Positions 1 to 64,000 of a stretch of DNA of 64,000 nucleotides are shown one piece after another (positions within the stretch are counted from its first letter, which is position 1; every line of letters begins with the position of its first letter). The stretch comes from Antedon mediterranea (taxonomy: Eukaryota; Echinodermata; Crinoidea; Comatulida; Antedonidae), in contig NC_092676.1 of NCBI RefSeq assembly GCF_964355755.1, positions 9,468,288 to 9,532,287 on the forward strand, written 5' to 3'. The notes under the pieces are model-generated. The model was not told the DNA's origin. It was given only the letters and a program-made list of their open reading frames with translations, and did no database searches. A program made the position numbers and the translations under genes.

Positions 1-765
1 ATATAGATCAGTTTTTAGTCACTTTACCATTCTCTATCTGTTGACATAAAAAAAAAGAAAAGGTGAAGAAGGTTTTTACCGTCTAACATCTCTTTATTAT
101 TTTGATTTTAGTTATTACAATATAAATTATGTGATAGTAGAATAATTAATCAAACTATACACTTGTCACAGATGTTGGTGCATTAATATCTAAAACTTAA
201 AATTTTGGAACGTGAAACATGTCAAACTAAACTCTGAAGTAAAAACATGTGAACAACAATTTAAAATTATAATTTAATTTGATTGATTCACGTTATGTGT
301 ATCAATAACAACAATAATAATAGCCACAATCAAAGGCAGAAACCATGTTAGAAACAACATAGTCACCAAACATGAATACGTAAAGATGCGGTAAGCAAAA
401 ATATATCAAGCGGGTAAATGCACAACGAAAACCGGGTAAATGCTGATATCACTGTTATATCCATAACAAGTTACAACCAGTTGAATGAAGTGTCAAATCA
501 ATCTACTGTGTAACTATGACTTTTTGTATATAGGTACCATGTAATGGAATAAAATGATAGGTGATTCTCTTTCCAATGACACCATGGATGCCTATGTTTG
601 GGCAATCCTTCCATTCTATATTTTTGATACATCAATTAATAACTGTGCCAAGTTTCAGAATGCTATCATAATTTGCGGGATTGGTTCCTTTAAAAATTCT
701 CTATAACACTCTTTAGACATAAATGTTTTTGTTTTCATTAGTCGGAAAATGAGTTAGAGTTTCAG

Positions 766-2458
766 ATGTTGAATACACTGAAGAGAGAATTTGGGCCCGG
801 AGGAAACGAGGATGCACAGGATCCAATTACAGCTGCCTGGAACAATCTTCAAGATACAGTAAGCATGTTGGAAAATATATTGAACTAGTAGTTGTTAACA
901 GTGATATCTCTAACATGTTAAATCTTGCCAGTAGGCCGATACATACACTACGATTTAAGTGTTTCTTTTCTACTTCTGATGCCGTTCCGTGATTTCAGTA
1001 GAAGTAATATGAAATACAGACTTTAATAAGAGCAACAATAGCCTGCAAAGAGATGCATCACAAACACTGATCCAAGAGTATACGCATATTTTCACTCCCA
1101 TTAACATTCTTAGTATCCCAATCGAGGAAAACCAGAAGGCAGATCATTAATAAAGCCTACACTATAATAGATTTTTTCCCTTTTTTTTTTGTTTTCTTAT
1201 TATTATTATTATTTACATCTACTTGTTAAGTAAACTTTCAATATTATAGCAAATGAAATATAAAGGAAATTCTTTCTCATCTTCGTAGCATAACTGTTGT
1301 GGCGTTAAAACAAACAGTACTAACGGTATTATATTCCGTTCTTCAAATTGGTATCGAGAACAGCCGATTGTTAAACGAGTTAAGGTTCCAGCAACGTGCT
1401 GTATGAAGAACGATGACGCAATAGTGGATCTGAAAAGTTGTCAGGGTAATTTTGGTGGATTTGAACATGTTTATTTCAATGTAAGAATATGCTTTTTACA
1501 AAATATGTATCAAACTTTTGCTATTCTCAAAATTGCCTAAAACGACTTGAGTAATTTCTGTGCATTATAATGTTTGTTATTTCACGAAAGTTTTTGCTGC
1601 AAAAATTTGACAATGTGGTTTTCATAAGTATATAATTTCATAGGCAAACACTGTATATTATATACATTTACATACATTGCACACACATAAATGTCCAAAA
1701 ACAATAATTATAAATATTTTGTATTTGCAAGTTTGTAATTAATAAATTAATACACTTAAATAATGATTTCGCTTATAAAATAATAAATAAAATAATATAA
1801 TATAATTTTCTGTTTCTTCACATGCTTTTATTACCCCAATCTGAAGTTTATAATCTATTAAAACACTATTTTGTTGTAGGGCTGTTATGATCCGGCCTTA
1901 CGGCAGATTTCATTTTTTTGTTCGCTAGTTTCTGGATCTGTCGTTGGAATTACTGGTATGCAGGTAAGAATTAAAATATTATACGTAAAAACTTACACAT
2001 ATTACTTTTGTAATATAGGATTTATTTCGCATAAATTTGCTATTCCACACATGTTAGACGTACAGTTTCATTTCGTATCTAGCGACAATAAGCAGCCTGC
2101 AGTTTTTAGATGACTTGCGACATCCAGTTACAATCTGTCTAAGTGAGAGATGCAGAAGTGTTCTTAGAGTCTCTTGACACTATAAATAGCTACGGTTGTG
2201 TTTTTCGCCAGCAGATACGATACCGCATACTGTTTATTGTCACTATACACGATACCGCCAAACGAGAATTAATTTTGATGATTTTAATCCTATAAAAAGT
2301 ACAAGAAATATTGGAATTATCACAAATATTACAATTACATTTACAATAGTATCCGGTGATTTATTAAACGTGTTTAGTACAGATAATTATATTATGCTCC
2401 TTTTATATTTCAGTTATTTGCTCTTTTATTTTCGTTCTTCGTTATGCGTCAAATGTAA
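766..2458 (+). CDS. Tetraspanin copy 1, 3' exons only
   Basis: 3' part of a tetraspanin, a four-helix membrane scaffold protein; the 5' exons lie before the window. Exons 766-858, 1289-1480, 1880-1963 and 2414-2458 all have AG/GT borders and join in phase 0. They encode most of the large extracellular loop with CCG (in HNCCGV), TCC, SC and GC, giving the six cysteines of the common tetraspanin class. The fourth membrane helix and a short tail ending VMRQM follow. Coding sequence is identical to the next copy. Whether an intact gene exists depends on what precedes base 1, where a further unit or a unique 5' half could lie. Confidence 0.85.
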
Positions 2459-2798
2459 AGGGTCGTATTTGTTATGAACAATAATAACTTTAAATACATC
2501 AAATGGAGTAATGACAGAACCTAACATAGACCTAACAGTAAGTAGGAGGAAAACTATTATGAACGATTGTTCAGATTGGAGTTCAAACATATTTAATTTG
2601 TGGCAAAAGATGGAGTATTATTACTATAAGAGAACATCTGAATGGGTTTGAATCATAGGTAGCCTTGTGCCAATATTGACATGTCAAATCACCTCCACTT
2701 CACACACACTTCAATGCAGCTTGATGATACCAATGCAAGACAGTACTTTTAAAAAATACACTGCAGGCTTTATCATCAAAAATACTGTTGTATTCTGT

Positions 2799-2858
2799 TA
2801 AGCTCTGTCTACACCATCAAACTTTATTTGACAAAAAACGTAGACAAAGTGTAGACGG
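2799..2858. mobile_element. Truncated inverted-repeat element at array breakpoint, copy 1
   Basis: TTAAGCTCTGTCTACACC then ATCAAACTTTATTTGACAA is the left end of a MITE-like family. The right half is missing, and the sequence turns into CGTAGACAAAGTGTAGACGG. In unit 3 the same left end continues into a complete element. Confidence 0.65.
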
Positions 2859-2959
2859 CCAAAGCTACCAATTGTGTGGTTCCAAATCAAAGATGGTTTT
2901 GCAATTACAAGGTGAGATCAAACTCCTGTTTCATAGCGATTGATCAAACACTGCTAAAG

Positions 2960-3192
2960 GATACAAGGCATCTTACAAAATCCTCAGAAGACGCAAGAAG
3001 AGATCCGACTTGGAAACAACACTGAAGGAACTGGGCGACGGCGTCGCTAAAATTCAGATGAAACCAGAAGAAGCGTTGAATGGAATAGAAGCAGATAACG
3101 TTAAGTTACCACCAGAAGCTGATACGAATGACAGGTTTGGAGATGAGGTTGTCACCATCCAGATGAAGCCTGAGGAAGCTGTACAAGCTTAG
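2960..3192 (+). pseudogene. Orphan C-terminal exon, unit copy 1
   Basis: Open frame from about 2944 to TAG at 3190, visibly richer in G+C than its surroundings and with coding-like composition. It begins after a possible AG acceptor (CTGCTAAAG) with a basic juxtamembrane-like run YKILRRRKKRSD, then an acidic tail in which IQMKPEEA occurs twice (KIQMKPEEALN and TIQMKPEEAVQ). I do not recognise the family. No upstream exon is visible; the array breakpoint lies about 120 bases before it. It may be the decapitated last exon of a membrane-protein gene, or an alternative last exon of something else. Confidence 0.45.
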
Positions 3193-4602
3193 TTGCTGCA
3201 GTTGTCAATGGACAATTTCTTGAATTCTACACTATATCGCTATATTGTCAAGTTTATTTATTCTAAGAAATACAACCGCTTTGTTTAGAAATGATAATCC
3301 CTATCCCTGATGGTTGACTTTAATGTTCAAATTTCTCGTTCGTTTCAAGAGACGCTGTCCCTTTAATTGAGTGTTTCTTTAATAGGGGCTTTGAATATAG
3401 GGGTGTCCCCTGAATATAGCAGTGTCTAAAGGAAGAGTTCGGTTCAGTTTTAATTGGTTAATAAAGTAAATCAAAAGTTTGTGAACTTTTAATGCTTTTG
3501 TTTTCACATCTACTCTATGCTACTCCAACCACAAACATTCGTCAATAGAGTACATAATTCAAATGTATTTATTTTCAGTACATTAATGTAAAACACACAT
3601 AAATAAAATAAATAAATGTATCAATACTTAGTTTAACAAATATACATGTGAACGTATACCCTAAATGTGAAATAATGTTTAGTTTGTAAGAAACCAACAC
3701 TACTATTAATTTATGAATATAAATTATTATCTAAATTATTATTAAATAATGTTAAACAAATTTAAAAAATAAATATAATCACTTATTGTGCCAATTGTAA
3801 TTTATGTAAAACATGTAGTTGAATTATTTTGTAAAGTATTTAAGTTATATTAAACATATTTTCAGTATGCACTGTATACAAACTATGAAAAAAAAATTGC
3901 ACCATGTATTAATATAACACTAAACTATATTTATTAATTTCTTTTGATTTAGTATTTTTGCGACCTAAACAATCATGGGTCATATAACTTAGCTTAAAGA
4001 AACAATAAATACGTAATGTACAGTAGTACTGTCATTTCAAAGTGTGTATATCTGTGGCTGTTGACATGTTAAAAAAATATTTCATTCGATCATCAAAATC
4101 GGTGGGACAGTAGAAATAAACGAAGAAAGTTGTAGGCCTAAATCCATACAAAAATAATAAGAAAAACGCGCAGAAATTTTAGATGTCTCCTACGGTAATT
4201 AAACTACGGACGTGTCACGAATGTTCGCTTTTCATGTTTTTTCCGGTGATTACAACAGTAAAACTACAACCACATTGAATGTCATTTGACAGGAAAATAA
4301 GGTAGAAAATTCACACAACTTCGGACAAATGGTAAAAGAATGATGATGTTAGTAAATGTGTGATGTTATAGAAAATTGTAAAGTATTCACCTTATTTCTC
4401 TTGCTAAGTATTGGATCAACTTTAATTGATGGCTACCTGTATATCAGCCTGTAATGTAAAATGAATAACTTCATATTTTGTATTTCTGTTGTAAAATCCT
4501 CTTCATTCATTCTGCAACATTGAGGATACAAAATTTATAATAAAACAAACAGCACCCAAATGTTTTTTTTTAACAATGGTGGATGATGGATGTTGGTGGT
4601 GT
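3193..4602. other. Gene-free AT-rich stretch in unit 1
   Basis: No splice-compatible coding exon seen. Candidate AATAAA signals occur near 3,460 and 3,603. Otherwise simple AT-rich sequence. The counterpart in unit 2 is 17,356-18,765. Confidence 0.5.
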
Positions 4603-4809
4603 GTTATATTATACAGATATTGACTGCTTAGAGGTTAAATATAAGATTTGACATCCCCGAGGGAATGATATTAAGTTCGAGGGAATATATATTTCCCGAA
4701 GCGCCAGCTGAGGGAAATATATATTCCCCGAGAACTTAATATCATTCCCGAGGGGATGTCAAATCTTATATTTAACCGATATAAAAGGCAATATCTGTTA
4801 TATTATATA
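4603..4809. repeat. Long near-perfect palindrome, unit copy 1
   Basis: Inverted arms of about 90 bases around a GCGCCAGCTG centre near 4699-4710. The inner arm reads TTGACATCCCCGAGGG against its reverse complement. The outer parts (TTATATTATACAGATATTG against CAATATCTGTTATATTATA) extend the pairing. Looks like a small palindromic mobile element; no coding capacity. Confidence 0.85.
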
Positions 4810-5242
4810 GCCAAGAACAAGTCTGCTGGGTTGGGTGAAGCTAGGCTAGGCCTCCTATAGTATTTGTATTGTATTTAAACAAGCCTGCCTAGACACCTTA
4901 CCTTGCGAAGAATAATATACAGATAATTACTAATTAATGATTCCTTGGCAATAAAATATTCACTTAGGCCTAGGTCGTTTAAATTAACAGGAGAATTTCC
5001 ATCAATAAGCCTATTAATAATAATATTATAATCAGGTAGGACGAATAAACAATTCGTCTTCTTCTCAATCTTCGAGGAGCCGAATCACCGGATGTTCAGC
5101 GCGTACTAGTTACTAGGTTACTACCGTGAGTATTGACCAATCACAAACTGTGTTTCATCATATTTAGGGTGGACTAATACCAAATGAGGGCGCTATGTAT
5201 GCGTAGCTTAAATAGTTTAGAAGATTAATTACTTCAAGCAAG

Positions 5243-5315
5243 TTTCGTGGCGCAGCGGTTGAAACGTTGTCTTGTGATGGAGTGACAATTGCATCGCAAG
5301 TTCAAGATCAGTAGA
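5243..5315 (+). repeat. tRNA-derived SINE head, unit copy 1
   Basis: GTGGCGCAGCGGTTGA at 5247 is a clear pol III A box and CAAGTTCAAGATC at 5297-5309 a degenerate B box, spaced as in a tRNA. The intervening arms do not fold as a good tRNA, so this is a tRNA-derived repeat. It is followed by a two-copy 73-bp tandem duplication (5357-5503, starting AAAATTACACAGTCAATATC). Confidence 0.55.
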
Positions 5316-5664
5316 TGGCTTTTGTTTATTTATCGGCAAACGCGAGTGTTGCACACAAAAATTACACAGTCAATATCATCGTACTCGAGAATTTATATGA
5401 TTAATGACAGGGGACACGATTATTACGCGAAAATTACACAGTCAATATCATCGTTCTCGAGGATATATACGATTTACGATCCTCGCAGCGGTAGTCATGT
5501 GATGCAGTTTCAACCAATCACGTTCGCGTATTTACATAGGCTATGTAATATAAAATAATATTACTGTACAGTATAATTATAATTATATTAGTCAATAAGT
5601 TATCATAAAACATGAGGTATTTAGCTGTTCAACTAACCAATTTGAAGTTTTTCTAAGCACCTAT

Positions 5665-7440
5665 CTAGCCATAGTATACTGCTTGCAAGCTATCATTCTG
5701 ATAGTGGTTGTTTGTATTCTGGAGGAAATCTCTGAGCTGTGCATACCGTTGACGTATATCAAAGCCAAGGCTTTTGTGAAGCTTGCGTAGACAAACTGGG
5801 CAAAGAAAGAGAGGTTGGTGGAGCGCTTTCTTCACTGACTTACTCTCATTCATGGAACATTCGAAGAATAAACAGTGATTCAATCCAAGAAGGTGACATG
5901 TTTCATGGCTTGCAACCTGAAGAAAAAAAACATATTTAAGGTCTCCTCATGCATGCATTATTATGCAAATTAGAAAGGGTTTACACATGTTTAATACTTA
6001 GTAGTGAGAATAAATCATGAGTTGAAGATTGACTGTTCTATTTAAAAATGCGGAGTAGAGCTTAAATTTTAAAAATATGAACATTATATCATTACATAGT
6101 TTTAACACTACTTTTTAAAACTTTTATTCAATTAATCCGCACCTTCCACACTGAATCAATGCCGAACTCTAGGATGTTGGCCAGGCCATTTAAAAGGTAT
6201 AGCTTTGATATTTAAATTATTCTTAAAATGTTTACACAAATTTAAAAGTTCATAGTAGTAGGGCCCTACTGTAGGCTACAGACTCAGTTCAATATCACCA
6301 TTAAATATCACTTGTTTTTATTCTTAGGCCTACAAACAACTAATTAATACTGAACAAAATGTCATAAAAAACTGTAATTAATCAATCAAATGGAAAGGAT
6401 ACAGTAAATTATAACAGCAATTATGGTTTTTTTAGTCAAATTACTGTAACAGGCAATCAATCAGAAATTTGAATGTGAAACATCTATACAGTTAGATTTA
6501 TATTGAATATTTTTCTATAATAATGTACAGTATTATTATTAATATTTTGTTTATAAATTTTCTGTGGAATTTTTCAATGTACTCTACATAGAGTATATGT
6601 AGCAACATAAATAAAAACAAAAGTTTTTTAAGCCAAGCGATACCGGTAAATATACTACTTTACCCGTATAAGTTTCCATAAAAGTTGACCATCCAATGCT
6701 AACTTGTTTTCATCCGTAATTGCTTTATTGGCATTGTCACCATCTGGTGTGCTTACGTATGACTTAGGCTCATACCTGCCAAACCCAAACACTGCACATC
6801 TACAGCTGTACGAGGCCTCCTCGAGCACAAAATTCAACTCTTCTGTTGGATACAGATCAGTCCAGGTCAGGGCTAGAATATAATTTGATCTTGGGATGTT
6901 AAATGATGAATGAAGACTGGAGTACAAATCAGAAACCAGAATCTGTTTTTTGACTGTAACATCTTGTTTTAAACTTTACTTGTGATAAATTATAGATAGT
7001 TAGTGGCAAAATTAACATTCATCTCAGAAAAAAATATTTTTAAAAAGTCACACAGCCATTGCAATAACTGTTTATCTCCTATTTTAAACTCCTTCACTGA
7101 TTCTGGCAACATTTCTATGGGTAAAAACATTACAGTAATTTAAAGTTTTAGGAAATTTCCATTTTCGAATTAAGCCTAAACCAGACACTACGCCTTTCCA
7201 CATTGGATATGTCTGCCTACCAACAACAGGAACACAACGTGGCATAAACAGCACATCATTTTTATCACTAGTCTTTCCTATCTTATCCCCAGTACCTAGG
7301 CCCAATTCCGGCGAATGGTCTGGCGGAAGCTGCCCTGGTCACAAACAACAGGCCGATAGCATAAAATAGGCTTGCAAACTTGGATCAATGTTTTTCAGTT
7401 TTCCTACCAAATATCGTGCATTCTTTTTATCTGATGACTT
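5665..7440 (-). pseudogene. Archaemetzincin-like metalloprotease, unit copy 1, N-terminal half damaged
   Basis: Archaemetzincins are zinc aminopeptidase-like metalloproteases. The last exon, 5916-5665, starts after a CTTCAG acceptor and reads VASHETCHLLGLNHC, then CSMNE, then CPVCLRKL and RQRYAQL, ending in TAG: the family's HExxHxxGxxxC zinc site with downstream cysteines. The exon before it ends at 6664 with a GTAAAG donor in phase 0 and carries LALTWTDLYPTEELNFV and FGFGRYEP, matching the family core. Upstream, 7140-6960 encodes a recognisable piece (ITVMFLPIEMLPES, LLQWLCDFLKIFFSEMNV). However, it is joined to its neighbours through a frame change near 7128 and another frame change plus a TAA near 6980-7010. 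No clean intron fixes these. So either a recent pseudogene or a gene using other N-terminal exons. Confidence 0.7.
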
Positions 7441-7840
7441 GCTTACTGTTTTAAATTAAAACTCATAATAAGTTTCTATAGCAACACAATTGGAAATTAT
7501 GAATAAAGGCCCAAGGGGTCAATACGTGAAGCGTAAATCATCAACCAGAACTTTTAATGTTCGCGGCCATCTTCAAAATACGTTGCCAGATCAATTATTC
7601 AGTTTGCGCCCAATATATTAAAATGTTTCTTTATTAAAATAATCAACATGCTTTGTTATCGGTGTTATATGTATGAAACCCCGGGGTATGAACATAAATA
7701 GGTATGAATAATATCTAATAATACTATTCAATCAAATCAAAATGTACTAAAAACGAATTAATTACTAATGTAAACTGTACTAATTAATTAATATTAGATC
7801 TTTCTGCACAGGAACGGCTTTTTATGCGAGATCCCTTTCT

Positions 7841-9506
7841 AGTAGAGTAGAACTAATGAAAAAAGGGGCCAAACTAAAAAAAAATTGCAATAAAAGGTTT
7901 TTCAACGGATTTTGGTAGTATTGGGTGTACTAAATAACAGAAAAAAAGTCTCAAGAATTTCGACCACCGGAAAGTGTTTTTTTTCAAGATGGCCGCCAAA
8001 ATAGATAAAAAGTTAAAATGTCCATACCTCCTAAATTACTTGGTCTATTGATATGATTTTGGTACCAAAATATTTTTGGAATATGACATGTGTGCCGATA
8101 TTTTCACTCAACCGCATCAGAAACTTTAAACTATCGAGGAGTTTGGACTGAAGGACATGTCTATTCTTTTTGGAGCCAAGTCACTGGATTCCCTGAATAG
8201 CTACAGATGAAAGCTGTTTAATAAAAAAGTTGTTCACGGTAAATAATTTATCAAACCTAGCCTCAACAACTCAACTCATCTGCTACAGAATGTCACAGTC
8301 AAATCATGCAATGGCTATAGAAAGATAATACCATGGATGCTACCAAGTGGGGATGGAAAGTTTGTAATAAAACATTTGTGCCAATAATGACGATGGAAAC
8401 TGCTGCTCCAGAAGAACTTTGAAAATCATCCGTTGTAACTACTGGATATATGTTGCAGTTGTAGACGCTATGGATTGGCATGTACTTCAGTTTGTGGAGT
8501 GTGTCAACTAGAAGAATGGGACAACGTAGATAGAAAGATTGATGACGATGATGAAGACGAAGTTGGAACAGTTGTTTAAGATGCCGTACTAAATACATGC
8601 ACAATATCTAATCAATTGCTGTTATACCGTAATTAGAAATTTTAAAAGTTATTATTATATTTGTTTTACTTTTCGGTTTTTTATTTACTATTATTATTAA
8701 GATTGTATACAGTATGTTCTGAACAATTTGAACTTGAACTCATATTCTGAAAGTCTTTATAAATATTACAGTTATTTGATTCCCAGGAAAGCTCTCTATT
8801 TCATAAGTAGACCATTATACGAAATAAAAATAATTATATTCTGAACAAATTGAGCCATAAATGGTGTATCTCAGTCAGTCATTATCGAAATATAGCATAT
8901 CAAGGTCAATGGTCAAACATGTCGTTTCTGGTCATTTTTTGTCAATGTATCATTAGAGTAAATATAAATAAGTATATTCTCGGTATTTAGAGCCCAATTT
9001 TAAATCTCTAGCACACATAGTTGCCGAGATATGGAAATTCTACATAGATAAATTTAAAGGTCAATAGCCTTTACTTCCAACCATTTTTTGACAAACTGTC
9101 TCATTACAATAAATGTAAATATGTACATTCTGAACAATTTGGGCCATCATTTGTTTCCCTACGGTCAGTTGTTACCAAGATATAACTTATCAAGGTCAAA
9201 GGTCAAATTGTCAGAAATGGTATTTCCAGTCATTTTTGGCCAAAATGTTCTATTATAGCGAATATAAATATGTATGTTCTGAGTATATTGGTACCAAAAT
9301 TATATCAATAGACCAAGTAGTTTAGGAGGTATGGACATTTTAACTTTTTATCTATTTTGGCGGCCATCTTGAAAAAAAAAACACTTTCCGGTGGTCGAAA
9401 TTCTTGAGACTTTTTTTCTGTTATTTAGTACACCTAATACTACCAAAATCCGTTGAAAAACCTTTTGTTGCAATTTTTTGAGGTGAAACCTTATTTCTAC
9501 TCTACT
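7841..9506. mobile_element. Foldback DNA element with 0.22-kb inverted ends, unit copy 1
   Basis: Starts AGTAGAGTAGAACTAATG and ends with the reverse complement of a near-identical sequence. Inverted similarity runs about 220 bases inward, to the TTGGTCTATTGATAT region near 8,060 and its partner near 9,300, and includes AAGATGGCCGCC. Between the arms, 8,280-8,600 on the plus strand holds a decayed reading frame with DATKWGWKV, VPIMTMETAAPEEL and CxC-like YGLACTSVCGVCQLEEW, interrupted by stops and shifts. 8,840-9,290 is four diverged copies of a ~145-bp repeat beginning ATTCTGAACAATTTG. The gene content resembles the C-terminus of transposon-associated proteins with a Cys-rich tail; that match is from memory of the pattern. 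Confidence 0.75.
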
Positions 9507-9583
9507 ATTCTAGTAAGTTGGGTCTACGTCACTCGAAGATAGACGAAGTACTGATGTAGTGTAGAGTTGACATGATTGAAACT

Positions 9584-9722
9584 AAAGCTTTGTATACACT
9601 ATCAAACTTTATGTGACAAAAAAAATGTGATGTGCCCATATATGGACATGATGATGTCATATCACTACCATATTTGGACATATCACTACAATACTAGTTT
9701 GATATTGTAGACAGAGTTTTAA
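9584..9722. mobile_element. MITE-like element (CTACACTATCAAAC family)
   Basis: Left end AAGCTTTGTATACACTATC and right end GATATTGTAGACAGAGTTTT are inverted. The interior has the family's ATATGGACATGATGATGTCA and CACTACCATATTTGGACAT words. It lies 0.6 kb before exon 1 of tetraspanin copy 2. Confidence 0.75.
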
Positions 9723-10315
9723 ATGTCATGGTCTCTAAATGTTTTTTTTTTTCTGATTGTTTTACTTTCCAAAATTCTCCCGGGAATTTTGTAAGAGTTA
9801 CAAGTTGTGGGAATCTCGGTTAAATATCTTTAATAGAGTTCTTGCTTTGATATACGTATCATCACATGGAATTCGTTACCTTACCACATTGTTTGAAGCC
9901 CAACGCATCACATATAAAAAATATGAGAGAGCATATACGAGTAATACACTTTGCCTCCTTATTTCACTTAAAGGTAATATTAAATAGGCATACATTATAA
10001 AACAGGGCTAATTATGTCACATGCGTTTGTAGGTCTAAAAACATGCAACCGCAACAGCTTATTGGAGGGAAGGGGAAACCGTGATTAATCAGTTTGTCGT
10101 TTGTCAGACTATCTATGAGTCATGCAACTAGATAGTGAAATCAATTAGGATTTCCTTTAGCAAAAATACTAATTATATTTTACAGCAATAGAGTAATATA
10201 AAAAGCTGGGACAACAAATGGTGTTTTATAGTCTGCCGTGGTAATGCTTCTGCGTCTCATCCACGACAAGTGTGTACGTACTGAAAAATAGGCCTAACGT
10301 AATATTGGAAAAAAG

Positions 10316-13300
10316 ATGGAAATTAAAGATAAAGCTTCAAGCAACACACCAGCCGTCAATACGGTAAAGGTTCGATCGTGTGCGGCAGACACATGTAAAG
10401 GATTTCTGTATGTGTTTAACTTTTTATTTGGGGTGAGTACAATAATTAGGTCTAGAGCATGGATAATTAAACATAGTAAAGAGAGGACATCATATCACCT
10501 TCTCGCGAATCGAGGGTGGTAATGCTACACAATCAGCCTCAATTCAAAGAGGAAATGAACATAAAAGAGGCAATGTTTTCAACTCTTATCTCCATTCTCA
10601 GACGCCTCAACAGTAGGTCTAAAACCTATATTCAAAAGAATTTCAAGGGGGAATGTAACAGTTATGGCCAACCTATTTTAAATGGGACACTTAGTTGGGT
10701 CACCAAAATGTCCCCTAAATGAATAGATTCTACAGTAGGCCCAGTCCAATCCGATAAGTGAACGTTTTAAAATGTTCTATAACACTAAAACAATACATTT
10801 TAATTTCTAAGCTTTCAGGCATAGGCGCTGTGATAATTGCTGCTAGGGTGTTACGTCATACACTCAGTCTAGATCTTGCCCTTATCATAGATACTCAATT
10901 GTATAGACTTGGAGCAGTCATCATTGTTCTTGCTGGCTGCACAGTCACTGCCACTGCTTTCATTGGAAGTTTAGGGGTCAAAGAAGAAAACAAATGCTTC
11001 ATTATTGCCGTAAGTTCACACGTGCTTAACTAAAATATCAAAAGTGGCTCGGTGAGGTTGGGTATCACGCACCGCAAAACAACTTGATTTATTTTGGATA
11101 AGATACACATATGCATATTATATGCTTTAGGCCCGAGAGGAATGGTGAATTTAACCAGAACCGCTTTCAAACAGTGTGTGTTGCGCATTGATAACGACGT
11201 TTAGGTTATGCTATACATTAACATCATACATTCATATTATTGTATATTCAATTCAATTCTATAAACTTTATTGTCAAATTCATGAAACTTGTATAACACT
11301 TTTATTAACTGTTGCACTACACTAACCACACCATAACCTAACCTCAAAAGAATATTCAATTTAAAGTAAGTCTAGTAATTCCTAATACCACTGAACCAAA
11401 CAGAAAACCGACAACTTATTTATCTATGTCAGGTCCAAGTGTTCCCAATATGTCCTAATTTATGCCATGAGAACATTTGTCTTTACGTATTTTTTTTACA
11501 GTACATCGTAATGTTAATTGTGGTCTTCGGCATGGTGTTTATAGCTGGTGTATTTTCAATTGCAATTTACACACGGGTAAGTTTGTCTTACTTCAGTTTA
11601 CAGGCCTAACATTGTAAATAACTATAGAGCAACGTACCAGAAACCACACTAAAAAAAGAATGTAAATGTCTACATTTACAGTTAAAACAACTACAGGATA
11701 TTACAAATGGTTAAAAATCAAAATCAAATCAATATTCATTTGCTTAACCTCCAAACAAGTACATAGCAATGGGAATTAATAAAAGAATAAGAAGTTATCT
11801 CCATAAAAATGGTTCTTCAATCTTCGATTAAATGATAAAGTTCAGGACAAAACAATCAATAAAATAATATCCTGATTATGATCAATATCGTATCTCTTAA
11901 AGATTGCTTCTCAAGATTTCAAACTTCATATTAATTTGTTATCTGAGTAAACTATTGTGCATTGTTTTATATAGATCTGGCATTAAATCATGACCACCAA
12001 AAAACAATCTATATATAACTAGTCTTTTCATAATGTATAATTCTTAGATTCTGTAATTTTAATTTTGAATTTTAATCATTTTTAATCGTTTTAATAGTAT
12101 TTTAAGATTGATCCATGGCGTTTTTGCACAATTTGATTTTTCAATATTATTTTATATTGGCCTATGTATTGTAATATTGCATTATATCATTTTTTTTTTC
12201 AAATTTGATATATATTATTTTTTTATTCATTGAGTGTCCTTATTGCCAAGCAAAATTAGTTTCCAATTGAATTCGACCAATAACATTTCTTGAATGTTGA
12301 ATCTTAAATGTCTAGTCGATTCTTTTCAATGTCGATTCTGCAACTGGTGTCACAACGTTAACTACTTAATTGCATCTTTATAAACATTTTTTTTTAAACG
12401 TGCACACATTTGTTTATACTCTACTCTATACTTGTAACATTCTTTTTCTCTCCTAATAGTAGGCCTATAGGCGTGTTGTGGTGCTTATTTAAGGCAAATC
12501 CTTCAAATTGTGATAACATTCTAAAAGGGTTGCCCACAATTTGGTCAGGTGAAAGCGGCCATTTTGGGTTTCAAAATGACCGAAAACAATCCACACTAAA
12601 CATGGTCACCCATGGTCATTGGAAAGATAAATTAATACTCATCATTTTATTCCATTATACCCATTTACAAAAAGTCATAGTTACACAGTTATTTAGCAAT
12701 AAAAAAAAGTCACGTGACCAATACAAGTCCTAAGGTAAACAACTAATTTGACCAAATACCATACTGTTTGATATCGTTGGATAGCTTTAAAAAAAAGTCT
12801 GAATACAGTTTTAACAATATCTGTCCAACTTCATTTGTCATTTGTCATAATTGTTAAATTAAATTATAAATGCATTATAGGTCATAAGTAGGTTTATAAA
12901 AAATGTTTTATTCTTTAGGAAACTTTTAAAATACTTACCGTAAATCGTCTAATATAGAAACCCACACTCTAATAGTAACCCCCCCCCCCCTCCCCTTCTA
13001 ATAGTAACCCACCTTATAAGTTAATCTATAATAATAACCCACTACTCTAATAGTAACCCACTATTAGAGTAAAAAAAAACTTATGATGCAGACGTATTTT
13101 GAAAATAATGAGATAATTCATGTTGATCTCGCTCGGCGGGAGTGGGGAAGGATTGAGTATTTTTGAGTTTATAATATAAAGTTACAGTTCAACCAAATTT
13201 GTTTATTCGTACTGTTTTATTATTTTGCTATGAGTTGCTGACCGGAAAAGTTTGGGGTGGGTTACTATTTTCAGGTGCCTTATTCAAGATTAGTAATAGT

Positions 13301-16300
13301 AACCCACTAATCTAATAGTAAACCCTTCTAATAGTAATCCACCCTAAAAACAATCAAAGAATAATAACCCAGCGTTACAATTAGAAGATTTACGGTATTA
13401 GACCACTCACAGCTTAATAATCATAGGGTGTTATTGGAAAAAGAGTACAGTATGAACATACCATAACAGTCCACTGCTTTACCTTACAGGAATTTTATTG
13501 TTATTATTTTCCATCAAAATATGAAAATATGATACAGAAATGTAAAATCACTATTGTATCATTGCAGCAAATTAAATTCTGAATCTGTTTCAACATTGTA
13601 CATTAGCCGTAACATTTTCCTTTTTAAAAAATAATATACCATAAAATCGCGACAAAGAAGCCTCCTATAATTAAATTTGAAAAGAAGCACATCTCAAATG
13701 GAAGCCCCCTTTGAAATCAAGCCCACTGAGTTTCTTCAAGATAGTATGGGCTTCTTATCAAAGGGGCATTTTGATCAATACTTAAAACATTTGGTATCTC
13801 GAAGCCAACCGGAAGAAGAAGCGCATTGATTTCTTTAAAGAGGTTTAACGGTATGGCATAAATGTACTGTTCAAAATCATGTGTATTATGCTTAAGTTTG
13901 TCAAACTGGGTACAAAAATGTCTATTAAAAATCTTAATGTGAATTTTGGTCTAATTACGAATTACTGACACGCATTTGCTTTTTGATTTCGAAACTACAA
14001 AATACTGTGCAAAATATTCAGGATGACCTAATAATCCTTCCATAGATGAAAGTTGCCATTGGCCTTAAGTCATATTTTATTAGACCTACAGTAAACTTTG
14101 AACAATTTTTAAAGGGTTCCCAACAAAATCAATTTTTATCGAATTAACCCAAAATCATATTGCCATAGAGATCAGTTTTTAGTCACTTTACCATTCTCTA
14201 TCTGTTGACATAAAAAAAAGAAAAGGTGAAGAAGGTTTTTACCGTCTAACATCTCTTTATTATTTTGATTTTAGTTATTACAATACAAATTATGTGATAG
14301 TAGAATAATTAATCAAACTATACACTTGTCACAGATGTTGGTGCATTAATATCTAAAACTTTAAATTTTGGAACGTGAAACATGTCAAACTAAACTCTGA
14401 AGTAAAAACATGTGAACAACAATTTAAAATTATAATTTAATTTGATTGATTCACGTTATGTGTATCAATAACAACAATAATAATAGCCACAATCAAAGGC
14501 AGAAACCATGTTAGAAACAACATAGTCACCAAACATGAATACGTAAAGATGCGGTAAGCAAAAATATATCAAGCGGGTAAATGCACAACGAAAACCGGGT
14601 AAATGCTGATATCACTGTTATATCCATAACAAGTTACAACCAGTTGAATGAAGTGTCAAATCAATCTACTGTGTAACTATGACTTTTTGTATATAGGTAC
14701 CATGTAATGGAATAAAATGATAGGTGATTCTCTTTCCAATGACACCATGGATGCCTATGTTTGGGCAATCCTTCCATTCTATATTTTTGATACATCAATT
14801 AATAACTGTGCCAAGTTTCAGAATGCTATCATAATTTGCGGGATTGGTTCCTTTAAAAATTCTCTATAACACTCTTTAGACATAAATGTTTTTGTTTTCA
14901 TTAGTCGGAAAATGAGTTAGAGTTTCAGATGTTGAATACACTGAAGAGAGAATTTGGGCCCGGAGGAAACGAGGATGCACAGGATCCAATTACAGCTGCC
15001 TGGAACAATCTTCAAGATACAGTAAGCATGTTGGAAAATATATTGAACTAGTAGTTGTTAACAGTGATATCTCTAACATGTTAAATCTTGCCAGTAGGCC
15101 GATACATACACTACGATTTAAGTGTTTCTTTTCTACTTCTGATGCCGTTCCGTGATTTCAGTAGAAGTAATATGAAATACAGACTTTAATAAGAGCAACA
15201 ATAGCCTGCAAAGAGATGCATCACAAACACTGATCCAAGAGTATACGCATATTTTCACTCCCATTAACATTCTTAGTATCCCAATCGAGGAAAACCAGAA
15301 GGCAGATCATTAATAAAGCCTACACTATAATAGATTTTTTCCCTTTTTTTTTTGTTTTCTTATTATTATTATTATTTACATCTACTTGTTAAGTAAACTT
15401 TCAATATTATAGCAAATGAAATATAAAGGAAATTCTTTCTCATCTTCGTAGCATAACTGTTGTGGCGTTAAAACAAACAGTACTAACGGTATTATATTCC
15501 GTTCTTCAAATTGGTATCGAGAACAGCCGATTGTTAAACGAGTTAAGGTTCCAGCAACGTGCTGTATGAAGAACGATGACGCAATAGTGGATCTGAAAAG
15601 TTGTCAGGGTAATTTTGGTGGATTTGAACATGTTTATTTCAATGTAAGAATATGCTTTTTACAAAATATGTATCAAACTTTTGCTATTCTCAAAATTGCC
15701 TAAAACGACTTGAGTAATTTCTGTGCATTATAATGTTTGTTATTTCACGAAAGTTTTTGCTGCAAAAATTTGACAATGTGGTTTTCATAAGTATATAATT
15801 TCATAGGCAAACACTGTATATTATATACATTTACATACATTGCACACACATAAATGTCCAAAAACAATAATTATAAATATTTTGTATTTGCAAGTTTGTA
15901 ATTAATAAATTAATACACTTAAATAATGATTTCGCTTATAAAATAATAAATAAAATAATATAATATAATTTTCTGTTTCTTCACATGCTTTTATTACCCC
16001 AATCTGAAGTTTATAATCTATTAAAACACTATTTTGTTGTAGGGCTGTTATGATCCGGCCTTACGGCAGATTTCATTTTTTTGTTCGCTAGTTTCTGGAT
16101 CTGTCGTTGGAATTACTGGTATGCAGGTAAGAATTAAAATATTATACGTAAAAACTTACACATATTACTTTTGTAATATAGGATTTATTTCGCATAAATT
16201 TGCTATTCCACACATGTTAGACGTACAGTTTCATTTCGTATCTAGCGACAATAAGCAGCCTGCAGTTTTTAGATGACTTGCGACATCCAGTTACAATCTG

Positions 16301-16621
16301 TCTAAGTGAGAGATGCAGAAGTGTTCTTAGAGTCTCTTGACACTATAAATAGCTACGGTTGTGTTTTTCGCCAGCAGATACGATACCGCATACTGTTTAT
16401 TGTCACTATACACGATACCGCCAAACGAGAATTAATTTTGATGATTTTAATCCTATAAAAAGTACAAGAAATATTGGAATTATCACAAATATTACAATTA
16501 CATTTACAATAGTATCCGGTGATTTATTAAACGTGTTTAGTACAGATAATTATATTATGCTCCTTTTATATTTCAGTTATTTGCTCTTTTATTTTCGTTC
16601 TTCGTTATGCGTCAAATGTAA
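10316..16621 (+). CDS. Tetraspanin copy 2, complete, 7 exons
   Basis: Complete tetraspanin of 267 codons spanning the unit 1/unit 2 junction. Exons: 10316-10432, 10812-11009, 11502-11576, 14929-15021, 15452-15643, 16043-16126, 16577-16621; every intron is phase 0. Exon 1 holds the N-terminal tail, juxtamembrane cysteines (SCAADTC, possible palmitoylation) and the start of helix 1. Exon 2 (66 codons) completes helix 1, the small loop and helix 2. Exon 3 is helix 3. Exons 4-6 form the large loop with CCG and six cysteines; exons 6-7 give helix 4. The exon 2 acceptor is the TAAG before CTTTCAG, because using the later AG would put a stop in frame. Homologous to the 35.9-kb gene, with identical lengths for exons 2, 3 and 6. 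Role inferred from family: organising partner receptors in plasma-membrane microdomains. Confidence 0.92.
11577..12935. other. Intron 3 of tetraspanin copy 2, first part
   Basis: Long intron that ends at 14,928. AT-rich; open frames in it (for example near 12,410) lack family signals. Contains the TA-inserting element at 12,936. The remainder, 13,398-14,928, includes the unit junction and shows no exon. Unit 2 counterpart 25,740-29,085. Confidence 0.6.
12936..13397. mobile_element. TA-inserting element filled with CTAATAGTAACCCAC repeats (intron 3)
   Basis: Inverted ends TACCGTAAATCGTCTAAT and TTAGAAGATTTACGGTA with TA at both borders. The interior holds degenerate repeats of TCTAATAGTAACCCACACT in both senses plus a poly-C tract. 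It lies in the long intron 3 of tetraspanin copy 2. Confidence 0.75.
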
Positions 16622-16961
16622 AGGGTCGTATTTGTTATGAACAATAATAACTTTAAATACATCAAATGGAGTAATGACAGAACCTAACATAGACCTAACA
16701 GTAAGTAGGAGGAAAACTATTATGAACGATTGTTCAGATTGGAGTTCAAACATATTTAATTTGTGGCAAAAGATGGAGTATTATTACTATAAGAGAACAT
16801 CTGAATGGGTTTGAATCATAGGTAGCCTTGTGCCAATATTGACATGTCAAATCACCTCCACTTCACACACACTTCAATGCAGCTTGATGATACCAATGCA
16901 AGACAGTACTTTTAAAAAATACACTGCAGGCTTTATCATCAAAAATACTGTTGTATTCTGT

Positions 16962-17021
16962 TAAGCTCTGTCTACACCATCAAACTTTATTTGACAAAAA
17001 ACGTAGACAAAGTGTAGACGG
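16962..17021. mobile_element. Truncated inverted-repeat element at array breakpoint, copy 2
   Basis: Same truncated left end as at 2799-2858, in unit 2. Confidence 0.65.
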
Positions 17022-17122
17022 CCAAAGCTACCAATTGTGTGGTTCCAAATCAAAGATGGTTTTGCAATTACAAGGTGAGATCAAACTCCTGTTTCATAGC
17101 GATTGATCAAACACTGCTAAAG

Positions 17123-17355
17123 GATACAAGGCATCTTACAAAATCCTCAGAAGACGCAAGAAGAGATCCGACTTGGAAACAACACTGAAGGAACTGGGCG
17201 ACGGCGTCGCTAAAATTCAGATGAAACCAGAAGAAGCGTTGAATGGAATAGAAGCAGATAACGTTAAGTTACCACCAGAAGCTGATACGAATGACAGGTT
17301 TGGAGATGAGGTTGTCACCATCCAGATGAAGCCTGAGGAAGCTGTACAAGCTTAG
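17123..17355 (+). pseudogene. Orphan C-terminal exon, unit copy 2
   Basis: Same sequence and open frame as the copy at 2960-3192, with both IQMKPEEA repeats and the TAG stop. It lies downstream of the stop of tetraspanin copy 2 and just after the truncated inverted-repeat element that marks the array breakpoint. Confidence 0.45.
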
Positions 17356-18765
17356 TTGCTGCAGTTGTCAATGGACAATTTCTTGAATTCTACACTATAT
17401 CGCTATATTGTCAAGTTTATTTATTCTAAGAAATACAACCGCTTTGTTTAGAAATGATAATCCCTATCCCTGATGGTTGACTTTAATGTTCAAATTTCTC
17501 GTTCGTTTCAAGAGACGCTGTCCCTTTAATTGAGTGTTTCTTTAATAGGGGCTTTGAATATAGGGGTGTCCCCTGAATATAGCAGTGTCTAAAGGAAGAG
17601 TTCGGTTCAGTTTTAATTGGTTAATAAAGTAAATCAAAAGTTTGTGAACTTTTAATGCTTTTGTTTTCACATCTACTCTATGCTACTCCAACCACAAACA
17701 TTCGTCAATAGAGTACATAATTCAAATGTATTTATTTTCAGTACATTAATGTAAAACACACATAAATAAAATAAATAAATGTATCAATACTTAGTTTAAC
17801 AAATATACATGTGAACGTATACCCTAAATGTGAAATAATGTTTAGTTTGTAAGAAACCAACACTACTATTAATTTATGAATATAAATTATTATCTAAATT
17901 ATTATTAAATAATGTTAAACAAATTTAAAAAATAAATATAATCACTTATTGTGCCAATTGTAATTTATGTAAAACATGTAGTTGAATTATTTTGTAAAGT
18001 ATTTAAGTTATATTAAACATATTTTCAGTATGCACTGTATACAAACTATGAAAAAAAAATTGCACCATGTATTAATATAACACTAAACTATATTTATTAA
18101 TTTCTTTTGATTTAGTATTTTTGCGACCTAAACAATCATGGGTCATATAACTTAGCTTAAAGAAACAATAAATACGTAATGTACAGTAGTACTGTCATTT
18201 CAAAGTGTGTATATCTGTGGCTGTTGACATGTAAAAAAAATATTTCATTCGATCATCAAAATCGGTGGGACAGTAGAAATAAACGAAGAAAGTTGTAGGC
18301 CTAAATCCATACAAAAATAATAAGAAAAACGCGCAGAAATTTTAGATGTCTCCTACGGTAATTAAACTACGGACGTGTCACGAATGTTCGCTTTTCATGT
18401 TTTTTCCGGTGATTACAACAGTAAAACTACAACCACATTGAATGTCATTTGACAGGAAAATAAGGTAGAAAATTCACACAACTTCGGACAAATGGTAAAA
18501 GAATGATGATGTTAGTAAATGTGTGATGTTATAGAAAATTGTAAAGTATTCACCTTATTTCTCTTGCTAAGTATTGGATCAACTTTAATTGATGGCTACC
18601 TGTATATCAGCCTGTAATGTAAAATGAATAACTTCATATTTTGTATTTCTGTTGTAAAATCCTCTTCATTCATTCTGCAACATTGAGGATACAAAATTTA
18701 TAATAAAACAAACAGCACCCAAATGTTTTTTTTTAACAATGGTGGATGATGGATGTTGGTGGTGT

Positions 18766-18972
18766 GTTATATTATACAGATATTGACTGCTTAGAGGTTA
18801 AATATAAGATTTGACATCCCCGAGGGAATGATATTAAGTTCGAGGGAATATATATTTCCCGAAGCGCCAGCTGAGGGAAATATATATTCCCCGAGAACTT
18901 AATATCATTCCCGAGGGGATGTCAAATCTTATATTTAACCGATATAAAAGGCAATATCTGTTATATTATATA
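18766..18972. repeat. Long near-perfect palindrome, unit copy 2
   Basis: Copy of the 4.6-kb palindrome in the second unit, with the same arms and centre. Confidence 0.85.
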
Positions 18973-19405
18973 GCCAAGAACAAGTCTGCTGGGTTGGGTG
19001 AAGCTAGGCTAGGCCTCCTATAGTATTTGTATTGTATTTAAACAAGCCTGCCTAGACACCTTACCTTGCGAAGAATAATATACAGATAATTACTAATTAA
19101 TGATTCCTTGGCAATAAAATATTCACTTAGGCCTAGGTCGTTTAAATTAACAGGAGAATTTCCATCAATAAGCCTATTAATAATAATATTATAATCAGGT
19201 AGGACGAATAAACAATTCGTCTTCTTCTCAATCTTCGAGGAGCCGAATCACCGGATGTTCAGCGCGTACTAGTTACTAGGTTACTACCGTGAGTATTGAC
19301 CAATCACAAACTGTGTTTCATCATATTTAGGGTGGACTAATACCAAATGAGGGCGCTATGTATGCGTAGCTTAAATAGTTTAGAAGATTAATTACTTCAA
19401 GCAAG

Positions 19406-19478
19406 TTTCGTGGCGCAGCGGTTGAAACGTTGTCTTGTGATGGAGTGACAATTGCATCGCAAGTTCAAGATCAGTAGA
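19406..19478 (+). repeat. tRNA-derived SINE head, unit copy 2
   Basis: Copy of the tRNA-like A box/B box element in unit 2, again followed by the 73-bp tandem duplication (19520-19666). Confidence 0.55.
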
Positions 19479-19827
19479 TGGCTTTTGTTTATTTATCGGC
19501 AAACGCGAGTGTTGCACACAAAAATTACACAGTCAATATCATCGTACTCGAGAATTTATATGATTAATGACAGGGGACACGATTATTACGCGAAAATTAC
19601 ACAGTCAATATCATCGTTCTCGAGGATATATACGATTTACGATCCTCGCAGCGGTAGTCATGTGATGCAGTTTCAACCAATCACGTTCGCGTATTTACAT
19701 AGGCTATGTAATATAAAATAATATTACTGTACAGTATAATTATAATTATATTAGTCAATAAGTTATCATAAAACATGAGGTATTTAGCTGTTCAACTAAC
19801 CAATTTGAAGTTTTTCTAAGCACCTAT

Positions 19828-21603
19828 CTAGCCATAGTATACTGCTTGCAAGCTATCATTCTGATAGTGGTTGTTTGTATTCTGGAGGAAATCTCTGAGC
19901 TGTGCATACCGTTGACGTATATCAAAGCCAAGGCTTTTGTGAAGCTTGCGTAGACAAACTGGGCAAAGAAAGAGAGGTTGGTGGAGCGCTTTCTTCACTG
20001 ACTTACTCTCATTCATGGAACATTCGAAGAATAAACAGTGATTCAATCCAAGAAGGTGACATGTTTCATGGCTTGCAACCTGAAGAAAAAAAACATATTT
20101 AAGGTCTCCTCATGCATGCATTATTATGCAAATTAGAAAGGGTTTACACATGTTTAATACTTAGTAGTGAGAATAAATCATGAGTTGAAGATTGACTGTT
20201 CTATTTAAAAATGCGGAGTAGAGCTTAAATTTTAAAAATATGAACATTATATCATTACATAGTTTTAACACTACTTTTTAAAACTTTTATTCAATTAATC
20301 CGCACCTTCCACACTGAATCAATGCCGAACTCTAGGATGTTGGCCAGGCCATTTAAAAGGTATAGCTTTGATATTTAAATTATTCTTAAAATGTTTACAC
20401 AAATTTAAAAGTTCATAGTAGTAGGGCCCTACTGTAGGCTACAGACTCAGTTCAATATCACCATTAAATATCACTTGTTTTTATTCTTAGGCCTACAAAC
20501 AACTAATTAATACTGAACAAAATGTCATAAAAAACTGTAATTAATCAATCAAATGGAAAGGATACAGTAAATTATAACAGCAATTATGGTTTTTTTAGTC
20601 AAATTACTGTAACAGGCAATCAATCAGAAATTTGAATGTGAAACATCTATACAGTTAGATTTATATTGAATATTTTTCTATAATAATGTACAGTATTATT
20701 ATTAATATTTTGTTTATAAATTTTCTGTGGAATTTTTCAATGTACTCTACATAGAGTATATGTAGCAACATAAATAAAAACAAAAGTTTTTTAAGCCAAG
20801 CGATACCGGTAAATATACTACTTTACCCGTATAAGTTTCCATAAAAGTTGACCATCCAATGCTAACTTGTTTTCATCCGTAATTGCTTTATTGGCATTGT
20901 CACCATCTGGTGTGCTTACGTATGACTTAGGCTCATACCTGCCAAACCCAAACACTGCACATCTACAGCTGTACGAGGCCTCCTCGAGCACAAAATTCAA
21001 CTCTTCTGTTGGATACAGATCAGTCCAGGTCAGGGCTAGAATATAATTTGATCTTGGGATGTTAAATGATGAATGAAGACTGGAGTACAAATCAGAAACC
21101 AGAATCTGTTTTTTGACTGTAACATCTTGTTTTAAACTTTACTTGTGATAAATTATAGATAGTTAGTGGCAAAATTAACATTCATCTCAGAAAAAAATAT
21201 TTTTAAAAAGTCACACAGCCATTGCAATAACTGTTTATCTCCTATTTTAAACTCCTTCACTGATTCTGGCAACATTTCTATGGGTAAAAACATTACAGTA
21301 ATTTAAAGTTTTAGGAAATTTCCATTTTCGAATTAAGCCTAAACCAGACACTACGCCTTTCCACATTGGATATGTCTGCCTACCAACAACAGGAACACAA
21401 CGTGGCATAAACAGCACATCATTTTTATCACTAGTCTTTCCTATCTTATCCCCAGTACCTAGGCCCAATTCCGGCGAATGGTCTGGCGGAAGCTGCCCTG
21501 GTCACAAACAACAGGCCGATAGCATAAAATAGGCTTGCAAACTTGGATCAATGTTTTTCAGTTTTCCTACCAAATATCGTGCATTCTTTTTATCTGATGA
21601 CTT
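19828..21603 (-). pseudogene. Archaemetzincin-like metalloprotease, unit copy 2
   Basis: Second copy, apparently identical to the first: terminal exon 20079-19828 with HETCHLLGLNHC and CPVCLRKL, preceding exon ending at 20827, and the same frame changes and stop further upstream. The lesions are shared, so they predate the duplication or reflect one assembled sequence placed twice. The truncated third unit does not reach this gene. Confidence 0.7.
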
Positions 21604-22003
21604 GCTTACTGTTTTAAATTAAAACTCATAATAAGTTTCTATAGCAACACAATTGGAAATTATGAATAAAGGCCCAAGGGGTCAATACGTGAAGCGTAAA
21701 TCATCAACCAGAACTTTTAATGTTCGCGGCCATCTTCAAAATACGTTGCCAGATCAATTATTCAGTTTGCGCCCAATATATTAAAATGTTTCTTTATTAA
21801 AATAATCAACATGCTTTGTTATCGGTGTTATATGTATGAAACCCCGGGGTATGAACATAAATAGGTATGAATAATATCTAATAATACTATTCAATCAAAT
21901 CAAAATGTACTAAAAACGAATTAATTACTAATGTAAACTGTACTAATTAATTAATATTAGATCTTTCTGCACAGGAACGGCTTTTTATGCGAGATCCCTT
22001 TCT

Positions 22004-23669
22004 AGTAGAGTAGAACTAATGAAAAAAGGGGCCAAACTAAAAAAAAATTGCAATAAAAGGTTTTTCAACGGATTTTGGTAGTATTGGGTGTACTAAATAA
22101 CAGAAAAAAAGTCTCAAGAATTTCGACCACCGGAAAGTGTTTTTTTTCAAGATGGCCGCCAAAATAGATAAAAAGTTAAAATGTCCATACCTCCTAAATT
22201 ACTTGGTCTATTGATATGATTTTGGTACCAAAATATTTTTGGAATATGACATGTGTGCCGATATTTTCACTCAACCGCATCAGAAACTTTAAACTATCGA
22301 GGAGTTTGGACTGAAGGACATGTCTATTCTTTTTGGAGCCAAGTCACTGGATTCCCTGAATAGCTACAGATGAAAGCTGTTTAATAAAAAAGTTGTTCAC
22401 GGTAAATAATTTATCAAACCTAGCCTCAACAACTCAACTCATCTGCTACAGAATGTCACAGTCAAATCATGCAATGGCTATAGAAAGATAATACCATGGA
22501 TGCTACCAAGTGGGGATGGAAAGTTTGTAATAAAACATTTGTGCCAATAATGACGATGGAAACTGCTGCTCCAGAAGAACTTTGAAAATCATCCGTTGTA
22601 ACTACTGGATATATGTTGCAGTTGTAGACGCTATGGATTGGCATGTACTTCAGTTTGTGGAGTGTGTCAACTAGAAGAATGGGACAACGTAGATAGAAAG
22701 ATTGATGACGATGATGAAGACGAAGTTGGAACAGTTGTTTAAGATGCCGTACTAAATACATGCACAATATCTAATCAATTGCTGTTATACCGTAATTAGA
22801 AATTTTAAAAGTTATTATTATATTTGTTTTACTTTTCGGTTTTTTATTTACTATTATTATTAAGATTGTATACAGTATGTTCTGAACAATTTGAACTTGA
22901 ACTCATATTCTGAAAGTCTTTATAAATATTACAGTTATTTGATTCCCAGGAAAGCTCTCTATTTCATAAGTAGACCATTATACGAAATAAAAATAATTAT
23001 ATTCTGAACAAATTGAGCCATAAATGGTGTATCTCAGTCAGTCATTATCGAAATATAGCATATCAAGGTCAATGGTCAAACATGTCGTTTCTGGTCATTT
23101 TTTGTCAATGTATCATTAGAGTAAATATAAATAAGTATATTCTCGGTATTTAGAGCCCAATTTTAAATCTCTAGCACACATAGTTGCCGAGATATGGAAA
23201 TTCTACATAGATAAATTTAAAGGTCAATAGCCTTTACTTCCAACCATTTTTTGACAAACTGTCTCATTACAATAAATGTAAATATGTACATTCTGAACAA
23301 TTTGGGCCATCATTTGTTTCCCTACGGTCAGTTGTTACCAAGATATAACTTATCAAGGTCAAAGGTCAAATTGTCAGAAATGGTATTTCCAGTCATTTTT
23401 GGCCAAAATGTTCTATTATAGCGAATATAAATATGTATGTTCTGAGTATATTGGTACCAAAATTATATCAATAGACCAAGTAGTTTAGGAGGTATGGACA
23501 TTTTAACTTTTTATCTATTTTGGCGGCCATCTTGAAAAAAAAAACACTTTCCGGTGGTCGAAATTCTTGAGACTTTTTTTCTGTTATTTAGTACACCTAA
23601 TACTACCAAAATCCGTTGAAAAACCTTTTGTTGCAATTTTTTGAGGTGAAACCTTATTTCTACTCTACT
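22004..23669. mobile_element. Foldback DNA element, unit copy 2
   Basis: Copy in unit 2 of the foldback element at 7841-9506, with the same inverted ends, decayed Cys-rich frame and internal ~145-bp repeats. Confidence 0.75.
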
Positions 23670-23746
23670 ATTCTAGTAAGTTGGGTCTACGTCACTCGAA
23701 GATAGACGAAGTACTGATGTAGTGTAGAGTTGACATGATTGAAACT

Positions 23747-23885
23747 AAAGCTTTGTATACACTATCAAACTTTATGTGACAAAAAAAATGTGATGTGCCC
23801 ATATATGGACATGATGATGTCATATCACTACCATATTTGGACATATCACTACAATACTAGTTTGATATTGTAGACAGAGTTTTAA
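23747..23885. mobile_element. MITE-like element (CTACACTATCAAAC family), unit 2 copy
   Basis: Unit 2 counterpart of the element at 9584-9722, in front of tetraspanin copy 3. Confidence 0.75.
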
Positions 23886-24478
23886 ATGTCATGGTCTCTA
23901 AATGTTTTTTTTTTTCTGATTGTTTTACTTTCCAAAATTCTCCCGGGAATTTTGTAAGAGTTACAAGTTGTGGGAATCTCGGTTAAATATCTTTAATAGA
24001 GTTCTTGCTTTGATATACGTATCATCACATGGAATTCGTTACCTTACCACATTGTTTGAAGCCCAACGCATCACATATAAAAAATATGAGAGAGCATATA
24101 CGAGTAATACACTTTGCCTCCTTATTTCACTTAAAGGTAATATTAAATAGGCATACATTATAAAACAGGGCTAATTATGTCACATGCGTTTGTAGGTCTA
24201 AAAACATGCAACCGCAACAGCTTATTGGAGGGAAGGGGAAACCGTGATTAATCAGTTTGTCGTTTGTCAGACTATCTATGAGTCATGCAACTAGATAGTG
24301 AAATCAATTAGGATTTCCTTTAGCAAAAATACTAATTATATTTTACAGCAATAGAGTAATATAAAAAGCTGGGACAACAAATGGTGTTTTATAGTCTGCC
24401 GTGGTAATGCTTCTGCGTCTCATCCACGACAAGTGTGTACGTACTGAAAAATAGGCCTAACGTAATATTGGAAAAAAG

Positions 24479-27400
24479 ATGGAAATTAAAGATAAAGCTT
24501 CAAGCAACACACCAGCCGTCAATACGGTAAAGGTTCGATCGTGTGCGGCAGACACATGTAAAGGATTTCTGTATGTGTTTAACTTTTTATTTGGGGTGAG
24601 TACAATAATTAGGTCTAGAGCATGGATAATTAAACATAGTAAAGAGAGGACATCATATCACCTTCTCGCGAATCGAGGGTGGTAATGCTACACAATCAGC
24701 CTCAATTCAAAGAGGAAATGAACATAAAAGAGGCAATGTTTTCAACTCTTATCTCCATTCTCAGACGCCTCAACAGTAGGTCTAAAACCTATATTCAAAA
24801 GAATTTCAAGGGGGAATGTAACAGTTATGGCCAACCTATTTTAAATGGGACACTTAGTTGGGTCACCAAAATGTCCCCTAAATGAATAGATTCTACAGTA
24901 GGCCCAGTCCAATCCGATAAGTGAACGTTTTAAAATGTTCTATAACACTAAAACAATACATTTTAATTTCTAAGCTTTCAGGCATAGGCGCTGTGATAAT
25001 TGCTGCTAGGGTGTTACGTCATACACTCAGTCTAGATCTTGCCCTTATCATAGATACTCAATTGTATAGACTTGGAGCAGTCATCATTGTTCTTGCTGGC
25101 TGCACAGTCACTGCCACTGCTTTCATTGGAAGTTTAGGGGTCAAAGAAGAAAACAAATGCTTCATTATTGCCGTAAGTTCACACGTGCTTAACTAAAATA
25201 TCAAAAGTGGCTCGGTGAGGTTGGGTATCACGCACCGCAAAACAACTTGATTTATTTTGGATAAGATACACATATGCATATTATATGCTTTAGGCCCGAG
25301 AGGAATGGTGAATTTAACCAGAACCGCTTTCAAACAGTGTGTGTTGCGCATTGATAACGACGTTTAGGTTATGCTATACATTAACATCATACATTCATAT
25401 TATTGTATATTCAATTCAATTCTATAAACTTTATTGTCAAATTCATGAAACTTGTATAACACTTTTATTAACTGTTGCACTACACTAACCACACCATAAC
25501 CTAACCTCAAAAGAATATTCAATTTAAAGTAAGTCTAGTAATTCCTAATACCACTGAACCAAACAGAAAACCGACAACTTATTTATCTATGTCAGGTCCA
25601 AGTGTTCCCAATATGTCCTAATTTATGCCATGAGAACATTTGTCTTTACGTATTTTTTTTACAGTACATCGTAATGTTAATTGTGGTCTTCGGCATGGTG
25701 TTTATAGCTGGTGTATTTTCAATTGCAATTTACACACGGGTAAGTTTGTCTTACTTCAGTTTACAGGCCTAACATTGTAAATAACTATAGAGCAACGTAC
25801 CAGAAACCACACTAAAAAAAGAATGTAAATGTCTACATTTACAGTTAAAACAACTACAGGATATTACAAATGGTTAAAAATCAAAATCAAATCAATATTC
25901 ATTTGCTTAACCTCCAAACAAGTACATAGCAATGGGAATTAATAAAAGAATAAGAAGTTATCTCCATAAAAATGGTTCTTCAATCTTCGATTAAATGATA
26001 AAGTTCAGGACAAAACAATCAATAAAATAATATCCTGATTATGATCAATATCGTATCTCTTAAAGATTGCTTCTCAAGATTTCAAACTTCATATTAATTT
26101 GTTATCTGAGTAAACTATTGTGCATTGTTTTATATAGATCTGGCATTAAATCATGACCACCAAAAAACAATCTATATATAACTAGTCTTTTCATAATGTA
26201 TAATTCTTAGATTCTGTAATTTTAATTTTGAATTTTAATCATTTTTAATCGTTTTAATAGTATTTTAAGATTGATCCATGGCGTTTTTGCACAATTTGAT
26301 TTTTCAATATTATTTTATATTGGCCTATGTATTGTAATATTGCATTATATCATTTTTTTTTTCAAATTTGATATATATTATTTTTTTATTCATTGAGTGT
26401 CCTTATTGCCAAGCAAAATTAGTTTCCAATTGAATTCGACCAATAACATTTCTTGAATGTTGAATCTTAAATGTCTAGTCGATTCTTTTCAATGTCGATT
26501 CTGCAACTGGTGTCACAACGTTAACTACTTAATTGCATCTTTATAAACATTTTTTTTTAAACGTGCACACATTTGTTTATACTCTACTCTATACTTGTAA
26601 CATTCTTTTTCTCTCCTAATAGTAGGCCTATAGGCGTGTTGTGGTGCTTATTTAAGGCAAATCCTTCAAATTGTGATAACATTCTAAAAGGGTTGCCCAC
26701 AATTTGGTCAGGTGAAAGCGGCCATTTTGGGTTTCAAAATGACCGAAAACAATCCACACTAAACATGGTCACCCATGGTCATTGGAAAGATAAATTAATA
26801 CTCATCATTTTATTCCATTATACCCATTTACAAAAAGTCATAGTTACACAGTTATTTAGCAATAAAAAAAAGTCACGTGACCAATACAAGTCCTAAGGTA
26901 AACAACTAATTTGACCAAATACCATACTGTTTGATATCGTTGGATAGCTTTAAAAAAAAGTCTGAATACAGTTTTAACAATATCTGTCCAACTTCATTTG
27001 TCATTTGTCATAATTGTTAAATTAAATTATAAATGCATTATAGGTCATAAGTAGGTTTATAAAAAATGTTTTATTCTTTAGGAAACTTTTAAAATACTTA
27101 CCGTAAATCGTCTAATATAGAAACCCACACTCTAATAGTAACCCCCCCCCCCCCCTCCCCTTCTAATAGTAACCCACCTTATAAGTTAATCTATAATAAT
27201 AACCCACTACTCTAATAGTAACCCACTATTAGAGTAAAAAAAAACTTATGATGCAGACGTATTTTGAAAATAATGAGATAATTCATGTTGATCTCGCTCG
27301 GCGGGAGTGGGGAAGGATTGAGTATTTTTGAGTTTATAATATAAAGTTACAGTTCAACCAAATTTGTTTATTCGTACTGTTTTATTATTTTGCTATGAGT

Positions 27401-30400
27401 TGCTGACCGGAAAAGTTTGGGGTGGGTTACTATTTTCAGGTGCCTTATTCAAGATTAGTAATAGTAACCCACTAATCTAATAGTAAACCCTTCTAATAGT
27501 AATCCACCCTAAAAACAATCAAAGAATAATAACCCAGCGTTACAATTAGAAGATTTACGGTATTAGACCACTCACAGCTTAATAATCATAGGGTGTTATT
27601 GGAAAAAGAGTACAGTATGAACATACCATAACAGTCCACTGCTTTACCTTACAGGAATTTTATTGTTATTATTTTCCATCAAAATATGAAAATATGATAC
27701 AGAAATGTAAAATCACTATTGTATCATTGCAGCAAATTAAATTCTGAATCTGTTTCAACATTGTACATTAGCCGTAACATTTTCCTTTTTAAAAAATAAT
27801 ATACCATAAAATCGCGACAAAGAAGCCTCCTATAATTAAATTTGAAAAGAAGCACATCTCAAATGGAAGCCCCCTTTGAAATCAAGCCCACTGAGTTTCT
27901 TCAAGATAGTATGGGCTTCTTATCAAAGGGGCATTTTGATCAATACTTAAAACATTTGGTATCTCGAAGCCAACCGGAAGAAGAAGCGCATTGATTTCTT
28001 TAAAGAGGTTTAACGGTATGGCATAAATGTACTGTTCAAAATCATGTGTATTATGCTTAAGTTTGTCAAACTGGGTACAAAAATGTCTATTAAAAATCTT
28101 AATGTGAATTTTGGTCTAATTACGAATTACTGACACGCATTTGCTTTTTGATTTCGAAACTACAAAATACTGTGCAAAATATTCAGGATGACCTAATAAT
28201 CCTTCCATAGATGAAAGTTGCCATTGGCCTTAAGTCATATTTTATTAGACCTACAGTAAACTTTGAACAATTTTTAAAGGGTTCCCAACAAAATCAATTT
28301 TTATCGAATTAACCCAAAATCATATTGCCATAGAGATCAGTTTTTAGTCACTTTACCATTCTCTATCTGTTGACATAAAAAAAAGAAAAGGTGAAGAAGG
28401 TTTTTACCGTCTAACATCTCTTTATTATTTTGATTTTAGTTATTACAATACAAATTATGTGATAGTAGAATAATTAATCAAACTATACACTTGTCACAGA
28501 TGTTGGTGCATTAATATCTAAAACTTTAAATTTTGGAACGTGAAACATGTCAAACTAAACTCTGAAGTGAGCAACAATTTAAAATTATAATTTAATTTGA
28601 TTGATTCACGTTATGTGTATCAATAACAACAATAATAATAGCCACAATCAAAGGCAGAAACCATGTTAGAAACAACATAGTCACCAAACATGAATACGTA
28701 AAGATGCGGTAAGCAAAAATATATCAAGCAGGTAAATGCACAACGAAAACCGGGTAAATGCTGATATCACTGTTATATCCTAACAAGTTACAACCAGTTG
28801 AATGAAGTGTCAAATCAATCTACTGTGTAACTATGACTTTTTGTATATAGGTGCCATGTAATGGAATAAAATGATAGGTGATTCTCTTTCCAATGACACC
28901 ATGGATGCCTATGTTTGGGCAATCCTTCCATTCTATATTTTTGATACATCAACTAATAACTGTGCCAAGATTCAGAATGCTATCATAATAATTTTCGGGA
29001 TTGGTTCCTTTAAAAATTCTCTATAACACTCTTTAGACATATATGTTTTTGTTTTCATTAGTCGGAAAATGAGTTAGAGTTTCAGATGTTGAATACACTG
29101 AAGAGAGAATTTGGGCCCGGAGGAAACGAGGATGCACAGGATCCAATTACAGCTGCCTGGAACAATCTTCAAGATACAGTAAGCATGTTGGAAAATATAT
29201 TGAACTAGTAGTTGTTAACAGTGATATCTCTAACATGTTAAATCTTGCCAGTAGGCCGATACATACACTACGATTTAAGTGTTTCTTTTCTACTTCTGAT
29301 GCCGTTCCGTGATTTCAGTAGAAGTAATATGAAATACAGACTTTAATAAGAGCAACAATAGCCTGCAAAGAGATGCATCACAAACACTGATCCAAGAGTA
29401 TACGCATATTTTCACTCCCATTAACATTCTTAGTATCCCAATCGAGGAAAACCAGAAGGCAGATCATTAATAAAGCCTACACTATAATAGATTTTTTTCC
29501 TGTTTTTTGTTTTCTTATTATTATTATTTACATCTACTTGTTAAGTAAACTTTCAATATTATACCAAATGAAATATAAAGGAAATTCTTTCTCATCTTCG
29601 TAGCATAACTGTTGTGGCGTTAAAACAAACAGTACTAACGGTATTATATTCCGTTCTTCAAATTGGTATCGAGAACAGCCGATTGTTAAACGAGTTAAGG
29701 TTCCAGCAACGTGCTGTATGAAGAACGATGACGCAATAGTGGATCTGAAAAGTTGTCAGGGTAATTTTGGTGGATTTGAACATGTTTATTTCAATGTAAG
29801 AATATGCTTTTTACAAAATATGTATCAAACTTTTGCTATTCTCAAAATTGCCTAAAACGACTTGAGTAATTTATGTGCATTATAATGTTTGTTATTTCAC
29901 GAAAGTTTTTGCTGCAAAAATTCGACAATGTGGTTTTCATAAGTATATAATTTCATAGGCAAACACTGTATATTATATACATTTACATACATTGCACACA
30001 CAAATGTCCAAAAACAATAATTATAAATATTTTGTATTTGCAAGTTTGTAATTAATAAATTAATACACTTAAATAATGATTTCGCTTATAAAATAATAAA
30101 TAACATAATATAATATAATTTTCTGTTTCTTCACATGCTTTAATTACCCCAATCTGAAGTTTCTAATCTATTAACACAGTATTTTGTTGTAGGGCTGTTA
30201 TGATCCGGCCTTACGGCAGATTTCATTTTTTTGTTCATTAGTTTCTGGATCTGTCGTTGGAATTACTGGTATGCAGGTAAGAATTAAAATATTAAACGTA
30301 AAAACTTACACACTTACATTACTTTTGTAATATAGGATTTATTTCGCATAAATTCGATATTGTTGTTATTTAATTCCACACATGTTAGACGTACAGTTTC

Positions 30401-30789
30401 ATTTCGTATCTAGCGACAATAAGCAGCATGCACTTTTTAGATGACTTGCGACATCCAATTACAACCTGTCTAAGTGAGAGATGCAGAAGTGTTCTTAGAG
30501 TCTCTTGACACTATAAATAGCTACGGTTGTGTTTTTCGCCAGCAGATACGATACCGCATACTCTTTATTGTCACTATACACGATACCGCCAAACGAGAAT
30601 TAATTTTGATGATTTTAATCCTATAAAAAGTACAAGAAATATTGGAATTATCACAAATATTACAATTACATTTACAATAGTATCCGGTGATTTATTAAAC
30701 GTGTTTAGTACAGATAATTATATTATGCTCCTTTTATATTTCAGTTATTTGCTCTTTTATTTTCGTTCTTCGTTATGCGTCAAATGTAA
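24479..30789 (+). CDS. Tetraspanin copy 3, complete, 7 exons
   Basis: Complete 267-codon tetraspanin across the unit 2/unit 3 junction. Exons: 24479-24595, 24975-25172, 25665-25739, 29086-29178, 29604-29795, 30193-30276, 30745-30789. The 5' exons match copy 2 exactly, and the 3' exons come from the diverged third unit. In exon 6 two differences (TCG to TCA, CTA to TTA, around 30236-30240) are both silent, while introns beside it carry indels; this suggests purifying selection on the loop and helix 4. Its 3' untranslated region keeps about 110 bases (30,797-30,905) that are missing from copies 1 and 2. The protein should be identical to copy 2. Confidence 0.92.
27099..27562. mobile_element. 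TA-inserting CTAATAGTAACCCAC element, unit 2 copy
   Basis: Same element in intron 3 of tetraspanin copy 3, two bases longer through the poly-C tract at 27,142-27,155. Confidence 0.75.
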
Positions 30790-31235
30790 AGGGTCGTCTT
30801 TAAAGGAAGTTCACCAACGAACATTTTGTAAAAAGGTTAACATAAATCAAGGTTCTTTTTATAACAATATGTTGTTTTTAACTATGGTTTTCGTATTTGT
30901 TATGAACAATAATAACTTTAAATACATCAAATGGAGTAATGACAGAACCTAACATAGACCTAACAGTAAGCAGGAGGAAAACTATTATGAATGATTCGAA
31001 AATATTTAATTTGTGGCAAAAGATGGAGTATTATTACTATAAGAGAACATCCGAATGGGTTTGAATCATAGGTAGCATAGTGCCAGTATTGACATGTCAA
31101 ATCACCTCCACTTCACACACACTTCAATGCAGCTTCATGATACCAATGCAAGACAGTACTTTTAAAAAATACACTGCAGGCTTTATCATCGAAAATACTG
31201 TTGTATTCTGTTAAGCTCTGTCTACACGATCAAAC
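28330..31235. repeat. Tandem unit, copy 3, truncated
   Basis: Third unit, only the first 2.9 kb. It differs from copies 1 and 2 by scattered substitutions and small indels in introns, while its tetraspanin exons are nearly unchanged. Similarity stops inside a small inverted-repeat element at about 31,211-31,240. Its greater divergence makes it the oldest junction of the array. Confidence 0.9.
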
Positions 31236-31342
31236 TTTATTTGACAAAAAATGTGCCCACATATGGACATGGTGATGTCATATCACTACCATATTTGGAC
31301 ACATTTTTGTCACATAAAGATTTATGGTGTAGAAAGAGCGTT
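31211..31342. mobile_element. MITE-like element at end of unit 3
   Basis: Full family member, TTAAGCTCTGTCTACACG to the degenerate right end GTGTAGAAAGAGCG, with the same interior words as the other copies. Similarity to units 1 and 2 ends inside it. Confidence 0.75.
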
Positions 31343-31440
31343 ACACTACTGTATGGACCAATAATCTGGACCAATTTAACAAGTTATATTAAACATTTGA
31401 AGGAATAAGTTATATATTATATAAATATTTAAAGACATTT

Positions 31441-31670
31441 ATTTTATTTTTAGTGTATGTCTTTAGGCACATGCAGCCATAGATTGCCAATAGCAAATAC
31501 ATCACTGTCCTATCAGGTGGTATCTGATACAGGGGCTATTTTGTGAACCAGTTCACCATGATGAACTGGGTCATTTAAAATGCACACGGGTTATAACTGT
31601 GAACACTAGGAGGCCTAATGGTATAGTCCTTATTCGAGAATATTTGTTCCACCACCATAACTGGTATGTG
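31441..31670 (-). repeat. SINE copy, minus strand, head missing
   Basis: Reverse-complement relative of the element at 36,343. It shares GAACTGGTTCACAAAATAGC, CCCCTGTATCAG, ATAGGACAGTGAT, and the tail GCCTAAAGACATA with AAATAAA. It ends near GGTGGTGGAACAAA, so the tRNA-like head is absent. Confidence 0.7.
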
Positions 31671-32300
31671 ATTATGAACTTTTTATAGAAATGTGTGCTA
31701 TATAAATTTTAATATTAGTTGGCATGCTTAAACTATATAAACGATAATTTTCTTTGACTGTTGCATACAATGGCCCTACAATGAACTAACCACTCTTTTA
31801 TATCTCGTCTTATTTAAACATATCCAAAAATATGTAAATTAAGTCACTGTGCGTCATGCAAAAGACCACACGTCACAACATATTCATGACTAACTTAGTC
31901 TACTGTTTTTTTACTCTTTTTTTTATCTTGTGTGGGTTCGTCACACTTTTATTATAGTTCTATAAATATAATAATATATGTATATATGCACATTTATATA
32001 TTTCTCTTATTTATAAGGTACATTGTTAAAAAAATACATATCTTTTGAACAGTATATACATACATATACATGTTTTTTTACTTTAATAAAAGTCTAACTA
32101 TGCTTTATATTTAAACTTCAATTAGTAATTGTAATCCGTCAAAGAGATATTATACTCGAAATTTCATTATTCCATATTCTATACAAAAACCAAGCTTCCG
32201 AGTAATATAAAAGAAATAAAACATTTTGCTGCCTAATTTAAGAAAGATTTAAAGAAATACCTTTTACTTAAATAATTAAACATTTAATGTTTATTATATA

Positions 32301-33620
32301 TTATTACTGAGGCTTCATTATTAAATGGTCTTATTTATTTTGTAACCATGTTAAAGGGCCAACTGAGACAAGTTTACTTTTAGGTTGGTTGTCATTGTTA
32401 TGCTCTGTATTACTGAGGCTTCATTAGGGTGTCACGAAATCTAAGCTAAGACCCCCTAAGACCTAAGATCACAAAAGCTAAGACCCAAGACCTAAGATTA
32501 CAAATTCTAAGATATCCTACAGCTTAAAAACAATACTTGTTTATCCATACATAATTTTAAACACAGTAGCTTTCATTTATTACCATAAATATAATTAAAT
32601 ACTACCGCAAAACATAGATAAACTCACATTATTTTCGCCTGTTGAGTAAATGTATATTTTTTTCTTTACAACAAACAAACTTGACGGGTTGTTTGTTGGT
32701 ATATATTTACTCCATTGTGTTGGTTCAGAGGATGTTTTTCTTACGCACCTGCCTTTCTTGTATTTTGACTCCAAATTTGTTGACTAACTTTATCTTTATA
32801 TGAGTACCACACTTTAAAATTAGGATTTATAAGTACTTTTAGACGGAGAAACACATAAAAACAAATAAATAAATCCTTTAAATTGATGATTTTACAGACA
32901 TGTTTCTTTGTATACTGTAACTACTCGAGCTCCCTCATGCTCAATGTTTTTGTTTCTATGGAGCGCCAAAAGAGCAACAATAATAGTACAAGTATAAAAA
33001 CAGAAAGAAAACGAAACAAATCATGATTTTTAAATTAAAATTTATTTGCCAGTATTTATTTCTTCGTACTTGCATGATTATACTATTATCATTACAATTT
33101 TAATTTTACATTGTTCCATCCACACTGTAGATGGACTCCACAGAATTTTCAGCCCTCTATATAATTTTTGCTCTTTTGACGTTCCATAGAAACAAAAACA
33201 TTGAACATGGTAAGCCTACTGCTAACTGTACTGTAGGCTAGTCATGCGAAATTTGCAAACAGTTTGTGTGCGAGAAAAACGTCTGTAAAATCTTCAATTT
33301 AAAAATGTATTTGTTACTTTTTATGTGATTCTTTTTTATAAAAGTGCCAATTCTAAGGTGTGGTATTCAGAATAAATGTTGGGAGTTAAAATACAAAGGC
33401 AGGTGCGAAAGATAAATAGTTGTAATCTTAGGTCTTGGGTCTTAGCTTTCGTGATCTTAGGTCTTAGGGGGTCTTAGCTTTCGTGGTCTTAGGTTTCGTG
33501 ACACCCGGCTTCATTATTATCACATGGTCTTATTTATTTTGTAACCATGTTAAAGGGCCAACTGAGACGAGTTTACTTTTAGGTTGGTCGTCATTCTTAT
33601 GCTCTATATTATTTGTATGG
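32301..33620 (+). repeat. 106-bp tandem duplication split by the foldback element
   Basis: The segment TTACTGAGGCTTCATTATTA through AGGTTGGTTGTCATT and ATGCTCTGTA at 32,301-32,407 recurs starting at 32,408. It is interrupted at 32,427, then resumes at 33,507 and runs to about 33,605 with small differences (GACGAG for GACAAG, GGTCGTCATT). Confidence 0.75.
32427..33506. mobile_element. Long-inverted-repeat element with 10-bp target duplication
   Basis: Ends GGGTGTCACGAAATCTAAG and its inverted partner CTTAGGTTTCGTGACACCC. Pairing extends inward through repeated CTAAGACC words and then CACCTGCCTTT, CTATGGAGCGCC-like partners to a centre near 33,050. GGCTTCATTA flanks both sides (32417-32426 and 33507-33516). 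Terminal sequence, long arms and a 10-bp duplication fit a non-autonomous Mutator-like element (inference). It is inserted in the second copy of a 106-bp tandem duplication (first copy starts near 32,301). Confidence 0.75.
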
Positions 33621-34077
33621 TATTTGATGAAATAAAATGTTTGTTGAATTTGAATTTAATTCTATGGATATGAAGTCCAAAATAAAGAGAAAAGAAATGA
33701 AAGAACTATACACTATTATTCAATTAAGTGTCAAGTCAAAGGTAATTAGTGTATTATTGCAAACAATGTTATTATTGTTGTAATACAATAAATAAAATGT
33801 AATGATACTACATTTTTTATTTATTTAGTCATTGCCTTATTATTAAAAATTAAACAACGAAGTTAATGTTATTTAATGTAATTTTTATTTTCAAGCTTGT
33901 ACTATTTTTGTGCCATGTTGGACACTGTTATCCCCAGTTGTCAATAAAGAATAATAATAATAAATAAATATGGCCTATATTATATATGACGTGCTATTAT
34001 TGTTATATTTTTACATACAAAATACCCCACTAAGTTTGTATTTCCGAAGTACACCGGGAGACTATATCCTATTAACA

Positions 34078-34553
34078 CACATACATACCTATATATATAG
34101 GTGATAGGGAAAATCAATTCACGTTTTTTTATACTTGGATGTTATGATGATTAAAATTAGTCGAGGCTTACTTTAATAACTATTTCTCATTGAATAGTTG
34201 ATCAATCGAGTCGATAACAATGACATCATCATGCCAGAATCCAAAATGGCGTCCAATTTGGCGGGAAAAACTACAGTTTTGAAAAATTCCTTTTGAAAAA
34301 ATGTACGAATACTATCTATACTACTATTAAAATTAAATGTATACACAAATCCAAACGCGATTGTATTTTATTATACCTCCCAACATTAGAAAAATAGGTT
34401 GCAAATAATGCCGACTCAAATACGCACTTCAGATGGAAAGGAACATTCACAGTAAGCCTCTACTAATTTTAATCATTAAAACACAACTGCAAGTAGCAAA
34501 AACCGTTAATTGGTTTTCCCTATCCCCTATATAGTATTTGTGTGTGTTAATAG
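34078..34553. mobile_element. MITE with CCTATTAACACACA ends
   Basis: Left CCTATTAACACACATAC and ATAGGGAAAATCAATT; right AATTGGTTTTCCCTATC and GTGTGTGTTAATAGG. About 50-base imperfect inverted ends around a non-coding interior that includes AAAATGGCGTCC. Confidence 0.75.
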
Positions 34554-34889
34554 GCATTTGTGTGTGTTATATAGCCTAAAATTTAAAAGTGCCTAAAAAA
34601 CTTTTCCCCAAAACCCTGGGATGTGGTTTTTTTTTCTGACATTCTATATGGTATACTCTATCAGAAAAAGCAATTGTTCTATACTTTTCCCCCGCAAATG
34701 TGTATATTAATTGTTCTGCACCCAGGCTATAACTGTGGATCAAAGGAAACCTACCGGTAGTATTTCACGGTTCAGCGCACAACACAATGAATACCACCAG
34801 TTAGCCAACTGCGTTAAACTGTTTTCATTTGCTACAGTTTTTTTAAATTTGAATATCCATGATTTTGATAAGTATGATATAATGCCAAG

Positions 34890-35040
34890 TAAAGCCGGTT
34901 TTCCACTAGGCGAATTTGTTTTATGCATGCGTATTTATATTTTCATCTACTTTTCGTGACTGAACAAATGCGCAAAAAAATCTAAACTCAGAATGTTCGA
35001 TTACCGTGAATATATTCGCTTAGTGGAAAACAGGCTTTAC
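34890..35040. mobile_element. Small MITE with TAAAGCCGGTTTTCCACTA ends
   Basis: TAAAGCCGGTTTTCCACTAG and, inverted, CTTAGTGGAAAACAGGCTTTA enclose about 110 bases. Short reading frames across it on both strands are by-products. Confidence 0.75.
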
Positions 35041-35593
35041 AAGATATTGATTGTTCGATTCGATTCAAATCAAGTTAGGAAATAACACTCATCACTTTAT
35101 ATACGAAAGCGTAGGCATACCACGCGATTAAGTCATCAAGTTTTCTCTCTAACAAATTTACATAAAACTATATCTCCGTTCTATTTCAAATATAATAGTT
35201 ATGTTGCATGTTATGTAACTAATACATACATCTTCTTTATAAATATAGGCATATAACTATTTTATCTCAGTTATTTGTATTATGTATTATCTTCACATAA
35301 TCAGAAAAAAACAATAGATTTATAAAGTAATTGAATCAGATGCCGTACACATACAGCGATCAGTAACAAAAAATTTCATCTTTATAAGAAAAGCGAAACG
35401 CGTTGTTACACATTATGAAAATAAAAAATTATAACGGATCTCATATCATACCAAAATAAGAAATGAATTTTTAACGGTTATCTTATTGTCTAAAATATGG
35501 GTAGGCATAAATGTCTATACACAGGATATGTTAAATTAAATCTTGGTTTTATTACTTAGTTTACAAAATGGTAATATGACTCACAAAAGTTTT

Positions 35594-35720
35594 GTCGGAT
35601 TTCCTTCAATAAATTCATTATTAAAGTTTCCTTTTAATTGAGAGTTAATGTAATCCATCTCATTTATCATTAGTTATTCAGAGGAGGCATACAGACATTA
35701 TGTACAACATAAGGAAATAA
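35594..35720 (+). promoter_or_regulatory. Conserved 5' flank block before diverged tetraspanin
   Basis: GTCGGATTTCCTTCAATAAA, TTCATTATTAAAGTTTCC and ACAACATAAGGAAATAATGA recur, in the same order and distance range, upstream of the relic at 43.6 kb and the start at 63,940. This is a likely promoter region inherited with the duplicates. I cannot place a transcription start. Confidence 0.45.
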
Positions 35721-35854
35721 TGAAGACTAGGGTTAAATGCTTTGTCTAAATGCTTGTAGACACGTCAGAGTTAAACTATATTAGAGAGGAAGTATCAGTG
35801 TATTAGTCAGAGGTAGGAGACAGTCGTTTCAGTTTAGGAAAAGCAGTCATCAAC

Positions 35855-38800
35855 ATGGCGAATGTGGTCCAACCCGTAAGGACCCAGCACAATGCAGCGG
35901 CAAAATGCTGCAATTTGGCAATTTACCTGTTAAATTTAGTATATGCGGTGAGTACTTTAACTTTAATTTTTTTATATGAAAACAAAATTGAGATGAAAGA
36001 AGGTCGTCGTTGTCAACGTTGTATGTGAATAAGATATCTAAAAAAAACCATTATACTGAAAATAATTTATTCGTAAAATACACATTTATTTTCAAGATAT
36101 TTTGTAAATCTGTCAATAAAAATGTTGTATGTCACTGCAGATACTGTTCTGTTTTCAAGGATAATAATCGATCCTAAATCAGCAAATATAAGTTTATTCA
36201 CAATTTCACAATAAAATGCCAACTTAAATTTACAACCACAACACTCAACACCCAAAAAGAAGCGAGTGCTTGTCAGTTTGGTAACTATTATTTAAATACA
36301 TCTACGTACATGTACACACATACAACATACAACAACAAATATGTATGGCCGAGCGGTTAAGGCAGGGGCGCCGTTTACCGTACCTAAAGAGCCAACAACA
36401 TCGGCAAGGGTTCGAGGTGGTGGAACAAGTCTTCTCAAATAAGGACTATAAACCGTAGGTCCAGTCTACACAGTCATAACCTGTGTGCACTTTAAAGAAC
36501 CCAGTTCATTATTCGAAAAGTGTAGGGGTTACCCCGGTGAACTGGTTCACAAAATAGCCCCTGTATCAGGGGGATTACCACCTATCTGATAGGACAGTGA
36601 TTAATTCACTATTGGTAATCCTTGGCCACATTGCCTAAAGACATAAAATAAATATAAAAAAATGTACAAATATTGGTCGCCCGCGACCGGTCAACACCTC
36701 CGGTGGGGCACTCCCCTGTGTGGGTACGGGGGAAATTACTCTCTACTTTAATAGTGACCACCACCATTCAAAGTGACCACCACAGGTGACGTATAAAAGC
36801 ACAAAAACAGGATGAATCCAGTCTGTCCACCGGAAGCACTATACCGATCTTGAGCGACTCAGTAGACATATAGGCCTAATTTTTTTGTTTTTTTTTCTCT
36901 ATAATGTATAATATAAATAGGCCAGTGTATGTCGGCTAACACTTACATACAATGCAATTGTATTAAGCCTTGTCTACACTATCAAACTTTATGTGTCAAA
37001 ATGTGATGTGCCCATATTATGGACATGATGATGTCATATCACTACCATATTTAAGCATAGCACTACCATATATGGGCACATATACAACTTTCTTTACATA
37101 AAGTTTGATAATGTAGACAAGGGTTTAAACAATCTTTATAGTTAAAATGAGGGCTATCCCTAAATATTTAGTAATAAAGTATAGTAATAAAAGTAAATTA
37201 TATAATTTGTCGAAAATTATCATCAGTAAATTATCATTGATTGTTTTTTTTAATTTTTAGTTAGGCAGCTTCGTAATGGCGGCGTTTGCTACATGGGTCA
37301 TAGTTGAAAACATGAGTGGAGATATTGCTCTGATGTTTGACAGTGACACCTACGTATCTGCGGGATTTATTTTAATTTTCGGTGGTTTATTTGTAGTCGT
37401 TTTGGCTATATATGGCTGTTGCAGTACATGGAAACAAAACAAGTCTTGTGTTTTTGTGGTAAGGCGGTGTTTTTACTTTGCATAGACCTATTTTTATTAC
37501 TTGTGAAAATAGAATGTAAATAAATGAATGAAAGTATAGTACTTTGTTTTCTTAGCGCCGCCTACAATGTTCAAGTTATTATTTACCTCCGCCAAGCAGG
37601 ATATGTAGTCGTTCGCGTTTGTTTGTCTGTTTTATTTTGCCAAGTAAAATAAAATTTATTTACTTTGTTGGTATGTATGGTTGTTTGTTTGTTTTTTAGC
37701 ACGATAGCGCCTACAGTTTTCAAGTTATCATTCTGAATTTTTTGGTGTAGATAGGTATATACTTTCAGACCATGTCTATTCAAAATAAAGAAAATGAATT
37801 GCTGTATTAATAACTTCACAAATAACATAAATGACCGGCTAGTGTTAAAAAAAAATTCACCCGTGTTTTTTTTTTTGGCGTTGCTGTTCTATTGTTAGTC
37901 AACTGAAGCTATTGTTAATTGAAAGGCTTGTTACATAACCATTACACCAAATTCGCATACACATGCTTGTAGCGAAATTAGCCTAAATCACACACAGCAT
38001 TAAGACACACACAAAATATATTTATATTTTCCCGGAGAAATCTTATATAGGAGAATTTTACAGGAGTGGCTTTTTAGTTCTGAATGTTTCGCTGTAAATA
38101 GGTTTATACTTACAGACCATTCCAGAAAAAAAAACTTCACAAATATAAAAATTATGTATTCTTTTAACATGGAAATCAACATGCACCCTCTGTTGAAATA
38201 TTCATTTATTTATTATTCAAGATCTAATAATGTTTAAAAAATAATGAAAATAATTTATTGGTAACGTTAGTTATGCAATACCAACATTTGTGGCGCGCCA
38301 CTTTTGTCATAAATTACTTTTATATTAATTAAGTAATACAATTGTGTATGTACTGTACTGTATATTACTCTACGTTCTATTTATATTTCAGTATCTCATA
38401 GCGTTGTCTGTCATGTTTGTTGTGGAAATCATAGGGGGCGTTACAGCACTTTCGTTTTATGTGCAGGTATATGGACTCGTTCTATACATTTTATACACTA
38501 ATTGACAGGAAAAAGTTAAAAGAGACAAGTTTGGTCACGGTCATTGGATACGTTTGGGACACGTCCCGAGGCAATTCTTACACTAACCCTAACCCAAAAT
38601 TACAATAGGCCTACAGTCGAGGGGAAACCTTTAACATGTCTTCTTAATGAGTGTCACATGAATAAGGCTGTCCGTGGTATTAAAACATACTATTATTTAT
38701 CCCTGATCGATTCAAGGAAAGTGTTTCCTTGTCCACTGTATAAAGGGTTGTCTTATACCACAGTAGGTTCTACTGAACAAAGTAACTGTTACATTTTGTT

Positions 38801-40705
38801 TGTCGGTTTTAAACCTATCTTAGGGAACAAACGATTTGGAGACTGTGATGTTGAATACTTTACAGTTTGAATACGGGATTGGAGGAAACGAAAACAACCA
38901 AGACGATGTTACATTCGCATGGAATAACGTTCAAGAAGAGGTACAGTTAATCTTCTAATAGTAACCCACACTCTAATAGTGATCCACACTCTAATAGTAA
39001 CCCCCTCCTAATAGTAGCCCACACTTACTTGTTCACAATTGTTCACTTGTTTCCGGAGCTCAGCGGGTGCTGGGTCCACTCTAATAGTAACCAACACTCT
39101 AATAGTAACCCACACTTTAATATTAACCCCCTTCGAATAGTAACCCTACTTGTAATTCATTCTATAATAATAACCCACTACTCTAATAGTAACTCACACT
39201 CTAATAGTAACTTCCTTCTAATAGTAACCCACACTCTAATAGTAACTCCCTTCTAATAGTAACCCACACTCTAATAGTAACTCACACTCTAATAGTAACT
39301 CCCTTCTAATAGTAACCCACACTCTAATAGTAACTCCCTTCTAATAGTAACCCACACTCTAATAGTAACCCCTGCCCCTAAAAAACACAATAAAAAAATA
39401 ATAACCAAGGGTTACAATTAGAAGATTTACGGTAAAGCAACTTTTTAAAACTTGTTTTCTTTCCGCATTTTAATGAAAATAATAATTTAAGTTACTTTGT
39501 TTGTCTTTCAGTGGGACTGTTGCGGGGTATTCTCGAATGAAGAGGCTGGGCCTATAGCTTACCTACATTCCCAATGGTGGTTAGATCAACCAGTACTATC
39601 ACGTACAAAAGTTCCATTATCATGCTGTAAAGAAAAGGACAATGGAGAACCAATCGATGCACGTCATTGTCAAGACCCGATCACTGATTACAGTCAAGTA
39701 TATAAAGTGGTACTGTAAAGTTTGAATTAAAGTAACCTACTATAAGTAATGAAGAACATGTGTCTATACCTGTATAGTTAACGATTTGGAGAAATTCGTC
39801 TTAATCTGTTTAATGTCATAGGCAAAAGCATTGATACAGCACATTTTTAACATCGTTAAGTAGGCCTAACAGTATAGATGGAAATAGGAATACACATACG
39901 TGTAAATGATTTTTAAAATATATACGATACTGATGGTACTGTCTGATAGGAAGGATAATACTTTTTTTCTTTATAATTGTAATAACTAATTACTATTTTG
40001 GCATCATTGGCATCAGGAATAGCCTTTGTACAGAAACAAACAAAAATCACCAAACAAATTATTGTTTAAATTGATAAAAAAAAACTCTTTTTGAAATTAT
40101 CCCTTTTGTTAATTTATGTAAAGGAATTTATTTATTTAAACTTTTTTCCTTTTGCCAGCTAGTTTTAAAATCTTCTTACTAATTAGTAAAATAATTTGAT
40201 GACAACATGAAATAAATGCTGCATGTTAAGAAACGCTTATTATTCAGATAACGACCAAGTTAAGAAAATAAATAACTATATACTCATTTATTTTATCCTT
40301 TAGGGATGCTATGACGCCGTGAAAGCACACGGTGACCTGTATACAATACCATTATCTGTAATTGGTATCACACATGCGTTCATATTGGTAAGGCAACACA
40401 CATTACTTGATTAAATACAATTTTATCAAGTGAGTGAATGATAGAATGAAACAATTAAACGGTGACCGAGACAAAATGAATAAATAAATGAGCAAATGGA
40501 TAAAGTAATTACTAAAAAATAAATATCTAATCATTTATTTCAAACTTGACGCAAAAGAGCTGATATGCATGAGGCCCTATGTCATGTAAATATTGAACCA
40601 TTCTCTCAAAATAGCCATTGAGTTGTGGTAAATTCATCGTCATTTTTCGTTTTTCAGTTTATTAGCGTGATCTTCGCTTACTGTTTTTACCGAAATATGG
40701 GATAA
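35855..40705 (+). CDS. Diverged tetraspanin, 7 exons, 264 aa
   Basis: Paralogue of the array tetraspanins with the same exon plan. Exons: 35855-35947, 37261-37458, 38392-38466, 38842-38940, 39512-39709, 40304-40387, 40658-40705, all phase 0. Start MANVVQP, helix 1 with KCCNLAIYLLN, helix 2 followed by CCSTWKQNKSC, helix 3 in exon 3. The large loop has DCCGV, LSCC, RHC and GC (six cysteines), and helix 4 ends FYRNMG then TAA. Exons 2, 3 and 6 equal the array gene in length (198, 75, 84). Two borders are uncertain. The exon 4 acceptor could be 38866 instead of 38842, which would remove TVMLNTLQ. The exon 5 donor is weak and could be three bases earlier. A transposable element occupies intron 4 from its second base. 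Confidence 0.9.
36343..36662 (+). repeat. tRNA-derived SINE with complete head
   Basis: Head ATGGCCGAGCGGTTAAGGCA (A box) and AAGGGTTCGAGG (B box, about 36,405-36,416) resemble a serine/leucine tRNA. The body GAACTGGTTCACAAAATAGC leads to an A-rich tail ATAAAATAAATATAAAAA. It lies in intron 1 of the diverged tetraspanin. Confidence 0.75.
36963..37138. mobile_element. MITE-like element in intron 1 of diverged tetraspanin
   Basis: Best-preserved family member: TTAAGCCTTGTCTACACTAT to ATAATGTAGACAAGGGTTTA, inverted ends with TTAA-like flanks. It sits in intron 1, about 120 bases before exon 2. Confidence 0.8.
37550..38180. repeat. Repeat-derived intron 2 segment
   Basis: TAGCGCCGCCTACAATGTTC and TAGCGCCTACAGTTTTCAAG are diverged direct repeats. 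CCTCCGCCAAGCAGGATATG with a run of GTTTGTTTGTCTG is a widespread animal interspersed-repeat signature. TAGATAGGTATATACTTTCA recurs in altered form near 38,095. No coding potential. Confidence 0.5.
38942..39434. mobile_element. TA-inserting minisatellite element overlapping the intron 4 donor
   Basis: Left end TACAGTTAATCTTCTAATAG, right end TTACAATTAGAAGATTTACGGTA, interior about 20 tandem copies of CTAATAGTAACYCMCACT. It is the same family as the element at 12,936. The exon 4 donor is GTACAG at 38941: only the G is outside the element, and the T begins its TA border. Immediately after the right TA comes AAGC, so removing the element would restore GTAAAGC. Confidence 0.75.
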
Positions 40706-41170
40706 ACAAGTTTTACAAACAAGATTGCTGCCGGAATACTTTTTGTTGAATCGAAAGGCATATACATAATGGTATATTTCTCAACAAAATCCACACCTGA
40801 GATGAGTCATTTCAATTAATTCAACAGCCATGTTTTTTTATGTTGGTATTTAAATGGATTTAGGCGTTTGTTATAAACATTAATAACCTCTGTATAATTA
40901 TGTATAACAATCTACCGTATTCTTTCTTTTCTAATTCAAGAAGATTTTTTTTTGAGTAAGATAAACGATTGGAAATAGAGTAAGAAGCAAATCATGAGAA
41001 AATGCAAAACATATCCTAATAATTCAGAATGTATACAGTTAATTGGCAGGTTCAATCAAGATATGAATGGTTTAATAACGTCAACAATACTGACGTCATA
41101 ATAATAACACACATATTATTAATGACAATTATTATAATCAGAAATACTACTCTAAATCACGTGTCTCACT

Positions 41171-41292
41171 TATCAAACTAGTTTGACAAAAGAAATGTGC
41201 TCAAATATGGTAGTGATATGATATCATGTCCATATAATTATGCACATCACATTTTCACACATAAAGTTTGATAGTGTAGACAAGGCTTTAGA
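41171..41292. mobile_element. MITE-like element downstream of diverged tetraspanin
   Basis: Opposite orientation of the same family: interior GGTAGTGATATGATATCATG and a right end CATAAAGTTTGATAGTGTAG followed by ACAAGGCTTTA. The left end is degenerate. Confidence 0.7.
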
Positions 41293-42811
41293 GTATATGT
41301 AAACAATCTGTGTAAAGATATTACATTGATATCGAAGCAATCTCCCCAACTGAAAATCGAGCGATTTTTATTATTATTGTACATTTTCTCATTTTTACCA
41401 TTTACATTAATATCGAGACTTATTTAAATATATTTATAAATAACCAATAATTATCATAAAAGAAATTTAGTTATTGATACAAGTTACATGGATTTTATTT
41501 CAATTAGCAATTATAATGATCTCAAATATACTGTAATTGAAACATGTTTTGTTAGCTTTTGTAAATTTTCTATAGTGTAAACGCAATGTTTCCATTTGTC
41601 AATATTAATATTATTGATTGCTATCATTCTTGATTGATTGATTCATTAAGAAATGTGTATTTGTGTACGTTAATTATCATTATAAACAACATTCTATTTT
41701 CATTTACAAGTAGGTTAAAATAAGGAATGCTTATTGTGTAAAGTGAACAATATATAAACAATTATGGTAAATAAATATTTTTTGAAAATGTAAAATACAT
41801 CTAGTCATGAGTGCACGATTTTAAAGCATTAGAATGAAAATACTTAATTTTTATTTCTTACATAAGAAATAATTTGGAATTTGTAACAGACTGGTTATTA
41901 CACCAATGTCGTTACTTTTTCTTTTTTGAAACAGAACACGATTATACTGTTTCCGTCTGATGCACCGGCGCTGATCTATGTTGATATCTATATATAAATT
42001 ATGGTTAATTCTGACATAGGCGAGCACAATGCAAAAACTTCGGTACAAATCTCCGCCTTGGATACCTACCTTATCTATCCGAGATGTACCGCGAAACGTA
42101 GATTTGATAACATTAGTGTGCACGCCGACGCTTTTGTTCCATATTTATATCTTAGGAAGATATTATAAAGAGTTTTTTAACAACATTTATGATTTCAACA
42201 TTGGATTTTCCTCTCAATTTCAATTCTTCCCGGTCAAAGTAATTTCCGGGTTTAAGATAAGTTCACCTTAGTTTCAAATATGTTCTCTCTTTTATACACA
42301 AGGGAGCAGTTAAAATAATAGATTTGACCCTAAAGGTGACTGGAAACAGGCACTTTCCATCAATCAATACAGTGTCCCTTTGGAAGACGAAAAAAAAATT
42401 GGCCATTAATCATAGCCATTTCAGTTTTTTGTTTATTTTAAAACATACCACACGTGTGTGAAGGTACAGTAGTTAAATAATAGGAATTATACTGCAAATT
42501 AATAAAGATCAAATTAAATATACGCCATAAAGAATCAGAATATATTATGGGGAATAGTATTTTCGAGTGAAATCCCGATAGCTGAGTTTTATTGAGTAAG
42601 CTTGCAGGAATAACTGTAGGCTATCTTCCTGTGTCCCGTTAGGACCGAGATGTCTGCCCATGTTGCAAGCCGTAATGTCTTCTTTCTTGGGCCCACTCTG
42701 TTACGGCAGTTAGTTTCAAAAGATGATTAAATTAAATAATGTATTAATAATTATTAGGATGGTATTCATTTGAATAAACGCCTCTCCAATAAAACATCAC
42801 TTTGAATAATA

Positions 42812-42828
42812 ACCCCCCCCCCCCCCCC
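42812..42828 (+). repeat. Poly-C tract
   Basis: Uninterrupted run of about 17 C within degenerate CTAATAAACG-type sequence; likely variable in length. Confidence 0.8.
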
Positions 42829-43240
42829 ACAACCCAACTATCTAATAAACGTCCATCCACATATTTATAATAACACAATTATACTATTTGTAGCAGAATT
42901 CACCGCACTGTTATCTGCAATTTACCAAGCATTTGTTATTCTTTTTTACCACTTTTCATATCTATGAGAGGATTTCATTTGATTATAAATGTTATCATAT
43001 TATTAGAACTAAAAAATTTAACATATATCCCTCGAATAAGCACCTCCCTCAAATGACCTCCGCCTCCCCAAAGGGCCCTACCAAACAATAAAAACTATAC
43101 TTTAAAATGTTATTAATCATCTAAAACACTGTGAAACAAAGTAGTTTAGTTTTATGAATGTCAAGCATTTTCAATAATGATAACCGACAGAAAATGTATA
43201 AGGAGAACATTATCATTCCGAGAACCATCGTCTACACTTC

Positions 43241-43276
43241 CTAGAGGGGGAGCGAGCGAAGCGAGCTCACCCTCTA
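43241..43276. repeat. Hairpin CTAGAGGG...CCCTCTAG
   Basis: Palindrome with a GAGCGAAGCGAGC core, preceded by GAGAACCATC. Same terminal structure as the hairpins at 46,352 and 47,667, so a third end of that repeat family. Confidence 0.7.
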
Positions 43277-43478
43277 GTACATACAATTCTAAATGGAAAC
43301 GCTTGTGTCACAGTTCGTGCATCGGTAATACTCAATACTGTACATCGGTATAGATTTTAAACGATAAGAAAAAATACATTAAGAACAACTATATACATTA
43401 ACTAATATCAGAACGTTTGTAGGCCTACACATAATATCATATAGAATATTCGTTTACAATTATTATGACTTTGCTATT

Positions 43479-43560
43479 GTCGGATTTCCGTTAATAATTT
43501 TTTTTATCAAGGTTACCGTTCAGTTTGTGTAAGTTATACAATGAAAAGTAGGTTAAATGT
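43479..43560 (+). promoter_or_regulatory. Related 5' flank block before tetraspanin relic
   Basis: GTCGGATTTCCGTTAATAAT, AAGGTTACCGTT and GTAAGTTATACAATGAAAAG correspond to the blocks at 35,594 and 63,818. They are followed by the degenerate exon 1. Confidence 0.45.
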
Positions 43561-43611
43561 GTCGTTTAAACTCCTGTGATGAACAAGGTCGGAGTAAACT
43601 AAAAAAATGTT

Positions 43612-44015
43612 TGCTGAAGCAGTGGAAACTGCAATATTGCTTTTCATTTTTTAAACATCATATTTGCCGTAAGTAATTTGACATTTGCATATATTGGAAA
43701 AAATTATACGTATATGATCAAATAAGCTGTTTAAACTTTCATTCTAAAAAAGCTGTGACTCCGAAATCTACATAATAATCAATGTATTTTGGTAATAGAT
43801 AAGAAACTAGTGAAATTTTAAGTAAACATTACTCGTTAAAGATTGGCCTACAACTATTTTAAAAGCAATGCATCAGCTCCGTTATACTCTACATAAATCA
43901 ATTGTGTATTGATTTTATAATTTCTCTTATCTTAATGGCATAGGAATCACGGCGTTCGGTACTTATGTTTTATTTAACATTAATAGAGAACATACTAGTC
44001 TGATTATTTTAAAAA
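43612..44015 (+). pseudogene. Decayed tetraspanin relic (exon 1 and exon 2 remnants)
   Basis: Between 43627 and 43668 the frame reads NCNIAFHFLNIIFA and ends at GTAAGT, closely matching the helix 1 start KCCNLAIYLLNLVYA plus donor of the intact neighbour. A TGA sits in that frame at 43615-43617, just upstream. Near 43937-44010 the frame GIGITAFGTYVLFNINREHT resembles the beginning of the neighbour's exon 2 (LGSFVMAAFATWVIVENMSG), but there is no usable acceptor at the matching place and the exon breaks off in AT-rich sequence. The 5' flank (43,479 on) also matches the other two tetraspanin flanks. I see no later exons, so this is a dead, 5'-only copy. Confidence 0.6.
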
Positions 44016-44197
44016 AATTTTAATTAAAAATTTTTATAATTTTCAAAATAAGATTTCCAAAGACAAAACAAACAAGCATCATAAAATAGTTTAATAATAA
44101 CAATGGTAAATAGGATAACAATAACGTTGTAAAAAAAACCTAAACAAAAAAATAGTCAAATACTATAGTAAAGTTTTTATTCTATTTAATTGTCAAG

Positions 44198-44690
44198 AAC
44201 AACCTCGTTTAAATGACAACCAACTCTCGTAAGGGATCGCTTTTTATAATCGACCACCTCTCGTAAGTGACCATCTCTTTTAAAGGACCACCGACTCTCG
44301 TAAGAGACCGCTTTTCATAATCGACCACCTCCAGTAACGACCACAATCTCTGTTAAGAGACCACTTCTCACAATCGACCACCTCTCATACTGTAAGTGAT
44401 CACCTCCTCTCATAAGGGACCGTTTCTAATAATCGATCACCTCTCGTAAGCGACCACCTTTCTTTAACGACCACACCTCTCGTAAGTGATCACCTCTTTT
44501 AATGGACCACAACCAATCTCTCTCTGACGTGAGGTGTGGTCGTAGAGAGAAGCAGTCACTTAACAGAGACGGTGGTCGTTCTATAGAGCTAGGTGGTCAC
44601 TTACGAGAGGTCGTTGTTAGGGGAGATGTTCGATTATGAGAAACGGTCCCTTAAAAGAGGTGGTGGTCCTTTAAAAGAGGTCGTCACTTA
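44198..44690. repeat. Foldback tandem array of CTCTCGTAAGTGACCACC
   Basis: About a dozen degenerate copies of CTCTCGTAAGNGACCACC on the plus strand to 44,510, then the reverse complement (GGTGGTCACTTACGAGAGG) to 44,690. The two halves can pair. A similar CCTCCCGTAAGNGGCCAC word forms another inverted pair at 58,226-58,300. Confidence 0.75.
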
Positions 44691-44832
44691 CTACATAAAG
44701 ATGTATTGTCCCCCAAAAACATGAAAAATGAAGATTAATTAAATCAGACTTTGAATGTGTTATTTTGTAGCTTTAATAAAGTTAATCACTTCCATAGAAA
44801 AAAAAACGAAAAAAAAAGGTTTTCTATAATCT

Positions 44833-46388
44833 ATATATAAATTTACGTAAGGGCAAAATTCGGTAAATCGCGCCTTACTTCTAGAATTTTTACTCGATGG
44901 TATATAAAGTTGGTTCGTACTTTCGGTACTGATTTTAACCACCTGATGTAACCCTGTTTACTAATTAAATTAAGTTAGATAATTAGTTATTGACGATTAA
45001 AACGAATTTAGGTTCAACGATTTGCCCCAAATAGGGGTGTTTTCCGATCGTGGTATACACTGTCTAATGGATGTCCATCTTGAAAAATACCCGCCACAAA
45101 AATGCGAGGAGGCTTCGCATTTTCCTATCTCCTCCTACGATAATTGTTTTTAATAGCTGAAAACCGGTTGAACAGTTCGAGTACAGCATCATAATGTTGA
45201 AGACAGGCCGATTTTCTTTAAAAAATACTATTTTGATACATTTAATATACGTTTTTACAAATGTATTGATTTGTGATGAATGGAACATTCCAAATTATTT
45301 GGTTTAACCATACAGGTATAGATTTAGATTTATGGGCCCCCTTGGAGAATAAACATAAATAGTATTGCAATGCTGTACAATACTGTTAAGGTATTAACCA
45401 CTTTTGATCGCAATTTGAATCGCAAATTTCTTACTGTGAGTGTTGGTACTGTTAGATGTAATATAAAAATATATACAAATAACCTTTATTACTGTGAGTG
45501 TGGGTAAGCCCTACTGTTAGATTATAAACATATAATATACAAATAAACATTCCAAATTATTTGGTTTAACCATAGAGGTATAGATTTAGATTTATGGGCC
45601 CCCTTGGAGAATAAACATAAATAGTATTGCAATGCTGTACAATACTGTTAAGGTATTAACCACTTTTGATCCCAATTTGAATCGCAAATTTCTTACTGTG
45701 AGTGTTGGTACTGTTAGATGTAATATAAAAATATATACAAATAAACTTTATTACTGTGAGTGTGGGTAGGCCCTACTGTTAGATTATAAACATATAATAA
45801 ACAAATAAATAAACGTTATTACTGACAGTTGCTTCTCAACGTTTGTATTAATTAATAATTTAAAAATATATAAACGTCGTAGTGGTGTATCGTTACATGT
45901 ACTTTACTATTTCAATCGACTATGACAGTGAGAGTTTTAACAAAGTACCGTATTAAATCGTAAATGTTTTACTGTATTTAGTGGTATATTATTTATAGGC
46001 CTATAAAACATTAAAAACAATATTTCGTTACTGAGTGGATAAGAATATATTTTAAAATGTTTCCTCTTTGTACCTATCTTCTTCCCCCATCCCTCAACCC
46101 TTAATGTTACATACAAAACACAAATTGAGTTTGTTTAAATGAGTCCAAATAAAAAAATTTGACTCATTTTGTTTCTCTCTTGGAAGTAATTCCCAGGGTG
46201 CTAATTTTGGTTGACTACATAAATCATTGTGTATATTTATTCGTTTCTGTAAACGATAATGTATTATAGTCCTGCGGTACGTACATTTGAAATCTCCATT
46301 TTTTTTCTCGCTGGAAATACTGTGTATTCGAGAACCATCTGTGGGCACGACCTAGATGGTACGCGAGCAAAGCGAGCGTGCCATCTAG
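44833..46388. mobile_element. Hairpin-ended repeat, head-to-tail copy 1
   Basis: Begins ATAAATTTACGTAAGGGC and ends in hairpin CTAGATGGTACGC-GAGCAAAGCGA-GCGTGCCATCTAG (46,352-46,388). It contains an internal 260-bp direct duplication (45,285 and 45,549, each starting ATTCCAAATTATTTGG). The terminal hairpin ending CTAG before T, and head-to-tail copies, resemble rolling-circle elements (Helitron-like); no helicase is present, so this is inference. A minus-strand reading frame next to the hairpin is shared with copy 2 but differs in length and I do not call it a gene. Confidence 0.6.
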
Positions 46389-47703
46389 TTATATAAATTT
46401 ACGTAAGGGCAAAATTCGGTAAATCGCGCCTTACTTCTAGAATTTTTACTCGATGGTATATAAAGTTGGTTCGTACTTTCGGTACTGATTTTAACCACCT
46501 GATGTAACCCTGTTTACTAATTAAATTAAGTTAGATAATTAGTTATTGACGATTAAAACGAATTTAGGTTCAACGATTTGCCCCAAATAGGGGTGTTTTT
46601 CGATCGTGGTATACACTGTTTTATGGATGTCCAACTTGAAAAATACCCGCACACAATAATACGAGGACGCTTCGCATTTTCCTATCTTCTCCTACGATAA
46701 TTGTTTTTAATAGCTGAAAACCGGTTGAACTGCTCGAGTACAGCATCATAATGTTGAAGACAGGCCGATTTTCTTTAAAAAATACTATTTTGATAGATTT
46801 AATTTACGTTTTTACAAATGTATTGATTTGCGATGAATGGAACATTCCAATCTCTCAGTCTGCCAGTTTGGTTTAACACAAGTAGGTAAATTTATGAGCC
46901 CTTGGAGAATAAACTTGCAATACTTTGACAATACAGTACTGCAAATACGTCCTATTAACCATTTTTGGTCGTCATTTGAATCAAACATTTCTTACTGTGA
47001 ATAGATTAAAAAAAATATATACAAACATTTCTTACTGTGAATACTGTTAGATGTAAAAAAATATATACAAATAAACTTTATTACTGTGATTATGGGTAGG
47101 CTCTACTGTTAGATATATAAACACGTAATATACAAATAAACTTTATTACTGACAGTTGCTTCTCAATGTTTGCATTAATTAATAATTACAAAAAATATAA
47201 ACGTCGTAGTGGTGTATCGTTACATGTACTTTACTATTTCAATCGACTATGACAGTGACAGTTTTAACAAAGTATTAAATCGCAAATGTTTTACTATATT
47301 TAGTCACCGTTAGTGGTATATTATTTATAGGCCTATAAAAAATGAAAACAATATTTCGTTACAGACGTGGATAAAGAATATATTTAAAAATTGTTCCTCT
47401 TTGTACCTATCCTCTTTCCCATCCCTCAACCCTAATTGGGTCTCTTTAAATGAATAAACAATTTGGACTCATTTTGTGGTAAATTTCTCTTTCGGAAGTA
47501 ATTTCCAGGGTGCTAATTTTGGTTGACTACATAAATCATTGTGTCTACTTATTCGTTTCTGTAAACGACAATGTATTATAGTTAAGTCCTGCGGTACGTG
47601 CAAATCGCCAGATTTTTTACCCTGAAAAAAATTACTGTGTATTCGAGAACCATCTGTGGGCACGACCTAGATGGTACGCGAGCGAAGCGAGCGTACCATC
47701 TAG
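46389..47703. mobile_element. Hairpin-ended repeat, head-to-tail copy 2
   Basis: Directly abuts copy 1 and repeats it from ATAAATTTACGTAAGGGC to the hairpin at 47,667-47,703 with scattered differences. It lacks the internal 260-bp duplication and has other small deletions. Confidence 0.6.
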
Positions 47704-49681
47704 TCACTTAAATTCAACCAAAATTCCCTTGGCTGGCAGCCAATTTGACCATTTTTTGCTTAAGTCACATTTTTTTTCAGGTAAATACATTCTTTTTTCG
47801 ATCCAATTTTTGGTCAAAGAGGATAACTATTATGTTACATTAAAATGGAATATTCAACAACTGTTTTACTACATTAGCGGTGGATTGTTCTACATTTGCG
47901 GTTGTTTCGACATTAGCTGCCGTTTTCTACATTACCGGTTGTAACACCTTCCATTAAAAATAATTCTTTGTATAATAGTCTTGGTGTTGCATTGTAAAAT
48001 AAAAATGAAGAGTTCTCACAAAATTATCAAACCTTAAAGAGTATGATCTTCTACAAAGGAAAATCAATCATTTGATGACTATTTCATATAGTCTTAATTT
48101 AATTTTACAATAGGAGCAAATTTGTTTAACCATGAATATTCATTATTATCATGGGCCTTAAATACAGTACAGTAGACTTGCCCCAAGTCTGTATTGTCTT
48201 TTTTATTTATTTGTTTTTATTGCGACCGCGATTTTTGTCTGGAGTATCCAAAATCAAGTAGTATACGTATGAAACGCCATATGTGCCAAAATATTTATCT
48301 TTTTTACTAATATTAAGACAAAACTCCGTCTGGAACCCAGACTAACAGTACAGTAGTTAGAAGTAGAAATTGACCCAGAATAAGAATAAGACCAAAAACA
48401 AATCAATCAATCTTAAACGTAAAGACCGATTCCTCACAATTTTTGACGTTTTGCATATTACTTATTTCTTAAATGAACATTTTATGGTAAATTAAAAAGA
48501 GAGAAACAATGCACTCGCGGTACCGGTGAATGTCCTCTCGTGGACGGTATTTAGGCCTAGGCTTAGTTTTGTTGGCCTAGCTGGTAAACAACATTAACGT
48601 ACGTACGAACATCGTAGGCCTAGTCTTACGTTGTCTAGTTGTTGCATTAATTGCCTTTCTGTTTTTTCCAGAATCCATTAATACACATTGGAGGTACCTG
48701 AAAAGTTACGATAACTTCCATTTATTTTGGTCTCATCGATCGAAAGTAGGTGAATCGATCACAGAAGAAAAACTAAAATATCAATCCGCGCGCAATGCAT
48801 GTTGAGATTTATAGCGGGCCCCTTAAATTATTAGAATCTACTTATTTTTCACATTTGTAACCGTTTAAAGACGAAAAAAGTTATAGAAATAGGACCATAT
48901 AGTATTTATTTTTTTCATTAAATGTAGTTTGTGACCTTAAATTAGATCTAAAAAATTGGACTTTAATGATAACTATTTTGTATTAATACTAAAACAAAAA
49001 TAGTTATGCTTAAGTAATAATTTTAAAAACCCCAATAGAACTATATCTTCTAACAAATGGGCTTCTAATTATATACTATTAAAGGGTAGGCTTCTTTAAA
49101 ACAAATATTTAAATAAACACTATTAACAATCTTAAAATTATTAAAGTTTAACTAAAATGATAATGTGAATTATAATATTGTTTTAATTATTTTACTGTAA
49201 CACGTTTGCCACGAGGAAAATACCCTGATTTTACTGTTGGTTTTAAACAATAGATTATTTATTCATATTTACTTTGGTATATTCCCTGTAAGTTCGATAC
49301 GTGTGAATAGGACTCGGCGGCTCAGACTCGTTTGGATGTTATTATCATCTCCAACAAAATACTACTAGATATGCATTTCATTTAAAGATTGTTGAGAGGC
49401 GAATTAAAGTGGCATGGTAAGAAGTATACAGAAATCATTTTCTGGCGATGAGGGTGGGGTTTCTACAAAATATATTAATTGAAAATGCTATTGGTATTGG
49501 CCTATTGGAGATGTTTTAGAAGAGAGCTATAAGAAGCGTTCTTTTACCAGATATAGTAATTTCACTCAAACTTCTTGGTATGTATACTATATCTAGTTAA
49601 AACTATCGACATTATTAATTTGTCTCCAGTACTATAATAGCTATCGACTTTTTTCTTCGGTACTAGTACAGGTTGTATTCT
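47704..49681. other. Intergenic stretch downstream of the receptor gene
   Basis: No exon recognised on either strand. This is the 3' side of the minus-strand receptor; a candidate minus-strand AATAAA lies at about 49,258-49,263. No kinase-like sequence was found here. Confidence 0.5.
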
Positions 49682-52600
49682 TCATTTATCAATCGTGTTA
49701 CCATAAACATGTTCCGAAAGAGGCGGTTCGGAGTTTGCGTAAACGTGTTCAGCAGAAGAAGTAGCAACAGTAGGCTTAATGCCTTCATATTCACTTTCTT
49801 CACATTTTTTTGACAATGTTTGGTAATCAGTATCTATTGTGCATACATTGGGTTGAGCAGTAGATTGAGTAGAGGATTTACCACCGTCCTTTTCTGAGTG
49901 TTTTCTTCTATATCTAGAATTAAAGTGTAGAATAGATGTTATATTTACCAATTAAACGTCTTTGTGGACAAATGCCAAACTTGCATAAAATAATGATCTA
50001 TTATTTTGCTGAAAATATAAGCATTCTTTTATTTTCTGATTGTGTTCTCTAACTCACGTACCGTCGTCGTGTTTGTTTACTTGTGTCACAGATGCCATCA
50101 TCATGTTATTAGCAAATTTGACTATATATTGCCACCATTTAATACTTTTGTTACAAAATTTTGATCGTCACTATAGATGTTATTATTTGTTCCTCTCTTT
50201 TTTTTAAATAAAGAAACTTTACATTACCGTTTAAATATCAAGGTGATAGCAACAGTGATTACTGCCGAAGTTAGTGAGCCTATTACAAAACCTATTACGT
50301 ATCCTGGAAATATAATAATTTTATATTTGTGTTATTATTTTCATTTTCTAAACGACGTAAGGTGTCTTGAAAAAAATATAAGCTCAATTGAATCTAAATC
50401 ACTGATGTTACACACCTTGTATCTGGTTTGAGTTGTCTTCTTGGTAATCACAATCTGTTCCAAACATAACTTTCTTGCTGCCAGGTGTCCCTTTAACATT
50501 TGAATATGACGCTAATACTGTGAATGTATATTCTTTGCCAAATGCAACTTCAGTTTCTGTTGTGTTTCCTTGCTGAAATATCCCATCACCTGACAGTTCA
50601 TAATGGTACGTCACCTGATAGTCTGGGATGTTACACGTAGAAGCTTTCCATTTCATCTGCAAATGTGTTCCATTTGTGAATGGAATACTTTCTATCGATG
50701 GTTCTGTAGTAGTGAACCACAGAATAAAGACAATATTTAAAATACCATACGTAGTGTCATATTAAATTTACATACAATTATCGTTTTATTGTGTTCGTCT
50801 TTTATTTTATTTTTATTTCCTTTGTTCTTTACATTTATATCATGTATAAACATTTTTAATGATATATTTCTATTCTATTTTTTGTTGTAACGATATGTTT
50901 TCTACTATTTTAACTCTTATTTATATTGTTGTATTTTTCTTGGTGTGTAATTGTTTTGAAACTTATTTTGACTAAATACATAAATGAATGGATGTCGAAT
51001 GAATACTGTATCTTAAGTTTTTGTTTACCTGATGGTGCTGTTTGTATCGTTATTTCTTGTCCCCAATCACCAGGTATCTCAAGATTATTAACAACTCGAG
51101 CGGTGGCAACATAAGCAGTACAACTTGATAATCCTGGTAGTTTAACTTTTAATTGAGAACTACTTGTTGTGTTGATTATACCTTGTATATTTCCACCCAT
51201 GTGCAAATATTGCACTTGATATCGAAGAATATAGTTACATTGGATTTGATCATCAGAAACAGACTAAAATAATATATAATAACATTTAAAGTAGAATAGC
51301 TAAAGTGCCATAATGATTAACAAAAAATTGCAATGTAAACCGCCATAAAAAAACATTTCTATGAAACATAGAAACGACTCTCCCAGTTTATTGCAATATA
51401 GATTAAAGCTAGACATTTTGAAATACCTTTAAACTCAAGATGGCCTGATTATCTTTAATGGTTTCCAACTCAATTTCAGGTTCATCCAATGGCTCTGTAT
51501 AAGATATTAGTAATAAACTTGATTAATTCTGAGAAAAGAGAAACAATAAAAGACAACAAAATATGAATTGCAATCCATAAGAAATAGTATTTTTCAGATT
51601 TATGTAGACAAATAAAATATTTTAATAAATATTTAGAAATGGTGATGGATAAGAACCTGTCTAACATATTCGATATAAGTTGTTTACGGTTAGAAATACC
51701 GCCTCACATTTGACAATTGTTTTCATGATATCGGTAGAATGTGTGACGTTGTATCAAACGAATCGGCTAAATTGGTATGCTACTTTCTGTAAAATCCTAA
51801 ATTTTCCTTTATCAAATAAATATTTTGCTTTAAAAAAACCTAATATATTAGTCTAATTGTTCAGTTGGTTTGCCAATTAATTTGAACAATGCTATTTATA
51901 TATTACTTGTACATATGGTTTTTGTTGATCCAATTGAACTTGCTGGTCCATCAACTTCATTATCACCAACCATCCTCGAAAATTGAGAATAAAATTGATA
52001 TTCTGTATTTGGGACGAGATTACGAATAACAATTAAACTATTATCTTGTTCTTCTGTTAAATCAATGTGCGATGATTTATACGAAAGCTTCCGTTTTGTA
52101 ATTGTTCCTGTTCCATAGTCTTCACCAACAGTCCAAGTGACGTCAAACGTTAGAGTGGTTGCTGTCTGGTTTACAACAGTTGGCGGTTCAGAGCGGTATG
52201 GTAATGCTAATGATTAACGAAAAGAAATCACCAGGCTTATTTAATAAATAGATTAACTAAAGGACATCATTAGGCCTTTAATAACAGTCTATAACCCCCT
52301 TTTTAGGCATTAATTGCTTAAAGTTTACAACGAATCTGTGTTTCATTACCTATGCTGCACTTCGGTCCAGCCCAAGCCTCATGACATCCATTAGGACAAC
52401 TTCCATCTCGATTACAATTTTCAGAATCTTTGCAATGGCATGGGAAGTTGCACAAAACACCAAAGAATCCAGACGAACATGACGTAGGCTCTTTTAAAAC
52501 AAAATAATTAATATGTCACCAATTCAAAGTAAATTAAGTTATTGTGTAAAGTAAAAGAAAAAATAAATAATTTAACATGATGCCCCGAAATTGACATATT

Positions 52601-55600
52601 TTGCAATTTACCAAATCGGCTCAGGGTTACTTTTTAAATATTGTTCATAATATGTCAGTAATGGAAAATATATTAGAGATATGTTCCCCCTGAAAATTAG
52701 CAGTTTTGATTGTTATTCTAGTTTAGGTAATACATTTATATTCTATATCTGAAGTATCAGACGATCAAATTCAAATTAACATACACGCAGAGATGGGTTT
52801 TTAATAGTCGTCATTGCAGTCATCGCTGGCGACGTCATCATTGCCCGACGACGTCATCATTGCAGTCATCGCTGACGTCATATCATCATCATATTTCATA
52901 GCCTACCTTGTTACGCGTTAATGCATACAGCGATGACGGAAAATAGTATATCAATAATTACCTAAACACTTGTCTCCAGTGTAACCAGGTGAACATTTTG
53001 ACCCGGAAGTACATCCTATTTCTAGATTGGGATCGCTTGTATCCCGTTTACAATCTTCATTGGCACAGTTACATTTTTGCCGACATTCCGCTCCATAGTA
53101 TAAATCCTCATCCGGGGTATTGGTGTTTGGGTATAAAACATCACATGCTTAAATCATAATAGTCATAATCATATCATGTTCACACTAATGATATAAGAGG
53201 CCTTATTCAACTGGAATCAATAAGATTAAATCAATAAAAAGCATATGTAAGACGTTTTTATTATTATATAGGCCTAATTTCTAAATATTAAAATATACTG
53301 TAATCGCCATATTATTATGATGCATATAATGGATCAAACATCTTGAACACTGCTATTATTTATGAATCCCATTATGAAATGATATGAGCCATGAGGTAGG
53401 CCTAATTTCTGTTATTCCTCCACACCTGAATTTCGTTCGTTGATTTCTAATGTTATAGCATGATTATCTAATATGATTTTCTCGAATATATCAACACAAC
53501 AACAAATAATAACAGGTTAAATTCGACACAGTAAATTCACAAGCAGTACTGTATAGGCCTAAATAATAATATAGATAATAGAGCAAAGAAACTTGGTCGA
53601 CGATCTCATTAAAACTACTGTTAAAACAATCGTTTTCAAAATGTTAAAAAAGCAATTAATATAGCTAAAAAAGTATAAATATAAGGCCTACTTATTAGAT
53701 GCCTTTATTGACTACAAACCTGTTCTACAATCATTTCCTCCAAAACCATTAATACATGTACATCCAAATGGATCGGTTGGACATAACAGAACTCCAATGC
53801 ACTTTCCATTACTACACGAACCGGTGCATTCACGACCCCAGCCATTATGACCACAACCTGGTATAATTATATCCAAAGACATATACAAAACAGAAATACA
53901 AAAAAAAATCATGTTTACTAATACTATGTCATACATTTACCGGTATAGCGGAACTTTAAAATGAGTAATAAAGGTTGGTTTTGCGTTCTCGTGGCTTAAG
54001 TTCGACATAATCACATGTAAACATTGAATTGAAACATTAATTAATAATAACATGCAACTAATATGATTTATTTTAGAGGAAAAGTAAATCAGAAAGTTTT
54101 CAGAACACGTTATTATTATGAAGTTTAAATAGTACATCAATATTGCAGTGAATTCTTAGAAAAATTACCAAAATGTATTATTTTTTTTAAAGATTTTACT
54201 GGAATCTGAATTTTTTTTCATCACACATTTAAGCCCCCGTTCTCCTGTAAAGTATGTTTTGTGGAGGCTTCAAACGAATAGCGACGACAACCTTTTTACA
54301 ATATGTATTTTATCATTAATTATGTTATTACCAGTTAGACAATTAGCGCCTTTAAATCCTGCTGGGCAAATACAGACACCCGACTTATCGTCACAAACTC
54401 CGCCATTATAACATACGGGACAGTCCATTTCACAATCTGGAAGATTCCATTTTGGTAATGGACAACCTATTGACAAAAACAAGTTGAAAACAGAGTAACT
54501 TCATTTCACCTATAAAAATGTTTCATAATCAAGATATTTACTTCAAAATAATTGTTCTGTGTATCATTATATATAATCCAAATATCACAGAATGATTGTC
54601 ATGTCGTGTATTATCATTGTTCAAGAAATTGGGCCCAGCTCTTAATAGATGAGGTGTATTACTTTGTAATATTAGACTTACCTCTAACAATAAGTCTCAT
54701 GATACCATGGTTACCATCAGGACTATCTCCTGTATAACATTCATATACGCCATCATCTTTCATTCGTATATTTTCAATCACAGCAGACGTACTACCCTTC
54801 AGATTGTGTATTTCCTCACCGTAATTATGTCTCCAACGTAAATCATTAAGATCACCACCTTTACTAAGATTAATAGTGACAGACTCTCCAATACCGACGG
54901 TTATCGTTCGATACTCCATTGCAATAATGGCTGTAATTATAATTGTATTGGTAAACTAATGATTATATATATAATATCATACTGGAAGAAGGTTAACGGG
55001 TGTTTCGTAGTGTAAGTTTCCTCAAAGTTGTCCCCGACGTAAATCGTTAAGATCACCACGTTTTCTGAGATAGTGGAAAACTCACCAATAGCCTACTACA
55101 AGTTATCGTTAAGTCATAGTAATAATAGCTAAAGTATTAGCAACCCAATTATATATGCAACAGGGTTATGATTTTCATAGTTAAGTTATAATCAATAAAT
55201 TATAAATAAAATCATAAAAAGATGACATACATGACATTACTCACCATAATTGGATGTCAATACAATTGCTGAATTTGTGACTACTTCGTCTCTATTTACT
55301 TCAAATAAAAATACACCAACTCTATCAATCTGGGCTTGTATTAAGTTACCAACACCTAGGTACATAAAAGTACTGATTACTCTGAATAAAATTCTGCTAC
55401 TTATGTGAAATATTTTGCCGTCTGGCATATTTGTTGTTTGTTCTCCACTCCCACCTGTATAGCCAGTATCAGCCCAGGTCACGTTATTTTTTCCAGTAAT
55501 ATTTTTGTATAATATTCCAACTGATAAATCTTGAACTGACAACTGAACGTTGTCGCCACGTGCATATCCTCGAAACCAACTAAAAGACGTCACCAGTGGT

Positions 55601-58600
55601 GTGCTAGAAATTGTTGTTATATCTAATGGATCTAAACAAAATATAAACAAATACATTGTGTTTACAAGCCTGGTAAGTTACAAATGTTTATTTATTATTA
55701 AATATTTTTTGAATTAAAGTTTATTAAAAAGTGAAGGATTCTTTTGCAATCTGTAATTTAAATTAAATTTAATTTTAAAAAGCCGTTTTATGGAGATATA
55801 TTCTTTACAGTCATAAAGACAGTTTATTGCCTCATGGTATTATGTGTAAAGATTATATTCAACAAAATACTGCAGTATCTGGTATTGTGCTGTTTTCATG
55901 TACCTTGTTTCCAACTTACTATTTAGGAACCCACCTGTCTAATACAAAGTTAAATTATTTATATTAAAACAGGCATTGATGTTGAACAGTATGTCTAAAA
56001 CCAAACGAAAATAAATATCTAGTATATAATATGCTTTTGTTGATAAAGTGAAATGTTATCAAACTAATAATAATAAAAAAGTATCATATTAGAATAAAGT
56101 ATATTTATTAATGATGAAACTAATTACAACATTAAGAGCCATTGTCTGTAAGAATCAAAGAAATATCAAAAAGAGTGGCAGACTCAAAAAAATGGATTTC
56201 TTTCAAATTTTGCACATGGCTATATATGTGTTGAGAGAAATCAAATATGAAGTATTTTTTATTTCACACGTATATTTCCATGGCAACGGCCAAATTTATG
56301 TTTTTGACAAATTTTGTCCTTTTTTAAGGTTTTTTAAAACGGATATTGGCACTACTTTGATGAACGATATTTTTGTGTTGTTCATTTAATTATAAAAAAT
56401 AATTAGTGTATGCATAATAACAATGCATTGTGTACCTGTTTCAAAATTTTTTATTTTTTTTTTATTTTATACTTTGGGAGATACCATTTATTTAAAAAGG
56501 GGTGTTTTTCACTTTTTTTAAATTGTTCAATGCAACTAAACTTTACTTCACCATAACGCCCAAAGTGGTGTATTTTTTTAGCTGATTTATTACAAATAGG
56601 TAGTTCTAATGTTTAATAATTGATTTCTAAAATAAAATACTGGGGTAAATTTAAAATCTACAAGCAGTGTTGCGAGAAACATAGGCATTTTTATATAAAA
56701 AAAAAACATGGTATATTAGTAAAAACATTTTATTTTCTTTGATTATTTGATTTGAAACTCATTGGTCAGAAAAATTCTTAATGTTTTATATAGTTCTAGT
56801 TGTGTTGTGAGAAAAAAAATTAATTTTTAATTATAGATTCTGTAATTCCCAGTTTTAATGTCATTTTATAGGTTATATCCTCTGGAAATTTGAATAAATT
56901 ATCAGATCGTTGTGAATTTTAATCTTTGCAACAGATTACTCCTCTCTTATTTTGAAGCTCCTCTTTCATTTGTTTACTTCTTTTATTTGCTAACCTAAGC
57001 AGATCCCACATGCCCATCCACCACCACTTTCGACTACCACCCCTCCCCACCCCCACCCCGACTATAACCACAAAAAGATAAACTGCAACACTTTGGTCGA
57101 TCATCCACTATAGAGTGTCAAATGCATGCATTCAAGCACCACCCACACTGCCGCTACTATCGCCCCAATGAATAGACAGATTCAAACTCCTCCATCCCAC
57201 CACCTCCCCCTTTTCTCCAAGCCCCCACCCACCCCAAGTTAAAAATTGCAATGCAAAAGATAGGACATAAAGTTAAGTTTTTAGACCCTCGCCTTCAACC
57301 ACCTAACTATTTAAAAGTCCTGGATCCACCACTTTCCCCTCCCCAAAATAGAACCAATCAAAAGTCAATGATATACTCAGGTATTTTAATGCTACATAAC
57401 AAATATTGAAGCCCTGATTTGAAATTTCATTTCATTTAAGGTCAGCATGTAAAATATCACACTTTATTATTAAATATTGGTTTTAAATTCTATATTTTTT
57501 TTACTGTGATGGTTGGATTCAGAAATAATTATTAATTAATAATTATCTGATAATTGTTTAATTTCCCTTAGTTATGCATAGCAACAGTTACTATGGTAAC
57601 TAAAAATGAGATATTCTTTAGATTTTGCATATTTATCTCATACAAATTTAAATTTGTAGATTATTAGCAGGCATGCCTTATTTGCATTTTCAAATTACCG
57701 TTTCACAAGGTCATATTCGTAAGCACTTTCTTCTGTGATTATTTTTATTCATGAAAACCCCATATTTTATTTACAGCGGCCACCTCCCTTAACGGACGCA
57801 CTTTGAAAAGCCTGTTTGTTCTTCCTATCTAATTAGTGCATTTGGTGCTTACCGTAAGCAGCTGCGAGCACCTTTTTATACTAAAAATGAGATTTTTTGT
57901 AAGCGGCCAATCGAAAAATGTGATACTTATTGCATGGACCTATGAATTAGAGGTGCATGTTTATTGTATTTCTTTATTGATTAGCTTTATTTTGAAGAGG
58001 TTTTAAAAACATTACTGTGAAGAGATGAGAAAACTAGACAGATTTTGACCGACCATTTTTCATATGATAAAAGTTTTTAAAATTTGTCTGAAAATGCTAA
58101 AAAATACTAAACCACCTGATTATAAATAATAATATGCCTACAATTAGCTGGAAAATTGAGAGGCTCGTTTCGTTAAGAATATCGTATATAGCCATAATAA
58201 GTGATTTTGGCCCTTTATCGGCAGAACCTCCCGTAAGGGGTCACCGCCCGTAAGCGGCCACTTTTCCAGGTCCCGAGGGTGGCCACTTACGGGAGGTTCA
58301 ACTGTATTTAACAAAACAATTATCCTTAGTTACGCATAGAAACAGGTTCTAAGATAACATAAATAATACATTTTGACATAACTTGACCCAAAAAATGACC
58401 CTTTCACAAGGTCAGACATTTTCTGGGATTCAGTAGATAAGTAAATTTGGGAAAAGGTAGTAAAGCTATGTAATCAATTGTTTGTAGTCATGAAACCCCA
58501 TATTAAAAATATTGCACTTAGTTCCGTATAGAAACAGTTGCTACAATACACTATAGGTAAAATGTTGATGTCATTTGACCTCAATATGTAAATTTTTTTT

Positions 58601-60348
58601 TTTTCATGAAACTCCATATTTAATTTTTTTTTTAATATCATTTGTTACGTAAACAGGTTTAAGATAACACTAAAGGTCATTTTTTTTTACCTTTATTCAG
58701 ATTCGTCAAGACTTTCTTTCTGAGATTATTAGGATTCAGTATTTAAAGTAAATTTGGCAAAAGGTAGAAATGTAAAACTATGTTTATGAAAAACCCCTTA
58801 TTTTTTTTAAATTTTCGCATAGAAACAGTTACTATGGTAAAATGTTGACCTCAAAATGAATGAATTTACAAGGTCAAGTTTGTCATTAATGGAATGCAGT
58901 AGAAGTAAAATTGAGAAACATGTACAAATGCAATCAATTCTTTGTATTTATAAAAACGCAATTTTTTACGTTTTTTTTTTAAATTACTTTCCTTAGTTAC
59001 ACATAGAAATGGTTGCTAAGGTAACACTATAGGTAAAATATGAAAATTGTTGAGAATTGTTATGAACTATCTTGTAAATTTTGATCAAACATTAATAGTT
59101 GTAGTAAAGTGGGGACCTGTCCTGTTTTGCATTCTGACCCCTTTTGACCTCAAATGACCTATTTACAAGGTCAGATTTTTTGGGAGGTCTTTCTGTATCG
59201 CTTTACACAAAATAGATTTAAAAATTTATAAAAACCATTGACTCAATTATTTCCAAGTTTAACATTATTTTCCATCAACTAAATATTTCAATGCAAAATA
59301 CTGTTTTTCTGGCAATTAATTGAAATAAACCTGGCAACACATTCTCCTATTTTATCTAAACTATTCGTATGACTCTAGTAGCATTATGACAAGCCATATA
59401 TACATTTTATTATTGGATTAGCCATATTTAAATTGTGTTTCATGTGTTTTGTTTGTTGATATTTTGTTATATTTTTTGCATTTTTCGTATTTTCCTGGCA
59501 ACACAAAACCTATGTACGAAATTTACCCCAGTGTTTTTTCGTGATTATTGTTGACAAACCTATTGACTATCAAATTAAAAAACCTCATTGATTTAAAAAC
59601 ACCACTTTGGAAGTTATAGGTACGTTTATGAGGTATACTTTTATAAAAAAAATATTTTTTAAAAACACCCCTTTTTAAAATAATGGTATCAACCAAACTC
59701 CATTTTGTAATTTTTTTTTTTCTATATTAAATGGAACTCAATACATGTTGTTTACACTGCTATAAACAAAAACTGTATACTGTAAGTATTTTTGGTTAAA
59801 ATAAGTATACAAGTTTGTACTTTTTCACTATAGAAAATCTGTGAAAAATGGCAAAAACATCAAAATTTGGATAATTGACCGTTGTCATGGCAACGAAGGC
59901 TAAAAATTAAAATGAATGTTGTAGATATGCTTTTTATTGAAATGTCTATTCATGGTAAAAATTTGAGAGAAATCCATTTTTTACATCTGCCACCAAATCT
60001 TTGATTTTTACAGACAATGGCTCTTAAATACGTAGTGTACTGTAGATGAATTATTTTGTCGATTACGTCGGTTTTTGTTGTTGAAATGGTTTCAGTTTAA
60101 TAAATATTGGGAAACGATGATGATTAAAAAACAAGGTGGACTTTCTCCACAAAAGACTAAAATAAAAATTAAAGTAAAATAAAACAAAGCACTTAATGTA
60201 TACTAATGAGTCCACACAATTAAAGCAAATAAAAAACCGTTATGCAAGCCTGTGTTAGCATACCTGATAACCCGGATTGAAACATCAAAGAAGAAAACGC
60301 TAGGCCTATGACCAGGCGAATGCAGTTTTGAAAACGTTTAGCAAACAT
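49682..60348 (-). CDS. Tie-like receptor without kinase; ITAM-like and YxN tail
   Basis: Thirteen exons on the minus strand, 5' to 3': 60348-60264, 55631-55245, 54930-54682, 54466-54332, 53857-53720, 53147-52962, 52490-52350, 52206-51907, 51494-51427, 51263-51029, 50703-50416, 50303-50228, 49913-49682. They total 2,520 bases, 839 aa plus TGA, with matching phases throughout (mostly phase 1). Order: signal peptide (1-28, MFAKRFQNCIRLVIGLAF); Ig1-like (29-157) starting LDITTISSTPLV as in Tie receptors; Ig2 (158-240) with LRWRHN and DDGVYEC; four EGF-like or laminin-like cysteine modules (241-440), the second with CPTDPFGCTC as in Tie; three fibronectin III domains (441-737); one helix (739-762); basic stop KRYRRK; 76-residue tail. 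The tail has YQTL and YEGI (Tyr 793, 805) spaced like an ITAM, then EHVYANS and EHVYGNT (Tyr 821, 833). Both Ig domains lack the full cysteine pair. No kinase exon is seen before the stop or downstream in the window. Confidence 0.9.
49697..49750 (-). other. Duplicated EHVYxN motifs in receptor tail
   Basis: EHVYANSEPPLSEHVYGN contains two copies of EHVY followed by xN, nine residues apart. Phosphorylated YxN is the core recognised by the Grb2 SH2 domain. The local duplication suggests selection for two adaptor sites, which is inference. Confidence 0.65.
49778..49834 (-). other. ITAM-like motif in receptor tail
   Basis: The residues DTDYQTLSKKCEESEYEGI fit the ITAM pattern: an acidic residue three before the first tyrosine, YxxL, eight spacer residues, YxxI. 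The second half alone (SEYEGI) also fits the ITIM pattern. In vertebrate immune receptors, such paired tyrosines recruit tandem-SH2 kinases after Src-family phosphorylation. That reading here is by analogy. Confidence 0.7.
52806..52885 (+). repeat. GACGTCATCATTGC direct repeats in receptor intron
   Basis: CGTCATTGCAGTCATCGCTG, GCGACGTCATCATTGC and GACGACGTCATCATTGCAG form a short imperfect direct repeat between receptor exons 6 and 7. CRE-like TGACGTCA occurs at its end (around 52,880). Confidence 0.6.
56132..60027. mobile_element. 3.9-kb foldback element in receptor intron 1
   Basis: TTAAGAGCCATTGTCTGTAA at the left and TTACAGACAATGGCTCTTAA at the right, both with TTAA borders. Inverted similarity extends about 550 bases inward (GGGGTAAATTT near 56,643 against AAATTTACCCC near 59,519). 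The centre (57,550-59,200) is a diverged array of ~200-bp units with TTAGTTACGCATAGAAACAG, TTACTATGGTAAC and ACAAGGTCA words. No transposase found. It makes up most of the 4.6-kb first intron. Confidence 0.75.
60264..60348 (-). other. Signal-peptide exon of the Tie-like receptor
   Basis: Short first coding exon, 85 bases, ending in phase 1 at TTATCAG before GTATGC. It encodes basic residues (AKRFQNC) followed by a hydrophobic stretch (IRLVIGLAFSSLMF), a typical secretory leader. It joins exactly to the GAT codon completed by the exon at 55631. A 4.6-kb intron, mostly transposable element, separates the two exons. Confidence 0.8.
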
Positions 60349-62099
60349 CTTTCACTAAATTCCACGTGCTAAATTTTGCCTCCAGAAACACTAGTAAACA
60401 TGTATGCTCGTGTAATACTGCGATCGTTGTTAATTTGTGACAGGCTTTATGTAATAATAGTCCTTTTATTTCCCCATCGCTAATCCGGTACGAAAACTTG
60501 AATACAATTCAAACAATTCCGCCATGATTACTACTAACAACTGTTTATTGCAGTATAACGAACTAGAAGAAAGATAGATAAAAAAAGGAGGAAAGAAGAG
60601 GCATGAATATTACATCTTTGCATAGTAAATATTGTTTCTTTGTTAGGCCTATATTAAATATTTGCAAAAATAGTACCAATAGAATGCTTAAAATTGTCTT
60701 TTTTGTTTGCATGGCAAAATCAAATGTTGATATAAAGTTTGCGGTACACCACGTATATTAGTTCTGAAAAGAAATGTTGAGTTTCTCGGCGTTTCGATCA
60801 ATGCTTTGATCGTCCTCAGGAGTGAGAATGCAGACATTTTGATGGCAAACAAATACCATATTCCATTCTCACTACCGTCATGCACACGTTGCAATAAAAC
60901 AAAATGTTTGCAACATTGTACTAAAAATGGGACAAATAATTAATTTCTATACACACTTAGCGTCTTTCAAATTGTAAATATAATACACAAAAGCATACAA
61001 TTTAAGAAATTAAAAACAAACGTGACTCGAACTAAATTTTCATATTCTTTTTGATTATTATTTTGCATTACACCTACTTTGTTTTATATCTTCTTTTTTG
61101 TGCCTTAAAAATTGTCCAATGTGGTTTGTGCGATATTTTTTTTTTATGTAAATTTTTAAATAATTTCATTTGGATCCTAATATTATAGGAGATAATGTTT
61201 CTCTATGTTAATCCTAGAGATTGAAAGTACTAATAATGGTACTTACAAAAACGTTTCGCAAACAGTAGACTGTTGATCTTACAGTCTGATCAATACGTCA
61301 CCTCGGTGTTTTTTTAGGCCACTGTGTTTTCCTGGGTCTGAATGATGTCATGGTATGTAAGAGGTTGTGTTCACCTCTCAGTAGTTTTTTTCTTATCCAA
61401 AATAGATTCACTTACTTTTCTTTCAAACCAAGATCAACAGTCTTCTTGAAAGCAAACTGAATGTTTGCGAAACGTGTTGGAAGTACCATTTTTAGTAGGC
61501 CTACCTTTCGATCGATTGGGTCAACAAAAAAGAAGCATTCTCTCCATTTATATTGTTTGTTTTTAAATAATAATAAGTGTTTTCTTTAATTCACTGTACT
61601 GTATTATGTATTTTTCATCACGTCTTCTATTGTTGACAGCTACTTTGAAATACTTCAATATAGTCTCCATTCAATTGCATCTGGTCGAAAAAATGCAACT
61701 ACAGGTGGCTCACTGGAGATTGAGAGGGCGCAGGATAGAGCGGATGTTCGAGTTGTGGTATCTTTTGCAACTTTAAATCAGCATATTTATATCTCTTCAA
61801 AATTCTCATTAATACTTACAGTGTTCAATAGCTGGGTCATAGAATAATTGTGACGTCGAGTTTTTTTTACTTAGTAAATAGAAAACTATTAAAGGATATG
61901 AAAAATCGTTATTAAAAATGATAAGTTTAAGAAGCTGTTTCCACAGGATTGTTATCAGAGTGACGACAAGATAGTTATTTTAAGATTCTTTAAATCAAAT
62001 TATATATTTAAGATAATAAACTTGTAACCTACGTAGAAAAATACATATCCATTTTATATAATATGGTTTTAAACAATTGATTATTAAGTGATATTTAAC
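60349..62099. other. Upstream region of the receptor gene
   Basis: 5' side of the minus-strand receptor. It includes an unclassified repeat-like segment near 60,790-60,830 with the inverted words CGTTTCGATC and GATCGTCCTCAGGAG, and the small element at 61,235. No exon and no definite promoter element recognised. Confidence 0.4.
61235..61490. mobile_element. Small inverted-repeat element with GTTTCGCAAAC ends
   Basis: AATGGTACTTACAAAAACG with TTTCGCAAACAG and GACTGTTGATCTT on the left match, inverted, AAGATCAACAGTC and GTTTGCGAAACG with AAGTACCATT on the right. Non-coding. Confidence 0.7.
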
Positions 62100-62795
62100 T
62101 TTGGCATATAGTATCAGTACAATGTAAAGATGGGTTGTGTTTTTTAGTGGAAAATGGCCTCATTTTCCATGTAAGTTCGATACTAATGTGAATAGGACTC
62201 TAGTAGTATAATAGCTATCGTCTTTTTTCTTCAGTAAAAGTACAGGTTGTATTCTTAATTAATCAATAAACATGTTCCGGTAGAGGCGGCTCGGAGTTTT
62301 CGTAATCGTATCCAGTAGAAGAAGTAGTAGCTTAATTCCTTAATATTCACTTTCTTCACATTTTTCGACAATGTTTGGTAATCAGTATCTGTTGTGCATA
62401 AATTGGGTTGAGCAGTAGAGGATTTACAAACGTCCTTTTCTTAATGTTTACAACGAAATCTAAAATTGGTAGTTTCATCGGTCAGCGAAGGATCAAGTAT
62501 GTAAGCGGAATTTGTCAGAAATTTCTGTATAAAATTTATGGTCTATTAATGGAAAAAAAACAATAGAATTCGGTGTCGGTAAGGTAAAAACATTAAACTA
62601 CTACTAAACTACTTAAACACATTTTGTTTACATTTTCAAATTTCACTTGAAAATGTCATTGACTTATTGTGCCATTATTTAATAAATTCATTTTAACCAT
62701 AGAAACATCGAGTATACATTGTACATTACACTTGATATCGAATAATAGAGTTACTGTTGGATTCGATCATACTCACTAGAGACGGGCTGAATATA
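62100..62795 (-). pseudogene. Broken second copy of Tie-like receptor 3' exons
   Basis: Minus-strand sequence around 62,260-62,460 aligns with the tail exon of the intact gene. SSTAQPN, CTTDTDYQTLSK and the DNA for NSEPPL and EHVY are recognisable but fall in different frames because of small deletions, and the leading part is scrambled. Around 62,730-62,790 a stretch matches the exon at 51,263-51,029 (Ile-Arg-Tyr-Gln region). The 3' flank similarity continues to about 62,100, including the TAATAGCTATCG and CTCTAGTAG-like words also found near 49,320-49,660. Order and strand match the intact gene, so this is a duplicate that has lost most exons, not a retrocopy. Confidence 0.75.
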
Positions 62796-63182
62796 ATTTG
62801 ATAGAAGTAATATATGTCATGGTACTAAAATAATGCTTGCAAATGTTTTTGTATTTCCATCAATACTACAGAGATCACTACTTAGTAATAATACCATTCT
62901 TTAAAACAATATTATCTACCGCTTATTTTGACAAAATTATTTTTCCACACAATTTGTGAATTCACGTCTATCTTTTCTGGTTTTGTCAAAGTATTAATTT
63001 TATCTTTGTAACATTTTAGAACATTTGTCCATCAACTAACAAATGCTACATTAAATATAACGTCACTACCTCCATTTGGTTGTAAATGTTATTTGTAATT
63101 ATACTTGCTTCAGCTTATAGATATTTAATATGGCCATTAAAGGAGTCATAGTAAAAAATGCACTGCAATGAAATACATTCTT

Positions 63183-63342
63183 TTGTAATTAGTGGAGGGT
63201 CACAGCCCCAACCCTCCCTGATTGATTGGACTAGATTGGCTGGACTAAACTACAAGTTGTTGTTGTAATTAGCGGAGGGTCACAGCCCCAACTCTCCCTG
63301 ATTGATTGGACTAGATTGGCTGGACTAAACTACAAGTTGTTG
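63183..63342 (+). repeat. Two-copy 80-bp tandem repeat
   Basis: TTGTAATTAGTGGAGGGTCA through ACTACAAGTTGTTG is repeated once with period 80 and two substitutions (GTGG/GCGG, ACCCTC/ACTCTC). Confidence 0.9.
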
Positions 63343-63817
63343 TTACTAATAAGTAAATAGAAATTGACTTTTACAAATTGCCATTGATACCACAAAAATA
63401 CGCAAAGTTGTGTGCAAAAGTTTGTTTCAGTGAAATAGTGAATCTGCTAAAAATTCTAATATCTGGCACACAGTGGGTATAAACTCTTTAATCCTATTTT
63501 CAGTTGTTTTCTCCTCTCAATAACATAATCTGCCATAAAAATTTAATTTTCTAAATATTTTACAAACCTATTAAACATTAACTTCTGTTTGAAATTATAA
63601 ATACACCAAAATATTATAATAACTTAGCATCGTAAACTCTGAAGAATAAAAATTAGTGCCCCAAGCTGCTTGTTATACAGAATTAATTGGAAGTGAAGAA
63701 GACAGTAAAAACAGGGCACTTAAATTTTATCATCGTCCAATCAAGTGACTGAAATCTATCTAGGTATTATCTAAATATTGATTTGCAAACTCTTACAAAA
63801 TAGTACTGTGACTCAAG

Positions 63818-63895
63818 GACTTCCGTTAATAATAAATTCATTATCATGGTTTCCGTTTTTTCTGTAAGTTACACAACATAAGAAAATAAGTAATA
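63818..63895 (+). promoter_or_regulatory. Related 5' flank block before the 63.9-kb tetraspanin start
   Basis: GGACTTCCGTTAATAATAAA, TTCATTATCATGGTTTCCG and GTAAGTTACACAACATAAG match the blocks before the other two members, supporting the start at 63,940. Confidence 0.45.
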
Positions 63896-63939
63896 ACTAC
63901 AGTTAAAAAGATAAGAGATACTCGCTACAGAAAATCAAC

Positions 63940-64000
63940 ATGGCAGAGTTGGCCCAACCCGAAAGCAATCATTCACCCAGGGAAGATTCTTGCTATGGAT
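63940..64000 (+). CDS. Tetraspanin-like first exon, cut by window end
   Basis: Start of another member of the tetraspanin family beside the 35.9-kb gene. The first 20 codons read MAELAQPESNHSPREDSCYG; MAELAQP parallels MANVVQP, and the context AAAATCAACATGG matches GTCATCAACATGG before the other start. The 5' flank also shares a block (see the regulatory entries). No membrane helix is reached before the window ends, so the family call rests on similarity to the neighbour only. Confidence 0.6.
   Translation, partial: MAELAQPESNHSPREDSCYG

Follow-up and report, generated by a model that had tools for sequence, protein, structure and literature searches.

A crinoid Tie-like receptor with a conserved ITAM-like tail, descended by truncation from receptor phosphatases

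Activating and inhibitory members of vertebrate paired receptors are usually distinguished by short docking motifs. An exchange of heads between tail types has been described for the CEACAM paired receptors (PMC5112662), and, among invertebrates, ITIM and hemITAM motifs occur in the Botryllus FcoRs and ITAM/ITIM motifs in candidates from the Hydractinia Alr group (PMC12065747). Here we analyzed a 64,000-nucleotide stretch of the Antedon mediterranea genome (hereafter the window), for which an earlier note had proposed an ITAM-type tail on a Tie-like ectodomain and had known of no described example. That novelty holds in part: ITAM/ITIM-type tails have already been described in invertebrate receptors (PMC12065747), and what is new here is the Tie-like ectodomain, the origin from receptor phosphatases (RPTPs), and the presence of two tail types within one family.

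The window gene, on the minus strand, is predicted to be a single-pass receptor with a variable N-terminal domain, an Ig domain, four EGF modules, three fibronectin type III (FN3) domains, an uncharged transmembrane helix, and a 77-residue tail. We recognized 12 exons between 49685 and 55632, all open and each with adjoining splice signals; a signal-peptide exon of the gene was not located. The variable N-terminal domain (55252-55632) is followed by the conserved Ig domain (54683-54913), whose identity between clustered paralogues is mostly 83-92%, and by EGF-like modules 1 (54336-54464, identified by Pfam and the match to Tie2), 2 (53721-53855, within the Tie2 match), 3 (52963-53145), and 4 (52354-52491), the last two by exon recognition. 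The FN3 domains were found by exon recognition and, except for the first exon of the second domain, also by Pfam: the first at 51911-52207, the second in two exons at 51427-51495 and 51030-51263, and the third at 50417-50710. The exon preceding the tail (50230-50304; GYVIGFVIGSLTSAVITVAITLIFK) encodes the transmembrane helix (GYVIGFVIGSLTSAVITVAITLIF), which contains no charged residues, so an adaptor partner is not implied. The tail itself is the last coding exon (49685-49912), with a canonical acceptor (...aattctag) and an in-frame TGA stop at 49682-49684; it was reported from the minus-strand open reading frame 49682-49951, which reads ...RYRRKHSEKDGGKSSTQSTAQPNVCTIDTDYQTLSKKCEESEYEGIKPTVATSSAEHVYANSEPPLSEHVYGNTIDK*.

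Among solved structures, Tie2/TEK was by far the best match over the Ig-EGF part (E 5e-22; query residues 164-289 against Tie2 156-281), and Pfam returned the three FN3 domains together with EGF and Ig matches below threshold. The ectodomain, with its Ig/EGF/FN3 composition, is thus Tie-like, as the earlier note had it. The accompanying reading as an angiopoietin-receptor kinase did not survive. We found no kinase-like sequence in the 64-kb window, the tail ends at its stop, and the same ectodomain and juxtamembrane sequence belongs to RPTPs in this genome, which together rule out a Tie kinase with an ITAM tail. PTP exons were also absent from the 64-kb window, where the positive controls were strong.

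Two further features of the window lie outside the gene. Upstream of it is a broken duplicate of the tail exon (62266-62449, minus strand; 82.6% identical, with an in-frame stop and frame breaks), beside which no Ig exon match was found. On the 3' side, two adjoining similar units of ~1.3-1.5 kb (about 44830-46390 and 46390-47700) both start ATAAATTTACGTAAGGGCAAAATTCGG; they are probably a dispersed repeat, because an RPTP gene (L036) has related sequence in one of its introns.

A search for the same tail on other receptors of the genome, which the earlier note had called for, gave more than 20 matches, most of them within two intervals of contig C5, 7.69-8.08 and 25.20-25.28 Mb. Copies of the conserved Tie-like Ig exon numbered about 30 and fell at these same locations. 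The window gene is one member of a Tie-like receptor family, about 30 strong, that lies mostly in two clusters on C5; it is itself a lone copy on C7, and the tail closest to its own, at C5 25.284 Mb, is 91% identical. When every C5 Ig exon was matched to the sequence that comes after it, 28 genes were defined. With PF00102 counts taken as lower bounds (150 of 278 candidates were scored), 15 of the 28 had an RPTP juxtamembrane exon, with PF00102 downstream in all 15, and ten had the short tail, with a PF00102 match in none; the remaining three had neither and were left unclassed. Seven short-tail genes form an unbroken block at C5 7.845-7.966 Mb. The longer paralogous tails read on into EYKPIELSKLHDYVMKRQLSFESGFEKEFEV, which we read as the sequence leading into the RPTP catalytic region, and PF00102 matches come after it. 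Real phosphatase activity of the RPTP members is plausible, since at least one paralogue keeps both a canonical D1 active site after splicing (HCSAGAGRT) and a WPD sequence. The family also includes pseudogenes, as in-frame stops occur in the tail and Ig exons of L010 (C5:25.28 Mb), the sister nearest to the window gene, and in the exons (tail or ectodomain) of the RPTP gene L024; L020 is interrupted.

We also observed RPTP paralogues of other kinds. Some (L038, L042, and L043, at C5:7.73 Mb and C1:4.88 Mb) match a second-type PTP domain only, and their long tails contain repeated EPVYxDPE/EPVYxEPE motifs (YxxP) that are possibly Crk-type docking arrays. Within this group, the L026 gene reads QWPKN at the expected WPD position. 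More distant Tie-like Ig/EGF exons are present at C3:13.1-13.2 and 27.6 Mb, C4:1.79 Mb, C5:12.0-12.1 Mb, and C6:26.1-26.4 and 30.4-30.5 Mb; because those at C5:12 Mb and on C6 sit close to PF00102 matches, the Tie-like RPTP superfamily extends beyond the two C5 clusters. We found no relevant open-access paper on echinoderm or Tie-like RPTP expansions, which is weak evidence of absence.

The N-terminal domain is the variable part of these receptors, with a pooled pN of 0.236 versus 0.081 for the next Ig exon. In the window gene and L072-L082, the variation falls in blocks at residues 7-18, 55-66, 79-90, and 95-102, with conserved stretches between them. Its predicted fold is a beta sandwich, and its matches to Ig-like domains are weak (best E 6e-3). 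In a tree of these first-domain heads, PTP-less and PTP-bearing genes were fully mixed, with 7 label changes, no better than the average of 6.4 for shuffled labels, and a single-clade arrangement was rejected (p-AU 1e-4); the closest mixed pair, the PTP-less S_L015 and the PTP-bearing P_L054, share 81% identity. In the tail tree, the short tails formed one clade (support 92/90) with 1 label change, and 0 of 500 label shuffles were as low. Mixed heads on sorted tails are the pattern that would be expected if heads had been exchanged between tail types. Similar, putatively ligand-binding domains are thus found on clustered receptors with different tails, as in paired receptors.

How the short tail arose can be read from a DNA alignment, in which RPTP exons read GGTAACACACAGTTGAACAACCAAGAGTACAAACCCATTGAG and the window reads GGTAACACG--ATTGATAAATGAAGAATACAACC. 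All short tails have in common a gap of two or more bases at the point where RPTP tails read on toward "EYKPIELSKLHDYV"; it is 4 bases in L017/L018, and further changes are present in L011 and L013/L015. Past the stop, remnants of the RPTP sequence are still readable in another frame in several short tails, most clearly EEYKPIELS in L012 (+1 frame). In the window gene, where the gap is two bases, the juxtamembrane remnant in the other frame is LINEEYNLY* (49663-49692, minus strand), to be compared with QLNNQEYKPIEL of intact RPTP paralogues. Because the short tails have this gap in common, are followed by other-frame remnants, and form one clade, they are shown to be truncated RPTPs, descended through an ancestral frameshift in the juxtamembrane exon that introduced a stop just a few codons ahead of the phosphatase region. 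The window gene accordingly retains an ectodomain and a juxtamembrane exon homologous to those of RPTPs. We also reject the idea that the tail exon ends RPTP transcripts at an alternative 3' terminus: 49 kb downstream of the window gene contain 0 PTP exons, and in the clusters the ectodomain of a further gene separates each short-tail gene from the next PTP.

Within the tail, YQTL-SKKCEESE-YEGI (in DTDYQTLSKKCEESEYEGI, 49778-49834) fits YxxL/I-x(6-8)-YxxL/I, with a spacer of 8 and with the -3 position of each tyrosine occupied by an acidic residue, and it comes after the transmembrane exon, as expected of a membrane receptor tail. The commonest ITAM spacer is 7, and CD3 zeta ITAM-2 has a spacer of 8. 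Two YxN sites follow, YAN of EHVYANS (49733-49741) and YGN of EHVYGNT (49697-49705). The ITAM spacing, the acidic -3 positions, and the assignment of YANS and YGNT as YxN sites in the earlier note are all borne out, and its span of 49697-49834 corresponds exactly to D28 to N73 of the 77-residue tail. When window-gene tails were shuffled, the ITAM pattern occurred in 0.23%, two YxN sites in 0.94%, and the two together in 5e-6 of the shuffles. These shuffles, together with the constraint among paralogues (core pN/pS and invariant anchors), rule out a chance origin of the motif.

We then compared the tails of PTP-less and RPTP paralogues. Y31, L34, Y43, I46, Y59, N61, and Y71 were invariant in all eight non-redundant PTP-less paralogues, and N73 was kept in 7/8; the first YxN site is thus invariant in Y and N, and the second in Y. 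The other tail columns averaged 74%, and the hypergeometric chance of finding seven of the eight anchors invariant was 1.9e-4. Among PTP-less paralogues, pN/pS was 0.19 over tail residues 25-46 versus 0.69 over the rest. A strict ITAM was present in 8/8 non-redundant PTP-less tails versus 2/11 RPTP tails (Fisher p 7e-4, with p-values indicative as the compared tails are paralogues related by descent), so retention of the motif is strictest in the tails that have lost the phosphatase. In PTP-less tails, 10/10 had both half-sites, always with a spacer of exactly 8. The RPTP tails depart from the strict form by V at +3 (L021, L022, L024, and L025), by F in place of Y (L026), by loss of the second half (L019), or by lacking the ITAM region (L054-L059). 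The conservation of the tyrosines and spacer length proposed as a check in the earlier note therefore holds among paralogues of this one genome, a setting in which gene conversion can look like constraint. On this comparison the tail motif is shown to have stayed under purifying selection after truncation. The motif is older than the truncation, two RPTP paralogues carrying its strict form, and it therefore need not have arisen for activation.

Candidate signaling partners are encoded in the same genome. A SYK/ZAP-70-type kinase gene with tandem SH2 exons and kinase exons lies at C6:536500-545500. SYK was the best PDB match of its SH2 pair (E 7e-43), and its kinase exons matched ZAP-70 at E 4e-65 and SYK at 1e-64, with one PDB chain labelled EGFR (9p9u) scoring above both. 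The organism thus has a tandem-SH2 kinase of the SYK/ZAP-70 family. The genome also has several Grb2-like genes: their SH3/SH2 exons are present in at least four copies, three of which are arranged in tandem, at C1:643-659 kb and C1:18.58 Mb. The two ITAM tyrosines of this tail are 12 residues apart, a distance that suits SYK-type tandem SH2 domains.

On balance, we think it somewhat more likely than not that the short-tail genes, a PTP-less branch of Tie-like RPTPs with a selected tyrosine tail, are Syk/Grb2-coupled, activating, and paired with RPTP members. A Src-family kinase would probably phosphorylate the tail tyrosines, the tandem SH2 domains of the SYK homologue could then dock in a bidentate manner, and Grb2-type adaptors could dock at the YxN sites. 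Recruitment of both would yield an activating signal. Members that have the same head type but whose phosphatase domains are intact would signal in the opposite sense, and the clusters would constitute a paired-receptor system with an immune or recognition role. Weighing against this reading are the spacer of 8, the greater age of the motif relative to the truncation, the in-frame stops of the sister L010, and the position of the window gene outside the clusters.

Other uses of the same tyrosines have to be weighed. The PTP-less receptors might be decoys or modulators that bind RPTP ligands without Syk signaling, the tyrosines acting mainly as endocytic signals (YQTL, YEGI) and for Grb2 docking. 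Both ITAM half-sites do fit the endocytic sorting consensus YxxPhi, heads are common to PTP-less genes and RPTPs, and the YxN sites are conserved as well as the ITAM anchors; a single YxxPhi suffices for endocytosis, yet every PTP-less tail keeps both half-sites at their fixed spacing, and a SYK homologue is present, and we regard this reading as unlikely. The tail could instead be inhibitory, recruiting SHP-type phosphatases and so replacing the lost domain in trans. Phosphatase receptors were the ancestors, SEYEGI fits the ITIM consensus (S/I/V/L)xYxx(I/V/L), and TDYQTL is near the ITSM TxYxx(V/I). We nonetheless consider such a tail distinctly improbable: ITIM/ITSM pairs are usually 20 or more residues apart, whereas the 12 residues here are ITAM spacing, and, although PTP-less paralogues invariably have S two positions before the second tyrosine (-2), the T at -2 of the first is a non-ITIM residue.

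It seems very unlikely that the short-tail genes are simply decaying RPTP pseudogenes with the ITAM spacing as a juxtamembrane fossil. Their frameshift origin, the stops in the tail and Ig exons of L010, and the interruption of L020 would fit such decay; the recognized exons of the window gene, all open with splice signals, would not, nor would a diversified clade of tails with constrained, invariant anchors and the motif kept in ten copies.

If the activating, Syk-coupled reading is followed further, the pattern of heads and tails suggests opposing paired receptors constructed in a manner hitherto undescribed. Tentatively, a paired system may have been built from RPTPs, in which variable heads are exchanged between an inhibitory PTP form and an activating frameshifted form with a selected Syk-coupled ITAM. 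Were this true, the inhibitory arm would be a built-in phosphatase and the activating arm would follow from phosphatase loss, a direct genomic route from RPTPs to immunoreceptor-style signaling. Syk-linked receptors with variable heads would then have one more independent origin, and how such systems arise would become testable, starting from one frameshift.

Compared with known systems, the window gene resembles Tie2/TEK in its alignable Ig and EGF region and its Ig-EGF-FN3x3 layout, but it lacks a kinase domain, has four EGF modules, and has paralogues with phosphatase domains. With tandem-PTP receptor phosphatases it shares gene architecture and a homologous juxtamembrane exon, found in 15 clustered paralogues, some with D1 intact (HCSAGAGRT); unlike them, it has no PTP domain. 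The tail agrees with the ITAMs of CD3 zeta, CD79a/b, DAP12, and FcR gamma in the YxxL/I-x(6-8)-YxxL/I pattern and the acidic residues before each tyrosine, and differs in its spacer of 8 rather than the usual 7, in its position on the ligand-binding chain, and in its non-homologous host protein. Botryllus FcoR and Hydractinia Alr are likewise clustered invertebrate receptor families with ITIM, hemITAM, or ITAM tails (PMC12065747). Their ectodomains are unrelated, descent from receptor phosphatases is not described there, and FcoR tails carry ITIM, hemITAM, or core motifs, in contrast to the full YxxL-x8-YxxI beside YxN sites seen here (PMC12065747). The nearest parallel in vertebrates is of the CEACAM1/CEACAM3 type, with clustered paralogues, similar N-terminal ligand-binding domains, opposing tails, an activating member with its own ITAM-like motif, and heads swapped between tail types (PMC5112662, PMC2832619). 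In the crinoid family, however, the ectodomain is Tie-like, the putative inhibitory partner bears its own phosphatase domain rather than ITIMs, and the ITAM-like member came from frameshift truncation of a phosphatase member.
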